The position numbers were made by a program, and so were the translations under genes. The notes under the pieces were generated by a model. That model was given only the letters and a program-made list of their open reading frames with translations. It was not told where the DNA came from and did no database searches. 64,000 nucleotides of DNA from Thauera chlorobenzoica (GTDB taxonomy: Bacteria > Pseudomonadota > Gammaproteobacteria > Burkholderiales > Rhodocyclaceae), in contig NZ_CP018839.1 of the NCBI RefSeq assembly GCF_001922305.1, positions 1,426,001 through 1,490,000 on the forward strand, written 5' to 3'. Positions within the stretch are counted from its first letter, which is position 1; each line of letters begins with the position of its first letter. Below, one piece after another: positions 1 through 64,000 of this stretch.

Positions 1-92
1 GTTTCCGGGTGCGATTCGGCTGGAGCGTGGAGGCTGGGGCGTAGAATAGCGCCTTTAGATGACTCCGCGGCCGCCCGGCCGCGTTTACGTTC

Positions 93-2024
<1,932 letters not shown>

Positions 2025-2083
2025 GGGCGGCAGCGGGTGACGGGAAACATGCCTTTTGCTGGAGGCGGCTTTACCTGGGATGG

Positions 2084-2106
2084 TATTGAGAGTGATAATG
2101 AGAAGT
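2084..2106. promoter_or_regulatory. Possible Fur box upstream of TonB receptor
   Basis: An AT-rich patch in otherwise GC-rich DNA contains GAGAGT-GATAAT-GAGAAG. The middle hexamer is a perfect GATAAT and the first matches it at four of six positions; the right half is poor. It lies about 130 bases before the TonB receptor gene, whose family is usually iron-repressed. This is an inference from a partial match only. Confidence 0.4.
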
Positions 2107-2236
2107 TGTCGTAAATAAGCGGACGATCTCTCCCTCGCGGCCCGCTTTTCGACCCGCTTCCCCATTCCCAGCCAGCCAGCGCGCCCATCGAGGGCCTCGC
2201 GCAAGCCAGCCAGCAACTGCCCTGAGTACTGGTTTC

Positions 2237-4378
2237 ATGCGAGTTCTTTCGTGGTCTCTCGTCGCGCTGTCGCTCGGCAGCGCATCCTCGGCGGTCGTCG
2301 CCGAAGCGGGCGATGCGTCGCCCAAGCGCCTCGGCGACGTCGTCGTCGTCGATCAGCACGATGCCCAGGCCGAGCGCCGCACGGCTGCGGTGCAGAAGAT
2401 CGTCATTTCCGAAACCGAAGTCGAGCGCTACGGCGACGCCACCGTCGGCGACGTGCTGCGGCGCCTGCCAGGGATGAGCTTCACCGGCCCGGCGGGCGTG
2501 ACCAAGGACATCCGCATCCGCGGTCTGGACAAGGGCTACACCCAGTTCCTGATCAACGGCGAGCCGGTGCCGGCGGCGAAGAAGGAGCGCCAGATCCAGG
2601 TCGACCGTCTGCCGGCGGACATGATCGAGCGCATCGAGATCATCCGTAGCCCGGGCGCCCTGTATGACGCTGGCGGCATCGGTGGCACCGTCAACATCGT
2701 GCTCAAGAGCCGTGCCGACGGGCTCACCCGGCTGCGCGCGGCGGCCGGTCGCAACGGCGATCTGGACGTCGGCGACGTCGTCGCGCAATGGTCGCGCCGC
2801 CTCGGCAATCTCGACATCCTGCTCGCCGCCTCGCACACCGTGGGCGCGGAAGACATCGAGGAAGACAAGCGCAGCTTCGGGGCCGACGGCGCGCTGAAGT
2901 CGGCCGAGAGCAAGGCGCGGCCGGTGAAGAAGGACGAGACCCTGCTCGCGCCGCGCCTGGTCTGGCATCTGGGCGAGGACAAGCTCACGCTCGAGCCCTT
3001 CGCCTCCAACGGCAGCGAGCGCAAGGACGAGCCGACCACCAGCTTCGGCGCCAACGGTGCGGTGAGCAAGCGCACGCAGAAGGACGAGGACAAGTCGGAC
3101 GACGTGCATCGGCTCGCCGGCCGCTACGACGGCCGCGCCGCCTGGGGTGAGTGGTTCGTCAAGGCCGGCCGGCAGCAGGCGCGCGAGCAGAAGGATGCCG
3201 AGACGCGCGAATTCGACGCCGCCGGCGCGCTGAAGAAGACCATCCTCGAGGACGAGGAGCTGCGCGAGCGCGGGGTCTATGCCGGCGCCGGCCTCAGCTT
3301 TGCCGCGAGCGCGGCGCACCGCGTGTCGGCCGGGATCGAGTGGCGCGACGGCGACTACCGCAACCGCAAGGCCAAGACCGAGAACGGCGCCGACAAGAGC
3401 GAGGCGAAGGACCGCTTCGACATCGACGAGCAGCGCCAGATCGCCTACCTGCAGGACGAATGGCAGCTCGCCGCGGCGCATGGCCTGACCGCCGGCGTGC
3501 GCGTCGAGCGCATCGAGCGCGACGCCGCCGGTGCCGAGGGTTTTGCGCGCGCGAGCGATTTCGTCGGCACCATGCCTTCGCTGCACTATCGCTGGGCGCT
3601 GCGCGACGACCTCAACCTGCGTGCGAGCGTGGCGAAGACGGTGAAGCTGCCCAAGTTCGACGAGCTCAACCCCTTCCTCAAGCTCGACAAGGGTGTGCTC
3701 AAGGGCGGCAACCCCGAGCTCGATCCGGAGCAGGCGCTCGGTTACGAGCTCGGCCTCGAGCGCTTCTTCGCTGCCGGTCGCGGTGTCGTCGGCCTCAATT
3801 TCTACCTGCGCGAGGTCGACGACTTCATCCAGAAGGAGACCCGGCTCGAGGGCGCCGCGCTGGTCGAGCGCCCCTTCAACGTCGGCGAGGCCCGCTTCTG
3901 GGGCGCTGAGCTCGACTGGCGCGTGCCCCTGCTGCGGCGCGGTGCGCACGAGCTGAGCCTGAGCGGCAACCATACCGAGATGCGCGGCGAGGTCCGCATC
4001 GACGGCGTCGCTGGCCGCAGTGAAGTCAAGGACATGCCGCCGCGCATGACCAACCTCGGCCTCGACTGGTTGCACCGGCCGAGCAGGTGGTCGGCCGGCT
4101 TCAGCGTGAACTACCAGCCGCGCTTCACCTCCGACGGCGTCAATTCGGACGGTGTGCGCGAGGTGAAGCGACGCGAGGCGGCCACGCTGCTCGATCTCTA
4201 CGTCGGCAAGGTGATCAGTCCGCTCGCCGAACTGCGCCTGATCGCGAAGAACGTGCTCGCCATCGACAAGGAGGAGCGCACGCTCAAGTACAACGCCGGC
4301 GGCGCTTTCAGCGGCGATGAGTGGAAGCGCGAGCGCTCCGCGCCGATGGTCATGGTGACGCTGGAGAGCCGGTTCTGA
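2237..4378 (+). CDS. TonB-dependent outer-membrane receptor (siderophore/iron type)
   Basis: 713 residues. An N-terminal signal peptide ends near VVAEA (residue 20-23). A plug domain follows with RLGDVVVVDQ, VLRRLPGMSF and the conserved IERIEIIRSPGALYDAGGIGGTVNIVLK block (about residues 125-155). The remainder is a beta-barrel ending in VMVTLESRF with the usual C-terminal phenylalanine. Barrel landmarks such as LRASVAKTVKLPKFDELNP and GNPELDPEQALGYELGLERF are typical of FepA/PirA-like receptors. The PepSY-domain gene starts 38 bases downstream and an FAD/2Fe-2S reductase follows, so the three probably import and reduce ferric chelates. The substrate cannot be read from sequence. Confidence 0.9.
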   Translation: MRVLSWSLVALSLGSASSAVVAEAGDASPKRLGDVVVVDQHDAQAERRTAAVQKIVISETEVERYGDATVGDVLRRLPGMSFTGPAGVTKDIRIRGLDKGYTQFLINGEPVPAAKKERQIQVDRLPADMIERIEIIRSPGALYDAGGIGGTVNIVLKSRADGLTRLRAAAGRNGDLDVGDVVAQWSRRLGNLDILLAASHTVGAEDIEEDKRSFGADGALKSAESKARPVKKDETLLAPRLVWHLGEDKLTLEPFASNGSERKDEPTTSFGANGAVSKRTQKDEDKSDDVHRLAGRYDGRAAWGEWFVKAGRQQAREQKDAETREFDAAGALKKTILEDEELRERGVYAGAGLSFAASAAHRVSAGIEWRDGDYRNRKAKTENGADKSEAKDRFDIDEQRQIAYLQDEWQLAAAHGLTAGVRVERIERDAAGAEGFARASDFVGTMPSLHYRWALRDDLNLRASVAKTVKLPKFDELNPFLKLDKGVLKGGNPELDPEQALGYELGLERFFAAGRGVVGLNFYLREVDDFIQKETRLEGAALVERPFNVGEARFWGAELDWRVPLLRRGAHELSLSGNHTEMRGEVRIDGVAGRSEVKDMPPRMTNLGLDWLHRPSRWSAGFSVNYQPRFTSDGVNSDGVREVKRREAATLLDLYVGKVISPLAELRLIAKNVLAIDKEERTLKYNAGGAFSGDEWKRERSAPMVMVTLESRF

Positions 4379-4416
4379 GCGCGGGTGTGAAAGAAGCCTC
4401 CGTCGGAGAAAAGAAC

Positions 4417-5202
4417 ATGAGATCGATCCTGGACAGTCGCCAATGGCATCTCTGGGTGAGCCTGGTGCTCGCCCTGCCGATCCTCGTCGTCGCCGTCACT
4501 GCGGTGTTCATCGCCCACGACAAGGTGCTCGGCCTGAAGGACATCCCGGTCGCGGCGCAATGGCTCCCCGGCTACCGCGTCGAGGCGCGCAAGAATGAGC
4601 TCGAGCCACGCGCGAGCCTGGTTTCCACCGCCGGCGAGCAGTTCGTCGGCACCAACGGCGGCCTCTACCGGCTGGAGGGGGGGCGATTGGCGATGGTGGA
4701 CGGCTTTGCCGGCGTGCCGGTGCGGGCGCTCGCCGAGGCCCCCTGGGGCATCGTCGTCGCCGCGCGCAACGGCGTCTGGGTCGGGCGCGCCGGCGCGTGG
4801 CGGCGCAGCCACGGCGGCGACGCCTGGAACGCCAGCCTGCGTGCCGACGGCGGGGTGACGGTGGCGCTCAAGGAGCACGGCCTGCTGCTCAGCGCCGACG
4901 GCGAGCGCTGGCGACCCGACCCGCAGCTGATGCCGGTGCTGGCCGCCGCCGCGGCGGAAGGCGGCGCGGAGCCGATCACCCTCGGCAAGCTGGTGCTGGA
5001 CCTGCACACCGGCAAGGCCTTCTTCGGCAAGGCGTGGGAGTGGATCTGGATCGACCTCGTCGGTGCGGCGATGGCGCTGCTGGCGCTGACCGGCGTGTAC
5101 ATGTGGTGGCGCGGCGAGCGGCGCAAGGCCGCGCTGCAGCGCGCCGCGACCGCCGGAGCGTGCGGCGGCGACGGTGTGCGCATCGACTCGCCGTCGGCGT
5201 GA
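4417..5202 (+). CDS. PepSY-associated transmembrane protein
   Basis: 261 residues, starting at the ATG that follows a GGAGAA ribosome site. One membrane segment lies near residues 12-33 (WVSLVLALPILVVAVTAVFI) and a second near 208-228 (WIDLVGAAMALLALTGVYMW), with a periplasmic region of about 170 residues between them. The C-terminal helix followed by WWRGERRK is typical of PepSY-TM proteins found next to siderophore receptors. These are thought to take part in ferric-siderophore reduction or handling at the inner membrane, but no activity can be assigned here. It overlaps the next gene by three bases (GTGA), indicating translational coupling. Confidence 0.75.
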   Translation: MRSILDSRQWHLWVSLVLALPILVVAVTAVFIAHDKVLGLKDIPVAAQWLPGYRVEARKNELEPRASLVSTAGEQFVGTNGGLYRLEGGRLAMVDGFAGVPVRALAEAPWGIVVAARNGVWVGRAGAWRRSHGGDAWNASLRADGGVTVALKEHGLLLSADGERWRPDPQLMPVLAAAAAEGGAEPITLGKLVLDLHTGKAFFGKAWEWIWIDLVGAAMALLALTGVYMWWRGERRKAALQRAATAGACGGDGVRIDSPSA

Positions 5203-6305
5203 GCCTCGCCCTCGCCACGCTGCTCGTCGCCGCTGCGGCAAGCCTGCTGTTCATCGGTGTACTGCTGGGCGATGGCGTGCGCGTGCTGCGCACCCGCCTG
5301 CGGCAACGGTCCGCCGACCGGCCGATCGAGCTGCGCGTCGCCGCCCGCGAGGAGGTCGCCGGCACGTTGCTGCGCCTGAGCCTGCGGCGTGCGTGGGGGC
5401 GGCGCCTGCCGTCCTTCGCTGCCGGCCAGTACCTGACCCTGATCGCGCCGGCCGGGCCAGACTGCCGCGAGCTGCGCCGGGCCTATTCGCTCGCCGCCTG
5501 GCAGCCCGGCCGCCCGCGCCACTACGAGCTCGGCATCAAGCGCGAGGCGCATGGGGCGCTGAGCCGCTGGGCATGGGCGCAGTTGCAGCCCGGAGCGCGC
5601 ATCCGTGTGCTGCCGCCGCGCGGCGGCTTCGTCCTCGATGCCGGTGCGGGCGAGCTCGTCCTCGTCGGCGGTGGGATCGGCATCACCCCGCTGCGGGCGA
5701 TGCTCCATGCCGCCCTGGCGCGGCGGTCCGGCCCGGCCCGGATCGTCCTCTTTCATGCCGCGCGCCGGGCTGAGGAACTGCTCTATCGCGACGAATTCAT
5801 GCGCCTGGCGGCGGCCGACGACCGCCTCCACTACGTCGCCGTGGTGTCGCGGCCGGATGCGGCCTGGAAGGGGGTGCGCGGCCGTCTCGACGCCACCCGC
5901 CTGCTGGCGGGGGTGCGTGCGCCGGGCCGCGCTGACTTCTATCTGTGCGCCGGTGTGGCACTGATGGAGACTTTGCGCGAGGGGTTGACGGCAGCCGGAG
6001 TGGAACCCGGGCGCATTCATTGGGAAGCCTTCGGCGTCGCGGCAAGCGCGGGGGGCGCCGGCCAGCGGGTGAGCGTCGGCGAGGCAGCGGCGTTCGAGAC
6101 TGCCGGTGAGCCCACGCTGCTTGCCGCCCTCGAGGCCCATGGTCGGGCACCGCCCACCGAGTGTCGTGCCGGCAGTTGCGGGCTGTGCCGGATGCGGCTG
6201 ACCGCCGGGCAAGTGGAGTGGTTGCTGCCGGCGGGTTGCGTGCTGCCGGCCGATGAAATCCTGCCGTGCATCTGCCGCCCGGTCGGCGATGTCTCGCTGG
6301 TGTAG
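5199..6305 (+). CDS. FAD-dependent oxidoreductase with C-terminal 2Fe-2S ferredoxin domain
   Basis: 368 residues from a GTG start overlapping the stop of the PepSY gene. A single N-terminal membrane anchor (ALATLLVAAAASLLFIGVLL) precedes a ferredoxin-NADP reductase-type FAD domain (RAYSLAAW, corresponding to the RxYS flavin motif). The NAD-binding domain has GGGIGITPLRAML. A C-terminal plant-type ferredoxin domain has the cluster ligands CRAGSCGLCRMRL plus a later Cys in LPCICRP. This is the architecture of phenol hydroxylase- and Vanillate demethylase-type reductases. With the TonB receptor and PepSY protein upstream, a membrane-tethered ferric reductase is the best inference. Another role as a general electron-transfer reductase is possible. 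Confidence 0.8.
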   Translation: MSLALATLLVAAAASLLFIGVLLGDGVRVLRTRLRQRSADRPIELRVAAREEVAGTLLRLSLRRAWGRRLPSFAAGQYLTLIAPAGPDCRELRRAYSLAAWQPGRPRHYELGIKREAHGALSRWAWAQLQPGARIRVLPPRGGFVLDAGAGELVLVGGGIGITPLRAMLHAALARRSGPARIVLFHAARRAEELLYRDEFMRLAAADDRLHYVAVVSRPDAAWKGVRGRLDATRLLAGVRAPGRADFYLCAGVALMETLREGLTAAGVEPGRIHWEAFGVAASAGGAGQRVSVGEAAAFETAGEPTLLAALEAHGRAPPTECRAGSCGLCRMRLTAGQVEWLLPAGCVLPADEILPCICRPVGDVSLV

Positions 6306-6395
6306 CCGCAGCGCCGGACTGCGCGCAACCCGTTGGACCTGAGAGTTTGTGCGGAGCCGGTCGCGAGCGCTCCGCACGTCCGGGCCCTCACGGGC

Positions 6396-6566
6396 TCATT
6401 TGTTGCGCGGATCTTCGGCCGGATTCCGGTAGCTGATTCCCCACGGCCCCATCCCGTGAATCTGCAGCTCGGCTTCCTCGTCGCCGGTGTAGGCATACAT
6501 CGGCATCCCCGGGGGGATCACGGTGATGCCGCCGGCGGGGTAGGCGCGGGCCTTGGCCGCGTCGAA
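6396..6566 (-). pseudogene. 3' fragment of a cupin-domain protein gene
   Basis: On the minus strand the last 55 or so codons read FDAAKARAYPAGGITVIPPG, then MPMYAYTGDEEAELQIHG, then MGPWGISYRNPAEDPRNK and a stop. The closing block (AGGxxVIPxGxPxYA, xLQxHGxGPWGIxYxNPxxDPR) is the C-terminus of a common small cupin family. Upstream of FDAAKA the frame continues only as the antisense of the neighbouring sigma-factor fragment, so the N-terminal two thirds of the cupin are absent. The boundary is approximate, because the two opposed fragments join within about 15 bases near 6,566-6,580. Confidence 0.6.
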
Positions 6567-7064
6567 GACCTCGCCGCCGACTCGATCGTCAAGGCCTGGT
6601 CCTGCTTCGGCCAACTCGCCGACCGCGCCTGTTTCGAGAAATGGATTCTGCGCATCCTCGCCAACACCTTCATCAGCGGCTGGCGTCATGCCCGCGAGGA
6701 GGCGGCCGGCGATCTGGCGGAAGACGACGGGGCGGCCTTCTCGTCGTGCGAGTGCCTGCACCAGCCTGTCCTGCTGTGGTGGAGTACTCCCGAGCAGGAG
6801 TTGATCAACAAGCTCCTGCGCGAGGATCTGGAACGCGCGCTGGGGCGCTTGCCCGACTGCTACCGGACCATCGAGATGCTGGTCGATGTGGAAGGGTATT
6901 CCTACGCCGAAGCCGCGGCATTGCTCTGCGTGCCGGTGGGAACGGTGCGTTCGCGCCTGAGCCGGGCACGCTCTGCGCTGCAGCGCGCACTGTGGCGGCA
7001 GGCCCGAAGCGCTGGCCTGGTGGCAGCAGGTCACGCCGGGACGAAGGGCGGTGAGCGAGCCTGA
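6567..7064 (+). pseudogene. 5'-truncated ECF-type RNA polymerase sigma factor
   Basis: About 165 codons match an ECF sigma factor from the middle of region 2 onward: EDLAADSIVKAWSCFGQ, then FEKWILRILANTFISGWRH. A linker is followed by region 4 with LGRLPDCYRTIEMLVDVEGY and the helix-turn-helix YAEAAALLCVPVGTVRSRLSRAR. The first 20-30 residues of region 2 are missing. The frame is open further upstream (to 6,333), but that part is antisense to a cupin gene fragment and does not look like sigma region 2.1. I infer a deletion that joined two unrelated genes. It could still be expressed from an upstream in-frame start, but would lack part of the core-binding surface. Confidence 0.65.
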
Positions 7065-7240
7065 GCGATCTCAAAGTCGGGCGAGAGTCTCCCCTGTACC
7101 ATCGAAAGGCCATGGGCTAACGTCGAGCGTTTCTCGAAGGACAGCCTTTCCCATTTCAGATCACGACCTCGGTCTGTCTGTTGGTAAGTTGGTAAGCACT
7201 GCCCGGAACGCCTTGAACGACACCTTGCACAAGGACAGGC

Positions 7241-9019
7241 ATGACGACCGTCTCACCCCTTGAACACCCGAAACGCATCAAAACCAAGTTCATCGCACCC
7301 TACGCGCTGGTGCTCCTGATAGTCCTCTATGTCTTCGTGGCTGCCTTCTACGCGGTCGAGATGCGCGTGCGCGACCGCGACCTGAGCGAGCGCTCCGCGG
7401 CGGTGTCGCAACTTTTCGAACAGAAGCTCGCCAAGGACACCAACCTGATGATGGCGACTACGCGCGCCCTGATGACCAACGCTGCGATGGAGTCGGCCTT
7501 CGAGCGCGGTGACCGCGAGGAGGTCGCCCGCCTGGGCGATGGCCTGTTCTCGACCCTGCAGGCCGAGCACCGCATCACCCATCTCTATCTCGTGCGACCC
7601 GACCTGGCGACCCTCTACCGCTTCCACAGCCCCGGGCAGTCGGGCGACAGGATCGAGCGGGCCACGATGCTGAAGGCGCACGACAGCCAGGGCCCGGTGC
7701 GCGGCCTCGACCTCGGCGTGATGGGAACACTGACCCTGCGCCTGGTGCTGCCCTGGAAGCGCGACGGCGTGCTGGTCGGCTACGTCGAGATCGGCAAGGA
7801 GATCGAGCACCTGATCGACGAAATCAGCCAGAGCCTGGGCGTCGACCTGCTCGTGCTCGTCGACAAGGCACAACTCTCGCGCAGCCAGTGGGAACAGGGG
7901 CAGGCGCTGATGAAGCGCACCGGCGACTGGGAGCGCTTCGACACCCGCGTGATCATTGCGAAGACGAGCACGCACATCCCCCCAACGCTCGACCACACCA
8001 AGCTCGCCGCCTTGCTGGCGGGTGATACGACGGAGATCCAGGATCAAGGCCGCACGCTGCACCTTGCACCGGTTCCGTTCAGGGACACCGAGGGGCGCGA
8101 GCTGGGTGAGCTGGTGGTGCTGCGCGACATCACCGCGCTGGAGGAGATGTTCCAGCTCTCGATTGGCGTCGCCATCGGCGTCAGCCTGCTCGTGGGGCTG
8201 GGCCTCCTCGCCGTGCTGTACGCCGCGCTCGACCGCGTCGAACGCGACTACCGCCGACAGCACGAGCTCGAACATCAGCTGCTGCGCCTGGATACCGAGC
8301 ACCAGCGCATCCTGCAGCTTGAGAAACTGTCGGCACTGGGCACGATGGTTGGCAGCATTTCCCATCAGCTGAACAATCCGCTCGTCGGCGTCGTCAATCT
8401 GGCCCAGTTCGCCGAGCGCGACGTGGACGCGCCGGCACATCTGCGCGAACTGCTTCACGACATCCGCGTCGCGGGCGAAGACTGCCGCGACTTCGTCAAG
8501 CGGATGCTGGCCTTCTCGCGGGTATCCGGCTTCGAGCGCAAGCCGACCGACATGGCGAGCCTGATCGAGGACACGGTGCTCCTGTTTCGCCAGGCCGTTA
8601 AAGAGCATCCGGCGGTGGAGATGGACCTGCCCACGACCCCGGTCAACCTTTCGGTCGATCCGGTACTGATCCGGCACGCGCTCTTCAACCTGCTCATGAA
8701 CGCCAGCCAGCACTCGAGCGCGGACGACACCCCGATCACAATCTCGCTGACACCGCATACCGACGCCACACGCGGCGTGCCGGGTTGGTCGCTCACCGTC
8801 ACCGACCACGGCCGGGGCATGACGCCCGAGGTCCTGGCACAGATATTCGCGCCCTTCTTCACCACGCGCACCGATGGAACCGGCCTTGGCCTGCCGGTCG
8901 TGCAGCACGTCGCCCTGCTGCACGGTGGCCAGGTGACCGCCAGCAGCGAGCCCGGCAATGGCACGCGAATTGCTTTGTGGTTGCCAGACTCGCCTTCGAA
9001 CGCTGCCTCAGCAGGCTGA
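7241..9019 (+). CDS. Membrane sensor histidine kinase of a sigma-54 two-component system
   Basis: 592 residues. The first membrane helix lies near residues 16-38 (IAPYALVLLIVLYVFVAAFY). A periplasmic sensor region of about 265 residues with Cache-like character (QLFEQKLAKD, THLYLVRPDLATLYRFH) follows, then a second helix near 306-328. After a coiled coil comes the H-box SISHQLNNPLVGVVNL with the phospho-acceptor His near 375. The HATPase domain has the N-box FNLLMNASQHS, DHGRGM, the F-box FAPFFTTR and GTGLGLPVV. The kinase reads DctB/NtrB-like. The partner NtrC-type regulator begins one base after its stop, so they form one transcription unit. The ligand is unknown; the adjacent cytochrome operon suggests an electron acceptor or substrate used in respiration. 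Confidence 0.88.
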   Translation: MTTVSPLEHPKRIKTKFIAPYALVLLIVLYVFVAAFYAVEMRVRDRDLSERSAAVSQLFEQKLAKDTNLMMATTRALMTNAAMESAFERGDREEVARLGDGLFSTLQAEHRITHLYLVRPDLATLYRFHSPGQSGDRIERATMLKAHDSQGPVRGLDLGVMGTLTLRLVLPWKRDGVLVGYVEIGKEIEHLIDEISQSLGVDLLVLVDKAQLSRSQWEQGQALMKRTGDWERFDTRVIIAKTSTHIPPTLDHTKLAALLAGDTTEIQDQGRTLHLAPVPFRDTEGRELGELVVLRDITALEEMFQLSIGVAIGVSLLVGLGLLAVLYAALDRVERDYRRQHELEHQLLRLDTEHQRILQLEKLSALGTMVGSISHQLNNPLVGVVNLAQFAERDVDAPAHLRELLHDIRVAGEDCRDFVKRMLAFSRVSGFERKPTDMASLIEDTVLLFRQAVKEHPAVEMDLPTTPVNLSVDPVLIRHALFNLLMNASQHSSADDTPITISLTPHTDATRGVPGWSLTVTDHGRGMTPEVLAQIFAPFFTTRTDGTGLGLPVVQHVALLHGGQVTASSEPGNGTRIALWLPDSPSNAASAG

Positions 9020-9020
9020 C

Positions 9021-10409
9021 ATGCCCCCCAAGATACTTATCGTCGATGACGACCGGCACACCCGTGTCTTTCTCGAACGGCTCCTCGCCAAAACCGCCGA
9101 ATTGAGTCTCGCCGTCGACGCGCGCGAGGCCCGACAGCGATTCGCGGCGACGGATTTCAACCTGGTGCTGATGGATCAGTGCCTGCCCGACGCCAACGGC
9201 ATCGACCTGCTGCGCGAGCTGCGCCGGCAGCGCCCGCGCCTGGTCGCGATCCTGATGACCGGCTTTGCCGACGTACGCGACGCGGTCGCCGCGGTCCGCG
9301 ACGGCGTCTTCGACTATCAGACCAAGCCCTTCGAGGACATAGACGCCCTCGAGGCGGTCATCGGCAAGGCGTTGGAGCTCGATCAGGCCTACAGGGACAT
9401 CGACACCTTGCGTGCGCAGCTCAACACCGGAACTCACCTGCCGGTCATCGTCGGCCAGTCACCCGCGATGGCGTACGCTCAAGCTCAGCTGCAGCGCGTC
9501 GCCGGCATCGACATCACGGTGCTGCTCGAAGGCGAGAGCGGCACCGGCAAGGACCTCGCGGCGAAATTGATCCATGGTCTCAGCGCGCGTTCGGGACAGC
9601 CCTACCTTGAGGTCAACTGCGGCGGCCTCCCCGAGACGCTCCTCGAGAGCCTGCTGTTCGGCTTCGAGAAAGGCGCCTTCACCGGCGCCGGGCAGGCCAC
9701 CGCCGGCTACTTTGAAAAGGCGCACGGCGGCACACTCTTCCTCGACGAAATCGCCGACATGAGCCCCAAGCTGCAGAGCAGTCTGCTGCGCGTGCTGCAG
9801 GACAACTCCTACACGCGGATCGGCAGTGCTCAGACGCGAAAGGCGGACTTTCGCCTGGTCTGCGCCACGAACCGCCCGCTGCAGGCAGAGGTCAAAGCGG
9901 GCCGCTTCCGCGAGGACCTGTACTACCGCATCGCAGTGGTGACCATCGTGATGCCGCCCCTGCGCGAACGTTCCGGGGACATCCTGCCGCTGGCGATGCA
10001 CTTTCTCGAGGCCTTCAACGCCAAGTTCGGACGCCACTGCGGGCCCTTTACCCCGGCGGCAGTCGAGGCGCTCGAACACCACCCGTGGGAAGGCAACGTC
10101 CGCCAGTTGCAGCACTGCATCGAGCGTACCGTCGCACTGCATGGCGACGGCCCGATCGACGACATACATCTCTTTTCAGAAGGTTTCGACGCCCCGAGGG
10201 CCGGCCTCGAGCTCGGCCCCGGGCCGGCGGAGTCCTCCCAGGCTGCGCTGGGCTATCAGGACGCGCGGGCGTCGTTCGAGCGCGACTACATGGTCCGCCT
10301 GCTCGAAGCGGCACACGGCAACGTTTCGGAAGCGGCCCGCCTGTCCGGCATCCCCCGACAGAATCTCTACGTACGCATGAAGCGCTGGGGGATTGTCACC
10401 GAACGGTGA
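9021..10409 (+). CDS. NtrC-family sigma-54-dependent response regulator
   Basis: 462 residues starting MPPKILIVDDDRHTRVFLER. A receiver domain (about 1-120) has the phospho-acceptor Asp in VLMDQCLPD. The central AAA+ domain (about 140-375) has Walker A GESGTGKD, the sigma-54 contact loop GAFTGA, GGTLFLDEIADM and the arginine-finger region. A Fis-type HTH closes the protein (NVSEAARLSGIPRQNLYVRMKRWGI). GAFTGA is intact, so the protein should activate sigma-54 promoters. Two dyads, one overlapping its own stop codon, and a good sigma-54 promoter follow immediately before the cytochrome operon, which is its likely target. It is translated with the kinase just upstream. Confidence 0.92.
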   Translation: MPPKILIVDDDRHTRVFLERLLAKTAELSLAVDAREARQRFAATDFNLVLMDQCLPDANGIDLLRELRRQRPRLVAILMTGFADVRDAVAAVRDGVFDYQTKPFEDIDALEAVIGKALELDQAYRDIDTLRAQLNTGTHLPVIVGQSPAMAYAQAQLQRVAGIDITVLLEGESGTGKDLAAKLIHGLSARSGQPYLEVNCGGLPETLLESLLFGFEKGAFTGAGQATAGYFEKAHGGTLFLDEIADMSPKLQSSLLRVLQDNSYTRIGSAQTRKADFRLVCATNRPLQAEVKAGRFREDLYYRIAVVTIVMPPLRERSGDILPLAMHFLEAFNAKFGRHCGPFTPAAVEALEHHPWEGNVRQLQHCIERTVALHGDGPIDDIHLFSEGFDAPRAGLELGPGPAESSQAALGYQDARASFERDYMVRLLEAAHGNVSEAARLSGIPRQNLYVRMKRWGIVTER

Positions 10410-10431
10410 CGACTGTCACTGCAAAATGACA
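10394..10431. promoter_or_regulatory. Paired upstream activator sites, TGTCA-N8-TGACR
   Basis: Two inverted repeats with the same design: TGTCA-N8-TGACG beginning at 10,394 and TGTCA-N8-TGACA beginning at 10,414. Their spacing is exactly 20 bases, close to two helical turns, so both would face the same side of DNA. The first overlaps the stop codon of the NtrC-type regulator. They lie about 50-90 bases before the -24 element of a sigma-54 promoter, as expected of enhancer sites for a sigma-54 activator. Binding by the adjacent regulator is inferred. Confidence 0.7.
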
Positions 10432-10482
10432 GCCCCAGGCCGATCGATAGCCCCGAACCGCCGTAGGCACGGCCCGAAACCG

Positions 10483-10497
10483 TGGCATGAACCTTGC
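10483..10497 (+). promoter_or_regulatory. Sigma-54 (-24/-12) promoter of the cytochrome operon
   Basis: TGGCATG-AACC-TTGC has the invariant GG and GC dinucleotides separated by ten bases and matches the RpoN consensus TGGCAC-N5-TTGC closely. It stands 43 bases before the start codon of the haem protein gene and downstream of the paired dyads. Confidence 0.8.
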
Positions 10498-10540
10498 GTG
10501 ATGCCAGCCACCTGACAACAACCACGTAGGGGCCATTGTT

Positions 10541-11860
10541 ATGAAAAAGAACGCCGTGTTTCTTGGTATCGCCGCACTCGCGGTGGCATACCCCTCGCTG
10601 TCCGCAGCGCAAGCGCTCGTGGACTGGACGCAGGTCCCCGCGACCAAGGTCGCGCTGTTCTATCCCGGCCAGTCCTCCTACCAGTGGTTGCGCAGCGAGG
10701 CCCATGCGGGTGCCGCCAATGAGACCGCGCGCGGCGATGCCTGCACCTCCTGCCACGACGATCCCAAGGAAGAGCAGCGCCAGGGCGCCAAGATCCTGCG
10801 CGGCAATCATCCGCTCGAACCGCATGCCGAAGTCCTGAAGGGCAAGAACGGCCACATCGACATGACGGTGCAGGCGGCCTACGACGACAAGAACGCCTAC
10901 CTGCGCTTCCAGTACAAGACGAATAACCCGAACCACCCGGGCAACGACTATCCGGGCTACCGCTTCGACGGCAAGGAATGGAAAGCCTACGGCGGCATGC
11001 GCCTCAACAAGAACGTGCTGGCCGGCAAGACCGGGATCGTCTATGAGAACCGCCTGAACATCATGCTCGACGATGGCAAGGTGCCCGGTTTCGCCCAGCA
11101 GGGCTGCTGGCTGACCTGCCACGACGGCGAGCGCGACATGCAGAAGGAGCCGACAAAGGCGGAGGTCGAGGCGAATGCCCTGATGCAGGCGATCAAGAAA
11201 TCCGACGTGCGCAAGTTTATTCCAGGCACCCGCACCGATCCGATGGACTGGTCGACGGGCAAGTCGCTCGAAGAGATAGCGAAAATGAAGGCCAATGGCG
11301 AGTTCCTCGAACTGATGCAGTGGCGTTCCCATCGCAGCGACAAGGTCGGCGGCGCGGATGATGGCTTCGTGCTTGAGTATCGCAACTTCGATGCCGGCAA
11401 GAACCACTTCAGCTCGAACCTGGACGGCAAGACCAAGCTGCCGAAGTTCATGTTCGATCCGGCCAAGTTCGGTGACAAGGCGTTCGCCGCGAGCGACTAC
11501 GGCGGCAAGAAGGAGCTGATCCTGATCCAGGGCGTCAATGCCGTGCCCTTCGATCCGAACGCAGGCTGGAAGGAAGGTGACATCCTGCCGCAGTACGTCC
11601 TGAGCGCCGCGGATGCGACGGGCTCGGCCGCCGACAACAAAGCCATTTCCGAATGGAAGGATGGCGTGCAGACGGTGGTGTTCATCCGTCCGCTCGGCCT
11701 GACCAGCGCGGACGACAAGACTCTCAAGCCGGGCGGCGTCTACAACGTCGGTTTTGCCATCCACGACGACAACATGACCGGGCGCGGCCATCACGTGTCT
11801 TACGCCAAGACGCTGGGCATCGGCACCAAGGCCGACATCACGGCCGTCAAGCTGAACTGA
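10541..11860 (+). CDS. Periplasmic ethylbenzene-dehydrogenase-like c-type cytochrome
   Basis: 439 residues with a signal peptide cleaved near LSAAQA (about residue 22-24). The first haem site is CTSCH near residue 69. A second site, CWLTCH near residue 189, has three residues between the cysteines instead of two. The body resembles the haem-binding domain shared by the gamma subunit of ethylbenzene dehydrogenase and related DMSO-reductase-family enzymes, with a beta-sandwich pattern (HIDMTVQAAYDDKNAYLRFQYKT) and a C-terminal NVGFAIHDDNMTGRGHHVS block containing possible axial ligands. No molybdenum catalytic subunit lies nearby, so it is more likely an electron carrier or a terminal part of a cytochrome chain. 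It is the first gene after the sigma-54 promoter. Confidence 0.8.
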   Translation: MKKNAVFLGIAALAVAYPSLSAAQALVDWTQVPATKVALFYPGQSSYQWLRSEAHAGAANETARGDACTSCHDDPKEEQRQGAKILRGNHPLEPHAEVLKGKNGHIDMTVQAAYDDKNAYLRFQYKTNNPNHPGNDYPGYRFDGKEWKAYGGMRLNKNVLAGKTGIVYENRLNIMLDDGKVPGFAQQGCWLTCHDGERDMQKEPTKAEVEANALMQAIKKSDVRKFIPGTRTDPMDWSTGKSLEEIAKMKANGEFLELMQWRSHRSDKVGGADDGFVLEYRNFDAGKNHFSSNLDGKTKLPKFMFDPAKFGDKAFAASDYGGKKELILIQGVNAVPFDPNAGWKEGDILPQYVLSAADATGSAADNKAISEWKDGVQTVVFIRPLGLTSADDKTLKPGGVYNVGFAIHDDNMTGRGHHVSYAKTLGIGTKADITAVKLN

Positions 11861-11871
11861 CTCCCACCCCG

Positions 11872-11898
11872 CCGGCCGTCCGCGGGCGGCCGGTTTCT
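11872..11898 (+). terminator. GC hairpin with T-rich tail between cytochrome genes
   Basis: CCGGCCG and CGGCCGG arms around a short loop are followed by TTTCTT, 12 bases after the stop of the ethylbenzene-dehydrogenase-like gene. It may be a partial terminator or an mRNA-stabilising hairpin that lowers expression of the two downstream cytochrome genes, which otherwise appear cotranscribed. Confidence 0.5.
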
Positions 11899-11918
11899 TA
11901 CCGCATCAGGGGCAAAAA

Positions 11919-12248
11919 ATGAACATCCGAACCCTTATCGTGTCCGCCGCCATCGGTAGCCTGTGTCTCTCCGCGTCCGCCTTCGCCCAGGTGGATGCAG
12001 AAGAGGTCTTCAAGGAAAACGATTGCCATAAATGCCATCACGCCACAAAAGCGAAAAAGGGCCCTTCGCTCGAGAAGATCGCAGCGCGCTTCAAGACCGA
12101 GAACCTCGGCACCGACGAAGCCATCAAGCACATGACGAGTGGCGGCAAGGTCAAGCTGACGGACGGCACCGAGGAAGACCACAAGATCATCGACTCCAAG
12201 GACCCTCAGGTCCTGAACGCCGTCGCCAAGTGGATGCTGGATCGCTGA
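11919..12248 (+). CDS. Small periplasmic monohaem cytochrome c
   Basis: 109 residues with a signal peptide ending ASAFAQ (about residue 24). One haem site, CHKCH, lies near residue 37. KKGPSLEKIAARFK follows and a methionine in IKHMTSGG could be the sixth ligand. It ends AVAKWMLDR as in small class I cytochromes. It lies 58 bases after the ethylbenzene-dehydrogenase-like cytochrome and 26 bases before the membrane multihaem cytochrome, so it probably shuttles electrons between these two in the periplasm. Confidence 0.85.
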   Translation: MNIRTLIVSAAIGSLCLSASAFAQVDAEEVFKENDCHKCHHATKAKKGPSLEKIAARFKTENLGTDEAIKHMTSGGKVKLTDGTEEDHKIIDSKDPQVLNAVAKWMLDR

Positions 12249-12274
12249 TTACCTGAAAAGAGTCAAAACACATC

Positions 12275-14257
12275 ATGCTTAGCCCGGGACTCCGATGGCA
12301 GTTGGTGGCAGGCTTGGCCTGCCTTTTTTTCGGTGCGCTTGGCGGGGAGGTGCTTGCTGCAGACACCGGCTCGCTCGACAACGCGAGTTGTCTCGGGTGT
12401 CACGAAAAGTCCAAGCCGCCGATCGAACTCGCCGACGCGGATGGCGAGGCGCGGACGCTGCGCCCCGTCGACCCGCATCGCTTTGACGCGGGCATACATG
12501 CCGGGTTGCAGTGCGTTGCCTGTCACACGGAGATCACCGACAGCCAGGCCAGGCACCAGAAGAAAACGGGCGCCGAGCGCCCGACCTGCATCGGCTGCCA
12601 CGAAACGCTGTGGAAGGACGCGCAAGCCGGCGGGGCGGCGGCACAGAAGCCCCGTCTCGGCGTCGTCGTTCAGAACATCGAAGCCTACAAGAACTCGTTC
12701 CATGCCCGCCCCAGCGAGGACGAGCCGGGGCGGCCGATGGCGGCCTGCGAGGACTGCCACACCAGCCACGACTTCAACGTGCCGGCCGACGTGTCGCAGC
12801 GGCGCAGTGACTGGCATGCGACGGTTCCGGAGACCTGCGGCGGCGCCTGCCACGAGGACCAGCTCGAGTCCTACGCCGAATCCGCACATGGCCAAAAGGT
12901 CCTCGACGAGGGCGACACGAAGGGCGCCGTGTGCGCCGACTGTCACAGCGCGCATTCCGTCCTGAACACGTCGTCGGAAAAGTTCAAGCTCGCGGCCGTC
13001 AATACCTGCGGCGGCTGCCACGACGGCAAGCTCGCGAGCTACGCGGACACCTATCACGGCCAGGTCAATCGCCTCGGCTACGCCCACACGGCAAAGTGCG
13101 CGGACTGTCACGGCAGTCACCGCATCCTCGGCGTGGCCCACCCGAAATCGATGGTTCATCCGAACAACCGGATGAAGACCTGCATGCAGTGTCACAGCGA
13201 CAAGAAGCCCGGCATGCGCGACGCGACACCCGGGTTTGCATCGTTTGCCCCGCACGCCACCACGAACGACTTCGCCAAGTACCCGCAGATGTACGTCGCG
13301 TCCAAGTTCATGATCGGCCTGCTGATATTCGTGTTCGCCTTCTTCTGGGCCCATTCCGGCCTGTGGTACTACCGCGAGTGGAAGGACCGGAAACAGGGCA
13401 AGACCATTCCGCATATCGATCTTGCCGCGCTGGGAATCGACCCGAGGAAGCACTTCCGCCGCTTCACGTGGGGCTGGCGCGTTGCGCACCTGCTGTTCGC
13501 GCTCGCCACGATGACGCTCGTGCTTACCGGCTCGACTGCGCTGTTCGCCGAGAGCCCGTGGGCGCCCAAGGTGGCGGACATGGTGGGCGGGCCGAAGATA
13601 CTCGCACTGGTTCACCGCGTTGCCGCATCGCTCTTCATCACCATCTTCCTGATCCACTTCATCTATGTGATGCAGAAACTGCTGCGCGACCGCAGCTTCC
13701 GCTGGTTCGGGCCGGACTCGCTGCTGCCCAACTGGAAGGACTTCGCCGACTGCTGGGGCATGTTCAAGTGGTTCTTCGGGAAGGGACCGCGCCCCGAGTT
13801 CGAGCGCTGGGCCTATTATGAGAAGTTCGACTACTGGGCGGTGTTCTGGGGTGTGAACGTGATCGGCTGGAGTGGCCTGATGCTGGCCTTCCCGCACATC
13901 ACCGCCAATTACCTGCCGGGCTGGGTGTTCAACGTGGCAACGCTGGTGCACGGTGAAGAGGCCTTCCTGGCCGCGGTGTTCCTGTTCACCGTGCATTTCT
14001 TCAACAATCACTTCAGACCCGACAAGCTGCCGCCGCCGGACGTGGTGATGTTTACCGGCACGCAGTCGCTCGATGAGTTCCGCCACGACCACCCCGCGCA
14101 CTTCAAGCGCATGGTCGCCGCCGGCGAGATTCAGAAATACCTGATCGACCGGCCCTCGCGCCCCTTCCACATCGGCTCGGTGGTGCTCGGGCTGGTCCTG
14201 ATCGGCATCGGGCTCGGACTGCTTCTGTTGGTTGGAGTCGGGTTCTTCACCGGCTGA
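12275..14257 (+). CDS. Multihaem cytochrome c fused to cytochrome b561-type membrane domain
   Basis: 660 residues. After a signal sequence the periplasmic half (about 30-310) carries nine haem-binding motifs in order: CLGCH, CVACH, CIGCH, CEDCH, CGGACH (three-residue spacing), CADCH, CGGCH, CADCH and CMQCH. Four or five membrane helices follow (FMIGLLIFVFAFFWAHSGLW, VAHLLFALATMTLVLTG, ASLFITIFLIHFIYVM, FWGVNVIGWSGLMLAF, FLAAVFLFTVHFF). Their membrane histidines suit b-type haem, and a last helix lies at the C-terminus. This is the plan of quinol-oxidising or quinone-reducing cytochromes of the NrfH/b561 kind, so it likely links the quinone pool to the two periplasmic cytochromes encoded upstream. 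Confidence 0.85.
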   Translation: MLSPGLRWQLVAGLACLFFGALGGEVLAADTGSLDNASCLGCHEKSKPPIELADADGEARTLRPVDPHRFDAGIHAGLQCVACHTEITDSQARHQKKTGAERPTCIGCHETLWKDAQAGGAAAQKPRLGVVVQNIEAYKNSFHARPSEDEPGRPMAACEDCHTSHDFNVPADVSQRRSDWHATVPETCGGACHEDQLESYAESAHGQKVLDEGDTKGAVCADCHSAHSVLNTSSEKFKLAAVNTCGGCHDGKLASYADTYHGQVNRLGYAHTAKCADCHGSHRILGVAHPKSMVHPNNRMKTCMQCHSDKKPGMRDATPGFASFAPHATTNDFAKYPQMYVASKFMIGLLIFVFAFFWAHSGLWYYREWKDRKQGKTIPHIDLAALGIDPRKHFRRFTWGWRVAHLLFALATMTLVLTGSTALFAESPWAPKVADMVGGPKILALVHRVAASLFITIFLIHFIYVMQKLLRDRSFRWFGPDSLLPNWKDFADCWGMFKWFFGKGPRPEFERWAYYEKFDYWAVFWGVNVIGWSGLMLAFPHITANYLPGWVFNVATLVHGEEAFLAAVFLFTVHFFNNHFRPDKLPPPDVVMFTGTQSLDEFRHDHPAHFKRMVAAGEIQKYLIDRPSRPFHIGSVVLGLVLIGIGLGLLLLVGVGFFTG

Positions 14258-14271
14258 TACTTGAGCCCTCC

Positions 14272-14296
14272 ATGCCGCGCACGCGATGCGCGGCAT
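14272..14296 (+). terminator. Hairpin after the cytochrome operon
   Basis: A perfect 10-bp stem (ATGCCGCGCA and TGCGCGGCAT) with a 5-base loop lies 15 bases after the last cytochrome stop codon. There is no T-run, so it may terminate with help from Rho or only protect the mRNA end. The 250 bases that follow contain nothing I recognise. Confidence 0.45.
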
Positions 14297-14547
14297 CGAG
14301 GACTTGGGAAAGCGCCCATGCAAAGGCCTGCTCCAGTCTGCCGACAGGAAGCGCCGAACCCCGCTGATAGCGGCGCGTTCTCCAGGCTGAGCTGGGAGAG
14401 CGCCCGGCCGACAAGATTGGCTGACCAGGAGTCGGTGGGCCGTGAAACCCGAACGTCCGTTGACAGCTTGTTCCCGATGCTCAGTCAGAAAAATCGACTG
14501 GCCGCTCCTGGCCGAATGTGTGAGTTCGCACTGAACGCCCCCAGCCC

Positions 14548-15120
14548 CTACCGCTTCTTCCTCGCCCGAATGTAAAGCACCTTACTCGTCCCACCCGGCG
14601 CGATCCGCTCCTCGGTCAAAAACAGGTCATCCCGCCCCCGCACCAGATCGGACAGCTTCTTGAAACCGTGAAGCCGCGAATCCAAATCCGGCTGGATCTT
14701 CTGCAGGTAGCTGCCGAACGTGCCGAGGTGAGCCCATCCGGAATCGTCAGCCGATCTGTCGGCCGCCTCCATCAGAAAGTCGGTCGGAAAAGCCGGGCGC
14801 GCCATCGTGGCTGCAGGCGCGACCGCCGCCTCGGACGCCTCGACCGCAGGCGACAATCCGTTCGCCTGCACAATGGCTTCAGCCGCAGCAGCCGGCTTGC
14901 GCAGCACTTCGGTGAAGGTGCGGCGACGGCTCGGGCCGCGCGCCTCGAAACGGCGGATCAGCACCTCGTGCATGCGCAGCCACTGGCTGAACACCACTAC
15001 CTTCTCGTCGGAGGCGGCGAACAGTTCGTTGAGCAGGGCGGCAAGCTCGTCCGCCTTCACGATCTCGGCTGCGGGGGAATCGATCGCCCACCAGCCGGCC
15101 TGTCCGGACGGCAGGGTCGA
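14548..15120 (-). pseudogene. Chimeric remnant: SNF2-helicase piece joined to OST-HTH (LOTUS) domain
   Basis: The minus-strand frame begins with about 40 residues of an SNF2-type helicase C-domain (KADELAALLNELF, then VVVFSQWLRMHEVLIRRFEARG). It continues through an Ala-rich stretch into an OST-HTH/LOTUS domain (WAHLGTFGSYLQKIQPDLDS, RLHGFKKLSDLV, then KVLYIRARKKR and stop). The remainder of the helicase is missing, as is the NYN nuclease domain that usually precedes this type of OST-HTH end. Upstream the frame is open but unlike either family. I infer two deletions that fused remnants of two genes. The 5' limit is approximate; a GTG at 15,060 could start a 170-residue product. Confidence 0.5.
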
Positions 15121-15233
15121 TGCCCGGCGTGGAGCCCGGATCGTTTGCCGCCCGGAGGGAGCGGCGGCGAGCGCGTTCGCCGGCGGTGGTAGAATCGCCG
15201 GTTGTTTCCGCCACTCACCGCAAAGGCCCTACC

Positions 15234-15845
15234 GTGCAGATCGTCTGTCTCGACCTCGAAGGCGTGCTCGTCCCCGAAATCTGGATCGAATTCGCCGAGC
15301 GTACCGGCATTCCGGAACTGCGCCGCACCACCCGCGACGAGCCCAACTACGACACCCTGATGAAGTACCGCCTCGACATCCTGGCGCAGAAAAAGCTCGG
15401 CCTGCCCGACATCCAGGACGTGATCGCCAGCATGGGGCCGATGGAGGGCGCGCGCGCCTTTCTCGACCGCCTGCGCGAGACCTATCAGGTGGTGATCCTG
15501 TCCGACACCTTCTACGAGTTCGCCCATCCGCTGATGCGCCAGCTCGGCTGGCCGACGCTGTTCTGCCACAGCCTCGAGGCCGGCGCCGACGGCATCCTGG
15601 TGAATTACCACCTGCGCATGGCCGACCAGAAGCGCGAGGCGGTGAAGCGCTTCAAGGAGCTCAACTTCAAGGTGGTGGCCGCCGGCGACTCCTACAACGA
15701 CACCGCGATGCTCGGCGAGGCCCACGGCGGGATCCTGTTCCATCCGCCGGAAAACGTCGTGCGCGAGTTCCCGCAGTTTCCGGTGGTGCGCGACTACGAC
15801 GCGCTGCGCGCCGAAATCGACAAGGCCTTCGCCAAGGTCGCCTGA
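15234..15845 (+). CDS. thrH: Phosphoserine phosphatase / homoserine phosphotransferase
   Basis: 203 residues from a GTG start (VQIVCLDLEGVLVPEIW). This is a HAD-superfamily enzyme with nucleophile motif DLEGV near residue 7, motif II in VVILSDTFYEF, a conserved Lys, and motif IV AAGDSYNDTAML. The near-invariant ends HPLMRQLGWPTLFCH and ENVVREFPQFP are typical of ThrH. The family dephosphorylates phosphoserine and can transfer the phosphate to homoserine, linking serine and threonine synthesis. Length matches Pseudomonas ThrH (about 205). It is cytoplasmic and precedes purU by 101 bases. Confidence 0.92.
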   Translation: MQIVCLDLEGVLVPEIWIEFAERTGIPELRRTTRDEPNYDTLMKYRLDILAQKKLGLPDIQDVIASMGPMEGARAFLDRLRETYQVVILSDTFYEFAHPLMRQLGWPTLFCHSLEAGADGILVNYHLRMADQKREAVKRFKELNFKVVAAGDSYNDTAMLGEAHGGILFHPPENVVREFPQFPVVRDYDALRAEIDKAFAKVA

Positions 15846-15946
15846 CGCGCGTGCGCCGTGGGGCGGGTCTCCTCCCCCGCCTTCGCTGCGCTCGCCGCCC
15901 CGCGCTGGGGACCGGCCTCTCCAACCACTGCTGCCAGCACCGCACC

Positions 15947-16840
15947 ATGCACCGCACCCGCTTCTACACCCTGTCCGCCTCCTGCCCCGACCGCGTCGGC
16001 ATCGTCGCCCGCGTTTCCGGCTTCATCGCCGGGCACGGCGGCTGGATCCTCGAGACCGCGCTTCATGCCGAACCGGCGCGCGCGGACGGTGCGGCGGGCG
16101 GCGGCGAAGCCGTCGGGCGCTACTTCATGCGCATCGAGATCCGCGCCGACTCGCTGCCCTTCCACCTCGCCGAGTTCCGCGAGCGCTTCCGCCCGCTCGC
16201 CGACGAGTTGGAAATGGAATGGAAGATCACCGATTCGGCGGTCAAGAAGCGTGTTGTCCTCCTCGTCAGCAAGCAGGAGCACTGCCTCTACGACCTGCTC
16301 GCGCGCTGGCAGTCGAAGGAGCTCGACATCGAGATCCCGTGCGTGATCTCCAACCACGACAGCTTGCGCGGCTTCGTCGAGTGGCACGGCATTCCCTTCC
16401 ACCACGTGCCGGTCGGCGCCGACAACAAGGCCGCCGCCTACGCCGAAGTGCAGCGCATCTTCGAGGAAGTGCGCGGCGACACCATGGTGCTGGCGCGCTA
16501 CATGCAGGTCCTGTCGCCCGCGCTGTGCGCCGCCTATCCGGGGCGCATCCTCAACATCCACCACAGCTTCCTGCCCAGCTTCGTCGGCGCCAAACCCTAC
16601 CACCAGGCCTGGGCGAAGGGCGTCAAGCTGATCGGCGCCACCTGCCACTACGTCACCGCCGAGCTCGACCAGGGGCCGATCATCGAGCAGGACGTGATCC
16701 GCATCGACCACTCGGACGCGGTCGAAGACATGGTCCGCTACGGCAAGGACATCGAAAAGACCGTCCTCGCCCGCGGCCTGCGCTACCACCTCGAAGACCG
16801 CGTGCTGGTGCATGGCAACAAGACGATCGTGTTCCGCTGA
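15947..16840 (+). CDS. purU: Formyltetrahydrofolate deformylase
   Basis: 297 residues. The N-terminal ACT-like domain (LSASCPDRVGIVARVSGFIAGHGG) is followed by a formyltransferase-fold domain with the catalytic region LNIHHSFLPSFVGAKPYHQAW, GATCHYVTAELDQGPII and an Asp/His pair. It hydrolyses 10-formyl-tetrahydrofolate to formate and tetrahydrofolate, balancing one-carbon pools and supplying formate for PurT. There is a slightly longer than usual insertion near residue 45 (ADGAAGGGEA). It is cytoplasmic. Confidence 0.92.
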   Translation: MHRTRFYTLSASCPDRVGIVARVSGFIAGHGGWILETALHAEPARADGAAGGGEAVGRYFMRIEIRADSLPFHLAEFRERFRPLADELEMEWKITDSAVKKRVVLLVSKQEHCLYDLLARWQSKELDIEIPCVISNHDSLRGFVEWHGIPFHHVPVGADNKAAAYAEVQRIFEEVRGDTMVLARYMQVLSPALCAAYPGRILNIHHSFLPSFVGAKPYHQAWAKGVKLIGATCHYVTAELDQGPIIEQDVIRIDHSDAVEDMVRYGKDIEKTVLARGLRYHLEDRVLVHGNKTIVFR

Positions 16841-16879
16841 GCACGGCCGGGGCAGCGCATCGGGCGGGAGGAGGGCCCG

Positions 16880-17227
16880 ATGACCGCCCCGGCTCCGCCC
16901 GCCCGCGGCAACCTCTTCGCCGGGCCCCCTGGCGCGGGCGATGAAGAGTGTTTCGAAACCCTGTTCGCCACCCCCGCGGTCCGCATCGAGCGCATCGCCT
17001 CGCACGGCCACCCCAGCCCGGCGGGCTTCTGGTACGACCAGGATGATGATGAATGGGTGGTCCTGGCGGCCGGCCGCGCCGAACTCGCGTTCGCCGACGG
17101 GCGCACGCTGGCCCTGCAGGCGGGCGACTGGGTAAGCCTGCCGGCGCACTGCCGCCACCGCGTCGAATCCGTCTCCGCCGATGCCGTCTGGCTGGCGGTG
17201 CATTGCGGTTCTCCGGACGGAGTGTGA
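16880..17227 (+). CDS. Small cupin-domain protein
   Basis: 115 residues forming one cupin barrel: GFWYDQDDDEWVVLAAGRAELAFADG is the first conserved motif region, and LQAGDWVSLPAHCRHRVESV the second with possible metal-binding His residues. The first motif has lost the usual GxxHxH histidines (WYDQDDDEW), which is common in this subfamily of about 110 residues often annotated as phosphoribosylaminoimidazole-like or PhnP-linked cupins. Function is unknown. It starts 39 bases after purU and may be cotranscribed. Confidence 0.75.
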   Translation: MTAPAPPARGNLFAGPPGAGDEECFETLFATPAVRIERIASHGHPSPAGFWYDQDDDEWVVLAAGRAELAFADGRTLALQAGDWVSLPAHCRHRVESVSADAVWLAVHCGSPDGV

Positions 17228-17360
17228 CGGGTTCAGGGCATCAGTCCGGACGGCACCTTGAAGATTTTCGGCTCGAAGTCTTAATCCCTTTGAACCTAAA
17301 AACAGCAGTTGCGCCGCTAATAATCCGCTCATCCTTCGACGGGCCTGCCCAGAGGGGTAT

Positions 17361-17441
17361 GCGGACGGCACGACGCTCGAGCAGGACGAGCGCCAGAACG
17401 TCACCTTCGTCGGCCTCTCGCTGCGCTACCGCTGGCGCTGA
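17361..17441 (+). pseudogene. Possible 3' remnant of an outer-membrane beta-barrel gene
   Basis: An open frame of 26 codons reads ADGTTLEQDERQNVTFVGLS then LRYRWR and a stop, which resembles the last hairpin and closing strand of an outer-membrane barrel. There is no start codon or upstream frame; the DNA before it (17,230-17,360) holds nothing recognisable and is AT-richer. Probably debris of a deleted gene. Confidence 0.35.
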
Positions 17442-17526
17442 GGCCCCGAGCCGACCGGCTTCAACGGCAGGGACCGGGACGGTAGTGCACGCTTTGCCAC
17501 GGGCGGCGTGCGCTACCGGCACAGGC

Positions 17527-18861
17527 TCAGGGACGGTAGGCCGATTCGCCGTGGGCGGTGATGTCCAGCCCTTCGCGTTCTTCGTCTTCCGGCACGCGCA
17601 GGCCGACGAGGAGGTCCGCGATCTTGTAGGCGACGAAGGCGACCACCGCCGACCACACGACGGTGACGATCACGCTCCAGGTCTGGATCCACACCTGGCT
17701 GGCGATCGAGAAGTCCTCGCCGCCGGTGCCGCCCAGGCCAGGGGCGGTGAATACCCCGGTGAGGATGGCGCCGAGGATGCCGCCCACGCCATGCACGCCG
17801 AACACGTCGAGGGCGTCGTCGGCGCCGAGCATGCGCTTCAGGCCGTTGACCCCCCACAGGCAGACGAAGCCCGACAGCAGGCCGATGACGACGGCGCCGA
17901 TCGGGCCCACCGAGCCGCAGGCCGGAGTGATCGCCACCAGGCCGGCGACCGCGCCCGAGGCCGCGCCCAGCATCGACGGCTTGCCCTTGAACAGGGCCTC
18001 GCCGATCGACCACGCCAGCACCGCGGCGGCGGTGGCGGCGAGGGTGTTGATGAAGGCCAGTGCGGCACCCGCGGTGGCTTCGAGGTTGGAGCCGGCGTTG
18101 AAGCCGAACCAGCCCACCCACAGCAGCGAGGCGCCGACCATGGTCAGGGTCAGGCTGTGCGGCGCCATCGATTCGCGGCCGAAGCCGATCCGCCTGCCCA
18201 CCAGGTAGGCGCCCACCAGGCCGGCGATGCCGGCGTTGATGTGCACCACGGTGCCGCCGGCGAAGTCGAGCGCGCCGTCCTCGAGCAGGTAGCCGCCCGG
18301 CCCCCACACCATGTGGCAGATCGGCAGGTAGCACAGGGTGAACCAGATCACCGAGAAGATCAGCACCGCGGAGAACTTCATCCGCTCGGCGAAGGCGCCG
18401 ACGATCAGCGCCCCGGTGATGCCGGCGAAGGTGGCCTGGAAGGCGATGAAGGCGAACTCGGGCAGCTTCACCTCATCGGTGAACGTGTCGGCCAGCGAAT
18501 CGATGCCGACCCCGGACAGGAACAGCTTGTCGATCGAGCCGATCAGCGCGTTGCCCTCGGTGAATGCCAGGCTGTAGCCGTAGAACAGCCACAGCACCGC
18601 GTTCAGCGAAAACACCACGGTGACCTGCATCAGCACCGACAGCATGTTCTTCGAGCGCACCATGCCGCCGTAGAACAGCGCCAGGCCGGGCAGGGCCATC
18701 ATCAGCACGAGCAGGGTGGCGGTCATGATCCAGGCGACGTCGCCCTTGTGCACCGCAGCGGTGGCTTCGGCGGCGACGGCCGCCGCCTCCTGGGCGAAGG
18801 CGCTGCCGGCGAGCCCGGCGGCGAGCGCGGCCGGCAGCAGCGTGAACAGTTTCTTCTTCAT
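17527..18861 (-). CDS. amtB: Ammonium transporter
   Basis: 444 residues with a cleavable signal peptide (ending GSAFAQ near residue 23) and eleven membrane helices of the Amt/Rh family. Family landmarks include ALFYGGMVRSKNMLSVLMQ, the signature DFAGGTVVHINAGIAGLVGAYLVG with the first channel His, and the second pore His in FGVHGVGGILGAI. It moves ammonium across the inner membrane and is gated by GlnK. The glnK gene lies 13 bases upstream on the same strand, preceded by a TorF-type porin gene and a sigma-54 promoter. Confidence 0.95.
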   Translation of the reverse strand: MKKKLFTLLPAALAAGLAGSAFAQEAAAVAAEATAAVHKGDVAWIMTATLLVLMMALPGLALFYGGMVRSKNMLSVLMQVTVVFSLNAVLWLFYGYSLAFTEGNALIGSIDKLFLSGVGIDSLADTFTDEVKLPEFAFIAFQATFAGITGALIVGAFAERMKFSAVLIFSVIWFTLCYLPICHMVWGPGGYLLEDGALDFAGGTVVHINAGIAGLVGAYLVGRRIGFGRESMAPHSLTLTMVGASLLWVGWFGFNAGSNLEATAGAALAFINTLAATAAAVLAWSIGEALFKGKPSMLGAASGAVAGLVAITPACGSVGPIGAVVIGLLSGFVCLWGVNGLKRMLGADDALDVFGVHGVGGILGAILTGVFTAPGLGGTGGEDFSIASQVWIQTWSVIVTVVWSAVVAFVAYKIADLLVGLRVPEDEEREGLDITAHGESAYRP

Positions 18862-18874
18862 GGTGGGGCCTCCC

Positions 18875-19240
<366 letters not shown>

Positions 19241-19951
19241 TCAGAAGGACTTGGCGATCGAGAAGACGACGCGCTCCTCGGCCCCGTCCACGCCGTTGAG
19301 GTCGGTGTCGACGTAGTGCAGGCCGAAGTCGAAGCCGCCGTACTCCTTGTTTACCCCGACCTTCCAGTCGGTATAGTTGTCCTGGCCGCGGATGTCGCTG
19401 TAGCCGGCGTGGGCGGTGAGGATGAAGCCGCTGCCCAGGTCGTGTTCGGCGCCGAGCTCGTAGTACTGCGAGCCGTCGGAGTCGGTGTAGCCGAACAGGT
19501 CGGTGAGGCTGTGGGAATACTTGAAGCTCAGGAACTCCCACGACAGCCCGAGGTAGGCCTCCAGGGTGTGCGGCTTTTCCGCGCCGGCGCGGTAGAGCGG
19601 ACCGTAGCTGCCCGGGTAGTAGTACTGCAGCAGGCCGACGTCGTAGCCGATGGCGCCGGCCTCGCCGGCGTAGCCGGCGTAGAGGTCCACTTCCAGGCTG
19701 TTGCTGACGTCGTCGGCGGCGTCCGCCAGCCAGGACACGTTCGACCCCCACACTCCGGCATAAAGGCCGCTGGCATGGGCGTAGTCGAAGCCGCCCTGCA
19801 GCGCTGGGCGCTCGTCGGTCTGGCTGATGCCGCGGAAAGCGTAGTCGGAGACGATCGCGATGTTGGCGCTGAACGGGCCGTCTTCGGCGGAAGCGGAGCC
19901 GGCGACGGGAAGGGCGGCGACGAGGGCGGCAGCGACAAGAGGTAAGCGCAT
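19241..19951 (-). CDS. TorF-family putative outer-membrane porin
   Basis: 236 residues with a signal peptide ending GSASAEDG (about residue 22). The mature start FSANIAIVSDYAFRGISQTDERPALQGGFDY is diagnostic of the TorF/Gcw_chp family. The rest is alternating beta-strand (GLYAGVWGSNV, GIDGAEERVVFSIAKSF), ending in Phe as outer-membrane proteins do. First gene of a torF-glnK-amtB unit; this association is common in betaproteobacteria and suggests passage of ammonium or a small nitrogen compound through the outer membrane. Confidence 0.85.
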   Translation of the reverse strand: MRLPLVAAALVAALPVAGSASAEDGPFSANIAIVSDYAFRGISQTDERPALQGGFDYAHASGLYAGVWGSNVSWLADAADDVSNSLEVDLYAGYAGEAGAIGYDVGLLQYYYPGSYGPLYRAGAEKPHTLEAYLGLSWEFLSFKYSHSLTDLFGYTDSDGSQYYELGAEHDLGSGFILTAHAGYSDIRGQDNYTDWKVGVNKEYGGFDFGLHYVDTDLNGVDGAEERVVFSIAKSF

Positions 19952-19994
19952 GGGGGTCTCCTGAGAAGGGCGCGGGGTTTTCACGCCAGCTCCT

Positions 19995-20011
19995 AAGCAG
20001 ATCGCGTGCCA
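19995..20011 (-). promoter_or_regulatory. Sigma-54 promoter of torF-glnK-amtB
   Basis: On the minus strand TGGCACG-CGAT-CTGCTT has GG and GC ten bases apart and a perfect TGGCAC -24 element. It lies about 45 bases before the torF start codon. Nitrogen control through NtrC is the expected regulation for glnK-amtB; no clear NtrC site was identified by eye. Confidence 0.75.
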
Positions 20012-20222
20012 GGATTTCAAAAGCCTTGCATCGTCAAGGGAATAGGGCGGCCAGAAGGGGGCTGAAGGGGGCGCGGCCAGGGGAGGGGTGAGCGGAATGC
20101 ACGGATTTGGCTCGGGTTGCACCAATGTGGTGCGTGCGATTCTGCCCACCGCCCCGCTTCCGGCGGGCGGCGGCGGCCGTGCTAGACTTCGCCGCATCGC
20201 CAACCATTCATCGCACGCCACC

Positions 20223-20480
20223 ATGAGCACTCCCCGCATCCTCGACGAAATCGGCGCCAAGCTTTCCGAGCTCGCCGCCAACAGCCCGGTGCGCGACATC
20301 GAGAAGAACGCCCGTGCCCTGCTCGGCAGCGCCTTCGGCAAGCTCGATCTGGTGACGCGCGAAGAGTTCGAAGTGCAGCGCGAAGTCCTCGCCCAGGCGC
20401 GGGTCAAGCTCGCCGAGCTGGAGGCGCGCGTCGCCGAACTCGAGGCCCGGCTGGCCGCTGGCGGCGCGGACAAGGGCTGA
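20223..20480 (+). CDS. ubiK: Ubiquinone biosynthesis accessory factor (BMFP domain)
   Basis: 85 residues. An N-terminal amphipathic part (ILDEIGAKLSELAANSPVRDIEKNARALLGSAFGKLDLVTREEFEVQ) is followed by a C-terminal coiled coil (AQARVKLAELEARVAELEARLA). This is the YqiC/UbiK pattern of about 80-100 residues. UbiK forms a complex with UbiJ that helps assemble the Ubi enzymes for aerobic ubiquinone synthesis. It stands alone here, divergent from torF. Confidence 0.85.
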   Translation: MSTPRILDEIGAKLSELAANSPVRDIEKNARALLGSAFGKLDLVTREEFEVQREVLAQARVKLAELEARVAELEARLAAGGADKG

Positions 20481-20540
20481 AGCCGCCCCGGCCGACTTTC
20501 CCGGGAATTGGGGTATCCGATTTCCGTGATTGAAACGGGT

Positions 20541-21851
20541 TCAAAGCTCTCCGTTTTCGATCATGCGGATCAGTGTTGGTATATCCGCACCGTAGTTCTT
20601 CTCCGCGGCTAGCCCGTACATCACGACGGGCTCCTGTTCTGCGGGCCGTCTTTTCTTGCGCTCGAACTTTGGCCGCGACAGCGTGTGCTTGTGCGCGCCC
20701 TCCGCGAACAGAATCTTGGCTCGCAGTGCTTCAAAGCTGTAGCCCCGACCCAACCGATTCATGACGCGAATCAGGCTGTTGAAGCTCTCGGTGTAGGCGT
20801 TGGTGACGGGGTGGTTGAAGTAGTTGAGGATCGGCATTGTCCAGTTGCCCCACGCCCGCTCGATGTCGGCGAAGGCGTCGGCAATCTCGGACGGAATGCT
20901 TTTCTGCCACTGGATGAACTTGGCCTGCGCCTCGTCGGGAGATTCGGCATCGTAGATACCGAAGAACTGTTCCTTGAGCCGGTAGGCTTCACCAAGTTCG
21001 GGGTGGTTCTTCACCCAGCCGTCAAGGTTCAGCCGTTCCTTGTCGTTCAGATCGCGTTCGCGCTTGAGCAGGACAAAACGGTCGTGCATCAGCCCGCGCC
21101 GCTGCTTCGGTGTCAGGGACTCGCGCAGACTCTTTCTGACGCGCTCCATCGCATCATTCGCCATGCGAACAACGTGAAATTTGTCCACCACGATCTCGGC
21201 TTGCGGGATCACTGCCCGCACGGCATCCCGATAGGGCGTCCACATATCCATTGCGACGTACTGGATACGCTCCTTGCCTTCTAAGGGGTGCAGGAATCGC
21301 ACCACGGTATCCTTGTTCCGGTTCGGCAGTAACTCGACGATGGTGTTGTTCTGAATGTCGGCAATCACGCCACGGGGCTTGATGAGGGGGATTTCGGCGA
21401 TGCCCATCCACTTCGGTGTCTCGAAGCGAATCATCTTTTCCAGCTCGTCCACGTGGTCGCTGAACACCGCCCGGACGGTGAACTCCGTGCAGCCCACTTC
21501 TTCGGCGATGCTTGCGAAAGTGCGCTGGATGGCCTGCTTGCCCATCCACTGCGCAAGCCGCTTGGTCATCAAGCGTTTCTCGTCGATCTCAGGTAACGCC
21601 TCGTAGAACGTCTTGCCACAGCCCCGGCACTGATAGCGTCGGGTGTCGATGTAGAGGCCGACCCGTCGTCCTTGCATGGGCAGGTCTTTGACCATCTGCT
21701 CTCGGCGACCGAAGCCAACGAGGTTGCTGGATTGGCAGTGCGGGCACGATGTTGGCGGCTCTACCGCTTCAACATCGATGTGGTAATCGTGCTCGTTCTC
21801 CTGGATACCCAGAACCTTGTAGCAGGGCAGATTCAGGATGTTTGAGGGCAT
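20541..21851 (-). mobile_element. ISL3-family transposase gene (first copy)
   Basis: 436 residues, intact. An N-terminal zinc-binding part has CPHCQSSNLVGFGRREQ and CRGCGKTFYEALPE. A helix-turn-helix region (IAEEVGCTEFTVRAVF) precedes the DDE transposase core with Asp in AMDMWTPYRDAV, Asp in VVDKFHVVRMANDAME and Glu in YTESFNSLIRVMNRLGRGYSFEALRAKIL. This is the ISL3 order. It shares family but little sequence with the other ISL3 transposase near 60 kb. I could not find matching terminal inverted repeats, so the element's ends are not defined. Confidence 0.85.
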
Positions 21852-21936
21852 GAATCATGGCTCCGCCGAACGGGAGCCAGACACGGCCCGATCTTCTGCC
21901 GTGCCGGAGTCGATCTCATGGCAGTCCATTGCATGA

Positions 21937-22755
21937 TTACGGCTCCATTCGGTCATCGTGGGCACGATCTTTTTCTGGCGGCGGCAGGATCGCCTCAGCA
22001 TCCGGATGGCACCCGGCGAGGAATGCGATCATCTCGGTGGCGTCCTTCGAGAGATAGAAGCGCACCATCTTTTCATTGAATTCCTGCACCTTGGCGGCGG
22101 GCACGCTGATCGCGTCAATGCCATGCGACATGAGCACGCCATTCATCATGAAACGCGAAGTACGCTTGTTGCCGTCGAAGAAAAACTGCTGCAAGGCGCC
22201 GAACAGGAAGAAAGCCGTTGCCCGCTCAAAAGGCGCGCACTCTTGCAGTGCGGCTACGCCTTTATCAAACACCCGATTTAGTTCCGGTGCGCCGGGTAGC
22301 GTCGGCAACGGGGTGTAGCGGCCACTTTCACCAAGGCCAACATCCGGCGTGTAGTTCGCCTCCTGACCTTCGCCACGGAACACCCCCCACTCCAATGCTT
22401 CCTTGCGGGCGACGATGCCGTTCAGTTCTGTGAATACCGGCTTGGAGAGGGAGAACTGACTACTCTTGACCATCGCCAGCAGCCGCTTGGAACTCTCCGC
22501 CAGGTTCAGGATTTGCTCCTGATCCGAAATCTTGCGACCGCCAATGGTCACGCCATCCAGCAAGGTCTTGACCTCGGGGAAAGTGAAGGGGTTGCCTTCA
22601 AGCACCGAGGCATCCCAAACGAACTCGGGCAGCATCTTGTGAAAGCGGAAACAGACGCGATCCGTCGAGTGAGACGGAGCGGAGGTCGGCACCGCCGATC
22701 TGTCCCATCGAAAACCAAGCGCATCAAAGAGGGTCATGTCGCCGCACTCCATCAA
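21937..22755 (-). CDS. Fic-family protein with degenerate active-site motif
   Basis: 272 residues. The Fic core motif reads QQFFFDGNKRTSRF near residue 188-200. The canonical sequence is HxFxDGN(G/K)R, so the catalytic histidine is replaced by Gln while the phosphate-binding loop is kept. The N-terminal part contains SVLEGNPFTF, resembling the inhibitory helix of Fic proteins. Fic enzymes transfer AMP or other groups to target proteins. Without the histidine the protein may have weak, altered or no transfer activity. It follows the ISL3 transposase on the same strand and its DNA is less GC-rich than the neighbours, suggesting acquisition with or near the element. Confidence 0.8.
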   Translation of the reverse strand: MMECGDMTLFDALGFRWDRSAVPTSAPSHSTDRVCFRFHKMLPEFVWDASVLEGNPFTFPEVKTLLDGVTIGGRKISDQEQILNLAESSKRLLAMVKSSQFSLSKPVFTELNGIVARKEALEWGVFRGEGQEANYTPDVGLGESGRYTPLPTLPGAPELNRVFDKGVAALQECAPFERATAFFLFGALQQFFFDGNKRTSRFMMNGVLMSHGIDAISVPAAKVQEFNEKMVRFYLSKDATEMIAFLAGCHPDAEAILPPPEKDRAHDDRMEP

Positions 22756-22897
22756 TCATTAAACACGATTTTACGATAGCAATGCATCACGCTCGCGTCA
22801 ATTACGCAACTCGTTTTGATCGCGCGTATGGCGGGCTTGCGACACGGCATTTCGATCACGGAAAGCGGATGCCAGGAAATTTCTCCGGAATAATTTT

Positions 22898-22925
22898 TTG
22901 TCATTGACGGCGTGTTCGCTAGACT
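22898..22925 (+). promoter_or_regulatory. Possible sigma-70 promoter for comM
   Basis: TTGTCA and TAGACT hexamers are separated by 16 bases, ending 27 bases before the comM start codon, in an AT-rich stretch. Suggestive only. Confidence 0.35.
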
Positions 22926-22952
22926 GGGCGTCCGTCCTGTCCGGAGAAGCCG

Positions 22953-24455
22953 ATGTCGCTTGCGCTCGTGCGCGCCCGCGCCCTCGATGGCCTCGATGCC
23001 CCCGAGGTCGCGGTCGAAGTCCATCTCGCCAACGGCCTGCCTGCGTTCAGCCTGGTCGGCCTGCCCGACACCGAGGTGCGCGAAGCGCGTGACCGGGTGC
23101 GGGCGGCGATCCTGTCCTCCCAGTTCGAGTTTCCCCAGCGCCGCATCACCGTCAACCTGGCCCCGGCCGACCTGCCCAAGGAAGGCGGGCGCTTCGATCT
23201 GGCGATCGCGGTGGGGATTCTCGTCGCCTCCGGCCAGGTCGCGGCGGAGCGCCTCGAGGCGCTCGAATTCTGCGGCGAGCTGTCGCTCAACGGCGCGCTG
23301 CGCCCGGTGCGCGGGGTGCTGGCGGCGGCGCTCGCGGCCGGGCGGGGGCAGCGCGCGCTGCTGCTGCCGGCCGGCAATGCGGCCGAGGCCGCGCTCGCGC
23401 GGCGCACCACGGTGCTGCCGGCGGCGAGCCTGCTCGCCGTATGCGCCCACCTCAATGGCCACACTGCGCTCGAACCGCAGCCGCGCGCCGCACCCGCCGC
23501 CGTGGGCGGTAGCGCGGTGCCCGATCTTGCCGAGGTGCGCGGCCAGCTGCAGGCGCGGCGCGCGCTCGAAGTGGCGGCGGCCGGGGCGCATTCGCTGCTG
23601 CTGTTCGGTCCGCCCGGCACCGGCAAGTCGATGCTCGCCCAGCGCCTGCCCGGGGTGCTGCCGCCGATGGGCGAGGACGAGGCCCTGGAGGCGGCGGCAC
23701 TCGCTTCCATCGAGGGCGATTTCGACCCCCGCGACTGGGGGCGGCGGCCGTTTCGCGCCCCCCATCACTCGGCTTCGGCGGCGGCGCTGGTCGGTGGCGG
23801 GGCGATTCCCCGCCCCGGAGAAATCTCGCTCGCCCATCACGGCGTGTTGTTCCTCGACGAGCTGCCCGAGTTCGACCGCCGCGTCCTCGAGGCGCTGCGC
23901 GAGCCGCTCGAAAGCGGCACGGTCACCGTCTCGCGCGCGCGCCGGCGGGCCGAGTTTCCGGCCCGCTTCCAGCTCGTCGCGGCGATGAATCCCTGCCCCT
24001 GCGGCCATGCCGGCGATCCGCGCCGGGCCTGCCGGTGCACCCCCGATCAGGTCGCACGCTACCGGGGGCGGCTGTCCGGGCCCTTGCTCGACCGCATCGA
24101 TCTCACCGTCGAGGTGCCGTCGATCGAGACCGAGGCCCTGCTCGGCAGCCCGGCGGGAGAAAGCTCGGCGGTGGTGCGGGCGCGGGTGGAGGCGGCGCGG
24201 GCGCGCCAGCTCGCCCGCCAGGGCGGGCCGAACGCGCACCTGGGGCCGGCCGAGGTGGTGCGCCACTGCACCCCCGACGAGCGCGGCGAGGCCTTGCTGC
24301 GCCAGGCGATGAAACAGCTCGCGCTGTCGGCGAGGGCGTATCATCGCGTCCTTCGGGTGGCGCGCACGCTGGCCGATCTGTCCGGGTGCGAGCGCCCCGG
24401 CGCGGCCCAGGTCGCCGAGGCGGTCCAGTGCCGGCGCAGTCTCGATGCCCGCTGA
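22953..24455 (+). CDS. comM: YifB/ComM Mg-chelatase-like AAA+ ATPase
   Basis: 500 residues. An N-terminal Lon-protease-like fold (SLALVRARALDGLDAPEVAVEVHLANGLPAFSLVGLPDTEVRE) is followed by the AAA+ domain with Walker A GPPGTGKSM near 217, FRAPHHSASAAALVGGG, Walker B GVLFLDELPEF and the zinc-like CPCGHAGDPRRACRC segment. It ends with the conserved ARAYHRVLRVARTLADL. ComM is a hexameric branch-migration helicase that helps integrate transforming DNA. Length is normal. Confidence 0.92.
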   Translation: MSLALVRARALDGLDAPEVAVEVHLANGLPAFSLVGLPDTEVREARDRVRAAILSSQFEFPQRRITVNLAPADLPKEGGRFDLAIAVGILVASGQVAAERLEALEFCGELSLNGALRPVRGVLAAALAAGRGQRALLLPAGNAAEAALARRTTVLPAASLLAVCAHLNGHTALEPQPRAAPAAVGGSAVPDLAEVRGQLQARRALEVAAAGAHSLLLFGPPGTGKSMLAQRLPGVLPPMGEDEALEAAALASIEGDFDPRDWGRRPFRAPHHSASAAALVGGGAIPRPGEISLAHHGVLFLDELPEFDRRVLEALREPLESGTVTVSRARRRAEFPARFQLVAAMNPCPCGHAGDPRRACRCTPDQVARYRGRLSGPLLDRIDLTVEVPSIETEALLGSPAGESSAVVRARVEAARARQLARQGGPNAHLGPAEVVRHCTPDERGEALLRQAMKQLALSARAYHRVLRVARTLADLSGCERPGAAQVAEAVQCRRSLDAR

Positions 24456-24592
24456 GATCCATCGGCGCCGGCCGTTGCCGGTGGGCCGCGCTTATCCGCG
24501 CCAACCCGCGCCACGCCGACCCGCGCTCACCCATCCCACGCCGACCGCGTTGATTCAGACTCCCTGACTCCGACCCCCCTGATCCCCTTGCC

Positions 24593-25792
24593 GTGACTCC
24601 AAGCCCGATTTCCGCGCGGCTGGCCACCTTGCTCGCAGCGCTGGCCGCGATCGGCCCGTTCGCGGTCGACACCTACCTGCCGGCCTTCCCCCATATCCGC
24701 GCCGAACTGGGCGCCAGCCAGATCGAAGTGCAGCAGACCCTGACCGTGTTCATGGCGATGCTGGCGCTGATGGTGCTGTGGCACGGGGCGCTGGCTGACC
24801 GTTTCGGCCGGCGCCGGGTGCTGCTCGCCGCGACCGCGGTATTCGCCCTGGCCTCGCTGGCGTGCGCGCTGGCGCCGACGATCGAGTGGCTGTGGGCGGG
24901 GCGCGCCCTGCAGGGCATGAGCGGCGGTGCCGGGATGGTGGTCGGGCGCGCGGTGATCCGCGACCTCCACGACGGCGCCCAGGCGCAGCGCCTGATGGCG
25001 CGGGTGATGATGATCTTCGGCCTCGCCCCGGCGGTGGCGCCGCTGCTCGGCGCGGCCCTGCTGGCGCTGGCCGGATGGCGTGCGATCTTCCTGTTCCTGG
25101 CCGCGTTCGGCGCCGGCCTCGCCTGGCTGACCTGGCGCTACCTGCCCGAAACGCTCGACCCCGGCGCGCGCCAGGCGCTGCATCCGGCGTCGCTGCTGCG
25201 CGGCTACGCGAGTGTCCTCGGCCACCCCGCGTTCCTGCTGCTGGCGGTGGTGGCGGCGGTCAACTTCAACGGTTTCTTCATCTACCTGATGTCGGCGCCG
25301 GTCTTCGTCCTGGAGCATCTGCAGCTGTCGGAAACCGGCTTCGCCTGGCTGTTCGTGCCCAGCGTCGGGGGCATGATGATCGGTTCGATGCTGTCCGAGC
25401 GCATGGCTGGGAGCTGGTCGCCGCGGCGCACGATCGGTGTCGGCTTCGCGGTGATGGTCGGCGCCGCCGTGCTCAACCTGGGCGTGGCGGTGCTGCTGCC
25501 GCCCGGGGTGCCGCAGTCGGTGCTGCCGGTGGGGCTGTTCACCCTCGGGCTGGCGCTGGTGAGCCCGAGCCTGAGCCTGCTCGCGCTCGACCTGTTCCCG
25601 GCCCGGCGCGGCCTGGCTTCGAGCTGCCAGGCCTTCCTCCAGCTCGGGCTGAACGCGTTCACCGCTGGGGTGCTGGCGCCGCTGCTGTGGGGCAGCACGG
25701 TGTCGCTGGCGGTGGGCATGGGGGTGTTCGTCGCCTTCGGGCTGCTCGCGTTCGCGCTGTGGCTGAGAGGCGGTTTTCCGGCCAGGCGCTGA
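24593..25792 (+). CDS. Bcr/CflA-family multidrug efflux MFS transporter
   Basis: 399 residues with twelve predicted membrane helices. Family marks are IGPFAVDTYLPAFPHI in helix 1, the MFS loop GALADRFGRRRVLL, and the RALQGMSGGAGMVVGRAVIRDLH signature of drug:H+ antiporters of the Bcr/CflA group. Start is a GTG; an alternative start is not obvious. Inner-membrane exporter, substrate unknown. It stands alone after comM. The bss operon encodes another member of the same family (bssH). Confidence 0.88.
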   Translation: MTPSPISARLATLLAALAAIGPFAVDTYLPAFPHIRAELGASQIEVQQTLTVFMAMLALMVLWHGALADRFGRRRVLLAATAVFALASLACALAPTIEWLWAGRALQGMSGGAGMVVGRAVIRDLHDGAQAQRLMARVMMIFGLAPAVAPLLGAALLALAGWRAIFLFLAAFGAGLAWLTWRYLPETLDPGARQALHPASLLRGYASVLGHPAFLLLAVVAAVNFNGFFIYLMSAPVFVLEHLQLSETGFAWLFVPSVGGMMIGSMLSERMAGSWSPRRTIGVGFAVMVGAAVLNLGVAVLLPPGVPQSVLPVGLFTLGLALVSPSLSLLALDLFPARRGLASSCQAFLQLGLNAFTAGVLAPLLWGSTVSLAVGMGVFVAFGLLAFALWLRGGFPARR

Positions 25793-25936
25793 GGGCTCCC
25801 GGCTTTACGCCCGGTTCGGGCCTGCGCTACTCTGCCCGGTAATTCCGCCAGCAAGACTTCGGCGGCGCGCCCGCAGGGCGTGCACAAGCGCGATGGCCGT
25901 GGAGACCGGCCGGTGCATACAAGGAAAACACCACAC

Positions 25937-26776
25937 ATGCTCGAAGTGGACGGCCTGGTGAAGGCCTTCGGCGGCTTTCGTGCGGTCGACGGGTGCACGC
26001 TGCGGGTTAATGAGGGCGAGATCCTCGGCCTGATCGGGCCCAATGGCGCGGGCAAGACGACGCTGTTCAATCTCGTTGCCGGGGCGCTCCAACCGAGCGC
26101 GGGGGCGATCCGCTTTCTCGGCGAGGACGTCACCGGCCTGGCCACCGACGCCCTGTTCCACAAGGGCCTGGTGCGCACCTTCCAGATCCCGCACGAATTC
26201 CACCGCCTGAGCGCGCGCGAGAACCTGATGATGGTGCCGCCGCACCAGCCCGGCGAGCGCCTGTTCGCCAACTGGCTGGCCTGGGGCCGGGTGCAGCGCG
26301 CCGAAGCGGCGGTGCGCAAGCGGGCCGACGAGACGCTCGCCTTTCTCGAATTGACCCACGTCGCCGACGAGCGCGCCGGCAACCTCTCCGGTGGCCAGAA
26401 GAAGCTGCTCGAGCTGGGGCGCACGATGATGACCGACGCCCGGCTGGTGCTGCTCGACGAGCCCGCGGCGGGGGTCAATCGCACCCTGCTGCGCAGGCTC
26501 GAGGACAAGATCCGGGTCCTCAACCGCGAGCGCGGCTACACCTTCATCCTCATCGAGCACGACATGGAGATGATCGAGAAGCTGTGCCGGCCGGTGGTGT
26601 GCATGGCCGAAGGCAAGGTGCTGGTCGAGGGCGACTTCCGCACCGTGCGCGCCGATCCGCGCGTGCTCGAAGCCTACCTCGGCGAGACCCCGGTCGCGGT
26701 CGCGCGCAATGCTGCCGGGCACGATCCGGCCGTCGAGACCCTGCGCGCGCAGGCGCTGCCGCGGGAGGATCTGTGA
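25937..26776 (+). CDS. livG: Branched-chain amino acid-type ABC transporter ATPase (LivG-like)
   Basis: 279 residues. Walker A GPNGAGKTT, the long HAAT-family insertion (IPHEFHRLSARENLMMVPPHQPGERLF), signature LSGGQKKLLELGR and Walker B LVLLDEPAAGVN are visible, followed by LIEHDMEMIEKLCRPVVCMAEGKVL. The C-terminus is about 25 residues longer than typical LivG (ETPVAVARNAAGHDPAVETL). Its stop overlaps the start of the second ATPase gene by one base. First gene of a five-gene import operon; the substrate may be amino acids, amides or aromatic acids. Confidence 0.9.
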   Translation: MLEVDGLVKAFGGFRAVDGCTLRVNEGEILGLIGPNGAGKTTLFNLVAGALQPSAGAIRFLGEDVTGLATDALFHKGLVRTFQIPHEFHRLSARENLMMVPPHQPGERLFANWLAWGRVQRAEAAVRKRADETLAFLELTHVADERAGNLSGGQKKLLELGRTMMTDARLVLLDEPAAGVNRTLLRRLEDKIRVLNRERGYTFILIEHDMEMIEKLCRPVVCMAEGKVLVEGDFRTVRADPRVLEAYLGETPVAVARNAAGHDPAVETLRAQALPREDL

Positions 26777-27480
26777 TGGCGCTGCTCGAGATGAAGGACG
26801 TGCGCGGCGGTTACGGCGACACCGACATCCTGCAAGGGGTGTCGCTCACGGTCGGCGCGCGCGAGATCGTGGTCATCGTCGGCCCCAATGGCGCCGGCAA
26901 ATCCACCGCGATGAAAGCGGTGTTCGGCCTGCTCGAGGTGCGCGGCGGCAGCGTCGTCTTCGACGGCGAGGACATCACCGGCTGGGCGCCCCACCGCATC
27001 GTCCGGCGCGGCATCTGCTACGTGCCGCAGGTGGACAACGTATTCCGCGAGATGACGGTGCATGAGAACTTCGAGATGGGCGCTTTCCTGCGCCGCGGCG
27101 AGCTCTCCGCCGCCTTCGACCGCGTGTATGGCCTGTTCCCCGACCTCAAGGCCAAGCGCAGGAATCTCGCCGGCGACCTCTCCGGCGGCCAGCGCCAGAT
27201 GGTGGCGATGGGGCGCGCGCTGATGCTCTCGCCGAAGCTGCTGCTGCTCGACGAGCCCACCGCCGGGCTGTCGCCCAAATACATGGAGCAGATCTTCCGC
27301 ATCGCCCGCGATGTGCGCGACGCGGGGGTGTCGATCCTGCTCGTCGAACAGCACGCCAAGCAGGCGTTGGCGTTCTGCGATCGCGGCTACGTCCTCGCCA
27401 CCGGCGCCAACCGCCACCAGGGCACGGGTGGCGCCCTGCTCGCCGATCGTGACGTGGCCGAGATGTTCCTCGGCGGCTGA
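26776..27480 (+). CDS. livF: Branched-chain amino acid-type ABC transporter ATPase (LivF-like)
   Basis: 234 residues. GPNGAGKSTAMKAVFGLL is Walker A, LSGGQRQMVAMGRALM the signature and LLLLDEPTAGLSPKYMEQIF Walker B, followed by VEQHAKQALAFCDRGYVLATG. This is the standard LivF size and pattern. It pairs with the LivG-like ATPase to energise the LivHM permease. The ATGG start overlaps the previous stop. Confidence 0.92.
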   Translation: MALLEMKDVRGGYGDTDILQGVSLTVGAREIVVIVGPNGAGKSTAMKAVFGLLEVRGGSVVFDGEDITGWAPHRIVRRGICYVPQVDNVFREMTVHENFEMGAFLRRGELSAAFDRVYGLFPDLKAKRRNLAGDLSGGQRQMVAMGRALMLSPKLLLLDEPTAGLSPKYMEQIFRIARDVRDAGVSILLVEQHAKQALAFCDRGYVLATGANRHQGTGGALLADRDVAEMFLGG

Positions 27481-27492
27481 TGGAGCGTGTTG

Positions 27493-28362
27493 ATGCCCCT
27501 GCTCGACTTCCTCAACTTCTACCTCGTGCCGGGCATCGTCCTCGGCACCATCTACGCCGTCGGTGCGATCGGCATCACCCTGGTGTTCGGCATCCTGCGC
27601 TTCGCCCACTTCGCCCACGGCGACATGGCGACGCTGGGGGCGTTCGCCGCGTTTGCCCTGGTGGCCGGGGGCATCGGTCCGTGGACTGCGCTGCCGCTGG
27701 CGATGGCGGCGACCGCGGTGGTGGCGATCGGGGTGGACAAGGCCTTCTACGACTACCTGAAGGCGCGGCCGAAGATCGTCACCGTGATGGCCTCGCTCGG
27801 CGTCGCCCTGATGTTGCGCGCGGTGGTGCAGATGCTGTGGGGCGCGGACCCCCGGACCTACGCCACCGGCATCGTCCGCGCGGACGACTACTTCGGCCTC
27901 CTGCTGCGTCCGCGTGAGCTGTACACGCTGGCGGTGGTGGCGCTGATCGTGTCCGCCCTGACGCTCTTCCTGGGGCGGACGAAGTGGGGCAAGGCGATGC
28001 GGGCGATGTCCGACAACCCCGACCTCGCCCGCCTGTCCGGCGTCGACACCCGCAAGGTGACGATGCTCACCTGGGCGATCGTCGGTGCGCTGTGCGCCGC
28101 CGCCGGCTTCCTCCTCGGCATCCACACCGAGCTCCATTCGATGATGGGCTGGCAGCTGCTGCTGCCGATGTTCGCCGCTGCGATCGTCGGTGGCGTCGGC
28201 CGGGTCGGGGGCGCGGTGCTCGGCGGCCTGGTGGTCGGCATCGCCGAGGAGCTGTCGGTCTTCATCCTGCCGGCGCAGTACAAGGCGGCGACCGCCTTCG
28301 CGCTGCTGCTGCTGATCCTGCTCGTCCGCCCGCGCGGACTGCTCAACGGCAAGGTGCTCTGA
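27493..28362 (+). CDS. livH: Branched-chain amino acid-type ABC permease (LivH-like)
   Basis: 289 residues and eight or so membrane helices. GTIYAVGAIGITLVFGILRFAHFAHGDMATLGAF is the conserved LivH N-terminus, and MRAMSDNPDLARLSGVDTRKVTMLTW is the cytoplasmic coupling loop that contacts the ATPases. The ATG at 27,493 was chosen over GTG and TTG two and one codons earlier because GGAG lies seven bases before it. Confidence 0.9.
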   Translation: MPLLDFLNFYLVPGIVLGTIYAVGAIGITLVFGILRFAHFAHGDMATLGAFAAFALVAGGIGPWTALPLAMAATAVVAIGVDKAFYDYLKARPKIVTVMASLGVALMLRAVVQMLWGADPRTYATGIVRADDYFGLLLRPRELYTLAVVALIVSALTLFLGRTKWGKAMRAMSDNPDLARLSGVDTRKVTMLTWAIVGALCAAAGFLLGIHTELHSMMGWQLLLPMFAAAIVGGVGRVGGAVLGGLVVGIAEELSVFILPAQYKAATAFALLLLILLVRPRGLLNGKVL

Positions 28363-28368
28363 AATGAA

Positions 28369-28440
28369 ACAACCCCCACGCTCACTGCGTTCGCTGCCCC
28401 CCGAGGGGGCGTCAGTACGCTTGAGGCGGCTCGGCGCATA
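28369..28440. repeat. REP-like palindromic intergenic element
   Basis: The short gap between livH and livM holds a GC-rich element: CCCCCACGCTCACTGCG, then TTCGCTGCCCCCCGAGGGGG, then CGTCAGTACGCTTGAGGCGG. It contains a CCCCC/GGGGG stem. From memory, very similar sequences recur between genes in Rhodocyclales and Burkholderiales genomes. It could modulate transcription between the two permease genes. Confidence 0.6.
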
Positions 28441-28445
28441 CTGAC

Positions 28446-29393
28446 ATGGATCTCCTCGGCCTCGCCAACTACGCGGTCTTCATCGCCATCCTGATCGGCA
28501 TCTACGCCCTGCTCGCGCTCGGGCTGAACATCCAGTGGGGCTTGAGCGGCCTGTTCAACGCCGGCATCGCCGGCTTCTTCGCGATCGGCGCGTACACTTC
28601 GGCGATCCTCACCAGCCTGCCCGCGGCGGGGCGGGTGGGCGGCTTCGCGTGGCCGCTGCTTGCCGGCTGGGCGGCGGCGATGGCGGTCGCGGCGCTGATC
28701 GCGTGGCCGATCGGCAAGGTCTGCCTGCGCTTCCGCTCCGACTACCTCGCCATCGCCACCATCGGCGTCGCCGAGATCATCCGCCTCGTGATCCGCACCG
28801 AAGGCTGGCTCACCGGCGGCGTGCGCGGCGTCACCGGGGTGCCGCGCCCGTTCGGCGATCTCGACTACATGCCGTCGCAGCTCGCCTACCTGGCGATCGT
28901 GCTGGTGCTGGTGCTGGTCGCCTACCTGCTCGTCGAGCGCCAGCTGAAGGCGCCCTGGGGGCGGATGATGCGCGCCATCCGCGACAACGAGCACGCTGCC
29001 GCGGCGATGGGCAAGGACGTCGCCGCGCGCCGCCTGCAGGCCTTCGTCTTCGGCTCCGCGCTGATGGGGCTGGCGGGGGCGCTGTTCGTCCATTTCAACC
29101 GCTCGATCACGCCCGAGGCGATCGATCCGATGATCGCCACCTTCCTGGTCTGGATCATGCTGATCCTTGGCGGGGCGGGCAACAACCGCGGCGCCATTCT
29201 CGGCGCGGCCCTGATCTGGATCATCTGGTCGGTGTCGGAGCTGCTCACCGACCGCCTGCCGACTGCGCTGGCGATCCAGGCCAAATATGCACGTGTGTTC
29301 ATCATCGGCCTCACCCTGCAGCTGGTGCTGCGCTTCCGTCCCGAGGGCCTGCTGCCCGAGCGCCGGGGCGGCGGCGCGCCCCCGCCCGGGTAA
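28446..29393 (+). CDS. livM: Branched-chain amino acid-type ABC permease (LivM-like)
   Basis: 315 residues with eight or more membrane helices. Landmarks: LALGLNIQWGLSGLFNAGIAGFFAIGAYTSAIL near the start, LRFRSDYLAIATIGVAEIIRLVI, and the coupling loop MMRAIRDNEHAAAAMGKDVAARRLQAFVFGSALMGLAGALF. The tail RPEGLLPERRG is typical. Forms the membrane pore with LivH. It is separated from livH by the REP-like element but clearly in the same unit. Confidence 0.9.
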   Translation: MDLLGLANYAVFIAILIGIYALLALGLNIQWGLSGLFNAGIAGFFAIGAYTSAILTSLPAAGRVGGFAWPLLAGWAAAMAVAALIAWPIGKVCLRFRSDYLAIATIGVAEIIRLVIRTEGWLTGGVRGVTGVPRPFGDLDYMPSQLAYLAIVLVLVLVAYLLVERQLKAPWGRMMRAIRDNEHAAAAMGKDVAARRLQAFVFGSALMGLAGALFVHFNRSITPEAIDPMIATFLVWIMLILGGAGNNRGAILGAALIWIIWSVSELLTDRLPTALAIQAKYARVFIIGLTLQLVLRFRPEGLLPERRGGGAPPPG

Positions 29394-29450
29394 GGCCGCA
29401 CGCGGTTTTTCCATCGATCCCGTGCCCCGGCACATCCAGGAGGTGACAAC

Positions 29451-30656
29451 GTGAATAAAAAGACCATCGCAAGCTTCGTCGGCGTGGCGCTCGGTGCCGC
29501 CGTGGCGGTCGCTCCCGCCCATGCGCAGAATGTCAGGATCGGGCTGCTCGGCGGCATCTCGGGGCCGATCGCGGCGATGGCCCCGCCGATGATCCAGGCC
29601 TCGCAGCTGGCGGTCGCGCAGATCAACGCCCAAGGCGGCATCCTCAAGGGCGGCAAGCTCGAGGTGGTGGTCGGCGACAGCGCCTGCAACCCGCAGAATG
29701 CCACCGACGCCGCGACCAAGGCGGTCAACATCGACCGCATCCTCGCCACCGTCGGCCCGCACTGCTCGGGGGCGGTGCTGGCCGCGGCCAACTCGGTGAC
29801 CGTGCCGGCCGGGGTGCTGATGGTGACGCCCTCGGCCACTTCGCCGGAAGTCACCAAAATCAAGGACAAGGACCTGGTGTTCCGCACCGTGCCGTCCGAC
29901 GACTACCAGGGCCGCGCCCTGGCGCGTACGCTCAAGGCGCGCGGCATCGCCAAGGTGGCGGTGGCCTACCTCAACAACGACTACGGCAAGGGCCTGGCCG
30001 AAGCGTTCAAGGCTGAGTTCGAGGCCGGCGGCGGCACCCTCGCGGGCTATTCCGGCCACGAGGACGGCAAGGCCTCCTACCGCTCCGACCTTGCCCAGCT
30101 CGCCCGCGGCGGCGCCGACACCCTGGTGATCTTCGACTACGGCGACGGCACCGGCCTCACCATTTTGCGCCAGGCGCTGGAGAACAATTTCTTCAAGACC
30201 TTCATCGGCGCCGACGGGATGAAGTCCGAAGCGGTGATCCGCGCGCTCGGCGAGCAGAACCTGGGCACCTTCTTCAGCTCCGCGCCGGTGGGCGAGGCCT
30301 CGTCCTCGCTCGACGCCTTCCGCACCGCGTTCCGCGCCGGTGGCGGCGATCCGGAAGCGATCTTCGTCACCACCTCCTACGATGCCGCCTTCCTCGTCGC
30401 GCTCGCGATCGAGCAGGCCGGCGGCGACCGGAGCAAGCTGTCGGCCGCCCTGCGCGCGGTGGCTTCGGCGCCGGGCGAACCGATCCTCGCCGGCGAGTGG
30501 GCGAAGGCCAGGGAGCTGATCGCCGCAGGCCAGGAGATCGACTACAAGGGTGCGGCCGGCGACCACGAGTTCGACCCGGCCGGGGACGTCCCCGGGCGCT
30601 ACGCCTTCTTCAAGGTCAGTGGCGGCACGTACGAGGCCATCGCCGAGATGAAGTAG
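29451..30656 (+). CDS. livK: Periplasmic binding protein of the HAAT importer (LivK-like)
   Basis: 401 residues from a GTG start preceded by GGAGGTGAC. A signal peptide ends PAHAQN (about residue 24). The type I periplasmic binding fold begins VRIGLLGGISGPIAAMAPPMIQASQLAVAQIN, has VVGDSACNPQNATDAATKAVN, and later AVAYLNNDYGKGLAEAFKAEFEAGGG and VTTSYDAAFLVALAIEQAGG. It delivers the ligand to LivHM. The two Cys in DSAC and PHCSG may form the family disulphide. The ligand cannot be predicted. Confidence 0.9.
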   Translation: MNKKTIASFVGVALGAAVAVAPAHAQNVRIGLLGGISGPIAAMAPPMIQASQLAVAQINAQGGILKGGKLEVVVGDSACNPQNATDAATKAVNIDRILATVGPHCSGAVLAAANSVTVPAGVLMVTPSATSPEVTKIKDKDLVFRTVPSDDYQGRALARTLKARGIAKVAVAYLNNDYGKGLAEAFKAEFEAGGGTLAGYSGHEDGKASYRSDLAQLARGGADTLVIFDYGDGTGLTILRQALENNFFKTFIGADGMKSEAVIRALGEQNLGTFFSSAPVGEASSSLDAFRTAFRAGGGDPEAIFVTTSYDAAFLVALAIEQAGGDRSKLSAALRAVASAPGEPILAGEWAKARELIAAGQEIDYKGAAGDHEFDPAGDVPGRYAFFKVSGGTYEAIAEMK

Positions 30657-30835
30657 GCGCGGCGCCAGGCGCGGGCCCGGCACGCATCTGGAGCGCGGCC
30701 GGCCCGGCGCCCGCCGTTTGCATCGCGTCACCGTTCTGGCATTGAAAATCCGGCGGCCATCGTCGATGCTTGACCCAGGGGCGTGCCGCGGCGAGCGCGA
30801 TCGCGGCCAGCGCCCCCCGTCCTGGAGAACGCACC

Positions 30836-31327
30836 ATGAAACGCCTGCTCGGCTGCTTGTGTGCCCTGCTGTCGGCGATCGGCATCACCGCCTGCGACTA
30901 CCTCAATGTCCGCCAGCTGCAGCCCGGGGTGTCCACCGCGGCCGAAGTGCGCGAGCGCTTCGGCCCGCCGCATATGGAGTGGCGCAACGAGGACGGCTCC
31001 ACCACCTGGGAATACAGCCGCCAGCCCGAAGGGGTGGAGTGCTTCATGATCACCGTTGGCGGCGACGGCGTCCTGCGCGGAATCGAGCAGGTATTGAACG
31101 AGGAGACCTTCGCCCGGGTCGAAAACGGTATGAACGGCGACCAGGTGCGCCGCCTGCTGGGCAAGCCGGCCTCCAGCCAGTTCTTTCAGCTCAAGCGGGA
31201 AACGGTGTGGGAATGGAAGATCGACGACGGCCAGGCCGGCGGCGAGCCGGCTTATTTCACCGTGTCCTTCAACAACGATGGCCGGGTGACGGGCACCGGG
31301 CGCTACACCCGGTATCGCGGACACTGA
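30836..31327 (+). CDS. SmpA/BamE-like lipoprotein (first of a tandem pair)
   Basis: 163 residues starting at the ATG after GGAGAACGCACC. A lipobox ITAC gives an N-terminal lipidated Cys near residue 20. The body contains two repeats of a BamE/OmlA-type motif: LQPGVSTAAEVRERFGPPHMEW and VENGMNGDQVRRLLGKPASSQFF (GMT..V..LLG.P), each followed by WEY/WEWKI strands. Outer-membrane lipoproteins of this fold support envelope assembly, but this is a distinct subfamily without a known role. The next gene, 10 bases on, is a paralogue. Confidence 0.75.
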   Translation: MKRLLGCLCALLSAIGITACDYLNVRQLQPGVSTAAEVRERFGPPHMEWRNEDGSTTWEYSRQPEGVECFMITVGGDGVLRGIEQVLNEETFARVENGMNGDQVRRLLGKPASSQFFQLKRETVWEWKIDDGQAGGEPAYFTVSFNNDGRVTGTGRYTRYRGH

Positions 31328-31337
31328 AACGGAGACG

Positions 31338-31994
31338 ATGATGCGCGACATGAGCTGGGGCGGGGCCGAGCACCGCCCTGATCGCAGTGCTGCTCGTGAG
31401 GTTTTCTGGCGTCGGCTGGGCACCCTGTGGATGATGGCGTTGCTGCTCCAGCTGGGCGCGTGCACCGCGTTCGCGCCCCCCCGGCCCTACACCACCGAGG
31501 CCGAGGCCGTCACCGCTCGTGGCGAGCCTGCCCGGCGCTGGGCCAACGACGACGGCACCACCACGCTCGAGTATTCGACCCAGCCTTACGGCGACACCTG
31601 CCTGATGGTGCAGGTCGACCAGGGCGGCATCGTGCTGCGCCAGTGGGATGCCCTCGCCGCCGATAACCTCGCCCGCGTCGCGCGCGGCATGGACAAGGAG
31701 CAGGTCTTGCGCCTGCTCGGCAGCCATCGTTCGGAACAGACCTTCCGCCTGTCGGGTGAGGAAGTATGGGACTGGAACATCCGCAACCACGGCCCCGGCA
31801 TCGCCACCCTGTTCAACGTCCATTTCATCGATGGCCGCGTCGCGCGTACCAGCCAGACCTACATCTTCCCGAGTGAAGGGCCGTCCTTCGGCGCCTGGGG
31901 CGGCCATTACGGCTATCCCTGGAGCTGGGGGATGGGGTGGGGCTATCCGCGCGCCTTTTACCCCCATCCGTGGTTTTCGCCCTGGTACTGGTAA
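31338..31994 (+). CDS. SmpA/BamE-like lipoprotein (second of a tandem pair)
   Basis: 218 residues. An N-terminal helix LGTLWMMALLLQLGACTAF ends in a lipobox Cys near residue 42. The core parallels the preceding gene block by block (ARRWANDDGTTTLEYSTQPYGDTCLMVQVDQGGIVL; VARGMDKEQVLRLLGSHRSEQTF; VWDWNIRN). An extra Gly/Trp/Tyr/Pro-rich tail (WGGHYGYPWSWGMGWGYPRA) is absent from its neighbour. The N-terminus is rather long before the signal helix, so a later start such as the Met in TLWMMALL is possible. Unknown function. Confidence 0.7.
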   Translation: MMRDMSWGGAEHRPDRSAAREVFWRRLGTLWMMALLLQLGACTAFAPPRPYTTEAEAVTARGEPARRWANDDGTTTLEYSTQPYGDTCLMVQVDQGGIVLRQWDALAADNLARVARGMDKEQVLRLLGSHRSEQTFRLSGEEVWDWNIRNHGPGIATLFNVHFIDGRVARTSQTYIFPSEGPSFGAWGGHYGYPWSWGMGWGYPRAFYPHPWFSPWYW

Positions 31995-32102
31995 GGCCGC
32001 CGTCATTGCGGCAGGGGATTTCCCCGTCCTTCGCGCCACCGGGCTTCAGACTGCCGCGGGCTTGTCAAGGGGCCCGCCCAGCCGATAGAATCCCTCCCCC
32101 TG

Positions 32103-32196
32103 CCGAGGAGCGCTGCGACCCTGTGTGATTCCCGGGGCCAGGCTCGGCAACCGTTCAACGGCGCTCACAAACCCTCAGCTGGTTTGTGGCGCCGTT
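32103..32196 (+). ncRNA. S-adenosylhomocysteine (SAH) riboswitch with alternative hairpin
   Basis: The aptamer matches the SAH riboswitch consensus: CCGAG-GAGCGC-TGC at the 5' side, CCAGGCTCGGCAA in the middle and CAACGGCGCTCAC at the 3' side. GAGCGC (32,108) pairs with GCGCTC (32,161), and CCGAG (32,103) pairs with CTCGG (32,143) as the pseudoknot. The 3' aptamer strand can instead join a 16-bp hairpin: the arm from 32,157 to 32,173 pairs with the arm from 32,181 to 32,196, leaving one bulged T. The two folds exclude each other, giving an obvious switch. The class is known to turn on methionine-cycle genes when SAH rises, which fits metH just downstream. Confidence 0.88.
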
Positions 32197-32249
32197 CGCG
32201 TTTGTGCATGGCGTTGCCCGGCGACCGTTGACTGACCGAGGTAGATCCC

Positions 32250-36023
<3,774 letters not shown>

Positions 36024-36036
36024 CGGGGGGAGTTGC

Positions 36037-36954
36037 GTGATCGTTCGTCCCCGCCCGCACTGGGTGCGCCTGCTGTTCGTGCGCCGCGGCTCGCTGCTGC
36101 GGCGCATCCTGTCGCAGCAGCTGTTCGTGTTCTTTCTCGCCTGCGCGGTCGTGCTCGCGCACGGCGAGCTGTTCCACTGGAAGGTCACGCTGACTTCGGC
36201 GCCGTTCTCGCTGATGGGGGTGGCGCTGGCGATCTTCCTCGGTTTTCGCATCAACACCAGCTACGACCGTTACTGGGAAGCGCGCAAGCTGTGGGGCCAC
36301 GTGCTGGTCGGGGCACGCAACCTGGCCCGCCAGGCGCTGACCCTGAGCGGAGACGGCAGCAGCGTGCACGCGCGTCCTTTCGTCCTCGGCCTGATCGCCT
36401 TCGCCGCCTCGATGCGCAACGAATTGCGCGGCCGCCCCGCGGCCGACGGGCTGGGAAACCTGCTGCCGGCCGAAGTGCTCGCGCGCATGCCCGCCGCGCG
36501 CTCGGCGCCCAACCTCATCCTGCTGTGGCTCGGCGCCTGGCTGCGCGCGCGCCGCGAGGCCGGCGAGCTGACGCCGATGCTGGCGCAGCACATGGAAGCT
36601 TCGCTCGACCGCCTGGCGGAGACGCTCGGCGGCTGCGAGCGCATCGCCAACACGCCGCTGCCGTTCACCTACTCGGTGATCCTGCACCGCAGCTGCTACC
36701 TGTACTGCATGCTGCTGCCGTTCGGCCTGGTCGATTCGATCGGCTGGATGACGCCGCTGGTGGTGGCCTTCGTGTCCTACACCTTCTTCGCTCTCGAAGC
36801 CTTGAGCGACGAAATCGAGGAGCCGTTCGGCACCATGGCCAACGACCTCGCCCTCGACGCGATCGTCGCCGGAGTCGACGCCAGCCTGCGCGAGATGCTC
36901 GGCGAAATCCCGCCGCCGCCGCCGCGACCGGATGCCGAGTTCATCCTGACCTGA
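36037..36954 (+). CDS. Bestrophin-like membrane protein (YneE family)
   Basis: 305 residues, GTG start 13 bases after metH with GGGGGAG before it. Two membrane segments near the N-terminus (LFVFFLACAVVLAHGELFHWKV, LMGVALAIFLGFRINTSYDRYWEARKLWG) contain the bestrophin-family signature RxNxxYDRYWEARKLWG. Later helices are YLYCMLLPFGLVDSIGWMTPLVVAFVSYTFFALEAL with the EIEEPFG motif. Bacterial bestrophins form pentameric ion channels, several of them cation-selective. Probably cotranscribed with metH; no functional link is known. Confidence 0.85.
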   Translation: MIVRPRPHWVRLLFVRRGSLLRRILSQQLFVFFLACAVVLAHGELFHWKVTLTSAPFSLMGVALAIFLGFRINTSYDRYWEARKLWGHVLVGARNLARQALTLSGDGSSVHARPFVLGLIAFAASMRNELRGRPAADGLGNLLPAEVLARMPAARSAPNLILLWLGAWLRARREAGELTPMLAQHMEASLDRLAETLGGCERIANTPLPFTYSVILHRSCYLYCMLLPFGLVDSIGWMTPLVVAFVSYTFFALEALSDEIEEPFGTMANDLALDAIVAGVDASLREMLGEIPPPPPRPDAEFILT

Positions 36955-36980
36955 GGGGCCGTGAGGACTCCGGCCATGCC

Positions 36981-37025
36981 CTCCGCCTTCCTTTCCTCCG
37001 CCTTCCTTTCCTCCGCCTTCCTTTC
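36981..37025. repeat. Three perfect tandem copies of a 15-bp unit
   Basis: CTCCGCCTTCCTTTC is repeated three times head-to-tail without a mismatch, between the bestrophin gene and the bbs promoter. It is a pyrimidine-rich strand. The whole 350-base gap (36,955-37,308) contains only this repeat and the bbs control region. Confidence 0.85.
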
Positions 37026-37204
37026 CCCGCCTGGGATGAGGGCTGAGTAGCTCCCTGCCGCCATCGGGCCGGCACTGCGACCACGTCGACCGCCCATGCG
37101 CCCTGCGCAGAGGCATTGGCGGGGCTTGCCGTGCCCGCCCGCCGCGCGCTGGTCCGTCCCGCGATCGATGGCGCGCGCTGGATCTTTTCCCCGCGCCGGG
37201 CTGT

Positions 37205-37268
37205 GGGGTTGCCCCTTAGCGCCTAGGTGTTCGGACCGATTGTTGCGTTCCGGCCTGCGGGATTTAAT
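37205..37268 (+). promoter_or_regulatory. bbs operon operator and promoter (probable TdiR target)
   Basis: The operator has GGGGTTGCCCC and, 12 bases later, GTGTTCGGACCGATTG. The final TTG belongs to a -35 element TTGTTG (37,240). A 17-base spacer leads to TTTAAT (37,263), matching the -10 consensus at five of six positions. The same arrangement precedes bssD and occurs again near 63.9 kb. TdiR, the LuxR-type regulator encoded next to bss, is the inferred activator. Its position against the -35 box suits an activator that touches polymerase. Confidence 0.75.
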
Positions 37269-37308
37269 GGCCCCAGGTCGAACACGAAACAATTCCTGCG
37301 GAGGTGCC

Positions 37309-37743
37309 ATGTCAGAGCAAAAGACGAACAAGAAGCCGGAAAAGAAGCCGGATATCACGTTCTTCCACCCGGATCTTCTCGAGGCGCCCGCCGACGGCCG
37401 TGCGCCCTATCTCAAGGGCTACCGCTGCAAGAAATGCGGACAGCTGGATTTCCCGAAACTGAGCCCGTGCCCGAGCTGCTGGGGCGAGGAGTTCGAGGTC
37501 GTGCCGCTCAGCCGCCGCGGCAAGCTCTACAGCTTCAGCGACAACTTCATCGGCCAGGCGGGAATGAAGACCCCCTATTCGTTCGGCTATATCGACCTGC
37601 CCGAGAATCTGCGGATCTTCGCCCAGCTCGAAGGCGCGCCGGGCAGCTTCCGCTGCGACGACGAGGTCGAGTTGACGGTCGGGCCGGTGCGCGACAACCG
37701 CGACGGTGTGCCGCTGATCAGCTACAAGTTCCGCAAGATCTAA
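37309..37743 (+). CDS. bbsA: Benzoylsuccinyl-CoA thiolase, zinc-finger/OB subunit BbsA
   Basis: 144 residues with GGAGGT before the ATG. After a Lys-rich start comes a rubredoxin-like zinc site CKKCGQLDFPKLSPCPSCWG with four cysteines, then an OB-fold (LYSFSDNFIG, YIDLPENLRIFAQL), the DUF35 pattern. In Thauera/Geobacter, BbsA binds the thiolase subunit BbsB and both are required to cleave benzoylsuccinyl-CoA to benzoyl-CoA and succinyl-CoA, the last step of toluene beta-oxidation. bbsB follows 20 bases on. Confidence 0.93.
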   Translation: MSEQKTNKKPEKKPDITFFHPDLLEAPADGRAPYLKGYRCKKCGQLDFPKLSPCPSCWGEEFEVVPLSRRGKLYSFSDNFIGQAGMKTPYSFGYIDLPENLRIFAQLEGAPGSFRCDDEVELTVGPVRDNRDGVPLISYKFRKI

Positions 37744-37763
37744 TCCTCGGTGAGTGACGACAA

Positions 37764-38933
37764 ATGAAACTGGAGCGCAAGGTCTATATCGCCGGGGTCG
37801 GCGAGACGAAATTCGGTCGGCATGAAGTCGATTTCGACGTGCTGGGTCGGGCGGCGGCACTGGAGGCGTTGAAGGCGTCGAACATCGACCGTCCGACGAT
37901 GGTGCAGAGCGCCTATGTCGGCAACGGCACCAACGGCATGGTCACCGGGCAGACCGTGCTCAAGGATCTGGGCATGTGCGGCCACCTGCCGATCATCAAC
38001 GTCGAGAGCGCCTGCTCGGCGGGCGGCATGGCGATCCATCTGGCGGTGCGCGATGTGGCGCTGGGGCTCGCCGACGTGGCGATCGGCATCGGCTGCGAGA
38101 ACCATACGCTGCACATGGCGCAGGGCACCGCGTTCGCGACCGCGATGTCGGATATCGAGACGGTGCATGGCGCGGTGATGACCGGCAAGTACGCGATGCG
38201 CGCCCAGCGTTACATGTACGAGACCGGCGCTACCGCCGAGGATCTGGCGATGATCACGGTGAAGAACCGCCGCCACGCCACCAACAACCCCTATGCCTGG
38301 TTCAAGGGCGAGATCTCGATCGAGGAGGTGGTGAATTCGCGCGTCGTCGCCTCGCCGCTGACGCTGCAGCAGTGCTGCGGCATCGCCGACGGTGCCGGCG
38401 CGGTCGTGGTGTGCTCGGAAGAGATGGTGAAGAAGCTCGGCATCAAGAAGCCGATCCGGGTCGCCGGCTCGGTCGTGCGCTCGGGGCCGTACCACAACCG
38501 TCCGCGTGACATCACCGGCGACGACATCACCGAGGAGACCGCGCATCAGCTCTACGAGGAGTCGGGCATCGGCCCCGAGGACGTGAATATCGTCGAACTG
38601 CACGATGCCTTCACGATCGCCGAACTGCTGTACTACGAATGCCTCGGCCTGTGTCCGAAAGGCGAGGGGCTCAAGTTCCTGCGCGACGGCAACGCGACCC
38701 ACGGCGGCAAATGCGTCGTCAGCCCGCGCGGCGGCATGCTGTCGTACGGCCATCCGATCGGCGCTTCGGGCGCGGCGCAGATTGCCGCCAGCGTCAAGCA
38801 GATGCGCAACCAGTGCCCCGGCTACCAGGTCGAGCCGGTGCCGCGGGTGGCGATGACGCACGTGACCGGCGGCGGCTTGTCGGGCACGGAACACGCGGCA
38901 TGCACGATGCACATGCTGGTAAGCGACTGGTAA
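37764..38933 (+). CDS. bbsB: Benzoylsuccinyl-CoA thiolase, catalytic subunit BbsB
   Basis: 389 residues of the thiolase fold, of the type close to SCPx/lipid-transfer-type thiolases. The nucleophilic Cys is in [15 protein letters not shown] near residue 85, and the later catalytic histidines in VELHDAFT and [12 protein letters not shown]. The last motif, seen as [15 protein letters not shown], replaces the usual C-terminal Cys-x-Gly with a similar loop. It acts with BbsA on benzoylsuccinyl-CoA. The gene is tightly packed in the operon. Confidence 0.93.
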
Positions 38934-38949
38934 GCGGGGAGACAGGGCG

Positions 38950-39702
38950 ATGAAATCCAACAGCAATGGAAAAGTGGCGCTGATCGTCAATGCCGACGAT
39001 GCGGTCGGCGAGGCGGTCGCGCTGCGGCTCGCCGGGTCCGGCGTGCAGCTCGCGCTCGCCGGCGCGGACGCAGGCCGGCTCGACAAGCTCGCGTCGCAGC
39101 TGGCCGGAAAAGGGGCGACGGTGATGGCCGTGGCCACGGCTGCGGTCGAGGCGGGCGCGATCCGCGACAGCGTGGCGCAGGTGAAGGCGCGCTACGGGCG
39201 GATCGACGTCCTGGTGCATAACGAAAGTGCGCTCGCGGCGAAGCCGCTGCCGGAGATTTCCGACGCCGATGTCGGTGCCGCGCTCGACACCGGTCTGGCG
39301 GCGCCGTTCCACTACCTGCGTGCGGTCGTTCCGGGCATGCGCGAGGCTGGCTTCGGGCGCGTGGTCAATATCAGCGACCTCCGCTACCTCGGGCTCGCCA
39401 ATACCTCCAGCGTCGCCGCCGCGCGTTCCGGCCTGTTCGGGCTGACGCGGGCGCTCGCGCTCGAATCGGCGCGTGACGGGGTCACGGTCAACACCGTCGT
39501 CATGGGCGATGTCGACAGCGAGACGACGCCGGCGGCCGAGCGCGAAAAGCTTGCCGGCGGCATTCCGGTGAAACGGCTGGGCACGCCCGCCGATATCGCC
39601 AACGCCGTCGGCTTTCTTGCGGCCGACAGCTCGAAGTACGTCACCGGGCAGACGCTGTTCGTCTGCGGTGGCAAGAGCGCGTACTTTTCGATGTCGATTT
39701 GA
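38950..39702 (+). CDS. bbsC: BbsC, non-catalytic SDR subunit of hydroxybenzylsuccinyl-CoA dehydrogenase
   Basis: 250 residues of the short-chain dehydrogenase fold but with lost motifs. The nucleotide-binding TGxxxGxG is replaced by NADDAVGEA, and the catalytic YxxxK position reads TSSVAAARSG with no Tyr or Lys. The fold is kept (VVNISDLRYLGLAN, GQTLFVCGGKSAYFSMSI). In the known BbsCD enzyme only BbsD is catalytic and BbsC is a structural partner, which agrees with what is seen. Together they oxidise 2-(hydroxyphenylmethyl)succinyl-CoA with NAD+ to benzoylsuccinyl-CoA. Confidence 0.92.
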   Translation: MKSNSNGKVALIVNADDAVGEAVALRLAGSGVQLALAGADAGRLDKLASQLAGKGATVMAVATAAVEAGAIRDSVAQVKARYGRIDVLVHNESALAAKPLPEISDADVGAALDTGLAAPFHYLRAVVPGMREAGFGRVVNISDLRYLGLANTSSVAAARSGLFGLTRALALESARDGVTVNTVVMGDVDSETTPAAEREKLAGGIPVKRLGTPADIANAVGFLAADSSKYVTGQTLFVCGGKSAYFSMSI

Positions 39703-39716
39703 TCACGGAGGCGGCA

Positions 39717-40463
39717 ATGGGAATTCAGAACAGGGTCGCACTGATCACCGGTTCGGCCAGCGGCATGGGCAAGCAGACGGCGCTGCGCTTCGCCGAGCAG
39801 GGCGCGGCGGTGGTGATCAACGACATCGACGCCGAGAAGGTGCGGGCGACGGTCGATGAGTTCAGCGCGCGGGGGCATCGCGTGCTGGGCGCGGTTGCCG
39901 ACATCGGCAACAAGGCGGCGGTCGACGGCATGGTGAAGCAGACGATCGACGCATTCGGCCGCATCGATATTCTGGTCAATAACGCTGGCATGGAGCGTGC
40001 GGGCGCGTTGCGCAAGCTCAGCGAGGCGGACTGGGACGTCACGATCAACGTCAACCTGAAGGGCACCTTTCTGTGCACGCAGGCGGTGCATGGGCACATG
40101 GTCGAGAACAAGCACGGGCGCATCGTCAACATCGCCTCCCGTGCCTGGCTCGGCGGCGCCGGCCAGACGCCGTACTCGTCCGCCAAGGCGGGCGTCGTCG
40201 GCATGACGCGCGCACTGGCGATCGAGCTCGGCCGCGCCGGGATCACGGTGAATTGTGTCGCGCCGGGCTTGATCCACACCCCGATGTGGGACGAGCTGCC
40301 GGAGAAGGATCAGCAGTTCCTGCTCTCGCGCCAGCCCACCGGCAAGCTCGGCGAGCCCGACGACATCGCTAACACGCTCCTCTTCCTCGCCGACGACGAC
40401 AGCGGTTTCGTCACCGGCCAGGTGCTCTATGTGTGCGGCGGACGGAGCCTGTTCGCGGGCTGA
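39717..40463 (+). CDS. bbsD: BbsD, catalytic SDR subunit of hydroxybenzylsuccinyl-CoA dehydrogenase
   Basis: 248 residues starting MGIQNRVAL after CGGAGGCGGCA; an ATG-less extension of the frame upstream overlaps bbsC and was not used. All SDR motifs are intact: TGSASGMG, NNAGMERAG, catalytic Ser in NIASRAWLGGAG and the YSSAK tetrad with Tyr and Lys. It pairs with the degenerate BbsC and carries out the NAD-dependent oxidation in the benzylsuccinate beta-oxidation route. Confidence 0.93.
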   Translation: MGIQNRVALITGSASGMGKQTALRFAEQGAAVVINDIDAEKVRATVDEFSARGHRVLGAVADIGNKAAVDGMVKQTIDAFGRIDILVNNAGMERAGALRKLSEADWDVTINVNLKGTFLCTQAVHGHMVENKHGRIVNIASRAWLGGAGQTPYSSAKAGVVGMTRALAIELGRAGITVNCVAPGLIHTPMWDELPEKDQQFLLSRQPTGKLGEPDDIANTLLFLADDDSGFVTGQVLYVCGGRSLFAG

Positions 40464-40505
40464 AAACAGCGCGTAACAGTCCTCGGCGAGCAGGAGAAAG
40501 GTGAC

Positions 40506-42951
<2,446 letters not shown>

Positions 42952-43069
42952 GCGCCGCAACGGCAGCGTATCGATCGCGGACAAGATCGAGTCGCTGATG
43001 CGCCCGGATGCCGATCGAAGGCGTGGATCGGCGGATCGGGCCCGACAAACATAAGACAAGAGACGAAAA

Positions 43070-44290
43070 ATGGATTTTTCCTTATCCGAAGAACAGACGA
43101 TGCTCAAGGAGGTGGCCCGCCGGTTCACCGCCAACGAGCTGATGCCGCTGGAAAAGGTCCTGCTCGAGCGGGAAATGCGGATGTGGACCGACGGCTACAC
43201 GCTGCTGCCGGAGGCCGATCATGCGCGGCTGATGAAGATCACCCAGGAGATGGGCTTCTGGGGCATCGAGGTCGACGAGAAGCTCGGCGGCCAGGGGCTC
43301 GGCATGTTCGCTAAGACCTTGGTCGTCGAGGAAATGTCGAAGTCCTTGATCGGCTTCTCGCATCACGGCTTCACGCTGCCGCCCGACGCTCCCAATCTCT
43401 ATTACCTCGAAGAATGCGGCTCCCCGGCGCAGCGCGACAAGTACGTGCGCCGCTACTGCCGCGGCGAGATCGACTCCGCGATGATGGCCACCGAACCGGG
43501 CGCGGGCTCCGACATCAGCGGCCTGACGACGACCGCGGTGCGCGAGAACGGCCAGTGGGTGATCAACGGCTCGAAGATCTTCATCAGCAAGTGCGACAAG
43601 GACGAACTGTTCTTCATCTGCATCGCGGTCACCGACAAGGAGGCCCCGACCAAGCGCCGCTTCACCGCGTTCATCCTCGACAAGGACACGCCGGGGCTGC
43701 GTATCGGCGCCGAGATTCCGGTGATCGGCGCGATGCCGACCTGGTCGGTGTATCTCGACAATGTCCGGGTCGGCGATGAAGCCGTGCTCGGCGAGGTCGG
43801 CGACGCCTTCATTCCGCTGCAGAACCGCTTCGGCGTGCGCCGGATCGAACTCGCAGCGCATTGCACCGGCATGGCCGAGCGGCTGATCCAGATGATGATC
43901 GACCAGGCCAACCTGCGGAAAACCTTCGGTGTGGCCCTCGCCGACCGCCAGACAGTGCAGAACTGGATCGCCGATTCGACCATCGAGCTCGAGCAGGTGC
44001 GGCTGCAGCTTTATTTCACTGCGTGGAAGTCGGATCAGGGGCACAAGGACCTGCGGCTCGAAGCGGCGTCGCTGAAGATCGCCGCGACCGAAATGCTCAC
44101 CCGCGTCGCCGACCGCGCGATCCAGCTCCACGGCGGGCTGGGTCTGTCGCGCGAGATGGGCATCGAATACGTCGCGCGCATGGTTCGCATCTGGCGCGTC
44201 GTCGAAGGCGCCTCGGAAATCCACCGCATGTCGATCGCGAAGAAGCTGCTGACCGACGGCAGGACCTACAGCCCGTTCGTTGCCGCCTGA
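43070..44290 (+). CDS. bbsG: (R)-Benzylsuccinyl-CoA dehydrogenase
   Basis: 406 residues of the acyl-CoA dehydrogenase family. Landmarks: MDFSLSEEQTMLKEVARRFT, the FAD region MMATEPGAGSDISGLTTTAVRENGQWVINGSKIFIS, and the C-terminal GGLGLSREMGIEYVARMVRIWRVVEGASEIHRMSIAKKLL, where the Glu of VEGASEIHR is the usual base. It oxidises benzylsuccinyl-CoA to phenylitaconyl-CoA, passing electrons to ETF. It lies in the middle of the operon. Confidence 0.94.
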   Translation: MDFSLSEEQTMLKEVARRFTANELMPLEKVLLEREMRMWTDGYTLLPEADHARLMKITQEMGFWGIEVDEKLGGQGLGMFAKTLVVEEMSKSLIGFSHHGFTLPPDAPNLYYLEECGSPAQRDKYVRRYCRGEIDSAMMATEPGAGSDISGLTTTAVRENGQWVINGSKIFISKCDKDELFFICIAVTDKEAPTKRRFTAFILDKDTPGLRIGAEIPVIGAMPTWSVYLDNVRVGDEAVLGEVGDAFIPLQNRFGVRRIELAAHCTGMAERLIQMMIDQANLRKTFGVALADRQTVQNWIADSTIELEQVRLQLYFTAWKSDQGHKDLRLEAASLKIAATEMLTRVADRAIQLHGGLGLSREMGIEYVARMVRIWRVVEGASEIHRMSIAKKLLTDGRTYSPFVAA

Positions 44291-44328
44291 AGCGGATCGG
44301 AACACCACAAATAGACAGGAGAAGCGCA

Positions 44329-45099
44329 ATGCCGGTAACGCTGGAAGTATCGAACCACGTCGCCTACGTGACCTTGAACCGTCCGGAAGCGATGAATTCG
44401 CTCGACCCGGAATCGACCGCCGACCTCACTGAAATCTGGGCGCGTGTGCGCACCGATCCGGACATCCGTGTCGCGGTGCTGACCGGCGCCGGCGAGAAAT
44501 CGTTTTGCACCGGCACCGACATGAAAAAATCGCCACCGCCCACCGAGTGCATGGCCGCGACCTATCTGCGCGACGGCCAGCCGATCCTGCCGCACATGAA
44601 GATGTGGAAGCCGATCATTGCCGCGATCAACGGCTACGCGGTCGGCGGCGGGCTCGAGATCGCGCTTGCCTGCGACCTGCGCATCGCTTCCACGAACGCC
44701 AAATTCGGCCTCACCGAAGTCAAGGTCGCGAGCCTCGCCGGCCTCAACGGCACGCAGGCGCTGCCGCGCGCCATTCCGCAGGCGGTGGCGATGAAGATGT
44801 TGCTCACCGGCGAGATGATCAGCGCCGAAGAGGCGCTGCGCTATGGGCTGGTCAGCGACGTCGTCGAGCCGTCGGCACTCGCCGATCTCGCCCGCAGCTA
44901 TGCGGAGAAGATCGCCAGCGCGGCGCCCTTGAGCGTGCAGGCGACCAAGCAGGCCGCGGTGCTCGGCAAGGACATGCCGCTCGAGCACGGCATCCTGTAC
45001 TCGCACCTGCTGTGGGGCGTGCTGCGTGACACCGAAGACCGCAAGGAAGGCTTCAAGGCCTTCGGCGAACGGCGCGCGCCGGCATTCCGCGGCGCCTGA
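44329..45099 (+). CDS. bbsH: Phenylitaconyl-CoA hydratase
   Basis: 256 residues of the enoyl-CoA hydratase/crotonase family, with an AGGAGAAGCGCA ribosome site. NHVAYVTLNRPEAMNSLD is the N-terminal strand; the oxyanion hole residues lie in CTGTDMKK and AINGYAVGGGLEIALACDLRIAS. The conserved FGLTEVKVASLAGLNGTQALPRAIPQAVAMKMLLTG block has Glu and Gly in the active site region. It hydrates phenylitaconyl-CoA to the hydroxy acyl-CoA used by BbsCD. Confidence 0.93.
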   Translation: MPVTLEVSNHVAYVTLNRPEAMNSLDPESTADLTEIWARVRTDPDIRVAVLTGAGEKSFCTGTDMKKSPPPTECMAATYLRDGQPILPHMKMWKPIIAAINGYAVGGGLEIALACDLRIASTNAKFGLTEVKVASLAGLNGTQALPRAIPQAVAMKMLLTGEMISAEEALRYGLVSDVVEPSALADLARSYAEKIASAAPLSVQATKQAAVLGKDMPLEHGILYSHLLWGVLRDTEDRKEGFKAFGERRAPAFRGA

Positions 45100-45166
45100 G
45101 GGCGGCGGGAAGACCGATGACGGGGCGGCAATCGACCGCCCGCCCCGCGCACAGGAGACAGGAACG

Positions 45167-45796
45167 ATGCGTCTGACGAGCAGTTTCGACGACAACCGGC
45201 CACTGCCGGAAATCCACGCCTTGGCGGTGGCCGATCCGGAGACGCACTTCCGCCTCGGCGCCAACCGCAGCCCCGGCTTTACCTGGGACGCGCCGCCTGC
45301 GGGCACGCGCTCGTTCGTCCTCGTGTGCCACGACCCGGACGTGCCGAGCCGTTTCGACCATATCAACCGCGACGACGTCGTGATTCCGGAGTCGATGCCG
45401 CGGGTCGATTTCTTTCACTGGGTGCTCGTCGATCTTCCCGCCACCTGTCGTGGCGTCAATGAAGGCGAATTCTCCGACGGTGTCGTGGCGCGCGGAAAAC
45501 CGGGTCCCGCAACCCGCCATGGCGCGCGCCACGGCGTCAACGATTTCACCCGCGGCTTCGCCCAGGACCCGCAGATGGCCGGCGACTACTTCGGCTACGA
45601 CGGCCCGTGCCCGCCGTGGAACGACGAGCGCGTGCACCGCTACGTGTTCACGCTCTACGCCGTCGATCTCGAGCGCTGCCCGGTGGAGGGGAAATTCACC
45701 GGCCCCGACGTGCTGCGCGCGATCGAGGGGCATGTGCTCGGCAAAACGTCGCTGACGGGGCGGTATACGCTCAATCCGCGGTGCAATGCCGGCTGA
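45167..45796 (+). CDS. YbhB/YbcL-type PEBP-family protein at the end of the bbs operon
   Basis: 209 residues of the phosphatidylethanolamine-binding protein (Raf kinase inhibitor-like) family: SPGFTWDAPPAGTRSFVLVCHDPDVPSRF carries the DPD motif, VDFFHWVLVDLPATCRGVNEGE the second motif and DYFGYDGPCPPWNDERVHRYVFTLYAVD the third. It begins 67 bases after bbsH behind AGGAGACAGGAACG, so it is probably the last gene of the bbs unit. No enzyme role is established for these proteins; ligand binding or regulation of small-molecule binding is possible. It is not a recognised step of toluene degradation. Confidence 0.8.
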   Translation: MRLTSSFDDNRPLPEIHALAVADPETHFRLGANRSPGFTWDAPPAGTRSFVLVCHDPDVPSRFDHINRDDVVIPESMPRVDFFHWVLVDLPATCRGVNEGEFSDGVVARGKPGPATRHGARHGVNDFTRGFAQDPQMAGDYFGYDGPCPPWNDERVHRYVFTLYAVDLERCPVEGKFTGPDVLRAIEGHVLGKTSLTGRYTLNPRCNAG

Positions 45797-45943
45797 GGCA
45801 GCGCCCACCACGATCGTGGCCCGAGGGCCGCAACTCGGCGCGCCGTAATCGATTTCGGGGGCGGCGTTGGGTTACCCGGTCGCGAGGTAGCTATGCCTAC
45901 GTGACCCTTCGTTCAGCGAGGAATCCTGATTCCCGGAAATCGC

Positions 45944-46198
45944 TCAGTAGTGGTAGCGCAACTGAGCGATCAGCAACGCGTCGCCGGCGATTCTGTACAC
46001 CATCCGATGCTCGTCGGTAATCCGCCTGGACCAAAATCCCGCCAGGGCGTGTTTGAGCGGTTCAGGTTTGCCGATACCGGAAAAAGGTTCACGCTGAGTT
46101 TCGCGAATGAGCTTGTTGATCCGCTCCACCATGCGCCGGTCTTGTTGCTGCCAATGAAGGTAATCTTCCCAAGCGGCCTCGGCGAAGATCAACTTCAT
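45944..46198 (-). CDS. yoeB: YoeB-type mRNA interferase toxin
   Basis: 84 residues. MKLIFAEAAWEDYLHWQQQDRRMVERINKLI, then KPEPLKHALAGFWSRRITDEHRMVYRI and the final LRYHY are diagnostic of Txe/YoeB of the RelE superfamily. The catalytic Glu, Arg and His residues (E in GKPEPL, R in RMVYR, H and Y in YHY) are present, so it should be active as a ribosome-dependent RNase. It overlaps the antitoxin gene by four bases (ATGA). Confidence 0.92.
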   Translation of the reverse strand: MKLIFAEAAWEDYLHWQQQDRRMVERINKLIRETQREPFSGIGKPEPLKHALAGFWSRRITDEHRMVYRIAGDALLIAQLRYHY

Positions 46199-46446
46199 TC
46201 GTCGAGTTCCCGCTCGTTGCCTCCGCCGGCATTGAGTTCGGCTATGGCGCCGAGCAGGCGGCGCGCATTCTCGGGGCTGCGCAACAGGTAGGCGGTTTCC
46301 TCGAGGGCCTGGAAGTCGTCGAGGGAAAGCATGACGACCGAGGCTTGCCCGCTACGGGTAATGATCAGCGGCTCGTGGTCGTTGCAGACGCGGTCCATCG
46401 TACTGGCCAGATTGGCCCGGGCTGCGGTGTAGGAAATGGCGTCCAT
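46195..46446 (-). CDS. yefM: YefM-type antitoxin
   Basis: 83 residues beginning MDAISYTAARANLASTMDRVCNDHEPLIITR, the Phd/YefM DNA-binding fold, followed by SVVMLSLDDFQALEETAYLLRSPENARRLL and an acidic disordered tail that neutralises YoeB. The ATG at 46,446 is chosen because the palindromic operator lies just ahead of it. It forms an operon with yoeB, located between the convergent bbs and bss operons. Confidence 0.92.
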   Translation of the reverse strand: MDAISYTAARANLASTMDRVCNDHEPLIITRSGQASVVMLSLDDFQALEETAYLLRSPENARRLLGAIAELNAGGGNERELDE

Positions 46447-46450
46447 GGTG

Positions 46451-46474
46451 TTTATCCGTACATGTACGGATAAA
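46451..46474. promoter_or_regulatory. YefM-YoeB operator palindrome
   Basis: A perfect 24-bp palindrome with half-site TTTATCCGTACA lies four bases upstream of the yefM start. Its centre GTACATGTAC contains the TGTAC core known from YefM operators. A further half site (ACGTACAT) follows nine bases farther out, resembling the long-plus-short repeat layout of the E. coli system. It is expected to give autorepression by the antitoxin-toxin complex. Confidence 0.8.
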
Positions 46475-46562
46475 CGTACATCATGATGCGAGCACTTGTC
46501 CAGTGCGGTTTGTAACATCACCCGGCGTTACGCCCGTGTCCGCTTCTGCGACGTCTGTTGCG

Positions 46563-48134
46563 CTATCGCGCCCAGACGATCCGTCCGCCGATCAACGTCA
46601 TCACGACTCGCGCGCGCCCGAGATCGTCGGCCGTCGCCCAGTCGCCGCCGCCTTCGATGACGACGAGATCGGCGCGGCGGCCGGCTTCGATCGTCCCCGT
46701 CGCGTCCTCGTCGCCGGCCGCGCACGCACTTCCGTAGGTGTACAGGCGCAGCGCGTCGGCGAGCGCGATCGCTTCCTCGGCCGCGACCTGCCGGCCGTCG
46801 TCGTCGCTGCGTGTCACGGCCGCCTTCAGGCCTTCGAGCGGTGCGCAGGACACCAGCGGCGCATCCGAGCCGAATGCGAGCGGGATACGATGGCGCAGGA
46901 ACGAGCGGAACGGAAACAGCGCGGGCTGCGTCGGGTCGGGCGGGCGCGCGTGCACGGCCGGCGCGGCGAGCGGCAGCAGCGCGGGTTGGGCGACGACGAG
47001 TGCGCCGCTCGCGGCGAGGCGGTCCAGCCACTCGGGCGGGCAGGCCGGGCAGTGCTCGAAGCGCGGGCGCAGGCGGGGCCGGAGACCGGCGCCGTCGAGC
47101 AAGGCGAGCGTGTTCAGCGAGCGGTGCAGCAGCGCGAGGTCGGGGACGTGGAAGGCGAACTGGAAGCCGGCGCGGTGGGCCGCGAGCGCGGTGGCGTCGA
47201 GGAGTTCCTGTGGCGGGTCCGGATCGCCGGTACTCTCGTCGAGCGCGATCTTCGCCGCACCGAGGCGCAGCATATCGGGGTCGCCGCCGGGATGGATGCT
47301 TCCGGTGCGCAGCCCCTGCTCGGCGAACGCGCCCACGCTGTCGGCGCCGGCGCACAGGGACACGCGCGGACGGAGGAGGCCGCGTTCCTTGTAGGCGGCC
47401 ATCGCCTGCCAGTGCGCCGGCGTGTTCGACCAGCTCGTGTCCTGCAGGGTCGTGATCCCGGATTCGAGGAAGGCACGGTCGGCGGCGCGCAGGCCGGCCT
47501 CGATCTCATCCGCTGAAAGCGGCGGCATCGCCGCGGCCACCTGTGCGTGGTTGCCGGAGATGATGCCATTGACGCGCCCGCTCGTGGGATCGCGGTGGAT
47601 CGTGCCGGCGTCGGACGGCCCCGCCGACTCGTCGATGCCGCACCGCGCGAGCGCGCGGCTGTTGAGCACGCAATGTTGTCCGCTGCGCTCGACGACGATC
47701 ACCGGATGCACGGGCGAGGCGCGGTCGAGCTCCCAGCGCGTGGGCAGCCGGCGCTCGGCCAGGATCGCCGGATCGCAGTTCGCCGCCCGCAGCCAGTTGC
47801 CCGGGCGCGTCTCCGCCGCCCGGGAGCGCAGCGCGTCGATGAGATCGCCGAGGTTGCGCACGTGCGGCGGCGAGCAGTCGACGTAGCGGGTCGTCATCGC
47901 GAAGGCGACCGGATGGCAGTGCGCGTCGTTGAACCCCGGAATCACCGTCGCGCCCTGGCAGTCCACGAGCTTCGTGTGCGGGCCGGCGAGGGCGGCGCGC
48001 GCGGCGCGGTCGCCGACGTAGAGGATCCGGCCGTCCTTGATTGCGATGATCGACCCGTGGTCGGCACCGCGCCCGCCGGAAAAGCGTTCGGGCGTGAACG
48101 CGACGAGGTTGTACAGGATCAGGTCGGCATTCAT
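46563..48134 (-). CDS. Amidohydrolase (YtcJ-like), last gene of the extended bss operon
   Basis: 523 residues of the amidohydrolase-3 group. Metal-binding His residues are in GFNDAHCHP near residue 65. Other motifs are GIDESAGPSDAGTIHRDPTSGRVNG, SGITTLQDTSW, FHVPDLALLHRSLNTL and FGSDAPLVSCAPLEGLKAAVTR with the final Asp ligand. The C-terminus (GTIEAGRRADLVVIEG) is the classic composite-domain end. It hydrolyses an unknown C-N bond. Its start overlaps the end of the upstream epimerase by four bases, placing it in the same transcript as bss. It may correspond to a gene others have called bssL; not verified. Confidence 0.8.
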   Translation of the reverse strand: MNADLILYNLVAFTPERFSGGRGADHGSIIAIKDGRILYVGDRAARAALAGPHTKLVDCQGATVIPGFNDAHCHPVAFAMTTRYVDCSPPHVRNLGDLIDALRSRAAETRPGNWLRAANCDPAILAERRLPTRWELDRASPVHPVIVVERSGQHCVLNSRALARCGIDESAGPSDAGTIHRDPTSGRVNGIISGNHAQVAAAMPPLSADEIEAGLRAADRAFLESGITTLQDTSWSNTPAHWQAMAAYKERGLLRPRVSLCAGADSVGAFAEQGLRTGSIHPGGDPDMLRLGAAKIALDESTGDPDPPQELLDATALAAHRAGFQFAFHVPDLALLHRSLNTLALLDGAGLRPRLRPRFEHCPACPPEWLDRLAASGALVVAQPALLPLAAPAVHARPPDPTQPALFPFRSFLRHRIPLAFGSDAPLVSCAPLEGLKAAVTRSDDDGRQVAAEEAIALADALRLYTYGSACAAGDEDATGTIEAGRRADLVVIEGGGDWATADDLGRARVVMTLIGGRIVWAR

Positions 48135-49075
48135 CGCGCGTTGGCGGCGGCCGCTTCGCGCCGCTTGACCATCAGGTAGTACTTCAGCGCTTCGCGCAGG
48201 CCGACGTGGAAGGGCGTGTGCTCGAAGCCGAACAGGCGGTCGATCTTGGTGCCGTCATAGACGAGGTCCTCGTCGAGCGGGAACGGCAGCGGCAGCTTGC
48301 GGCGCGCGATCTCCCCGGCGGGCAGGCGCAGCGTGTCGATCGCCTTGCCGGTGATTTCGCCGAGGGCCTCGACGATGCGTGCATGGGACACCACTTCGCC
48401 CGAGGCGAGGTTGAAGGTTTCGCCGAAGGCGCGCGGATCGCCGATGCACGCCCACAGCAGGCGGGCCATGTCGACGACCCAGATGAAGTTGAAGCGCGAC
48501 GCGCCCGGCTCGGGGATCACGATCGGCTCGCGCGCGCGCAGGCGGTCGAAGAAATACGTCTCGCGCGGCGCGTAGTTGTAATAGCCGTAGATGATCGCCG
48601 GCCGCAGCACGGTCAGCGCGACGCCCCGCCGCGCGCATTCGCGGCGCGCGGCCTCTTCGGCGAGGCATTTGTGGTAACCGTAATCGGCGTATTCGCCCAG
48701 CTCCGGCTGCGGCCCGTCGAGCAGCGGTGCGCGCTCGTCGACGGGCTGCTGCGTCGTCTTGCGGTACACGGTCGTGGTGCTGATCAGCAGATACTGGCCG
48801 ACGGTGCCGCGCAGGTTGGTGAGCAGGGTTTCGACGTGGGCCGGGGTGTAGGCGCAGAAATCGACGACGGAGTCCCATTGCCCGCCCGGTATCGCGTCGC
48901 CCACCTGCTCGGGGCGTTCGCGGTCGCCGACGTGCTCGGTGATGCCGTCCATGCGCAAGGGCAGTCTGCCGCGGTTGAACACATGCAGCTCGACGTCCGG
49001 CATCTTCAGCGCTTCCTCGACGAAGACGCGGCCGGAAAAGTAACTGCCGCCGATGACCAGTACCCGTTTCGCCAT
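48131..49075 (-). CDS. NAD-dependent epimerase/dehydratase-like protein in the bss operon
   Basis: 314 residues of the extended SDR family. The Rossmann loop is GGSYFSGR near residue 9 and the catalytic motif YGYHK near residue 136 (ADYGYHKCLAEEAARRE). VLRPAIIYGYYNYAPRETYFFDRL and FNFIWVVDMARLLWACIGDPRAFGETFNLASGE are typical of sugar epimerases and isoflavone-reductase-like proteins. The substrate is unknown. It sits 22 bases after the DUF4037 gene and overlaps the amidohydrolase. Confidence 0.8.
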   Translation of the reverse strand: MAKRVLVIGGSYFSGRVFVEEALKMPDVELHVFNRGRLPLRMDGITEHVGDRERPEQVGDAIPGGQWDSVVDFCAYTPAHVETLLTNLRGTVGQYLLISTTTVYRKTTQQPVDERAPLLDGPQPELGEYADYGYHKCLAEEAARRECARRGVALTVLRPAIIYGYYNYAPRETYFFDRLRAREPIVIPEPGASRFNFIWVVDMARLLWACIGDPRAFGETFNLASGEVVSHARIVEALGEITGKAIDTLRLPAGEIARRKLPLPFPLDEDLVYDGTKIDRLFGFEHTPFHVGLREALKYYLMVKRREAAAANAR

Positions 49076-49097
49076 GAAGATCTCCTTCGTTGCGGAT

Positions 49098-50021
49098 TCA
49101 GCCGATCAGCACGCTCAGGCGGCGCAATGCCGGATCGTCGATGCGCCTGTGGATCAGCGGGCCGTGATCGACGAGAAAGGGGCTGTCGGAGTCGGTCAGC
49201 CCTTCGGCCTGCAGCTCGGCGACCGAGAGCGCGCACAGCACTTCGATGTGCGCGCGCTTCTCGTCGGCGTCGGCTGCCGAGACCAGCGCCGCGATGCGTG
49301 CATGTACGGCATGGCCCAGGCGCGGCAGCGCGAGCAGGCCGCGGTGCAGCCATTTGTAATAGGGCGCGTAGCGACGGTTGAGCAGATAGACGAGCGACAT
49401 CAGGTCGCTGCAGAATTTGGTTTCGGCGTAGCGCGCGGCGAAAAACTCGTCGCGGGCGAGCGCGCGTGCGAAGTTGTACTGCCCCGATTGGCCGATCGAC
49501 ATGCAGCGCGCGGCGATCTTCGCGAGCCTGACGTCGTCGGGATAGAAGGCGAGCAGCCGGCGCCGGCGCTGCGAGAACTCGTCGAGCGGGTCGTGGAAGA
49601 CGCGGCCGGAGGTGCACGCCGCGAGATGCATTTCCGGGATGCGCAGCCAGTCGAAGAGCGTCTGCGGGCCGTCGGGATGGCCGAGGTATTGCCTGTACCA
49701 GGCGCCGATCTCGAGCACGCCGACGCGATCACCACCCCATTCGGTGGTCGAGCGCTCGAAGCCGGCGAAGGACTTCGGCAGCCGCTCATAGGCCTGCTGC
49801 AGCGACGTGCCGATCGCGGCGTGATCGGCGTCGGTCAGCCACAGGCAGAACCCGGGGCCCCAGTCGTGGTCGCGCGACTGTTCGTCGTCGAAACCGAGGC
49901 AGTCCGAGCCGTCGCCGGCAAGGCCGGCTGCGATGCGCTCGCGCCAAGGCGCGAATTCGCCGCCGAGCAGTTCATCGCCGTAGCGCTCGAAATACTGTTC
50001 GGCGAGCGACAGTCCGTTCAC
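49098..50021 (-). CDS. DUF4037 (nucleotidyltransferase-like) protein in the bss operon
   Basis: 307 residues from a GTG whose G overlaps the preceding stop codon (GTGA). The block GSDCLGFDDEQSRDHDWGPGFCLWLTDADH is the hallmark of DUF4037, proteins related to minimal nucleotidyltransferases, with acidic residues that could bind metal. A helical C-terminal part follows (MSIGQSGQYNFARALARDEFFAARYAETKFCSDLMSLVYLLNRRYAPYYKWLHRGL). No activity is known. DUF4037 and DUF4125 (the family of BssG) are, to my recollection, fused in some Firmicutes, so this protein may work with BssG. Confidence 0.8.
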   Translation of the reverse strand: MNGLSLAEQYFERYGDELLGGEFAPWRERIAAGLAGDGSDCLGFDDEQSRDHDWGPGFCLWLTDADHAAIGTSLQQAYERLPKSFAGFERSTTEWGGDRVGVLEIGAWYRQYLGHPDGPQTLFDWLRIPEMHLAACTSGRVFHDPLDEFSQRRRRLLAFYPDDVRLAKIAARCMSIGQSGQYNFARALARDEFFAARYAETKFCSDLMSLVYLLNRRYAPYYKWLHRGLLALPRLGHAVHARIAALVSAADADEKRAHIEVLCALSVAELQAEGLTDSDSPFLVDHGPLIHRRIDDPALRRLSVLIG

Positions 50022-50602
50022 GGCGCAGTCGCGTAGTCGATGACGTCGACGCTCTCGCTGCCGGTGAAGGCCTGCTGCGCGATCAGCGTATTGAGCCGCC
50101 GCCCGACTTCGGCATCGACGTATTTTTCGCCGCACTGTTGGCACAGGCCGGCGGGAACCTTCTTGATGACGTACAGCCGGCCTTCGAGGCGGTAGTCGAA
50201 ATTGCCGACAGTCACCTGTTTGATGGCGCCGCCGCAGAAGAAACAGGTCGTGATCGAATCGGACATCGTCGGCTCTCCTGAAGAACGGTGCAACGCGGTG
50301 CGCCACACGGGGGGCGCCGGCACGTAAGCGTGGGTGACGACGAGCCAGCCGTCGGCGCGTGGGGCGGCGATCGCATGCACCGGCTTGCCGTCGTGGACGG
50401 CGCATAGCAGGTACGCCGGGTCGCGCTCGCGATGGCGGTGCTCCTCGATGATGCGGCCGCCGCGCAGCGCCGCTTCGATCTGCGCCGCCTCGATGCTGCC
50501 GGCCATCAGCGAGCGGATCACGTGTTCGGACAGGACGTAGCGCGATGCGTCGGCGCGCGCGGCAATCCAGGCGGCCTCGCCGCCGGGGAGGGGAAGGGTC
50601 AT
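50018..50602 (-). CDS. DUF4258 domain fused to YgiT-type zinc finger, bss operon
   Basis: 194 residues in one uninterrupted frame. The first 95 residues are DUF4258-like (YVLSEHVIRSLMAGSIEAAQIEAALRGGRIIEEHRHRERDPAYLLCAVHDGKPVHAI). The last 80 are a YgiT-type zinc finger with CFFCGG and CQQCGE and a helical end. In many bacteria these are two adjacent genes resembling a toxin-antitoxin pair. Here an internal ATG at 50,266 preceded by AGGAGA could also start the zinc-finger part alone (82 residues). The gene starts inside the bssH stop (ATGA), so the two are translationally coupled. Confidence 0.75.
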   Translation of the reverse strand: MTLPLPGGEAAWIAARADASRYVLSEHVIRSLMAGSIEAAQIEAALRGGRIIEEHRHRERDPAYLLCAVHDGKPVHAIAAPRADGWLVVTHAYVPAPPVWRTALHRSSGEPTMSDSITTCFFCGGAIKQVTVGNFDYRLEGRLYVIKKVPAGLCQQCGEKYVDAEVGRRLNTLIAQQAFTGSESVDVIDYATAP

Positions 50603-51873
50603 GCTTGGGCCTCCTCTGCCGGGCGGTACGCGGCGAGGGCACGCTCGGCGACGAACAGCGCGAGCGCGAGCAGCGCCGAGACGGTGGCGAGCGGCCGCAG
50701 CGTGCCGTCGTAGCTGGCACCGACGAGGGTGGTGACCAGGAACGCCGAGAGCATCGTCAGCGATCCGAGCAGGGCCGCGGCGGCGCCGGCTTTTTCGGGG
50801 AAGGGGGCGATCGCCCCGCTTTGCGCGCACGGGCTGTTGATGCCGTGCGCGAGGGTGACGAGAAAGTGGGCGAGGACGACCGTCGCCCAGTGCTGCAGAC
50901 CGAGTGCGAGCCCGATGGCGAAGGTTGTGCCCGCCGCCAGCCCCAGCGTGCTGCCGACGCGAAGGGTGCGCGCCAGCCCGTAGTGCGGCAGCATCCGCCG
51001 GCAGAGCTGGGTGCCGACCAGGTAGCCGAGCACGCCGAGCGCGAAAAGGTAACCGAAGTGGCGCGTGGGCACGTCGAGCACGTCGATGAGCGCGAACGAC
51101 GCGCCGGAGATGTAGACGAACACCATGCCGAAAGAGAGCGCCCCCGGCAGCGCATAGGCCCAGAACGCGCGGCTGCGCAGCAGCGCGCCGTAGTTGTGTA
51201 GCAGCGCGGCGGGTCGGATCGCCGCGGGGGGGCGCTGCGTCATCGTCTCGGCGAAGCGCACGGCCGAGATGAGCGCGAGCGCGGCACCGGCGAGTGTCAG
51301 CAACGTGAAGTTCGCACGCCAGCCGAAGCTCGCCTGCAATTGGGCGCCGACGATGGGGGCGAGCAGCAACGCGACCGCGAGCATGCTCGTCGAGCGGGCG
51401 ATCACCTGCGCCCCCTCGCTGGCCGGCCAGGCGTCGCGGACAACGGCGCGGGCGATCACGGCGACCGTGCAGCTGCCCGCGGCCTGGGCGAAGCGGGCGG
51501 TGATCAGTGCGTCGATGTGGGTGGCGAGCGCGCACGCGAGGCTTGCCGCGACATAGACCAGCAGCCCGGCGAGCAGCATCGGGCGGCGGCCGAAGCGGTC
51601 GGCCAGCGGACCGCTGACGAGCTGCGACACGGCGACGCCGAGGGCGAACATCGACAGGGTCTGCTGCACCGCCGCCGGTGCTACGCGGAAGGATGCGGCG
51701 AGTGTCGGCAGCGATGCCAGATAGAGGTCCGTCGACAGCGGCTGCAGCATCCAGAAGCCGGTGATCAGCCACAGCAGGCGGGCGGGGGCGGCGGTGCCCG
51801 GCAGCGCGGCGGCGGCGCCGAAGACTACGGGGGGCGGTGCAGGGGGCGGGATGCGGGGGCGTGCGTCGTTCAT
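50599..51873 (-). CDS. bssH: BssH, Bcr/CflA-type MFS transporter
   Basis: 424 residues, twelve membrane helices after a Pro-rich N-terminus. The drug:H+ antiporter signatures are visible: LQPLSTDLYLASLPTLAASF, GPLADRFGRRPMLL, RFAQAAGSCTVAVIARAVVRDAW. It overlaps bssG by four bases and the DUF4258-YgiT gene by four. Export of toluene, benzylsuccinate or another pathway compound is possible, but the substrate is not known. Confidence 0.85.
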   Translation of the reverse strand: MNDARPRIPPPAPPPVVFGAAAALPGTAAPARLLWLITGFWMLQPLSTDLYLASLPTLAASFRVAPAAVQQTLSMFALGVAVSQLVSGPLADRFGRRPMLLAGLLVYVAASLACALATHIDALITARFAQAAGSCTVAVIARAVVRDAWPASEGAQVIARSTSMLAVALLLAPIVGAQLQASFGWRANFTLLTLAGAALALISAVRFAETMTQRPPAAIRPAALLHNYGALLRSRAFWAYALPGALSFGMVFVYISGASFALIDVLDVPTRHFGYLFALGVLGYLVGTQLCRRMLPHYGLARTLRVGSTLGLAAGTTFAIGLALGLQHWATVVLAHFLVTLAHGINSPCAQSGAIAPFPEKAGAAAALLGSLTMLSAFLVTTLVGASYDGTLRPLATVSALLALALFVAERALAAYRPAEEAQA

Positions 51874-52442
51874 TCCGCTGCCCGTCCGCTCAGCACCTGT
51901 TCGGCCTGTTCGAGACTGGCGTAACCGCTTTGTGCGACGAGCCGGTCGAGGGCTTCGATCGCGAGATTGCGCCCGGCGGTGGCGGCGCGTTCGACGTTCT
52001 CGTGGTACAGGTGCACGGTCCGCTCGCCGTAGGTCTCCAGCTCGCAACGCAGATAGACCGAAAAATTGCGCCCGTCGCCGGTCGGCGCCCGGCTGCGGCA
52101 GCAGCGCCGGTACAGCGCCGGGTAGCGCGCCTGCAGTTCGGTCTGCCAGCGTTCCTCGACCGCCACGATTGCGTCGATCAACGGGTTCTCGGATAGCGGC
52201 GGAATCAGCCCGTCCATGCGTGCGTACTTTTCCGCGAGCGGGTTGCGGCCCTGCGCGACGGCGCGTTCGAGGGCCTCGAGATAGGCGGCGAGCATCTCGC
52301 CGGTCCACAGATCGAACAGGCTGCCGCGGATCGTGCGGAAACTGGCCGGCGCGCTCTGGCAGCGCACGGGGCGGGCGCTATGTACCCGTTGAAACAGCTC
52401 CCACTCGCGATCGAGCACGTGGGCGACGAGCGTCTCCGTCAT
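51870..52442 (-). CDS. bssG: BssG, DUF4125-family protein
   Basis: 190 residues. Blocks LVAHVLDREWELFQRVHSA, RTIRGSLFDLWTGEMLAAYLEALERAVAQGRNPLAEKYARMDGLIPP and FSVYLRCELETYGERTVHLYHENVERAATAGRNLAIEALD match DUF4125. There are no enzymatic motifs I recognise and no signal peptide. It is nine bases downstream of bssF. Its conserved presence in bss operons suggests a role in assembling or maintaining benzylsuccinate synthase, but this is inference. Confidence 0.82.
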   Translation of the reverse strand: MTETLVAHVLDREWELFQRVHSARPVRCQSAPASFRTIRGSLFDLWTGEMLAAYLEALERAVAQGRNPLAEKYARMDGLIPPLSENPLIDAIVAVEERWQTELQARYPALYRRCCRSRAPTGDGRNFSVYLRCELETYGERTVHLYHENVERAATAGRNLAIEALDRLVAQSGYASLEQAEQVLSGRAAE

Positions 52443-52451
52443 GGTGCGTTC

Positions 52452-54155
52452 TCAGTGACGGGCGTCGTAATTGAGCAGGCTGCCGAGTAATGGCGGCAGC
52501 TGTTGCAGATCATCGATGAACTGCACGAGCTTGCCGTACTCGTCGCGTAGCGACTGCTTCGCCGCCGGGCTGCAGCCGATGCCGAGGGTCAGCAGGCCGA
52601 TGTTGCGTCGCCGGCAGAAGGCGATCGCCTCGGCGACGCCGCAGCCCCAGTTCGAGGCGCCGTCGGTGAGGTGGATGATGATGCGGCGGCGTGCAGCGCT
52701 GCGCGTCGACAGCGCGGTGGCGATGATCGCTTCGCCGGAAGCCGTCTTGCCTTGCGGCAGCACGGTGTGCATGCGTCCGTCGCGGAACAGCTCCGAGATC
52801 CGGCAGGCGCTGCGGGTCTCGTTGTAGGCGAACAGCCGTGCATTCTTCGCGTAGGCGTGAATGGCCGTGAACAGGGTCTGGAACACCGTCTCGGCGCGGG
52901 ACCACCGGGCTGGATCGGCCATCGACCCGGTCGCGTCGACGAGCAGCACGACGTCGTTGCGCAAGTCGTATTCGTTCTTCTTTTCCTGGAACACCGTACC
53001 GGTCGTGTGTGCGCGGTAGAGGCGCCGGCTGTGGATCTTGCCGGAGGTCAGCCCGCGGTTGAAGGCGCTGGTGCGCTGCGCGGCATGGCGCACCACGCGC
53101 TCGAGCTTGCGCCGCAGCGCCGCATCGACGAGGTCCTGGGCCGGCATCAGGATGTCGCTGCCCTCGACACGGACGACGCCTTCGGCATTCATCACGTTGT
53201 CGAGCACCTGTTCGGTCAGGTCGCGGTTCTTCGCCGGCAGCGCGCGCTCAATCAGCTTCGCGTAACTGACGATGGTCGCCTTCACCGCCTTGCGCTCGGC
53301 ATCTTCGGTGGCGATGTTTTCATCGTATTCTGAAGGCATCATGAAGCGGTCGCCGCTGTCGCCGATCCAGAAGCGTATGCGCGGCAGCAGCGTCTTCCAC
53401 AGGGCCAGGTAGCGCTCGACGCGGAACTCGACGCGTTCGGCGATACCGGTGATCGCCGGGCACTGGGTGCGCAATGCCGGCACGAGGGCCGCAAGCTGCT
53501 CGAAGGGCGCCTGATAGAACTTGTCGAATGCGGCGCGATCGAGCAGGTCCTCGAGCCACGGATCGAGCCATCGCGTCCGGTAGCGATCCGGGTCGCGGTC
53601 GGTGGCGAAGATCCACCACAAGTGCAGTGCCTCGGATAGTGTCGGCGGCGACAGCAGCCGGCACGCATTGTTCTCGACGCGCCAGCGTCGCGCGATTTCC
53701 GCGTAGTGCCCGAGCACGCTGCGGTTGGCGAGGTTGTCGACGTAGACGCTCTCGCAGAGGTCGAGGAACAGCCCGAACTTGTATGCGTACTGCGGCGGAG
53801 GCTGGAGGCGGGCGAGGGCGAGCTCGCGCACGCGCGCGCTCCATTCGGTGCGCAGGTAAGCCTGGTGGACGGTCAGGCCGACCACCAGGTCGGTGCGCGC
53901 CGCCGGCACCGGGTAGCAGCCCAGGATCGGCGACGGATCGATCGCGATCGTGGCGTCGTCCTGTGCCATGCCGGACCACACGACTTCGCCCGCATTGCGG
54001 CCGACGAATGCGGCGACCTTGCGCAGCGCGTGCAGCAGCTTCGCGAGCTCGAGCGGTTCGACCGGCGACTTGTCGCGGCGCCAGAATTCGGAATAACCGT
54101 CGGTGTCGGGAATGACGAAGCGTTCGATGACGGGCGTGGCGGGAGCCGGGGACAT
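52452..54155 (-). CDS. bssF: BssF, von Willebrand A-domain partner of BssE
   Basis: 567 residues. The C-terminal 180 residues form a VWA domain with MIDAS motif DATGS near residue 405 (DVVLLVDATGSMADPARW), a later Thr and the Asp of IIIHLTDGASNWG. The N-terminal part is helical (ALRKVAAFVGRNAGEVVWSGMAQDDATIAIDP). MoxR-type AAA+ ATPases and VWA proteins usually function as a pair in metalloenzyme activation or assembly. bssE, such an ATPase, lies just upstream. They probably act as a chaperone for benzylsuccinate synthase. Confidence 0.85.
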   Translation of the reverse strand: MSPAPATPVIERFVIPDTDGYSEFWRRDKSPVEPLELAKLLHALRKVAAFVGRNAGEVVWSGMAQDDATIAIDPSPILGCYPVPAARTDLVVGLTVHQAYLRTEWSARVRELALARLQPPPQYAYKFGLFLDLCESVYVDNLANRSVLGHYAEIARRWRVENNACRLLSPPTLSEALHLWWIFATDRDPDRYRTRWLDPWLEDLLDRAAFDKFYQAPFEQLAALVPALRTQCPAITGIAERVEFRVERYLALWKTLLPRIRFWIGDSGDRFMMPSEYDENIATEDAERKAVKATIVSYAKLIERALPAKNRDLTEQVLDNVMNAEGVVRVEGSDILMPAQDLVDAALRRKLERVVRHAAQRTSAFNRGLTSGKIHSRRLYRAHTTGTVFQEKKNEYDLRNDVVLLVDATGSMADPARWSRAETVFQTLFTAIHAYAKNARLFAYNETRSACRISELFRDGRMHTVLPQGKTASGEAIIATALSTRSAARRRIIIHLTDGASNWGCGVAEAIAFCRRRNIGLLTLGIGCSPAAKQSLRDEYGKLVQFIDDLQQLPPLLGSLLNYDARH

Positions 54156-54201
54156 CGCAGGGATCCTGTGCGCGGGAGGGGCGGACGGTGTCGGGGGACG
54201 G

Positions 54202-55062
54202 TCAGCGTGGCGTGAACAGCACGTACTCGGTCGTGCCGCGCTCGGTCTTGCCGAGTTCCACGTGCAGCGACAGCAGCACGGATTCGAGGGTCTCGCGGTC
54301 TGTCTGCAGGCTCGCCGCGATCGCCTCGCGCAGGCTGCCCCCGGCGGCGATCATCTCGCCGATCATCAGCGCCTTGCGCGTGGACACCTCGACCCCAAGC
54401 TCCGGGCTCGCGCGCAGGCTGTTGACGACGCCGATGATCTCTTCGGCCTGCGCGGTGGTGACGCCGGTCTTTTTCTGCAGCACCTCCCGTTCCACGTCGT
54501 TGGGCAGGAAATCCATCGAGGTGACGTAGAAGCGGTCGCGCAGCGCCGGGTCGAGCAGTTCGGTGCCGACGAATTCGTCGCCCTCGTTGAGGGTGGCGAA
54601 AAACACCACGCCGTCGGCGACCTTCAGCAGGCCGAGCTCGTCCATCCACACCTGGCGATCGTCCGAGAGGATCGAAAACAGCATGTTGAGCGCCTTCGGG
54701 TGCTCGGGCCGGTTGATCTCCTCGAGATGGATCACGCAACCCGGCGTCTGGAGCGCCTGCGGAAACAGGAACTGCTTGTAGCGGGTTTCGCCGTTCTCGA
54801 GCGCGTATTCGCCAAAGAGCTGCCCCGGTTCGGACAGCAGGCCGATCTGGAAGGTCGCCAGCGGCAGGTGATGCACCGCGGCGTACTGCCGCACCAGGGA
54901 CGACTTGCCGCAGCCTTGCTTGCCGACGACGAGCACATTGACCGGGTGCTTCTGCGAGATCCGGTGAATGCGATTGAGCAGGCTCAGGGTTTCGGTATTC
55001 AGGTAGTAATAGGGGTCGGCCGCAGGAACGTGCACGCTGTCGAGGAGTCCGCTGTTCTTCAT
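54202..55062 (-). CDS. bssE: BssE, MoxR-type AAA+ ATPase
   Basis: 286 residues from the ATG at 55,062 (MKNSGLLDSVHVPAADPYYYLN). Walker A is GKQGCGKSS at residues 47-55, Walker B CVIHLEEINRPEHPKALNML, and sensor-like residues lie in GVVFFATLNEGDEFVGTELLDPALRDRFYVTSMDF. The frame extends 14 codons upstream, but those residues do not look native. It is needed for benzylsuccinate synthase in related strains (TutH equivalent) and is thought to act as an ATP-driven chaperone. No strong ribosome site is visible, so coupling or a weak start is likely. Confidence 0.88.
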   Translation of the reverse strand: MKNSGLLDSVHVPAADPYYYLNTETLSLLNRIHRISQKHPVNVLVVGKQGCGKSSLVRQYAAVHHLPLATFQIGLLSEPGQLFGEYALENGETRYKQFLFPQALQTPGCVIHLEEINRPEHPKALNMLFSILSDDRQVWMDELGLLKVADGVVFFATLNEGDEFVGTELLDPALRDRFYVTSMDFLPNDVEREVLQKKTGVTTAQAEEIIGVVNSLRASPELGVEVSTRKALMIGEMIAAGGSLREAIAASLQTDRETLESVLLSLHVELGKTERGTTEYVLFTPR

Positions 55063-55187
55063 GAGGGTGTCTTGGCTGCTGGGGGGTGGAAAGGTCCGCC
55101 GCACGCGGTCTGCCGGTGTGGTGGAGAGTGGCCGGCGGGAGGCGGGTGCTCCCGCGCGGCCATCCCGTTACCGTGCTGTCGTTTGCA

Positions 55188-55412
55188 TCACACGTGGTCG
55201 CGGAAGCTCAGTTCGCCTTCCTCGTGACGGCTGCAGGTCATGTGCTCGACGTCGCGGATCCAGCGTTTCCACACGCCGCCCATCGCATGCCGGTTGACGG
55301 TGCATTGGCCGCGCATCGGATCGGTCGGGTCGGGCGTTTGCCATTTGCACTTGCGGCAGGGGCGGGCGGTGTTCTCTTCCCAGTGCACCTGGGTATGCGG
55401 TGTTGCGCTCAT
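55188..55412 (-). CDS. bssB: Benzylsuccinate synthase beta subunit
   Basis: 74 residues with four cysteines (19, 22, 37, 60) in CRKCKWQTPDPTDPMRGQCTVN and EHMTCSRHEE, which hold one Fe-S cluster of HiPIP-like type in the known enzyme. It lies after bssA and 88 bases separate them. The beta subunit binds the catalytic alpha subunit and helps control access to the active site. Length and cysteine spacing match known BssB. Confidence 0.93.
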   Translation of the reverse strand: MSATPHTQVHWEENTARPCRKCKWQTPDPTDPMRGQCTVNRHAMGGVWKRWIRDVEHMTCSRHEEGELSFRDHV

Positions 55413-55463
55413 GATCGATATCCAAAATTAAGTATGTCCATCAACTCGAGAGGCCGCCGATGA

Positions 55464-55492
55464 GCCGGGAGGGAAATGCCCGCCCTCCCGGC
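55464..55492 (-). terminator. Strong hairpin between bssA and bssB
   Basis: A perfect 10-bp stem of GCCGGGAGGG and CCCTCCCGGC with a 9-base loop lies nine bases after the bssA stop codon. There is no T-run. In a transcript that continues to bssB and beyond it may mark an RNA processing point or protect the highly expressed bssDCA message. Confidence 0.6.
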
Positions 55493-55500
55493 CCCCGCGG

Positions 55501-58086
55501 TCAGAGCTCGACGTTCAGGAACTCCAGGTCCTGGGCGTTGAAATTCTGCTCGTTGCGGGCAATGATCGTATTCTGGCCGTAGGTCGGGATGTCCACGAAG
55601 CGGGCACTGAAGCCGGATACGCGCACGATCAGGTCCTGGTGCTTTTCCGGCTCGCGCTGCGCGGCCTTCATCTCCTCGGTGCTGACCACGTTGAACTGCA
55701 CGTGGTCGATGTTGAGCTCGTGCCAGGTGTCCATGTAGGCGTGCCAGATGTCGAAGCCGTGCTTGCTGCGCATGATCGGCACCGACAGACGCTGGTTGAG
55801 CAGATTGGCCTTCTGGTTCTTCTGCACCTTGGACACCGAGCGCAGCACCGCGGTCGGCCCCTTCTTGTCGGTACCCGAATACGGAGAAATGCCGCCGTCG
55901 TCGGCAGCCTCGCCACCGAAACGCCCGTCCGGAGTGGGGCCGGTGCGCGACCCGACTTCCATGTACAGGCCGACCGCCTGCCCCGTGGGCTTCACCGGAC
56001 CGCCCGAGTAGTTGATGTTCTTCATCATTTCGCCGCCGAGGATTTCCTCGTAGAAACGACTGATCAGAACGTCCGCGTCGTCGTCGTCATTGCCCCACTT
56101 CGGCGCATTCTTGAAATCGCGGCGCATCTCCTCGTAGCCTTCCCAGTTCGCCTGGAGGGCGTCCATGAGCTGGGCCATGGTGTACTTCTTCTCGTCGTAG
56201 ATGAGCTTCTTGATCGCGACGAGCGAGTTGCCGGCGACGATGCTGGTAATCGGGTTATGCCAGCCATTGGGCTGTTCCGACAGGGCGTTCGCGTCCATGC
56301 CGAGTTCCATGCAGCCGTCGTCGAGTGCGGAGACGAAAGGCATCTGCAGGAAGCGGCACTCCATGGTGCGCGAGACATCCTTGCAACGGATCGCCAGCGC
56401 AATGGCGTACTGATACTGCTTGCGGAAGGCTTCCCACAACTCGTCGAAGGTCTTGAAATCCTTCGCGTAGCCGGTTTCCGGCCCCATCTGCATGTCGGCA
56501 TACGACCAGTCGTAACCGTTGTTGAGGGTGATTTCGAGAAGCTTCGCCGGGAAGATCGCGCTACCGCCCTCGGAGCGGGTTTTCTGCGCCTTGCGCCGGC
56601 CGGCCAGTCCCGGCGCCATGCACAGCACGTTGACCCAGTAGTGCGCTTCTTCCGGTGTTGCACCGTTGCCGTTGCGGCTGTATTTGGCCATCTCGAGCAT
56701 CTGCTGCACACCAAGTTCGTTGTGCTTGATCGAAGGATAGCCGAGCCCGTCGCGGATGCACTCGAAAACCCAGCGCAAGGTCTTGGCGCGATTCTTCTTC
56801 GAGTAGCGGAACACGATCGACGGCTCCGTCGTGCGGATGCGCTTGGTCGCCTCGAGGATGGCGTCGGTCATGTCGTTGCAGGCGTCCGAGCCGTCGCCGT
56901 TGGTGCCGCCCAGGGTCAGGATGAAGAGGTCGTTGGAGCCGGGGAAGATCTCGCGGTAGGCGCGCGACTTGCCGGCGCCGTGCTCGGAGATCTTCAGCCG
57001 TTCCATTTCGATCAGTTCGACCGCATCCTTGTGCTCCATCGGCTGGAAAGTCTTGTCGATCACGCTCGCCTTGTAGTACGGCCACAGCAGCGAGTCTTCC
57101 TTTTGCGCGAAGCCGCTCGCATAGCGTTCGATCGCGTGGCAGATCAGGAAGGTGAACCATTTCGACTGCATCGCGTCCTTCAGGCCGCGTGCCGGCTCGG
57201 CGGGCATGCGCTGGCAGATGTCGGCGATTTCGAGCAGCTCGGCCTTGCGTTTCGGGTCGGTTTCGAAGTGTTCGGCGACGATCTTGCACAGGCGTGCGTG
57301 ACGGCGTGCCCAGGCGATGACCGCTTTGCAGGCGATCACCATTGCTTTCCAGTTGTCGATCTTGTCGATCCATTCGAGACCGCTGGGAGCGTGCCAGGGG
57401 AATTTTTCCATTTCCGCACGGGCATGCTCGATTTTCTCTTCGGCCAGCGCGATCCGCGCCTGCAAACCGTCTTCGAGCACCGTCTCGTACGGCGGAATCA
57501 CGCTGTTGTAGCCGGATGCGAAAACCGGCCCTTCGATCGTACTGACCTGGTAGCCGCGGCGCAGGTCGACCGGGTCGAAATACGGCTCGCAGCGGGCCTG
57601 CAGGCTGAACGGCTTCCAGTAATCGACGATCTCCTGGGCTTCCTTGGCCGGTTGCGGCGAATATTTGCTCTTCAGATAGTCCTGCACTGCCATGTAGGAC
57701 AGTTCCGGATAGAGCGGAAACATGTTCGGGTCTTCGGCGTGGTAGCCGACGATGAATTCGTCGGTCTGCAGAACGAGCGTGCTTTTGTCGAGGATGTTCT
57801 TCAATCCGTGCGCGCGACGGATCGGCTCCGGCTCTCCTCTCGTGGCCCAGTGCGACTCCGTGAGCAGGCGCATGCGTTCGATCCCGGCGGTGACGCCCTT
57901 CTCGCAGAACTCGCCCGCCGCGGCATGTTTCCAGCGGCAGCGCGCCTTCAGCCGGCGGGTGCGCTCGGTAGACGGATTTTGCAGATGTTCGTGCAGTTCA
58001 TCGGCCGGGATCTCGGCTTCGCGCGGATTTTCGGGGGCGAACTGAACGACTTTCCCCTTGTATTCCAGCGTCTGTACATCGCTCAT
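55501..58086 (-). CDS. bssA: Benzylsuccinate synthase alpha (catalytic glycyl radical) subunit
   Basis: 861 residues of the pyruvate formate-lyase family. The active-site Cys is Cys489 in NVLCMAPG. The glycyl radical site is Gly825 in RVSGFSARF, 36 residues from the end. The distance between them (336) equals that in Thauera aromatica BssA (Cys493, Gly829). It adds the methyl group of toluene to fumarate, making (R)-benzylsuccinate, the first step of anaerobic toluene degradation. Activation needs BssD. Flanked by bssC upstream and bssB downstream. Confidence 0.97.
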   Translation of the reverse strand: MSDVQTLEYKGKVVQFAPENPREAEIPADELHEHLQNPSTERTRRLKARCRWKHAAAGEFCEKGVTAGIERMRLLTESHWATRGEPEPIRRAHGLKNILDKSTLVLQTDEFIVGYHAEDPNMFPLYPELSYMAVQDYLKSKYSPQPAKEAQEIVDYWKPFSLQARCEPYFDPVDLRRGYQVSTIEGPVFASGYNSVIPPYETVLEDGLQARIALAEEKIEHARAEMEKFPWHAPSGLEWIDKIDNWKAMVIACKAVIAWARRHARLCKIVAEHFETDPKRKAELLEIADICQRMPAEPARGLKDAMQSKWFTFLICHAIERYASGFAQKEDSLLWPYYKASVIDKTFQPMEHKDAVELIEMERLKISEHGAGKSRAYREIFPGSNDLFILTLGGTNGDGSDACNDMTDAILEATKRIRTTEPSIVFRYSKKNRAKTLRWVFECIRDGLGYPSIKHNELGVQQMLEMAKYSRNGNGATPEEAHYWVNVLCMAPGLAGRRKAQKTRSEGGSAIFPAKLLEITLNNGYDWSYADMQMGPETGYAKDFKTFDELWEAFRKQYQYAIALAIRCKDVSRTMECRFLQMPFVSALDDGCMELGMDANALSEQPNGWHNPITSIVAGNSLVAIKKLIYDEKKYTMAQLMDALQANWEGYEEMRRDFKNAPKWGNDDDDADVLISRFYEEILGGEMMKNINYSGGPVKPTGQAVGLYMEVGSRTGPTPDGRFGGEAADDGGISPYSGTDKKGPTAVLRSVSKVQKNQKANLLNQRLSVPIMRSKHGFDIWHAYMDTWHELNIDHVQFNVVSTEEMKAAQREPEKHQDLIVRVSGFSARFVDIPTYGQNTIIARNEQNFNAQDLEFLNVEL

Positions 58087-58122
58087 TGCTGTCTCCTACC
58101 TTGTTCTGTCGTATGGTTCTGT

Positions 58123-58296
58123 TCAGCGCTTGTGGAACGCGCCGCAACACTGGTCGTTTTCGAAGACGGGCTTGGACAGCCAGTACCTGCCCTTTTCATC
58201 GTCCTTCTGGGTCACGCAGTCCCCTTTCGATTTTTCGAAATCGTCCGCGTCCTCCGGAATTGAAAAAAAGAAAGCACAGTCCTTGCAGGTCGTCAT
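58123..58296 (-). CDS. bssC: Benzylsuccinate synthase gamma subunit
   Basis: 57 residues, a gene too short for ordinary gene finders. It starts MTTCKDCAFFFSIPED behind CAGGAGGAAATCAA and ends DQCCGAFHKR. Cysteines at 4, 7, 27 and 50/51 form the ligands of a Fe-S cluster as in known BssC. Its small size and position between bssD and bssA are standard. It covers part of the alpha subunit surface. 22 bases separate it from bssD. Confidence 0.93.
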   Translation of the reverse strand: MTTCKDCAFFFSIPEDADDFEKSKGDCVTQKDDEKGRYWLSKPVFENDQCCGAFHKR

Positions 58297-58318
58297 TTGA
58301 TTTCCTCCTGATGCTGGG

Positions 58319-59314
58319 TCAGTGATGCACTTCCAGGGCGATGCCCCCGGCTAGTTCGTTCTTGCCATTGGCGATGCCCACGATGCCGCCGATGGTGACG
58401 GCAAGCCCTCGGGCCTTCAATGCCTGCGCCAGCGGCACGATCTTTTCGGCAGGCGTCTCGTCCACGCCGCTGTACTGATAACTTCCGGCCCGGCCGAGAA
58501 AGGTGTATTTGCCTTCGCCGTAGCAGTGGAAATTGAGCAGATCGATTCCGCTGATCGCTGCTGCATGCTTGCCGAGATACTCGGCGTAAGCTTCGACATC
58601 GGCGTGCGAGTCGTTGAAGCCGGGAATCACCGGAATGTGGATGCGCACTTTTGCGCCTGCCGCGAACAGGGTTTCGAGATTCGCGAGAATCGGTGCGAGC
58701 GGCCAGCCGATGACTTCGAGGTGCTTGCGCGCGTCGAGCGTCTTCAGATCCACGATGAAAAGGTCGACGATGCCGATCATCGATTCGACGACTTTCCCCT
58801 GCTTCGGAAAGCACGAGGTTTCGATCGCGACATGAACGCCGCGGGCGTGCAATTCACCGGCGAGTTGCCGTGTGAAATCGGGGAAATAGAGGGGGTCGCC
58901 GCCGCTGATCGTGACGCCGCCGCCGCTATTGCGGTAGAACGCCGAATCGGACAGCGCCTCGCGCAGGATTTCCTCGACGCTCATGTGCTGCCCGACGATG
59001 GCGCGGGCTTCGGTCAGGCAGGCAGCGACGCAGCGCATGCATCGCTGGCAGTTCGTGCGGTCGATCTGGACGATCGTGCGACCGTCCGAATTGCGCACGA
59101 GGCGGGACGTCTCGGCGGGGCAGACGGCCACGCAGCGACCGCAGCCGACACAGCGATCCGGGTAGAAATAGAATTCCTGCCGTGCGTCCTGGGTTTCCGG
59201 GTTGTGGCACCAGGGGCAGCGCAGCGGGCAACCTTTCAGGAAAATGGTCGTCCTGATCCCAGGGCCGTCCTGAAGGCTGAACCTCTGTATTTCGGTAACA
59301 AGAGGAATTTTCAC
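58319..59314 (-). CDS. bssD: Benzylsuccinate synthase activating enzyme (radical SAM)
   Basis: 331 residues. The radical SAM motif CPLRCPWC uses Cys29, Cys33 and Cys36. Two ferredoxin-like 4Fe-4S sites follow, Cys55-58-61-65 (CVGCGRCVAVC) and Cys89-92-95-99 (CQRCMRCVAAC), as in activases of BssA and glycerol-dehydratase type enzymes. GGGVTISGGDPLYFP binds AdoMet. It generates the glycyl radical on BssA. First gene of the bss operon, with about 80 bases of leader after the predicted start point. Confidence 0.96.
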   Translation of the reverse strand: MKIPLVTEIQRFSLQDGPGIRTTIFLKGCPLRCPWCHNPETQDARQEFYFYPDRCVGCGRCVAVCPAETSRLVRNSDGRTIVQIDRTNCQRCMRCVAACLTEARAIVGQHMSVEEILREALSDSAFYRNSGGGVTISGGDPLYFPDFTRQLAGELHARGVHVAIETSCFPKQGKVVESMIGIVDLFIVDLKTLDARKHLEVIGWPLAPILANLETLFAAGAKVRIHIPVIPGFNDSHADVEAYAEYLGKHAAAISGIDLLNFHCYGEGKYTFLGRAGSYQYSGVDETPAEKIVPLAQALKARGLAVTIGGIVGIANGKNELAGGIALEVHH

Positions 59315-59399
59315 TGCGGCCTCAATATTGAATGTGAGTCGAAGTCGCGGCCGGATCGATCGCCGGCAGTCGCTGCTTCATAACGGTGCCCATGGGACT

Positions 59400-59462
59400 A
59401 ACTTAGGCCGCACAGGATCGTGCAGCAATTGGTGTGAGCACCTAAGCATAGGGGGCGGCCCC
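59400..59462 (-). promoter_or_regulatory. bss operon operator and promoter (probable TdiR target)
   Basis: Read on the minus strand: GGGGCCGCCCC, 11 bases, then GTGCTCACACCAATTG. The TTG belongs to a -35 element TTGCTG (59,428 to 59,423), followed by a 17-base spacer and TAAGTT as -10 (59,405 to 59,400). A small dyad GGTG-CTCA-CACC lies just before the -35. The same arrangement is found before bbsA. The transposon insertion ended 468 bases upstream, so this control region is untouched. TdiR binding is inferred. Confidence 0.75.
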
Positions 59463-59873
59463 TAGGGCATCCCGTCCCCCAGGCGTTACCGGAGGGGACC
59501 GTTAAAGGGCTGATTTCTATGGAGCGTTTCACCGGGGTGCGGGGCTGCGGGAAAGCTGCCGACCGGCCCGGAGCCGGCTGCAGGGCGGCCCGATTGCCTT
59601 GCCGAGCGGGAGTCCCGCCGGGCCGCGAAGCGCATGCTTGCTGCTGGCGGGACGGCGACGAAGAAGGACCCATGCCGTCGGGCCCTGTCCGGTCCGCCGC
59701 GGTCGGTGCATGGCCGTTCATAGCGGTGATGCCGTGCGGTTGAAGCCTGAGCCGGCGAGGTTTCACCGGGCGGGCAATCGAATGCCCGCGAGCGCTGCTG
59801 ACGGGCTCGGCACGAAGGCAGACGTGGCCATTGCCGCACTCCACGAAGCTCGCGCGCTTGGTGACTTCCCGCG
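59463..59873. other. Intergenic region between bss promoter and tdiR 3' remnant
   Basis: About 410 bases of GC-rich DNA without a recognisable gene, RNA or repeat on either strand. Short open frames here have no family resemblance. In the ancestor this was the tdiR-bssD spacer. Confidence 0.6.
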
Positions 59874-59930
59874 CTACGCGGCAGTCCGGCAGGCGCTGCT
59901 TCCCGGCAGGGGTTGCCGGCCACAGTCGCT
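59874..59930 (-). pseudogene. Detached 3' end of tdiR
   Basis: Eighteen codons and a TAG stop (SDCGRQPLPGSSACRTAA on the minus strand, starting in the duplicated target bases) that continue the TdiR reading frame exactly once the insertion element and one copy of the 8-base target are removed. They are the original C-terminus of TdiR, now cut off by the insertion. Confidence 0.75.
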
Positions 59931-61378
59931 GGCTCTATGCCGTTTCCAGTGGAAATTGACTTCTCAACAAACATGATCTTCGGTGGTCCAACCGCCCGAC
60001 ACTGACGCCGACCTCGCACCCGATGAACAACCAGATCGAAGCCCTCTTCACCACCGCACTTGGCCTGCAGCCGCCCTGGCAAGTCGCCAAGGTCGAGCTC
60101 AACACGGCCAAGCGGCGCATCGACTTCGAGGTCGAGCACACCGGCAAACGTGCGACCTGCCCGGCATGCGGGGTCGAGCAGCAGTTGATCCATGATCGCG
60201 TGCGCCGCAGTTGGCGACACCTGGACTTCTTCCAGTTCGAAGCCTGGCTCCATGCCGAGGTGCCGCGCGTGCAGTGCTCGGGCTGCGGCAAGACCACGCA
60301 GTTGCCGGTGCCGTGGGCACGCGAGGGCAGTGGCTTCACCTTGCTGTTCGAGGCGCTGGGCCTGTCGCTGTGCCGGGAATTGCCCGTGCGCCAGGCCGCC
60401 AATCAGATGCGGGTTGCACCAAAGCGGCTGTGGCGGCGGGTTCGCCACTACGTCGAGGTGGCGCGAGCCAAGGACGACATGTCGGGCGTGCGCCACGTGG
60501 GCATCGACGAGACCAGCGTCAAGCGTGGGCACCAGTACATCACCGTGGTGCATGACCTGGCGGCCAAGCGTTTGCTGTTCGCCTGCCCCGGTCGTGACCA
60601 TCAAACCCTGGGGGCCTTTTCGGAGGACATGCGCGCGCATGGCGGCGATCCGGTCACCATCGAACACGCCTGCATCGACATGAGCGCGGCGTACGCCAAG
60701 GGGATCAGTCAGTCGCTGCCCAACGCCCAGATCAGCTACGACCGCTTTCACGTCGTGGCGCTTGCCAACGCGGCGATGGATGAGGTGCGACGCGAAGAGA
60801 TGCGCAGCTCGGCCGCCGCCGTCCGCGAGGCGGTGGGCGTGCATAGCAAGAAGACCCTTCGCCAACTGCTGTGGGGCATGCGCAAGGACTCGGCGAGCTG
60901 GACTCGGGCGCAGTTCGAGGCGATGCACTGGCTGCAGCGCTCGAACCTGAAGAGCGCACGGGCCTGGCGACTCAAGCAGGCCCTGCGGCTGGTCTACCGC
61001 GAGGCGCGGGACAGCAACAGCGAAGAGCTCGCCCTGGGCGCATTGACGAAGTGGATGAGCTGGGCTCGACGCTCGCGGCTCGAGCCGTTCAAGCGCTTGG
61101 CGGCCACGTTGAAAGAGCATCTCGGCGGTGTCGTGCACGGCATGCTCGACGGGCGCAGCAACGCCTACGTCGAGGCGATGAACGGCCTGCTTCAGAAAGC
61201 GAAGACCGCCGCCCGAGGCTTCCGGGATCCCGAGAACTTCATCGCGATCGCCTACCTGCGAATGTCCAAGCTCGAGCATCTACCGAAGAACCCTCTGGTG
61301 CCGGCCATCCCCCGCGACTACGGGCGCTACCGTCATGTTTGTTGAGAAGTCAATTTCCACTGGAAACGGCATAGAGCC
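59931..61378. mobile_element. ISL3-family insertion sequence, complete with inverted repeats and 8-bp target duplication
   Basis: The 1,448-bp element is bounded by near-perfect inverted repeats of about 45 bases: both ends begin GGCTCTATGCCGTTTCCAGT on their outward strand and continue identically through the TTGACTTCTCAACAAACATGA region. It is flanked by the direct repeat CAGTCGCT at 59,923-59,930 and 61,379-61,386, the 8-bp duplication expected for this family. It carries one transposase gene on the plus strand, opposite to tdiR and bss. Clean ends and identical flanks indicate a recent insertion. Confidence 0.93.
60023..61345 (+). CDS. ISL3-family transposase (second copy, inside the insertion sequence)
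   Basis: 440 residues. An N-terminal zinc ribbon has CPACGVEQQ and CSGCGKTTQ. DDE core residues are Asp in GIDETSVKRGHQYITVVHD and CIDMSAAYAKGI, and Glu in YVEAMNGLLQKAKTAARGFRDPENFIAIAYLRM. The frame is intact from ATG to stop and nearly fills the element. The motif RFHVVALANAAMDEVRREE is diagnostic of ISL3. It is a different lineage from the transposase at 20.5-21.9 kb, although of the same family. Confidence 0.92.
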   Translation: MNNQIEALFTTALGLQPPWQVAKVELNTAKRRIDFEVEHTGKRATCPACGVEQQLIHDRVRRSWRHLDFFQFEAWLHAEVPRVQCSGCGKTTQLPVPWAREGSGFTLLFEALGLSLCRELPVRQAANQMRVAPKRLWRRVRHYVEVARAKDDMSGVRHVGIDETSVKRGHQYITVVHDLAAKRLLFACPGRDHQTLGAFSEDMRAHGGDPVTIEHACIDMSAAYAKGISQSLPNAQISYDRFHVVALANAAMDEVRREEMRSSAAAVREAVGVHSKKTLRQLLWGMRKDSASWTRAQFEAMHWLQRSNLKSARAWRLKQALRLVYREARDSNSEELALGALTKWMSWARRSRLEPFKRLAATLKEHLGGVVHGMLDGRSNAYVEAMNGLLQKAKTAARGFRDPENFIAIAYLRMSKLEHLPKNPLVPAIPRDYGRYRHVC

Positions 61379-62013
61379 CAGTCGCTGCAATGACTGCTGC
61401 CGCGCATGGCGAAGTGCATTAGATCGCCGGTGGATTTGAGCCCGAGCTTGCTGATGATGCGTCCGCGATGCGCTTCAACGGTCTTGTAACTGATGCCGAG
61501 CAGCTTGGCGATTTCCTTGCTGCTGCTTCCGGAAACGACCTTGTCCAGAATTTCCATTTCCCGTTGCGACAGGGTGGAGAGAAGGTCGAGGCGCTTCTGC
61601 TTTTCATTCTGCTTGTCCGCCATCTCCCGGTTCAGGGCAAGGGCGGCGTTTACCGCGTCGAGCAGGTCCTGGTTCCGGTACGGCTTCTGGAGAAAGTCGA
61701 AGGCACCTTTCTTTACCGCCTGGGCGCCCATCTGGGCGTCGCCGTAAGCCGAAAGGAAAATGATCGGCAGCTTGAAGCCTCTTTCCGACAGCGCCTGCTG
61801 CAATTGCAGACCGCTGACGTTCTGCATTCTGACATCCAGGACCACGCAGCCATGGGTGCATGAGATGTCGGCATCGAGGAAATCCTTCGCAGATTCGAAT
61901 GTCCGGACATCCAGCGAGATCGAATTGAGAAGCCAGGTCAGCGAATCCCTGACGGACGCTTCGTCGTCCACGACAAAAACAGTCGATGTATTTCCGGTTT
62001 TAGTGGCTTGCAT
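61333..62013 (-). CDS. tdiR: TdiR, LuxR-type response regulator with C-terminus replaced by insertion sequence
   Basis: 226 residues. A receiver domain (about 10-125) has VVDDEASVRDSL, phospho-acceptor Asp in VVLDVRMQNVSG, and KPYRNQDLLDAV. The LuxR HTH (about 145-205) is LSTLSQREMEILDKVVSGSSSKEIAKLLGISYKTVEAHRGRI ending GLKSTGDLMHFAMR. Residues up to 211 are native; the last 15 (WALCRFQWKLTSQQT) are read from the inverted repeat of the inserted element, replacing 16 native residues. Because the HTH is complete, activity is likely kept. It activates bss and bbs in response to TdiS. 57 bases separate it from tdiS. Confidence 0.9.
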   Translation of the reverse strand: MQATKTGNTSTVFVVDDEASVRDSLTWLLNSISLDVRTFESAKDFLDADISCTHGCVVLDVRMQNVSGLQLQQALSERGFKLPIIFLSAYGDAQMGAQAVKKGAFDFLQKPYRNQDLLDAVNAALALNREMADKQNEKQKRLDLLSTLSQREMEILDKVVSGSSSKEIAKLLGISYKTVEAHRGRIISKLGLKSTGDLMHFAMRGSSHCSDWALCRFQWKLTSQQT

Positions 62014-62070
62014 GAGTGTCTCCTTCCCGTGCCGATGGTTTCGCCATTTCTCGGATATTGCGGATATCTC

Positions 62071-63717
62071 TCATATTGGCAATGTGAACTGGAATTTCGA
62101 TCCGCGCTCTCCGGTTTTCGAAAAAGAGAGCTCTCCGCCATGCGATTCGATGATCGACCGGCAAATCGTGAGCCCGATTCCGAGCCCGTCCGGTTTGGTC
62201 GTGAAGTAGGGCTCGAACGCACGTTTTGCTGCGCGCTTCTCGACCCCGATTCCATGGTCCTGGACGAATATTTTCATCGATCTTCCGTCCGGGGAGATTT
62301 CATTTCCGATGGTCAGTATGCGCGACTCCGGTTCCATTTCAGACATTGCCTCAATGCCATTTTTCACCAGATTGAACAGGACCTGTTGAATCTCGATCTT
62401 GCACAGGGGGACGGGTGGGGGAGAGGGTATCAGCTGCAGATTTACGGTAACGTTGTGCCGGTGGACGTCGAAGCTGAGAAAGGAGAGAGTGTCCTGAATG
62501 ACTTCGTTGATATTCTCCGGCGTCCTTTCCGGCGCGTGCTTGCAGACGAAATCCTTCACCCGCCGCAGGATTTCACCAGCCTGATCGAGATGCGTGATCG
62601 CCAGGCCGAGCGATTGGGATATCTCCGCGGCTCCGCTGATGTGCTCGAGCCGGAGGCGGCAGCCTTGCAGGTAGTTGAGTGCGGAAACGAGGGGCTGGCC
62701 CATCTGGTGTGCCAGCGCGGCAGCCATTCCGGCCATTGCATTGATGCGCCCGAGGCGGGTGAGCTCCGCGTGGCGCAGCCTTTCCAGTTCCTCGATCCGT
62801 TTACGGTAGGTGATGTCGGTGAAGGCGGCCACGACCATTTTTTGCCCCTTCAGCTCAAGCAACGATGAACTGACGCTCAGCCATCGCTGCTTGCGACTTT
62901 CTTCTTCACGCATGCCGATTTCGATGTTCTTGATCGAATCTTTTTGAACGCCGTGAATCCGCCAGGGCAATCTTTTTTTTGCGACTCTTGTCCCGTCGCT
63001 GAGGAAGAAGCGTTGTGGCAGTTGTTGCCAGGTGATGGGCGGCTTCTCGGGTGTTCCCACCAGTTCGGTGAACTGGCGGTTGGCTTCGAGGATCCTGCCG
63101 CCGTCATCAGTGATCGATATCCCGATTGGAAGCATGTGGAACAGCTTCTCGTATTTTTCCCTGTGCTCATTCGCAACGTCTTCGGCCCGCTTGCGTGTCG
63201 CGACTTCCTGCTCGAGTTTGCTGACATGCTTGTGCAGCTCGAGCGTCCGCTGGTGGACCAGGATTTCCAGTTTCTCGACGCTGGCCTTCAGGTCGTCTTC
63301 GGTGCGCTTGTGTTCGGATATGTCCTGAACGACCCAGATCGAACCGAGACGAGGGTTGGATGAATCGAGCAGGGAACCGGTGACGATGCACCATACGACC
63401 GACCCGTCTTTGCGAATGATTGGGCGTTCGTCCTTGAACGTGTCGTGGCGCTCGAAGAAATGACCATAGTTTTCCCCGATGGTCCGAAATGATTCGTCGG
63501 TTGGATAAAGCAGCCGTACCGATTTGTTGTCGAGCTCACCTCTTGCGTATCCGAATAATTCCTCGAACCGGGTATTGCAGCGAACGAACGCACGATTGCG
63601 CAGATGGCAAATCGCCAGCGGTGTGTTGCGAAAGATGACTTCGTAACCGGTGGCGGAATCGTTCCCGTGGTCCACTTCCATTTCCGCTTCGGTTGATGCA
63701 ATTGCGTTTCCACTCAC
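62071..63717 (-). CDS. tdiS: TdiS, cytoplasmic PAS-domain sensor histidine kinase for toluene
   Basis: 548 residues with no membrane segment. Two PAS domains (about 20-130 and 185-300: YEVIFRNTPLAICHLRNRAFVRCNTRFEELFGY and LPIGISITDDGGRILEANRQFTELVGTPE) are separated by a coiled coil. The kinase core has the H-box AALAHQMGQPLVSALNYLQ near residue 345, N-box FNLVKNGIEAM, DHGIGVE, and GLGIGLTICRSIIESHGG. TodS/FixL-like logic: toluene or a related ligand, possibly together with oxygen status, is sensed in the PAS domains. TdiR is the partner. The DNA is visibly less GC-rich than neighbouring genes, suggesting transfer of the regulator pair. Confidence 0.9.
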   Translation of the reverse strand: MSGNAIASTEAEMEVDHGNDSATGYEVIFRNTPLAICHLRNRAFVRCNTRFEELFGYARGELDNKSVRLLYPTDESFRTIGENYGHFFERHDTFKDERPIIRKDGSVVWCIVTGSLLDSSNPRLGSIWVVQDISEHKRTEDDLKASVEKLEILVHQRTLELHKHVSKLEQEVATRKRAEDVANEHREKYEKLFHMLPIGISITDDGGRILEANRQFTELVGTPEKPPITWQQLPQRFFLSDGTRVAKKRLPWRIHGVQKDSIKNIEIGMREEESRKQRWLSVSSSLLELKGQKMVVAAFTDITYRKRIEELERLRHAELTRLGRINAMAGMAAALAHQMGQPLVSALNYLQGCRLRLEHISGAAEISQSLGLAITHLDQAGEILRRVKDFVCKHAPERTPENINEVIQDTLSFLSFDVHRHNVTVNLQLIPSPPPVPLCKIEIQQVLFNLVKNGIEAMSEMEPESRILTIGNEISPDGRSMKIFVQDHGIGVEKRAAKRAFEPYFTTKPDGLGIGLTICRSIIESHGGELSFSKTGERGSKFQFTLPI

Positions 63718-63718
63718 G

Positions 63719-63850
63719 GAGCCTGCCTCCTCTGCCTCTGTGCATCGTTTGATCGTGACCCGCAGGCTCTACTGCGCTGCGGACGCTCGGGCGGCCCTGT
63801 TTTCGCGAGAACCTGCTTTCTTCCGGGGCTGTGCCCGGAGTCGGGCATGG
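63719..63850. other. Region upstream of tdiS
   Basis: About 130 bases between tdiS and the third operator. No clear promoter for tdiS was found by eye and no gene is present. A tdiS promoter facing left must lie here or overlap the operator. Confidence 0.4.
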
Positions 63851-63854
63851 ACAT

Positions 63855-63918
63855 AGGGTTGCCCCTAGGTGTTCGAGTGCTAGCACCAATTGCCGGTTCT
63901 CTGCAAGGTCCTTAGCTT
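63855..63918 (+). promoter_or_regulatory. Third copy of the bss/bbs-type operator-promoter, facing right off the window
   Basis: AGGGTTGCCCC, 12 bases, then GTGCTAGCACCAATTG; the TTG starts a -35 element TTGCCG (63,890), then 17 bases and TAGCTT (63,913). The distance from the GGG block to ATTG (34 bases) equals that at bbs, and the match to the bss core includes GTGCT and CACCAATTG. It faces away from tdiS, so it should drive a gene beyond position 64,000. The 80 bases after it hold only an undecided short frame beginning ATGGGC at 63,925. Confidence 0.65.
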
Positions 63919-64000
63919 ACATCCATGGGCGCATGGCTGAGCGGTCCCGGAAAATCATCGCCTGAAGTCGCTTCGGAGCGTCACGGGATGGCTGGAGCGT

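What the first reader, a model, noticed from the sequence alone, without database searches (positions are those of the whole stretch)
63855..63918. A third bss/bbs-type control element points off the window and predicts an unlisted member of the toluene regulon
The composite sequence GGG-YYGCCCC, N11-12, GTGYTNNSACCRATTG is found three times. In each case the TTG is the start of a -35 box, followed by 17 bases and a -10-like hexamer. At bss and bbs it faces the operon it controls. The third copy has the same spacing but faces right, away from tdiS. If real, a third toluene-induced transcript (for example an uptake porin or another regulator) starts about 10 bases after position 63,918.
Basis: partly seen in the sequence, partly recalled or inferred. 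Interest (0 to 1): 0.78.

Follow-up and report, generated by a model that had tools for sequence, protein, structure and literature searches.

The report
Toluene switch before a pump operon
The same DNA switch that sits before two known toluene-breakdown operons also sits before a four-gene membrane transport operon just off the window, and related bacteria with the same toluene genes show the same pairing, so a pump is probably part of the toluene response.

Summary
GTGYTNNSACCRATTG occurs exactly three times in the 3.74 Mb genome: before bbs, before bss, and at 63,877-63,892 facing right. It overlaps the palindrome already proposed in print as the TdiR operator (PMC5874301). The predicted gene is there: a Shine-Dalgarno sequence and ATG lie 186 bases past the element and open DUF1302-DUF1329-YCF48-RND, the composition of AmeABCD, a monoterpene exporter.

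Comparison makes it firm. Nine genomes, one reached outside the family sample, carry the element before bss, bbs and such a pump operon. In six of them the operon is rearranged and its RND about 25-30% identical to the window's. In G100 (EbN1 by published primers) it lies about 32 kb from tdiS, so tdiS autoregulation cannot explain it there. Five paralogous cassettes examined lack the element; one is the EtpR-controlled 'efflux' cluster of EbN1.

The window's own copy is the weakest of 30 sites scored. TdiR binding, toluene induction and direction of transport are untested. Verdict: a real, conserved third TdiR-type promoter; new member of a known kind.

The parts
63855..63865 (+). upstream G/C dyad (AGGGTTGCCCC), centre about two helical turns upstream of the operator centre
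   Evidence: Sequence. Equivalent dyad at about -21 to -23 from the operator centre at the bss, bbs and most pump sites; poor or displaced at the pump sites of G044, G249b, G167 and G116.
63876..63888 (+). TdiR-type operator A-GTGCTAGCACC-A, equivalent to the published GGTGTTCGCACC palindrome
   Evidence: The palindrome at PbssD/PbbsA is quoted in a passage of PMC5874301.
63890..63895 (+). -35-like hexamer TTGCCG abutting the operator
   Evidence: The TTG follows from the pattern searched.
63913..63918 (+). -10-like hexamer TAGCTT after a 17-base spacer
   Evidence: T at hexamer positions 1 and 6 in 21 of 30 sites at this spacing, at most 9 of 30 at any of 8 other shifts.
63919..64000 (+). start of the 5' leader, which runs off the window. 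Outside the window, on the + strand: DUF1302 at L002:4079-5773 (window-equivalent 64,079-65,773), DUF1329 at L002:5802-7154, YCF48-like at L002:7246-8400, RND at L002:8400-10940
   Evidence: L002 position = window position - 60,000.
62071..63717 (-). tdiS, PAS sensor histidine kinase, divergent from the element
   Evidence: Pfam PAS and HATPase_c; 96.8% identical over 468 residues to the copy beside the same element in G048. The name tdiS is by synteny and similarity.
61333..62013 (-). tdiR, FixJ/NarL-type response regulator
   Evidence: Pfam Response_reg and GerE; best NCBIfam model FixJ, below its cut-off.
60023..61345 (+). ISL3-family transposase gene inserted between tdiR and bss
   Evidence: Pfam DDE_Tnp_ISL3. 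The third-to-bss distance is 4,451 here and 2,998 in G048.
59426..59445 (-). bss copy of the element, TTAGGTGCTCACACCAATTG, facing bssD
   Evidence: BssD 58,319-59,314, Radical_SAM.
37205..37265 (+). bbs copy of the composite element and promoter, facing the first bbs gene at 37,309

Best explanation
The element at 63,855-63,918 is a third promoter of the TdiSR (toluene two-component) regulon. TdiR, activated by TdiS when toluene is being converted to benzylsuccinate, binds the palindrome that abuts the -35 box and recruits RNA polymerase, as proposed for bss and bbs. The transcript starts near 63,925 with a leader of about 150 bases and runs into DUF1302-DUF1329-YCF48-RND. These genes encode a tetrapartite envelope transporter of the AmeABCD kind, which most likely pumps toluene or another hydrophobic compound outward while the pathway runs. 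Shown here: element, promoter geometry, operon, conservation of the pairing. Inferred: TdiR binding, induction, export and its cargo.
For: Three exact copies in the whole genome. Operon with Shine-Dalgarno sequence and ATG 186 bases past the site; Pfam DUF1302 6.3e-126, DUF1329 1e-127, PSII_BNR 1.5e-25, MMPL 3.9e-20. Element before bss, bbs and a pump operon in 9 genomes: G000, G048, G100, G276, G044, G249 (two sets), G233, G167 and G297. Of 297 sampled genomes of the family, 10 have BssA at E <= 1e-150; 8 of the 10 show all three sites, G116 shows a pump site, G017 is undetermined. Exact 16-mers: 15 in 7 of the 10 BssA genomes, 13 in 13 of the other 287; reversed control 3 in 297. In G100 the pump element is 11.5 kb from the bbs element and about 32 kb from tdiS. 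A matrix trained on bss and bbs sites only scores 25.2-37.5 at 9 of 11 pump operons. Five paralogous cassettes examined lack the element (best hit 13.0, on the strand facing away). In EbN1 a paralogous cassette depends on the pathway regulator EtpR (passages of PMC4630880; all 13 published primers that I tried match L088). TdiR activates PbssD, PbbsA and PtdiS in strain CIB (PMC5874301 abstract and passages).
Against: The window's copy has lost much of its left half-site (TCGAGTG for TTAGGTG) and scores lowest, 16.8; G048's is next at 21.1. The 20-mer search with up to 3 mismatches misses it. The -10 TAGCTT is weak. No binding, transcript or phenotype data were available. In G116 the bss site is only a 3-mismatch candidate and the pump site has 3 mismatches to the 20-mer. 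A perfect palindrome in the G000/G048 leader hints at a second regulator. The RND protein scores below the NCBIfam HAE3 cut-off (159.2 against 351.9).
Confidence: 0.8

Rival explanations
1. The element mainly serves tdiS: it lies in the tdiS-DUF1302 intergenic region and supplies TdiR autoactivation of PtdiS, as the shared tdiS-bssD region may do in strain CIB. The pump operon is a bystander.
For: [quoted passage not shown] In the window and G048 tdiS is divergent from the third element instead of from bssD.
Against: In G100 and in the six genomes with the rearranged operon (G276, G044, G249, G233, G167, G297) the pump element is not divergent from a tdiS, yet it is there. The -35/-10 at 17-base spacing face the pump operon. 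It may still serve both directions in the window.
Confidence: 0.1
2. The element is a chance or decayed remnant and is not used in this genome.
For: Weakest score of 30 sites (16.8), left half-site poor.
Against: The exact 16-mer occurs at only three places in the genome; the upstream dyad and 17-base promoter spacing are kept; the same position scores 21.1 in G048, and the orthologous operon in G100 has a strong site (37.5).
Confidence: 0.05
3. The operon is switched by another regulator, for example a TetR-type repressor at CTGAACGGTCGTTCAG in the leader, and TdiR plays a minor part.
For: Perfect palindrome at L002:4038-4053, kept in G048. That it is TetR-like is my reading.
Against: No match with up to 2 mismatches in L041 (G100 toluene copy) or in paralogue loci L085, L086, L087 and L089; one 2-mismatch match in L088 lies far from the operon. 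The TdiR element is kept in G100.
Confidence: 0.1
4. The system is an uptake route for toluene or an aromatic acid, not an exporter.
For: Cassettes lie beside different aromatic pathways, which fits uptake as well as export.
Against: Deletion of ameABCD lowers monoterpene tolerance and raises Nile Red accumulation (PMC6394551 abstract). Toluene crosses membranes unaided (general knowledge).
Confidence: 0.25

Closest known systems
PbssD and PbbsA promoters of denitrifying toluene degraders (proposed TdiR operator GGTGTTCGCACC; ARGTGTYCGCACC in Magnetospirillum 15-1)
   Same: Same palindrome abutting a -35 box, similar upstream dyad, 17-base spacer.
   Different: Drives a transport operon instead of catabolic enzymes; weaker left half-site in the window and G048. 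The passages read report the motif at bss and bbs only.
AmeABCD of Castellaniella defragrans (PMC6394551)
   Same: DUF1302, DUF1329, photosystem-II-assembly-factor-like and RND proteins in the same order.
   Different: Ame is tied to monoterpene metabolism; here the operon sits behind a toluene-type operator. In six of the nine genomes the order is YCF48-RND-DUF1302-DUF1329 (Pfam in G276; homologues in the other five).
EtpR-controlled p-ethylphenol 'efflux' gene cluster of Aromatoleum aromaticum EbN1 (PMC4630880)
   Same: Paralogous cassette in the same genome as one of the toluene copies (DUF1302 DNA 83.7%, RND 96.9% identical); its transcripts need the neighbouring pathway regulator.
   Different: Sigma-54-type promoter motifs and EtpR instead of the TdiR element.
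orfB-orfE beside bbs in Azoarcus sp. CIB (PMC5874301)
   Same: By position these are the rearranged pump operon of G044, which carries a published CIB primer exactly. G249 carries that primer too.
   Different: The paper calls them proteins of unknown function and, in the passages and section read, assigns them no promoter.

Membership tests
TdiR-controlled promoter (bss/bbs type) | Palindrome related to GGTGTTCGCACC directly upstream of -35 | tested here: met
   16-mer with 0 mismatches; but left half-site degraded, score 16.8.
TdiR-controlled promoter (bss/bbs type) | -35/-10 at 17-base spacing facing a gene start | tested here: met
   TTGCCG-17-TAGCTT, ATG 186 bases past the site.
TdiR-controlled promoter (bss/bbs type) | Pairing conserved in other genomes with bss | tested here: met
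   All three sites in 8 of 10 BssA genomes among 297 sampled, plus G297 outside the sample.
TdiR-controlled promoter (bss/bbs type) | TdiR binds and activates; toluene or benzylsuccinate induces | not testable with these tools
   Needs bench work.
AmeABCD-type tetrapartite RND system | DUF1302 + DUF1329 + YCF48-like + MMPL/RND genes side by side on one strand | tested here: met
   Pfam above cut-offs for all four; adjacent on one strand. Co-transcription not tested.
AmeABCD-type tetrapartite RND system | RND subunit of the HAE3 family | tested here: inconclusive
   HAE3 is the best NCBIfam model (159.2) but below its cut-off 351.9; the one PDB sequence match at E <= 1e-5 is HpnN, 3.1e-7.
AmeABCD-type tetrapartite RND system | Export shown by deletion phenotype | not testable with these tools
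   Suggested for AmeABCD only (abstract).

The most novel reading that the evidence does not exclude
The anaerobic toluene regulon of betaproteobacteria has three standing units, not two: bss, bbs and a dedicated envelope pump, with the operator fixed before two very different pump cassettes. Because TdiSR is reported to respond to benzylsuccinate, the pump would be fired by the pathway's product rather than by the solvent, and may export a pathway compound, or toluene only once degradation is running.
Probability: 0.35. Interest if true: 0.65.

Novelty: new member of a known kind. Interest (0 to 1): 0.5.

Why it matters
It adds a transport operon to a regulon described, in the papers seen, as bss, bbs and tdiSR, and gives genes called of unknown function beside bbs (orfB-E of strain CIB) a testable role and regulator. 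It also points to a general design in this group: copies of one pump cassette, each placed under the regulator of a different aromatic pathway (TdiR for toluene here, EtpR for p-ethylphenol in print). That matters for solvent tolerance in bioremediation and for reading genomes of toluene degraders.

Tried and rejected
A fourth regulon member: the 20-mer TTARGTGTNCGCACCAATTG with up to 3 mismatches gave 31 places in 9 genomes; the reversed control gave 1. Two lay outside bss, bbs and pump operons: G249:C1:3712071, which lies inside a coding frame, and G100:C2:82720, a 3-mismatch hit not pursued beyond an ORF list. Neither was counted.

The palindrome in the leader as part of the family signal was dropped. 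The idea that the window's operator is a perfect one with an 8-base insertion was dropped by eye: its dyad-to-operator distance equals that in G100, so substitutions explain it.

Solved structures: no sequence match for DUF1302 or DUF1329 at E <= 0.01, one for RND (HpnN). No structure prediction was run, no tree was built, and the E. coli, phage and plasmid collections were not used.

Literature: ten searches gave no paper that I saw linking TdiR to this operon; no held paper has TdiR, efflux and toluene together. I saw listings, and of six papers passages or sections: PMC5874301 (abstract, passages, section 18), PMC6394551 (abstract, passages, section 11), PMC4630880, PMC7285207, PMC4561516 and PMC4424350 (passages). 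The library lacks most subscription journals. Kuhner 2005 is not held. I recall from its abstract, not from any call, that products ebA1932 and ebA1936 near bbs in EbN1 were implicated in toluene degradation; they may be the DUF1329 and DUF1302 proteins of this operon. If so, toluene induction is already partly shown.

Rows dropped: the bbs site of G167 was left out of the 30-site alignment because the contig ends there. G298 and G167 are counted once, since their site coordinates agree. G044 and one G249 set are nearly identical, so the 30 sites are not independent. Paralogues of DUF1302 below about 65% identity were not checked for the element.

Full report
OBSERVATION. The window is G000:C1:1,426,001-1,490,000 of a one-contig genome of 3,735,506 bases. 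The 16-mer GTGYTNNSACCRATTG is found without mismatch at 37,227 (+), 59,426 (-) and 63,877 (+), and these are its only three places in the genome. The upstream dyad (GGGGTTGCCCC at bbs, GGGGCCGCCCC at bss, AGGGTTGCCCC at the third) lies 11, 10 and 11 bases before the GTG (my count). Downstream of the third copy are TTGCCG, 17 bases and TAGCTT.

WHAT LIES TO THE RIGHT. I fetched the sequence beyond the window. A frame with Shine-Dalgarno-like AGGAGGA and ATG at L002:4079 (window-equivalent 64,079) begins 186 bases past the element. The genes on the + strand are DUF1302 (L002:4079-5773), DUF1329 (5802-7154), YCF48/BNR-like (7246-8400) and RND/MMPL (8400-10,940).

COMPARISON, SAME ARRANGEMENT. 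In G048 (same genus) the element sits between tdiS and a DUF1302 gene 96.3% identical, with DUF1329, YCF48 and RND following. In G100 the same operon (DUF1302 84-86%) is preceded by a stronger element. There the pump element is 11.5 kb beyond the bbs element, and tdiS lies beside bssD about 32 kb away. G100 is strain EbN1 or its near equal: all 13 published EbN1 primers that I tried match its locus L088 exactly. So in G100 the element goes with the pump operon, not with tdiS.

COMPARISON, OTHER ARRANGEMENT. In G276 the 20-mer lies between tdiR and bbs, before YCF48-RND-DUF1302-DUF1329. The RND of this version is about 25-30% identical to the window's. The same pairing and gene order occur in G044, G249 (two sets), G233, G167 and G297, the Herminiimonas genome of L007. 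G167 was read through its twin record G298 (A. tolulyticum). G044 carries a published CIB primer at PbbsA exactly, as does G249, so these genes are by position the orfB-E of that paper, called of unknown function. Either the pump operon was exchanged behind a conserved switch, or the switch was gained more than once; I did not build a tree.

DENOMINATORS. Of 297 genomes sampled from the family, 10 have BssA at E <= 1e-150. Eight of the 10 have sites at bss, bbs and a pump operon. G116 has a pump operon near bss with a site 3 mismatches from the 20-mer, but only a 3-mismatch bss candidate; its bbs was not examined. G017 has a bss candidate and a second site pointing off the contig start, with a lipoprotein-like start (read by eye) about 190 bases on; it is undetermined. 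The exact 16-mer occurs 28 times in 20 of 297 genomes: 15 in 7 BssA genomes and 13 in 13 others; the reversed pattern occurs 3 times. Within 1.5 kb, none of those 13 other loci matched the toluene or pump query proteins in tblastn, apart from a 25% histidine-kinase match at L028.

STRENGTH OF THE SITE. A weight matrix from 18 unique bss and bbs sites scores the held-out pump sites 16.8 (window), 21.1 (G048), 25.2 (G116) and 32.3-37.5 (eight others). Random sequence gave 4 hits of 16 or more in 20 Mb on one strand. The window's copy alone would thus be unremarkable. Its case rests on the right half-site, the dyad, the promoter spacing and its orthologues. At the fixed spacing, T at positions 1 and 6 of the -10 hexamer is seen in 21 of 30 sites, at most 9 of 30 at eight other shifts.

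PARALOGUES. G000 has a second cassette (C1:1,713-1,720 kb) near an FAD-linked oxidase and a XylR_N/sigma-54 activator, with a TGGCATGATCCATGCT sequence that I read as a -24/-12 promoter. EbN1 has two more. One is near acetoacetate-CoA ligase and biotin carboxylase genes. The other is the 'efflux' cluster ebA335-ebA326, whose transcripts need EtpR (passages of PMC4630880). In five paralogue loci of 20 kb the best matrix hits were -0.4, 0.4, 1.3, 11.1 and 13.0; the 13.0 hit (L088:11606) lies upstream of the DUF1302 gene but faces away from it. So the cassette is portable, and in the cases seen each copy carries a different switch. This is the strongest analogy for the mechanism proposed.

MECHANISM. 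In CIB, TdiR activates PbssD, PbbsA and PtdiS, and benzylsuccinate is the likely inducer (PMC5874301 abstract and passages). The same paper notes that in EbN1 benzylsuccinate did not induce in a pyruvate mixture. Extracts with K172 TdiR shift the bssD promoter (Leuthner and Heider 1998 as cited there). By sequence the third promoter should behave alike. Deleting AmeABCD, the characterised relative, lowers monoterpene tolerance and raises Nile Red accumulation (PMC6394551 abstract; section 11 read). Export is therefore the likelier direction; the cargo is unknown. In the window the element may also serve divergent tdiS.

NOVELTY. The switch and the pump type are both known. The passages read place the motif at bss and bbs only, and ten library searches gave no paper that I saw linking TdiR to this operon. 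A recalled abstract (Kuhner 2005, not held) may already contain toluene induction of two of its proteins in EbN1.

Noticed in passing
L002:4038-4053 (window-equivalent 64,038-64,053): Perfect palindrome CTGAACGGTCGTTCAG in the pump-operon leader, TetR-operator-like by my reading, kept in G048 but not found in the G100 toluene copy.
   Followed up: partly
L002:7246-10940 against L085: YCF48 and RND genes of the two cassettes in G000 are 99.7-99.8% identical in DNA, more than to the G048 orthologues (about 95%), while promoters and leaders differ: a gene-conversion pattern, also in G048 and partly in G100.
   Followed up: partly
L002:5802-7154: The DUF1329 gene of the window's cassette is only 70.2-77.4% identical in DNA to the seven other copies compared, dropping after about 300 bases, as if a segment was replaced.
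   Followed up: partly
window 60023-61345: ISL3-family transposase gene between tdiR and bss; the G048 arrangement is about 1.45 kb shorter.
   Followed up: partly
L050 (G249:C1:1,614,483-1,616,899): G249 has two complete bss/bbs/pump element sets; the RND gene of one is split by an in-frame TAG.
   Followed up: no
L042 and L043 (G276); L054 and L084 (G233); L048, L050 and L051 (G249): More than one tdiS copy: one beside bss and one, with tdiR, upstream of the pump operon near bbs; three copies seen in G249.
   Followed up: no
L002:11451-16406: ETF beta-like and NAD(P) transhydrogenase (PntA/PntB-like) genes follow the pump operon on the same strand.
   Followed up: no
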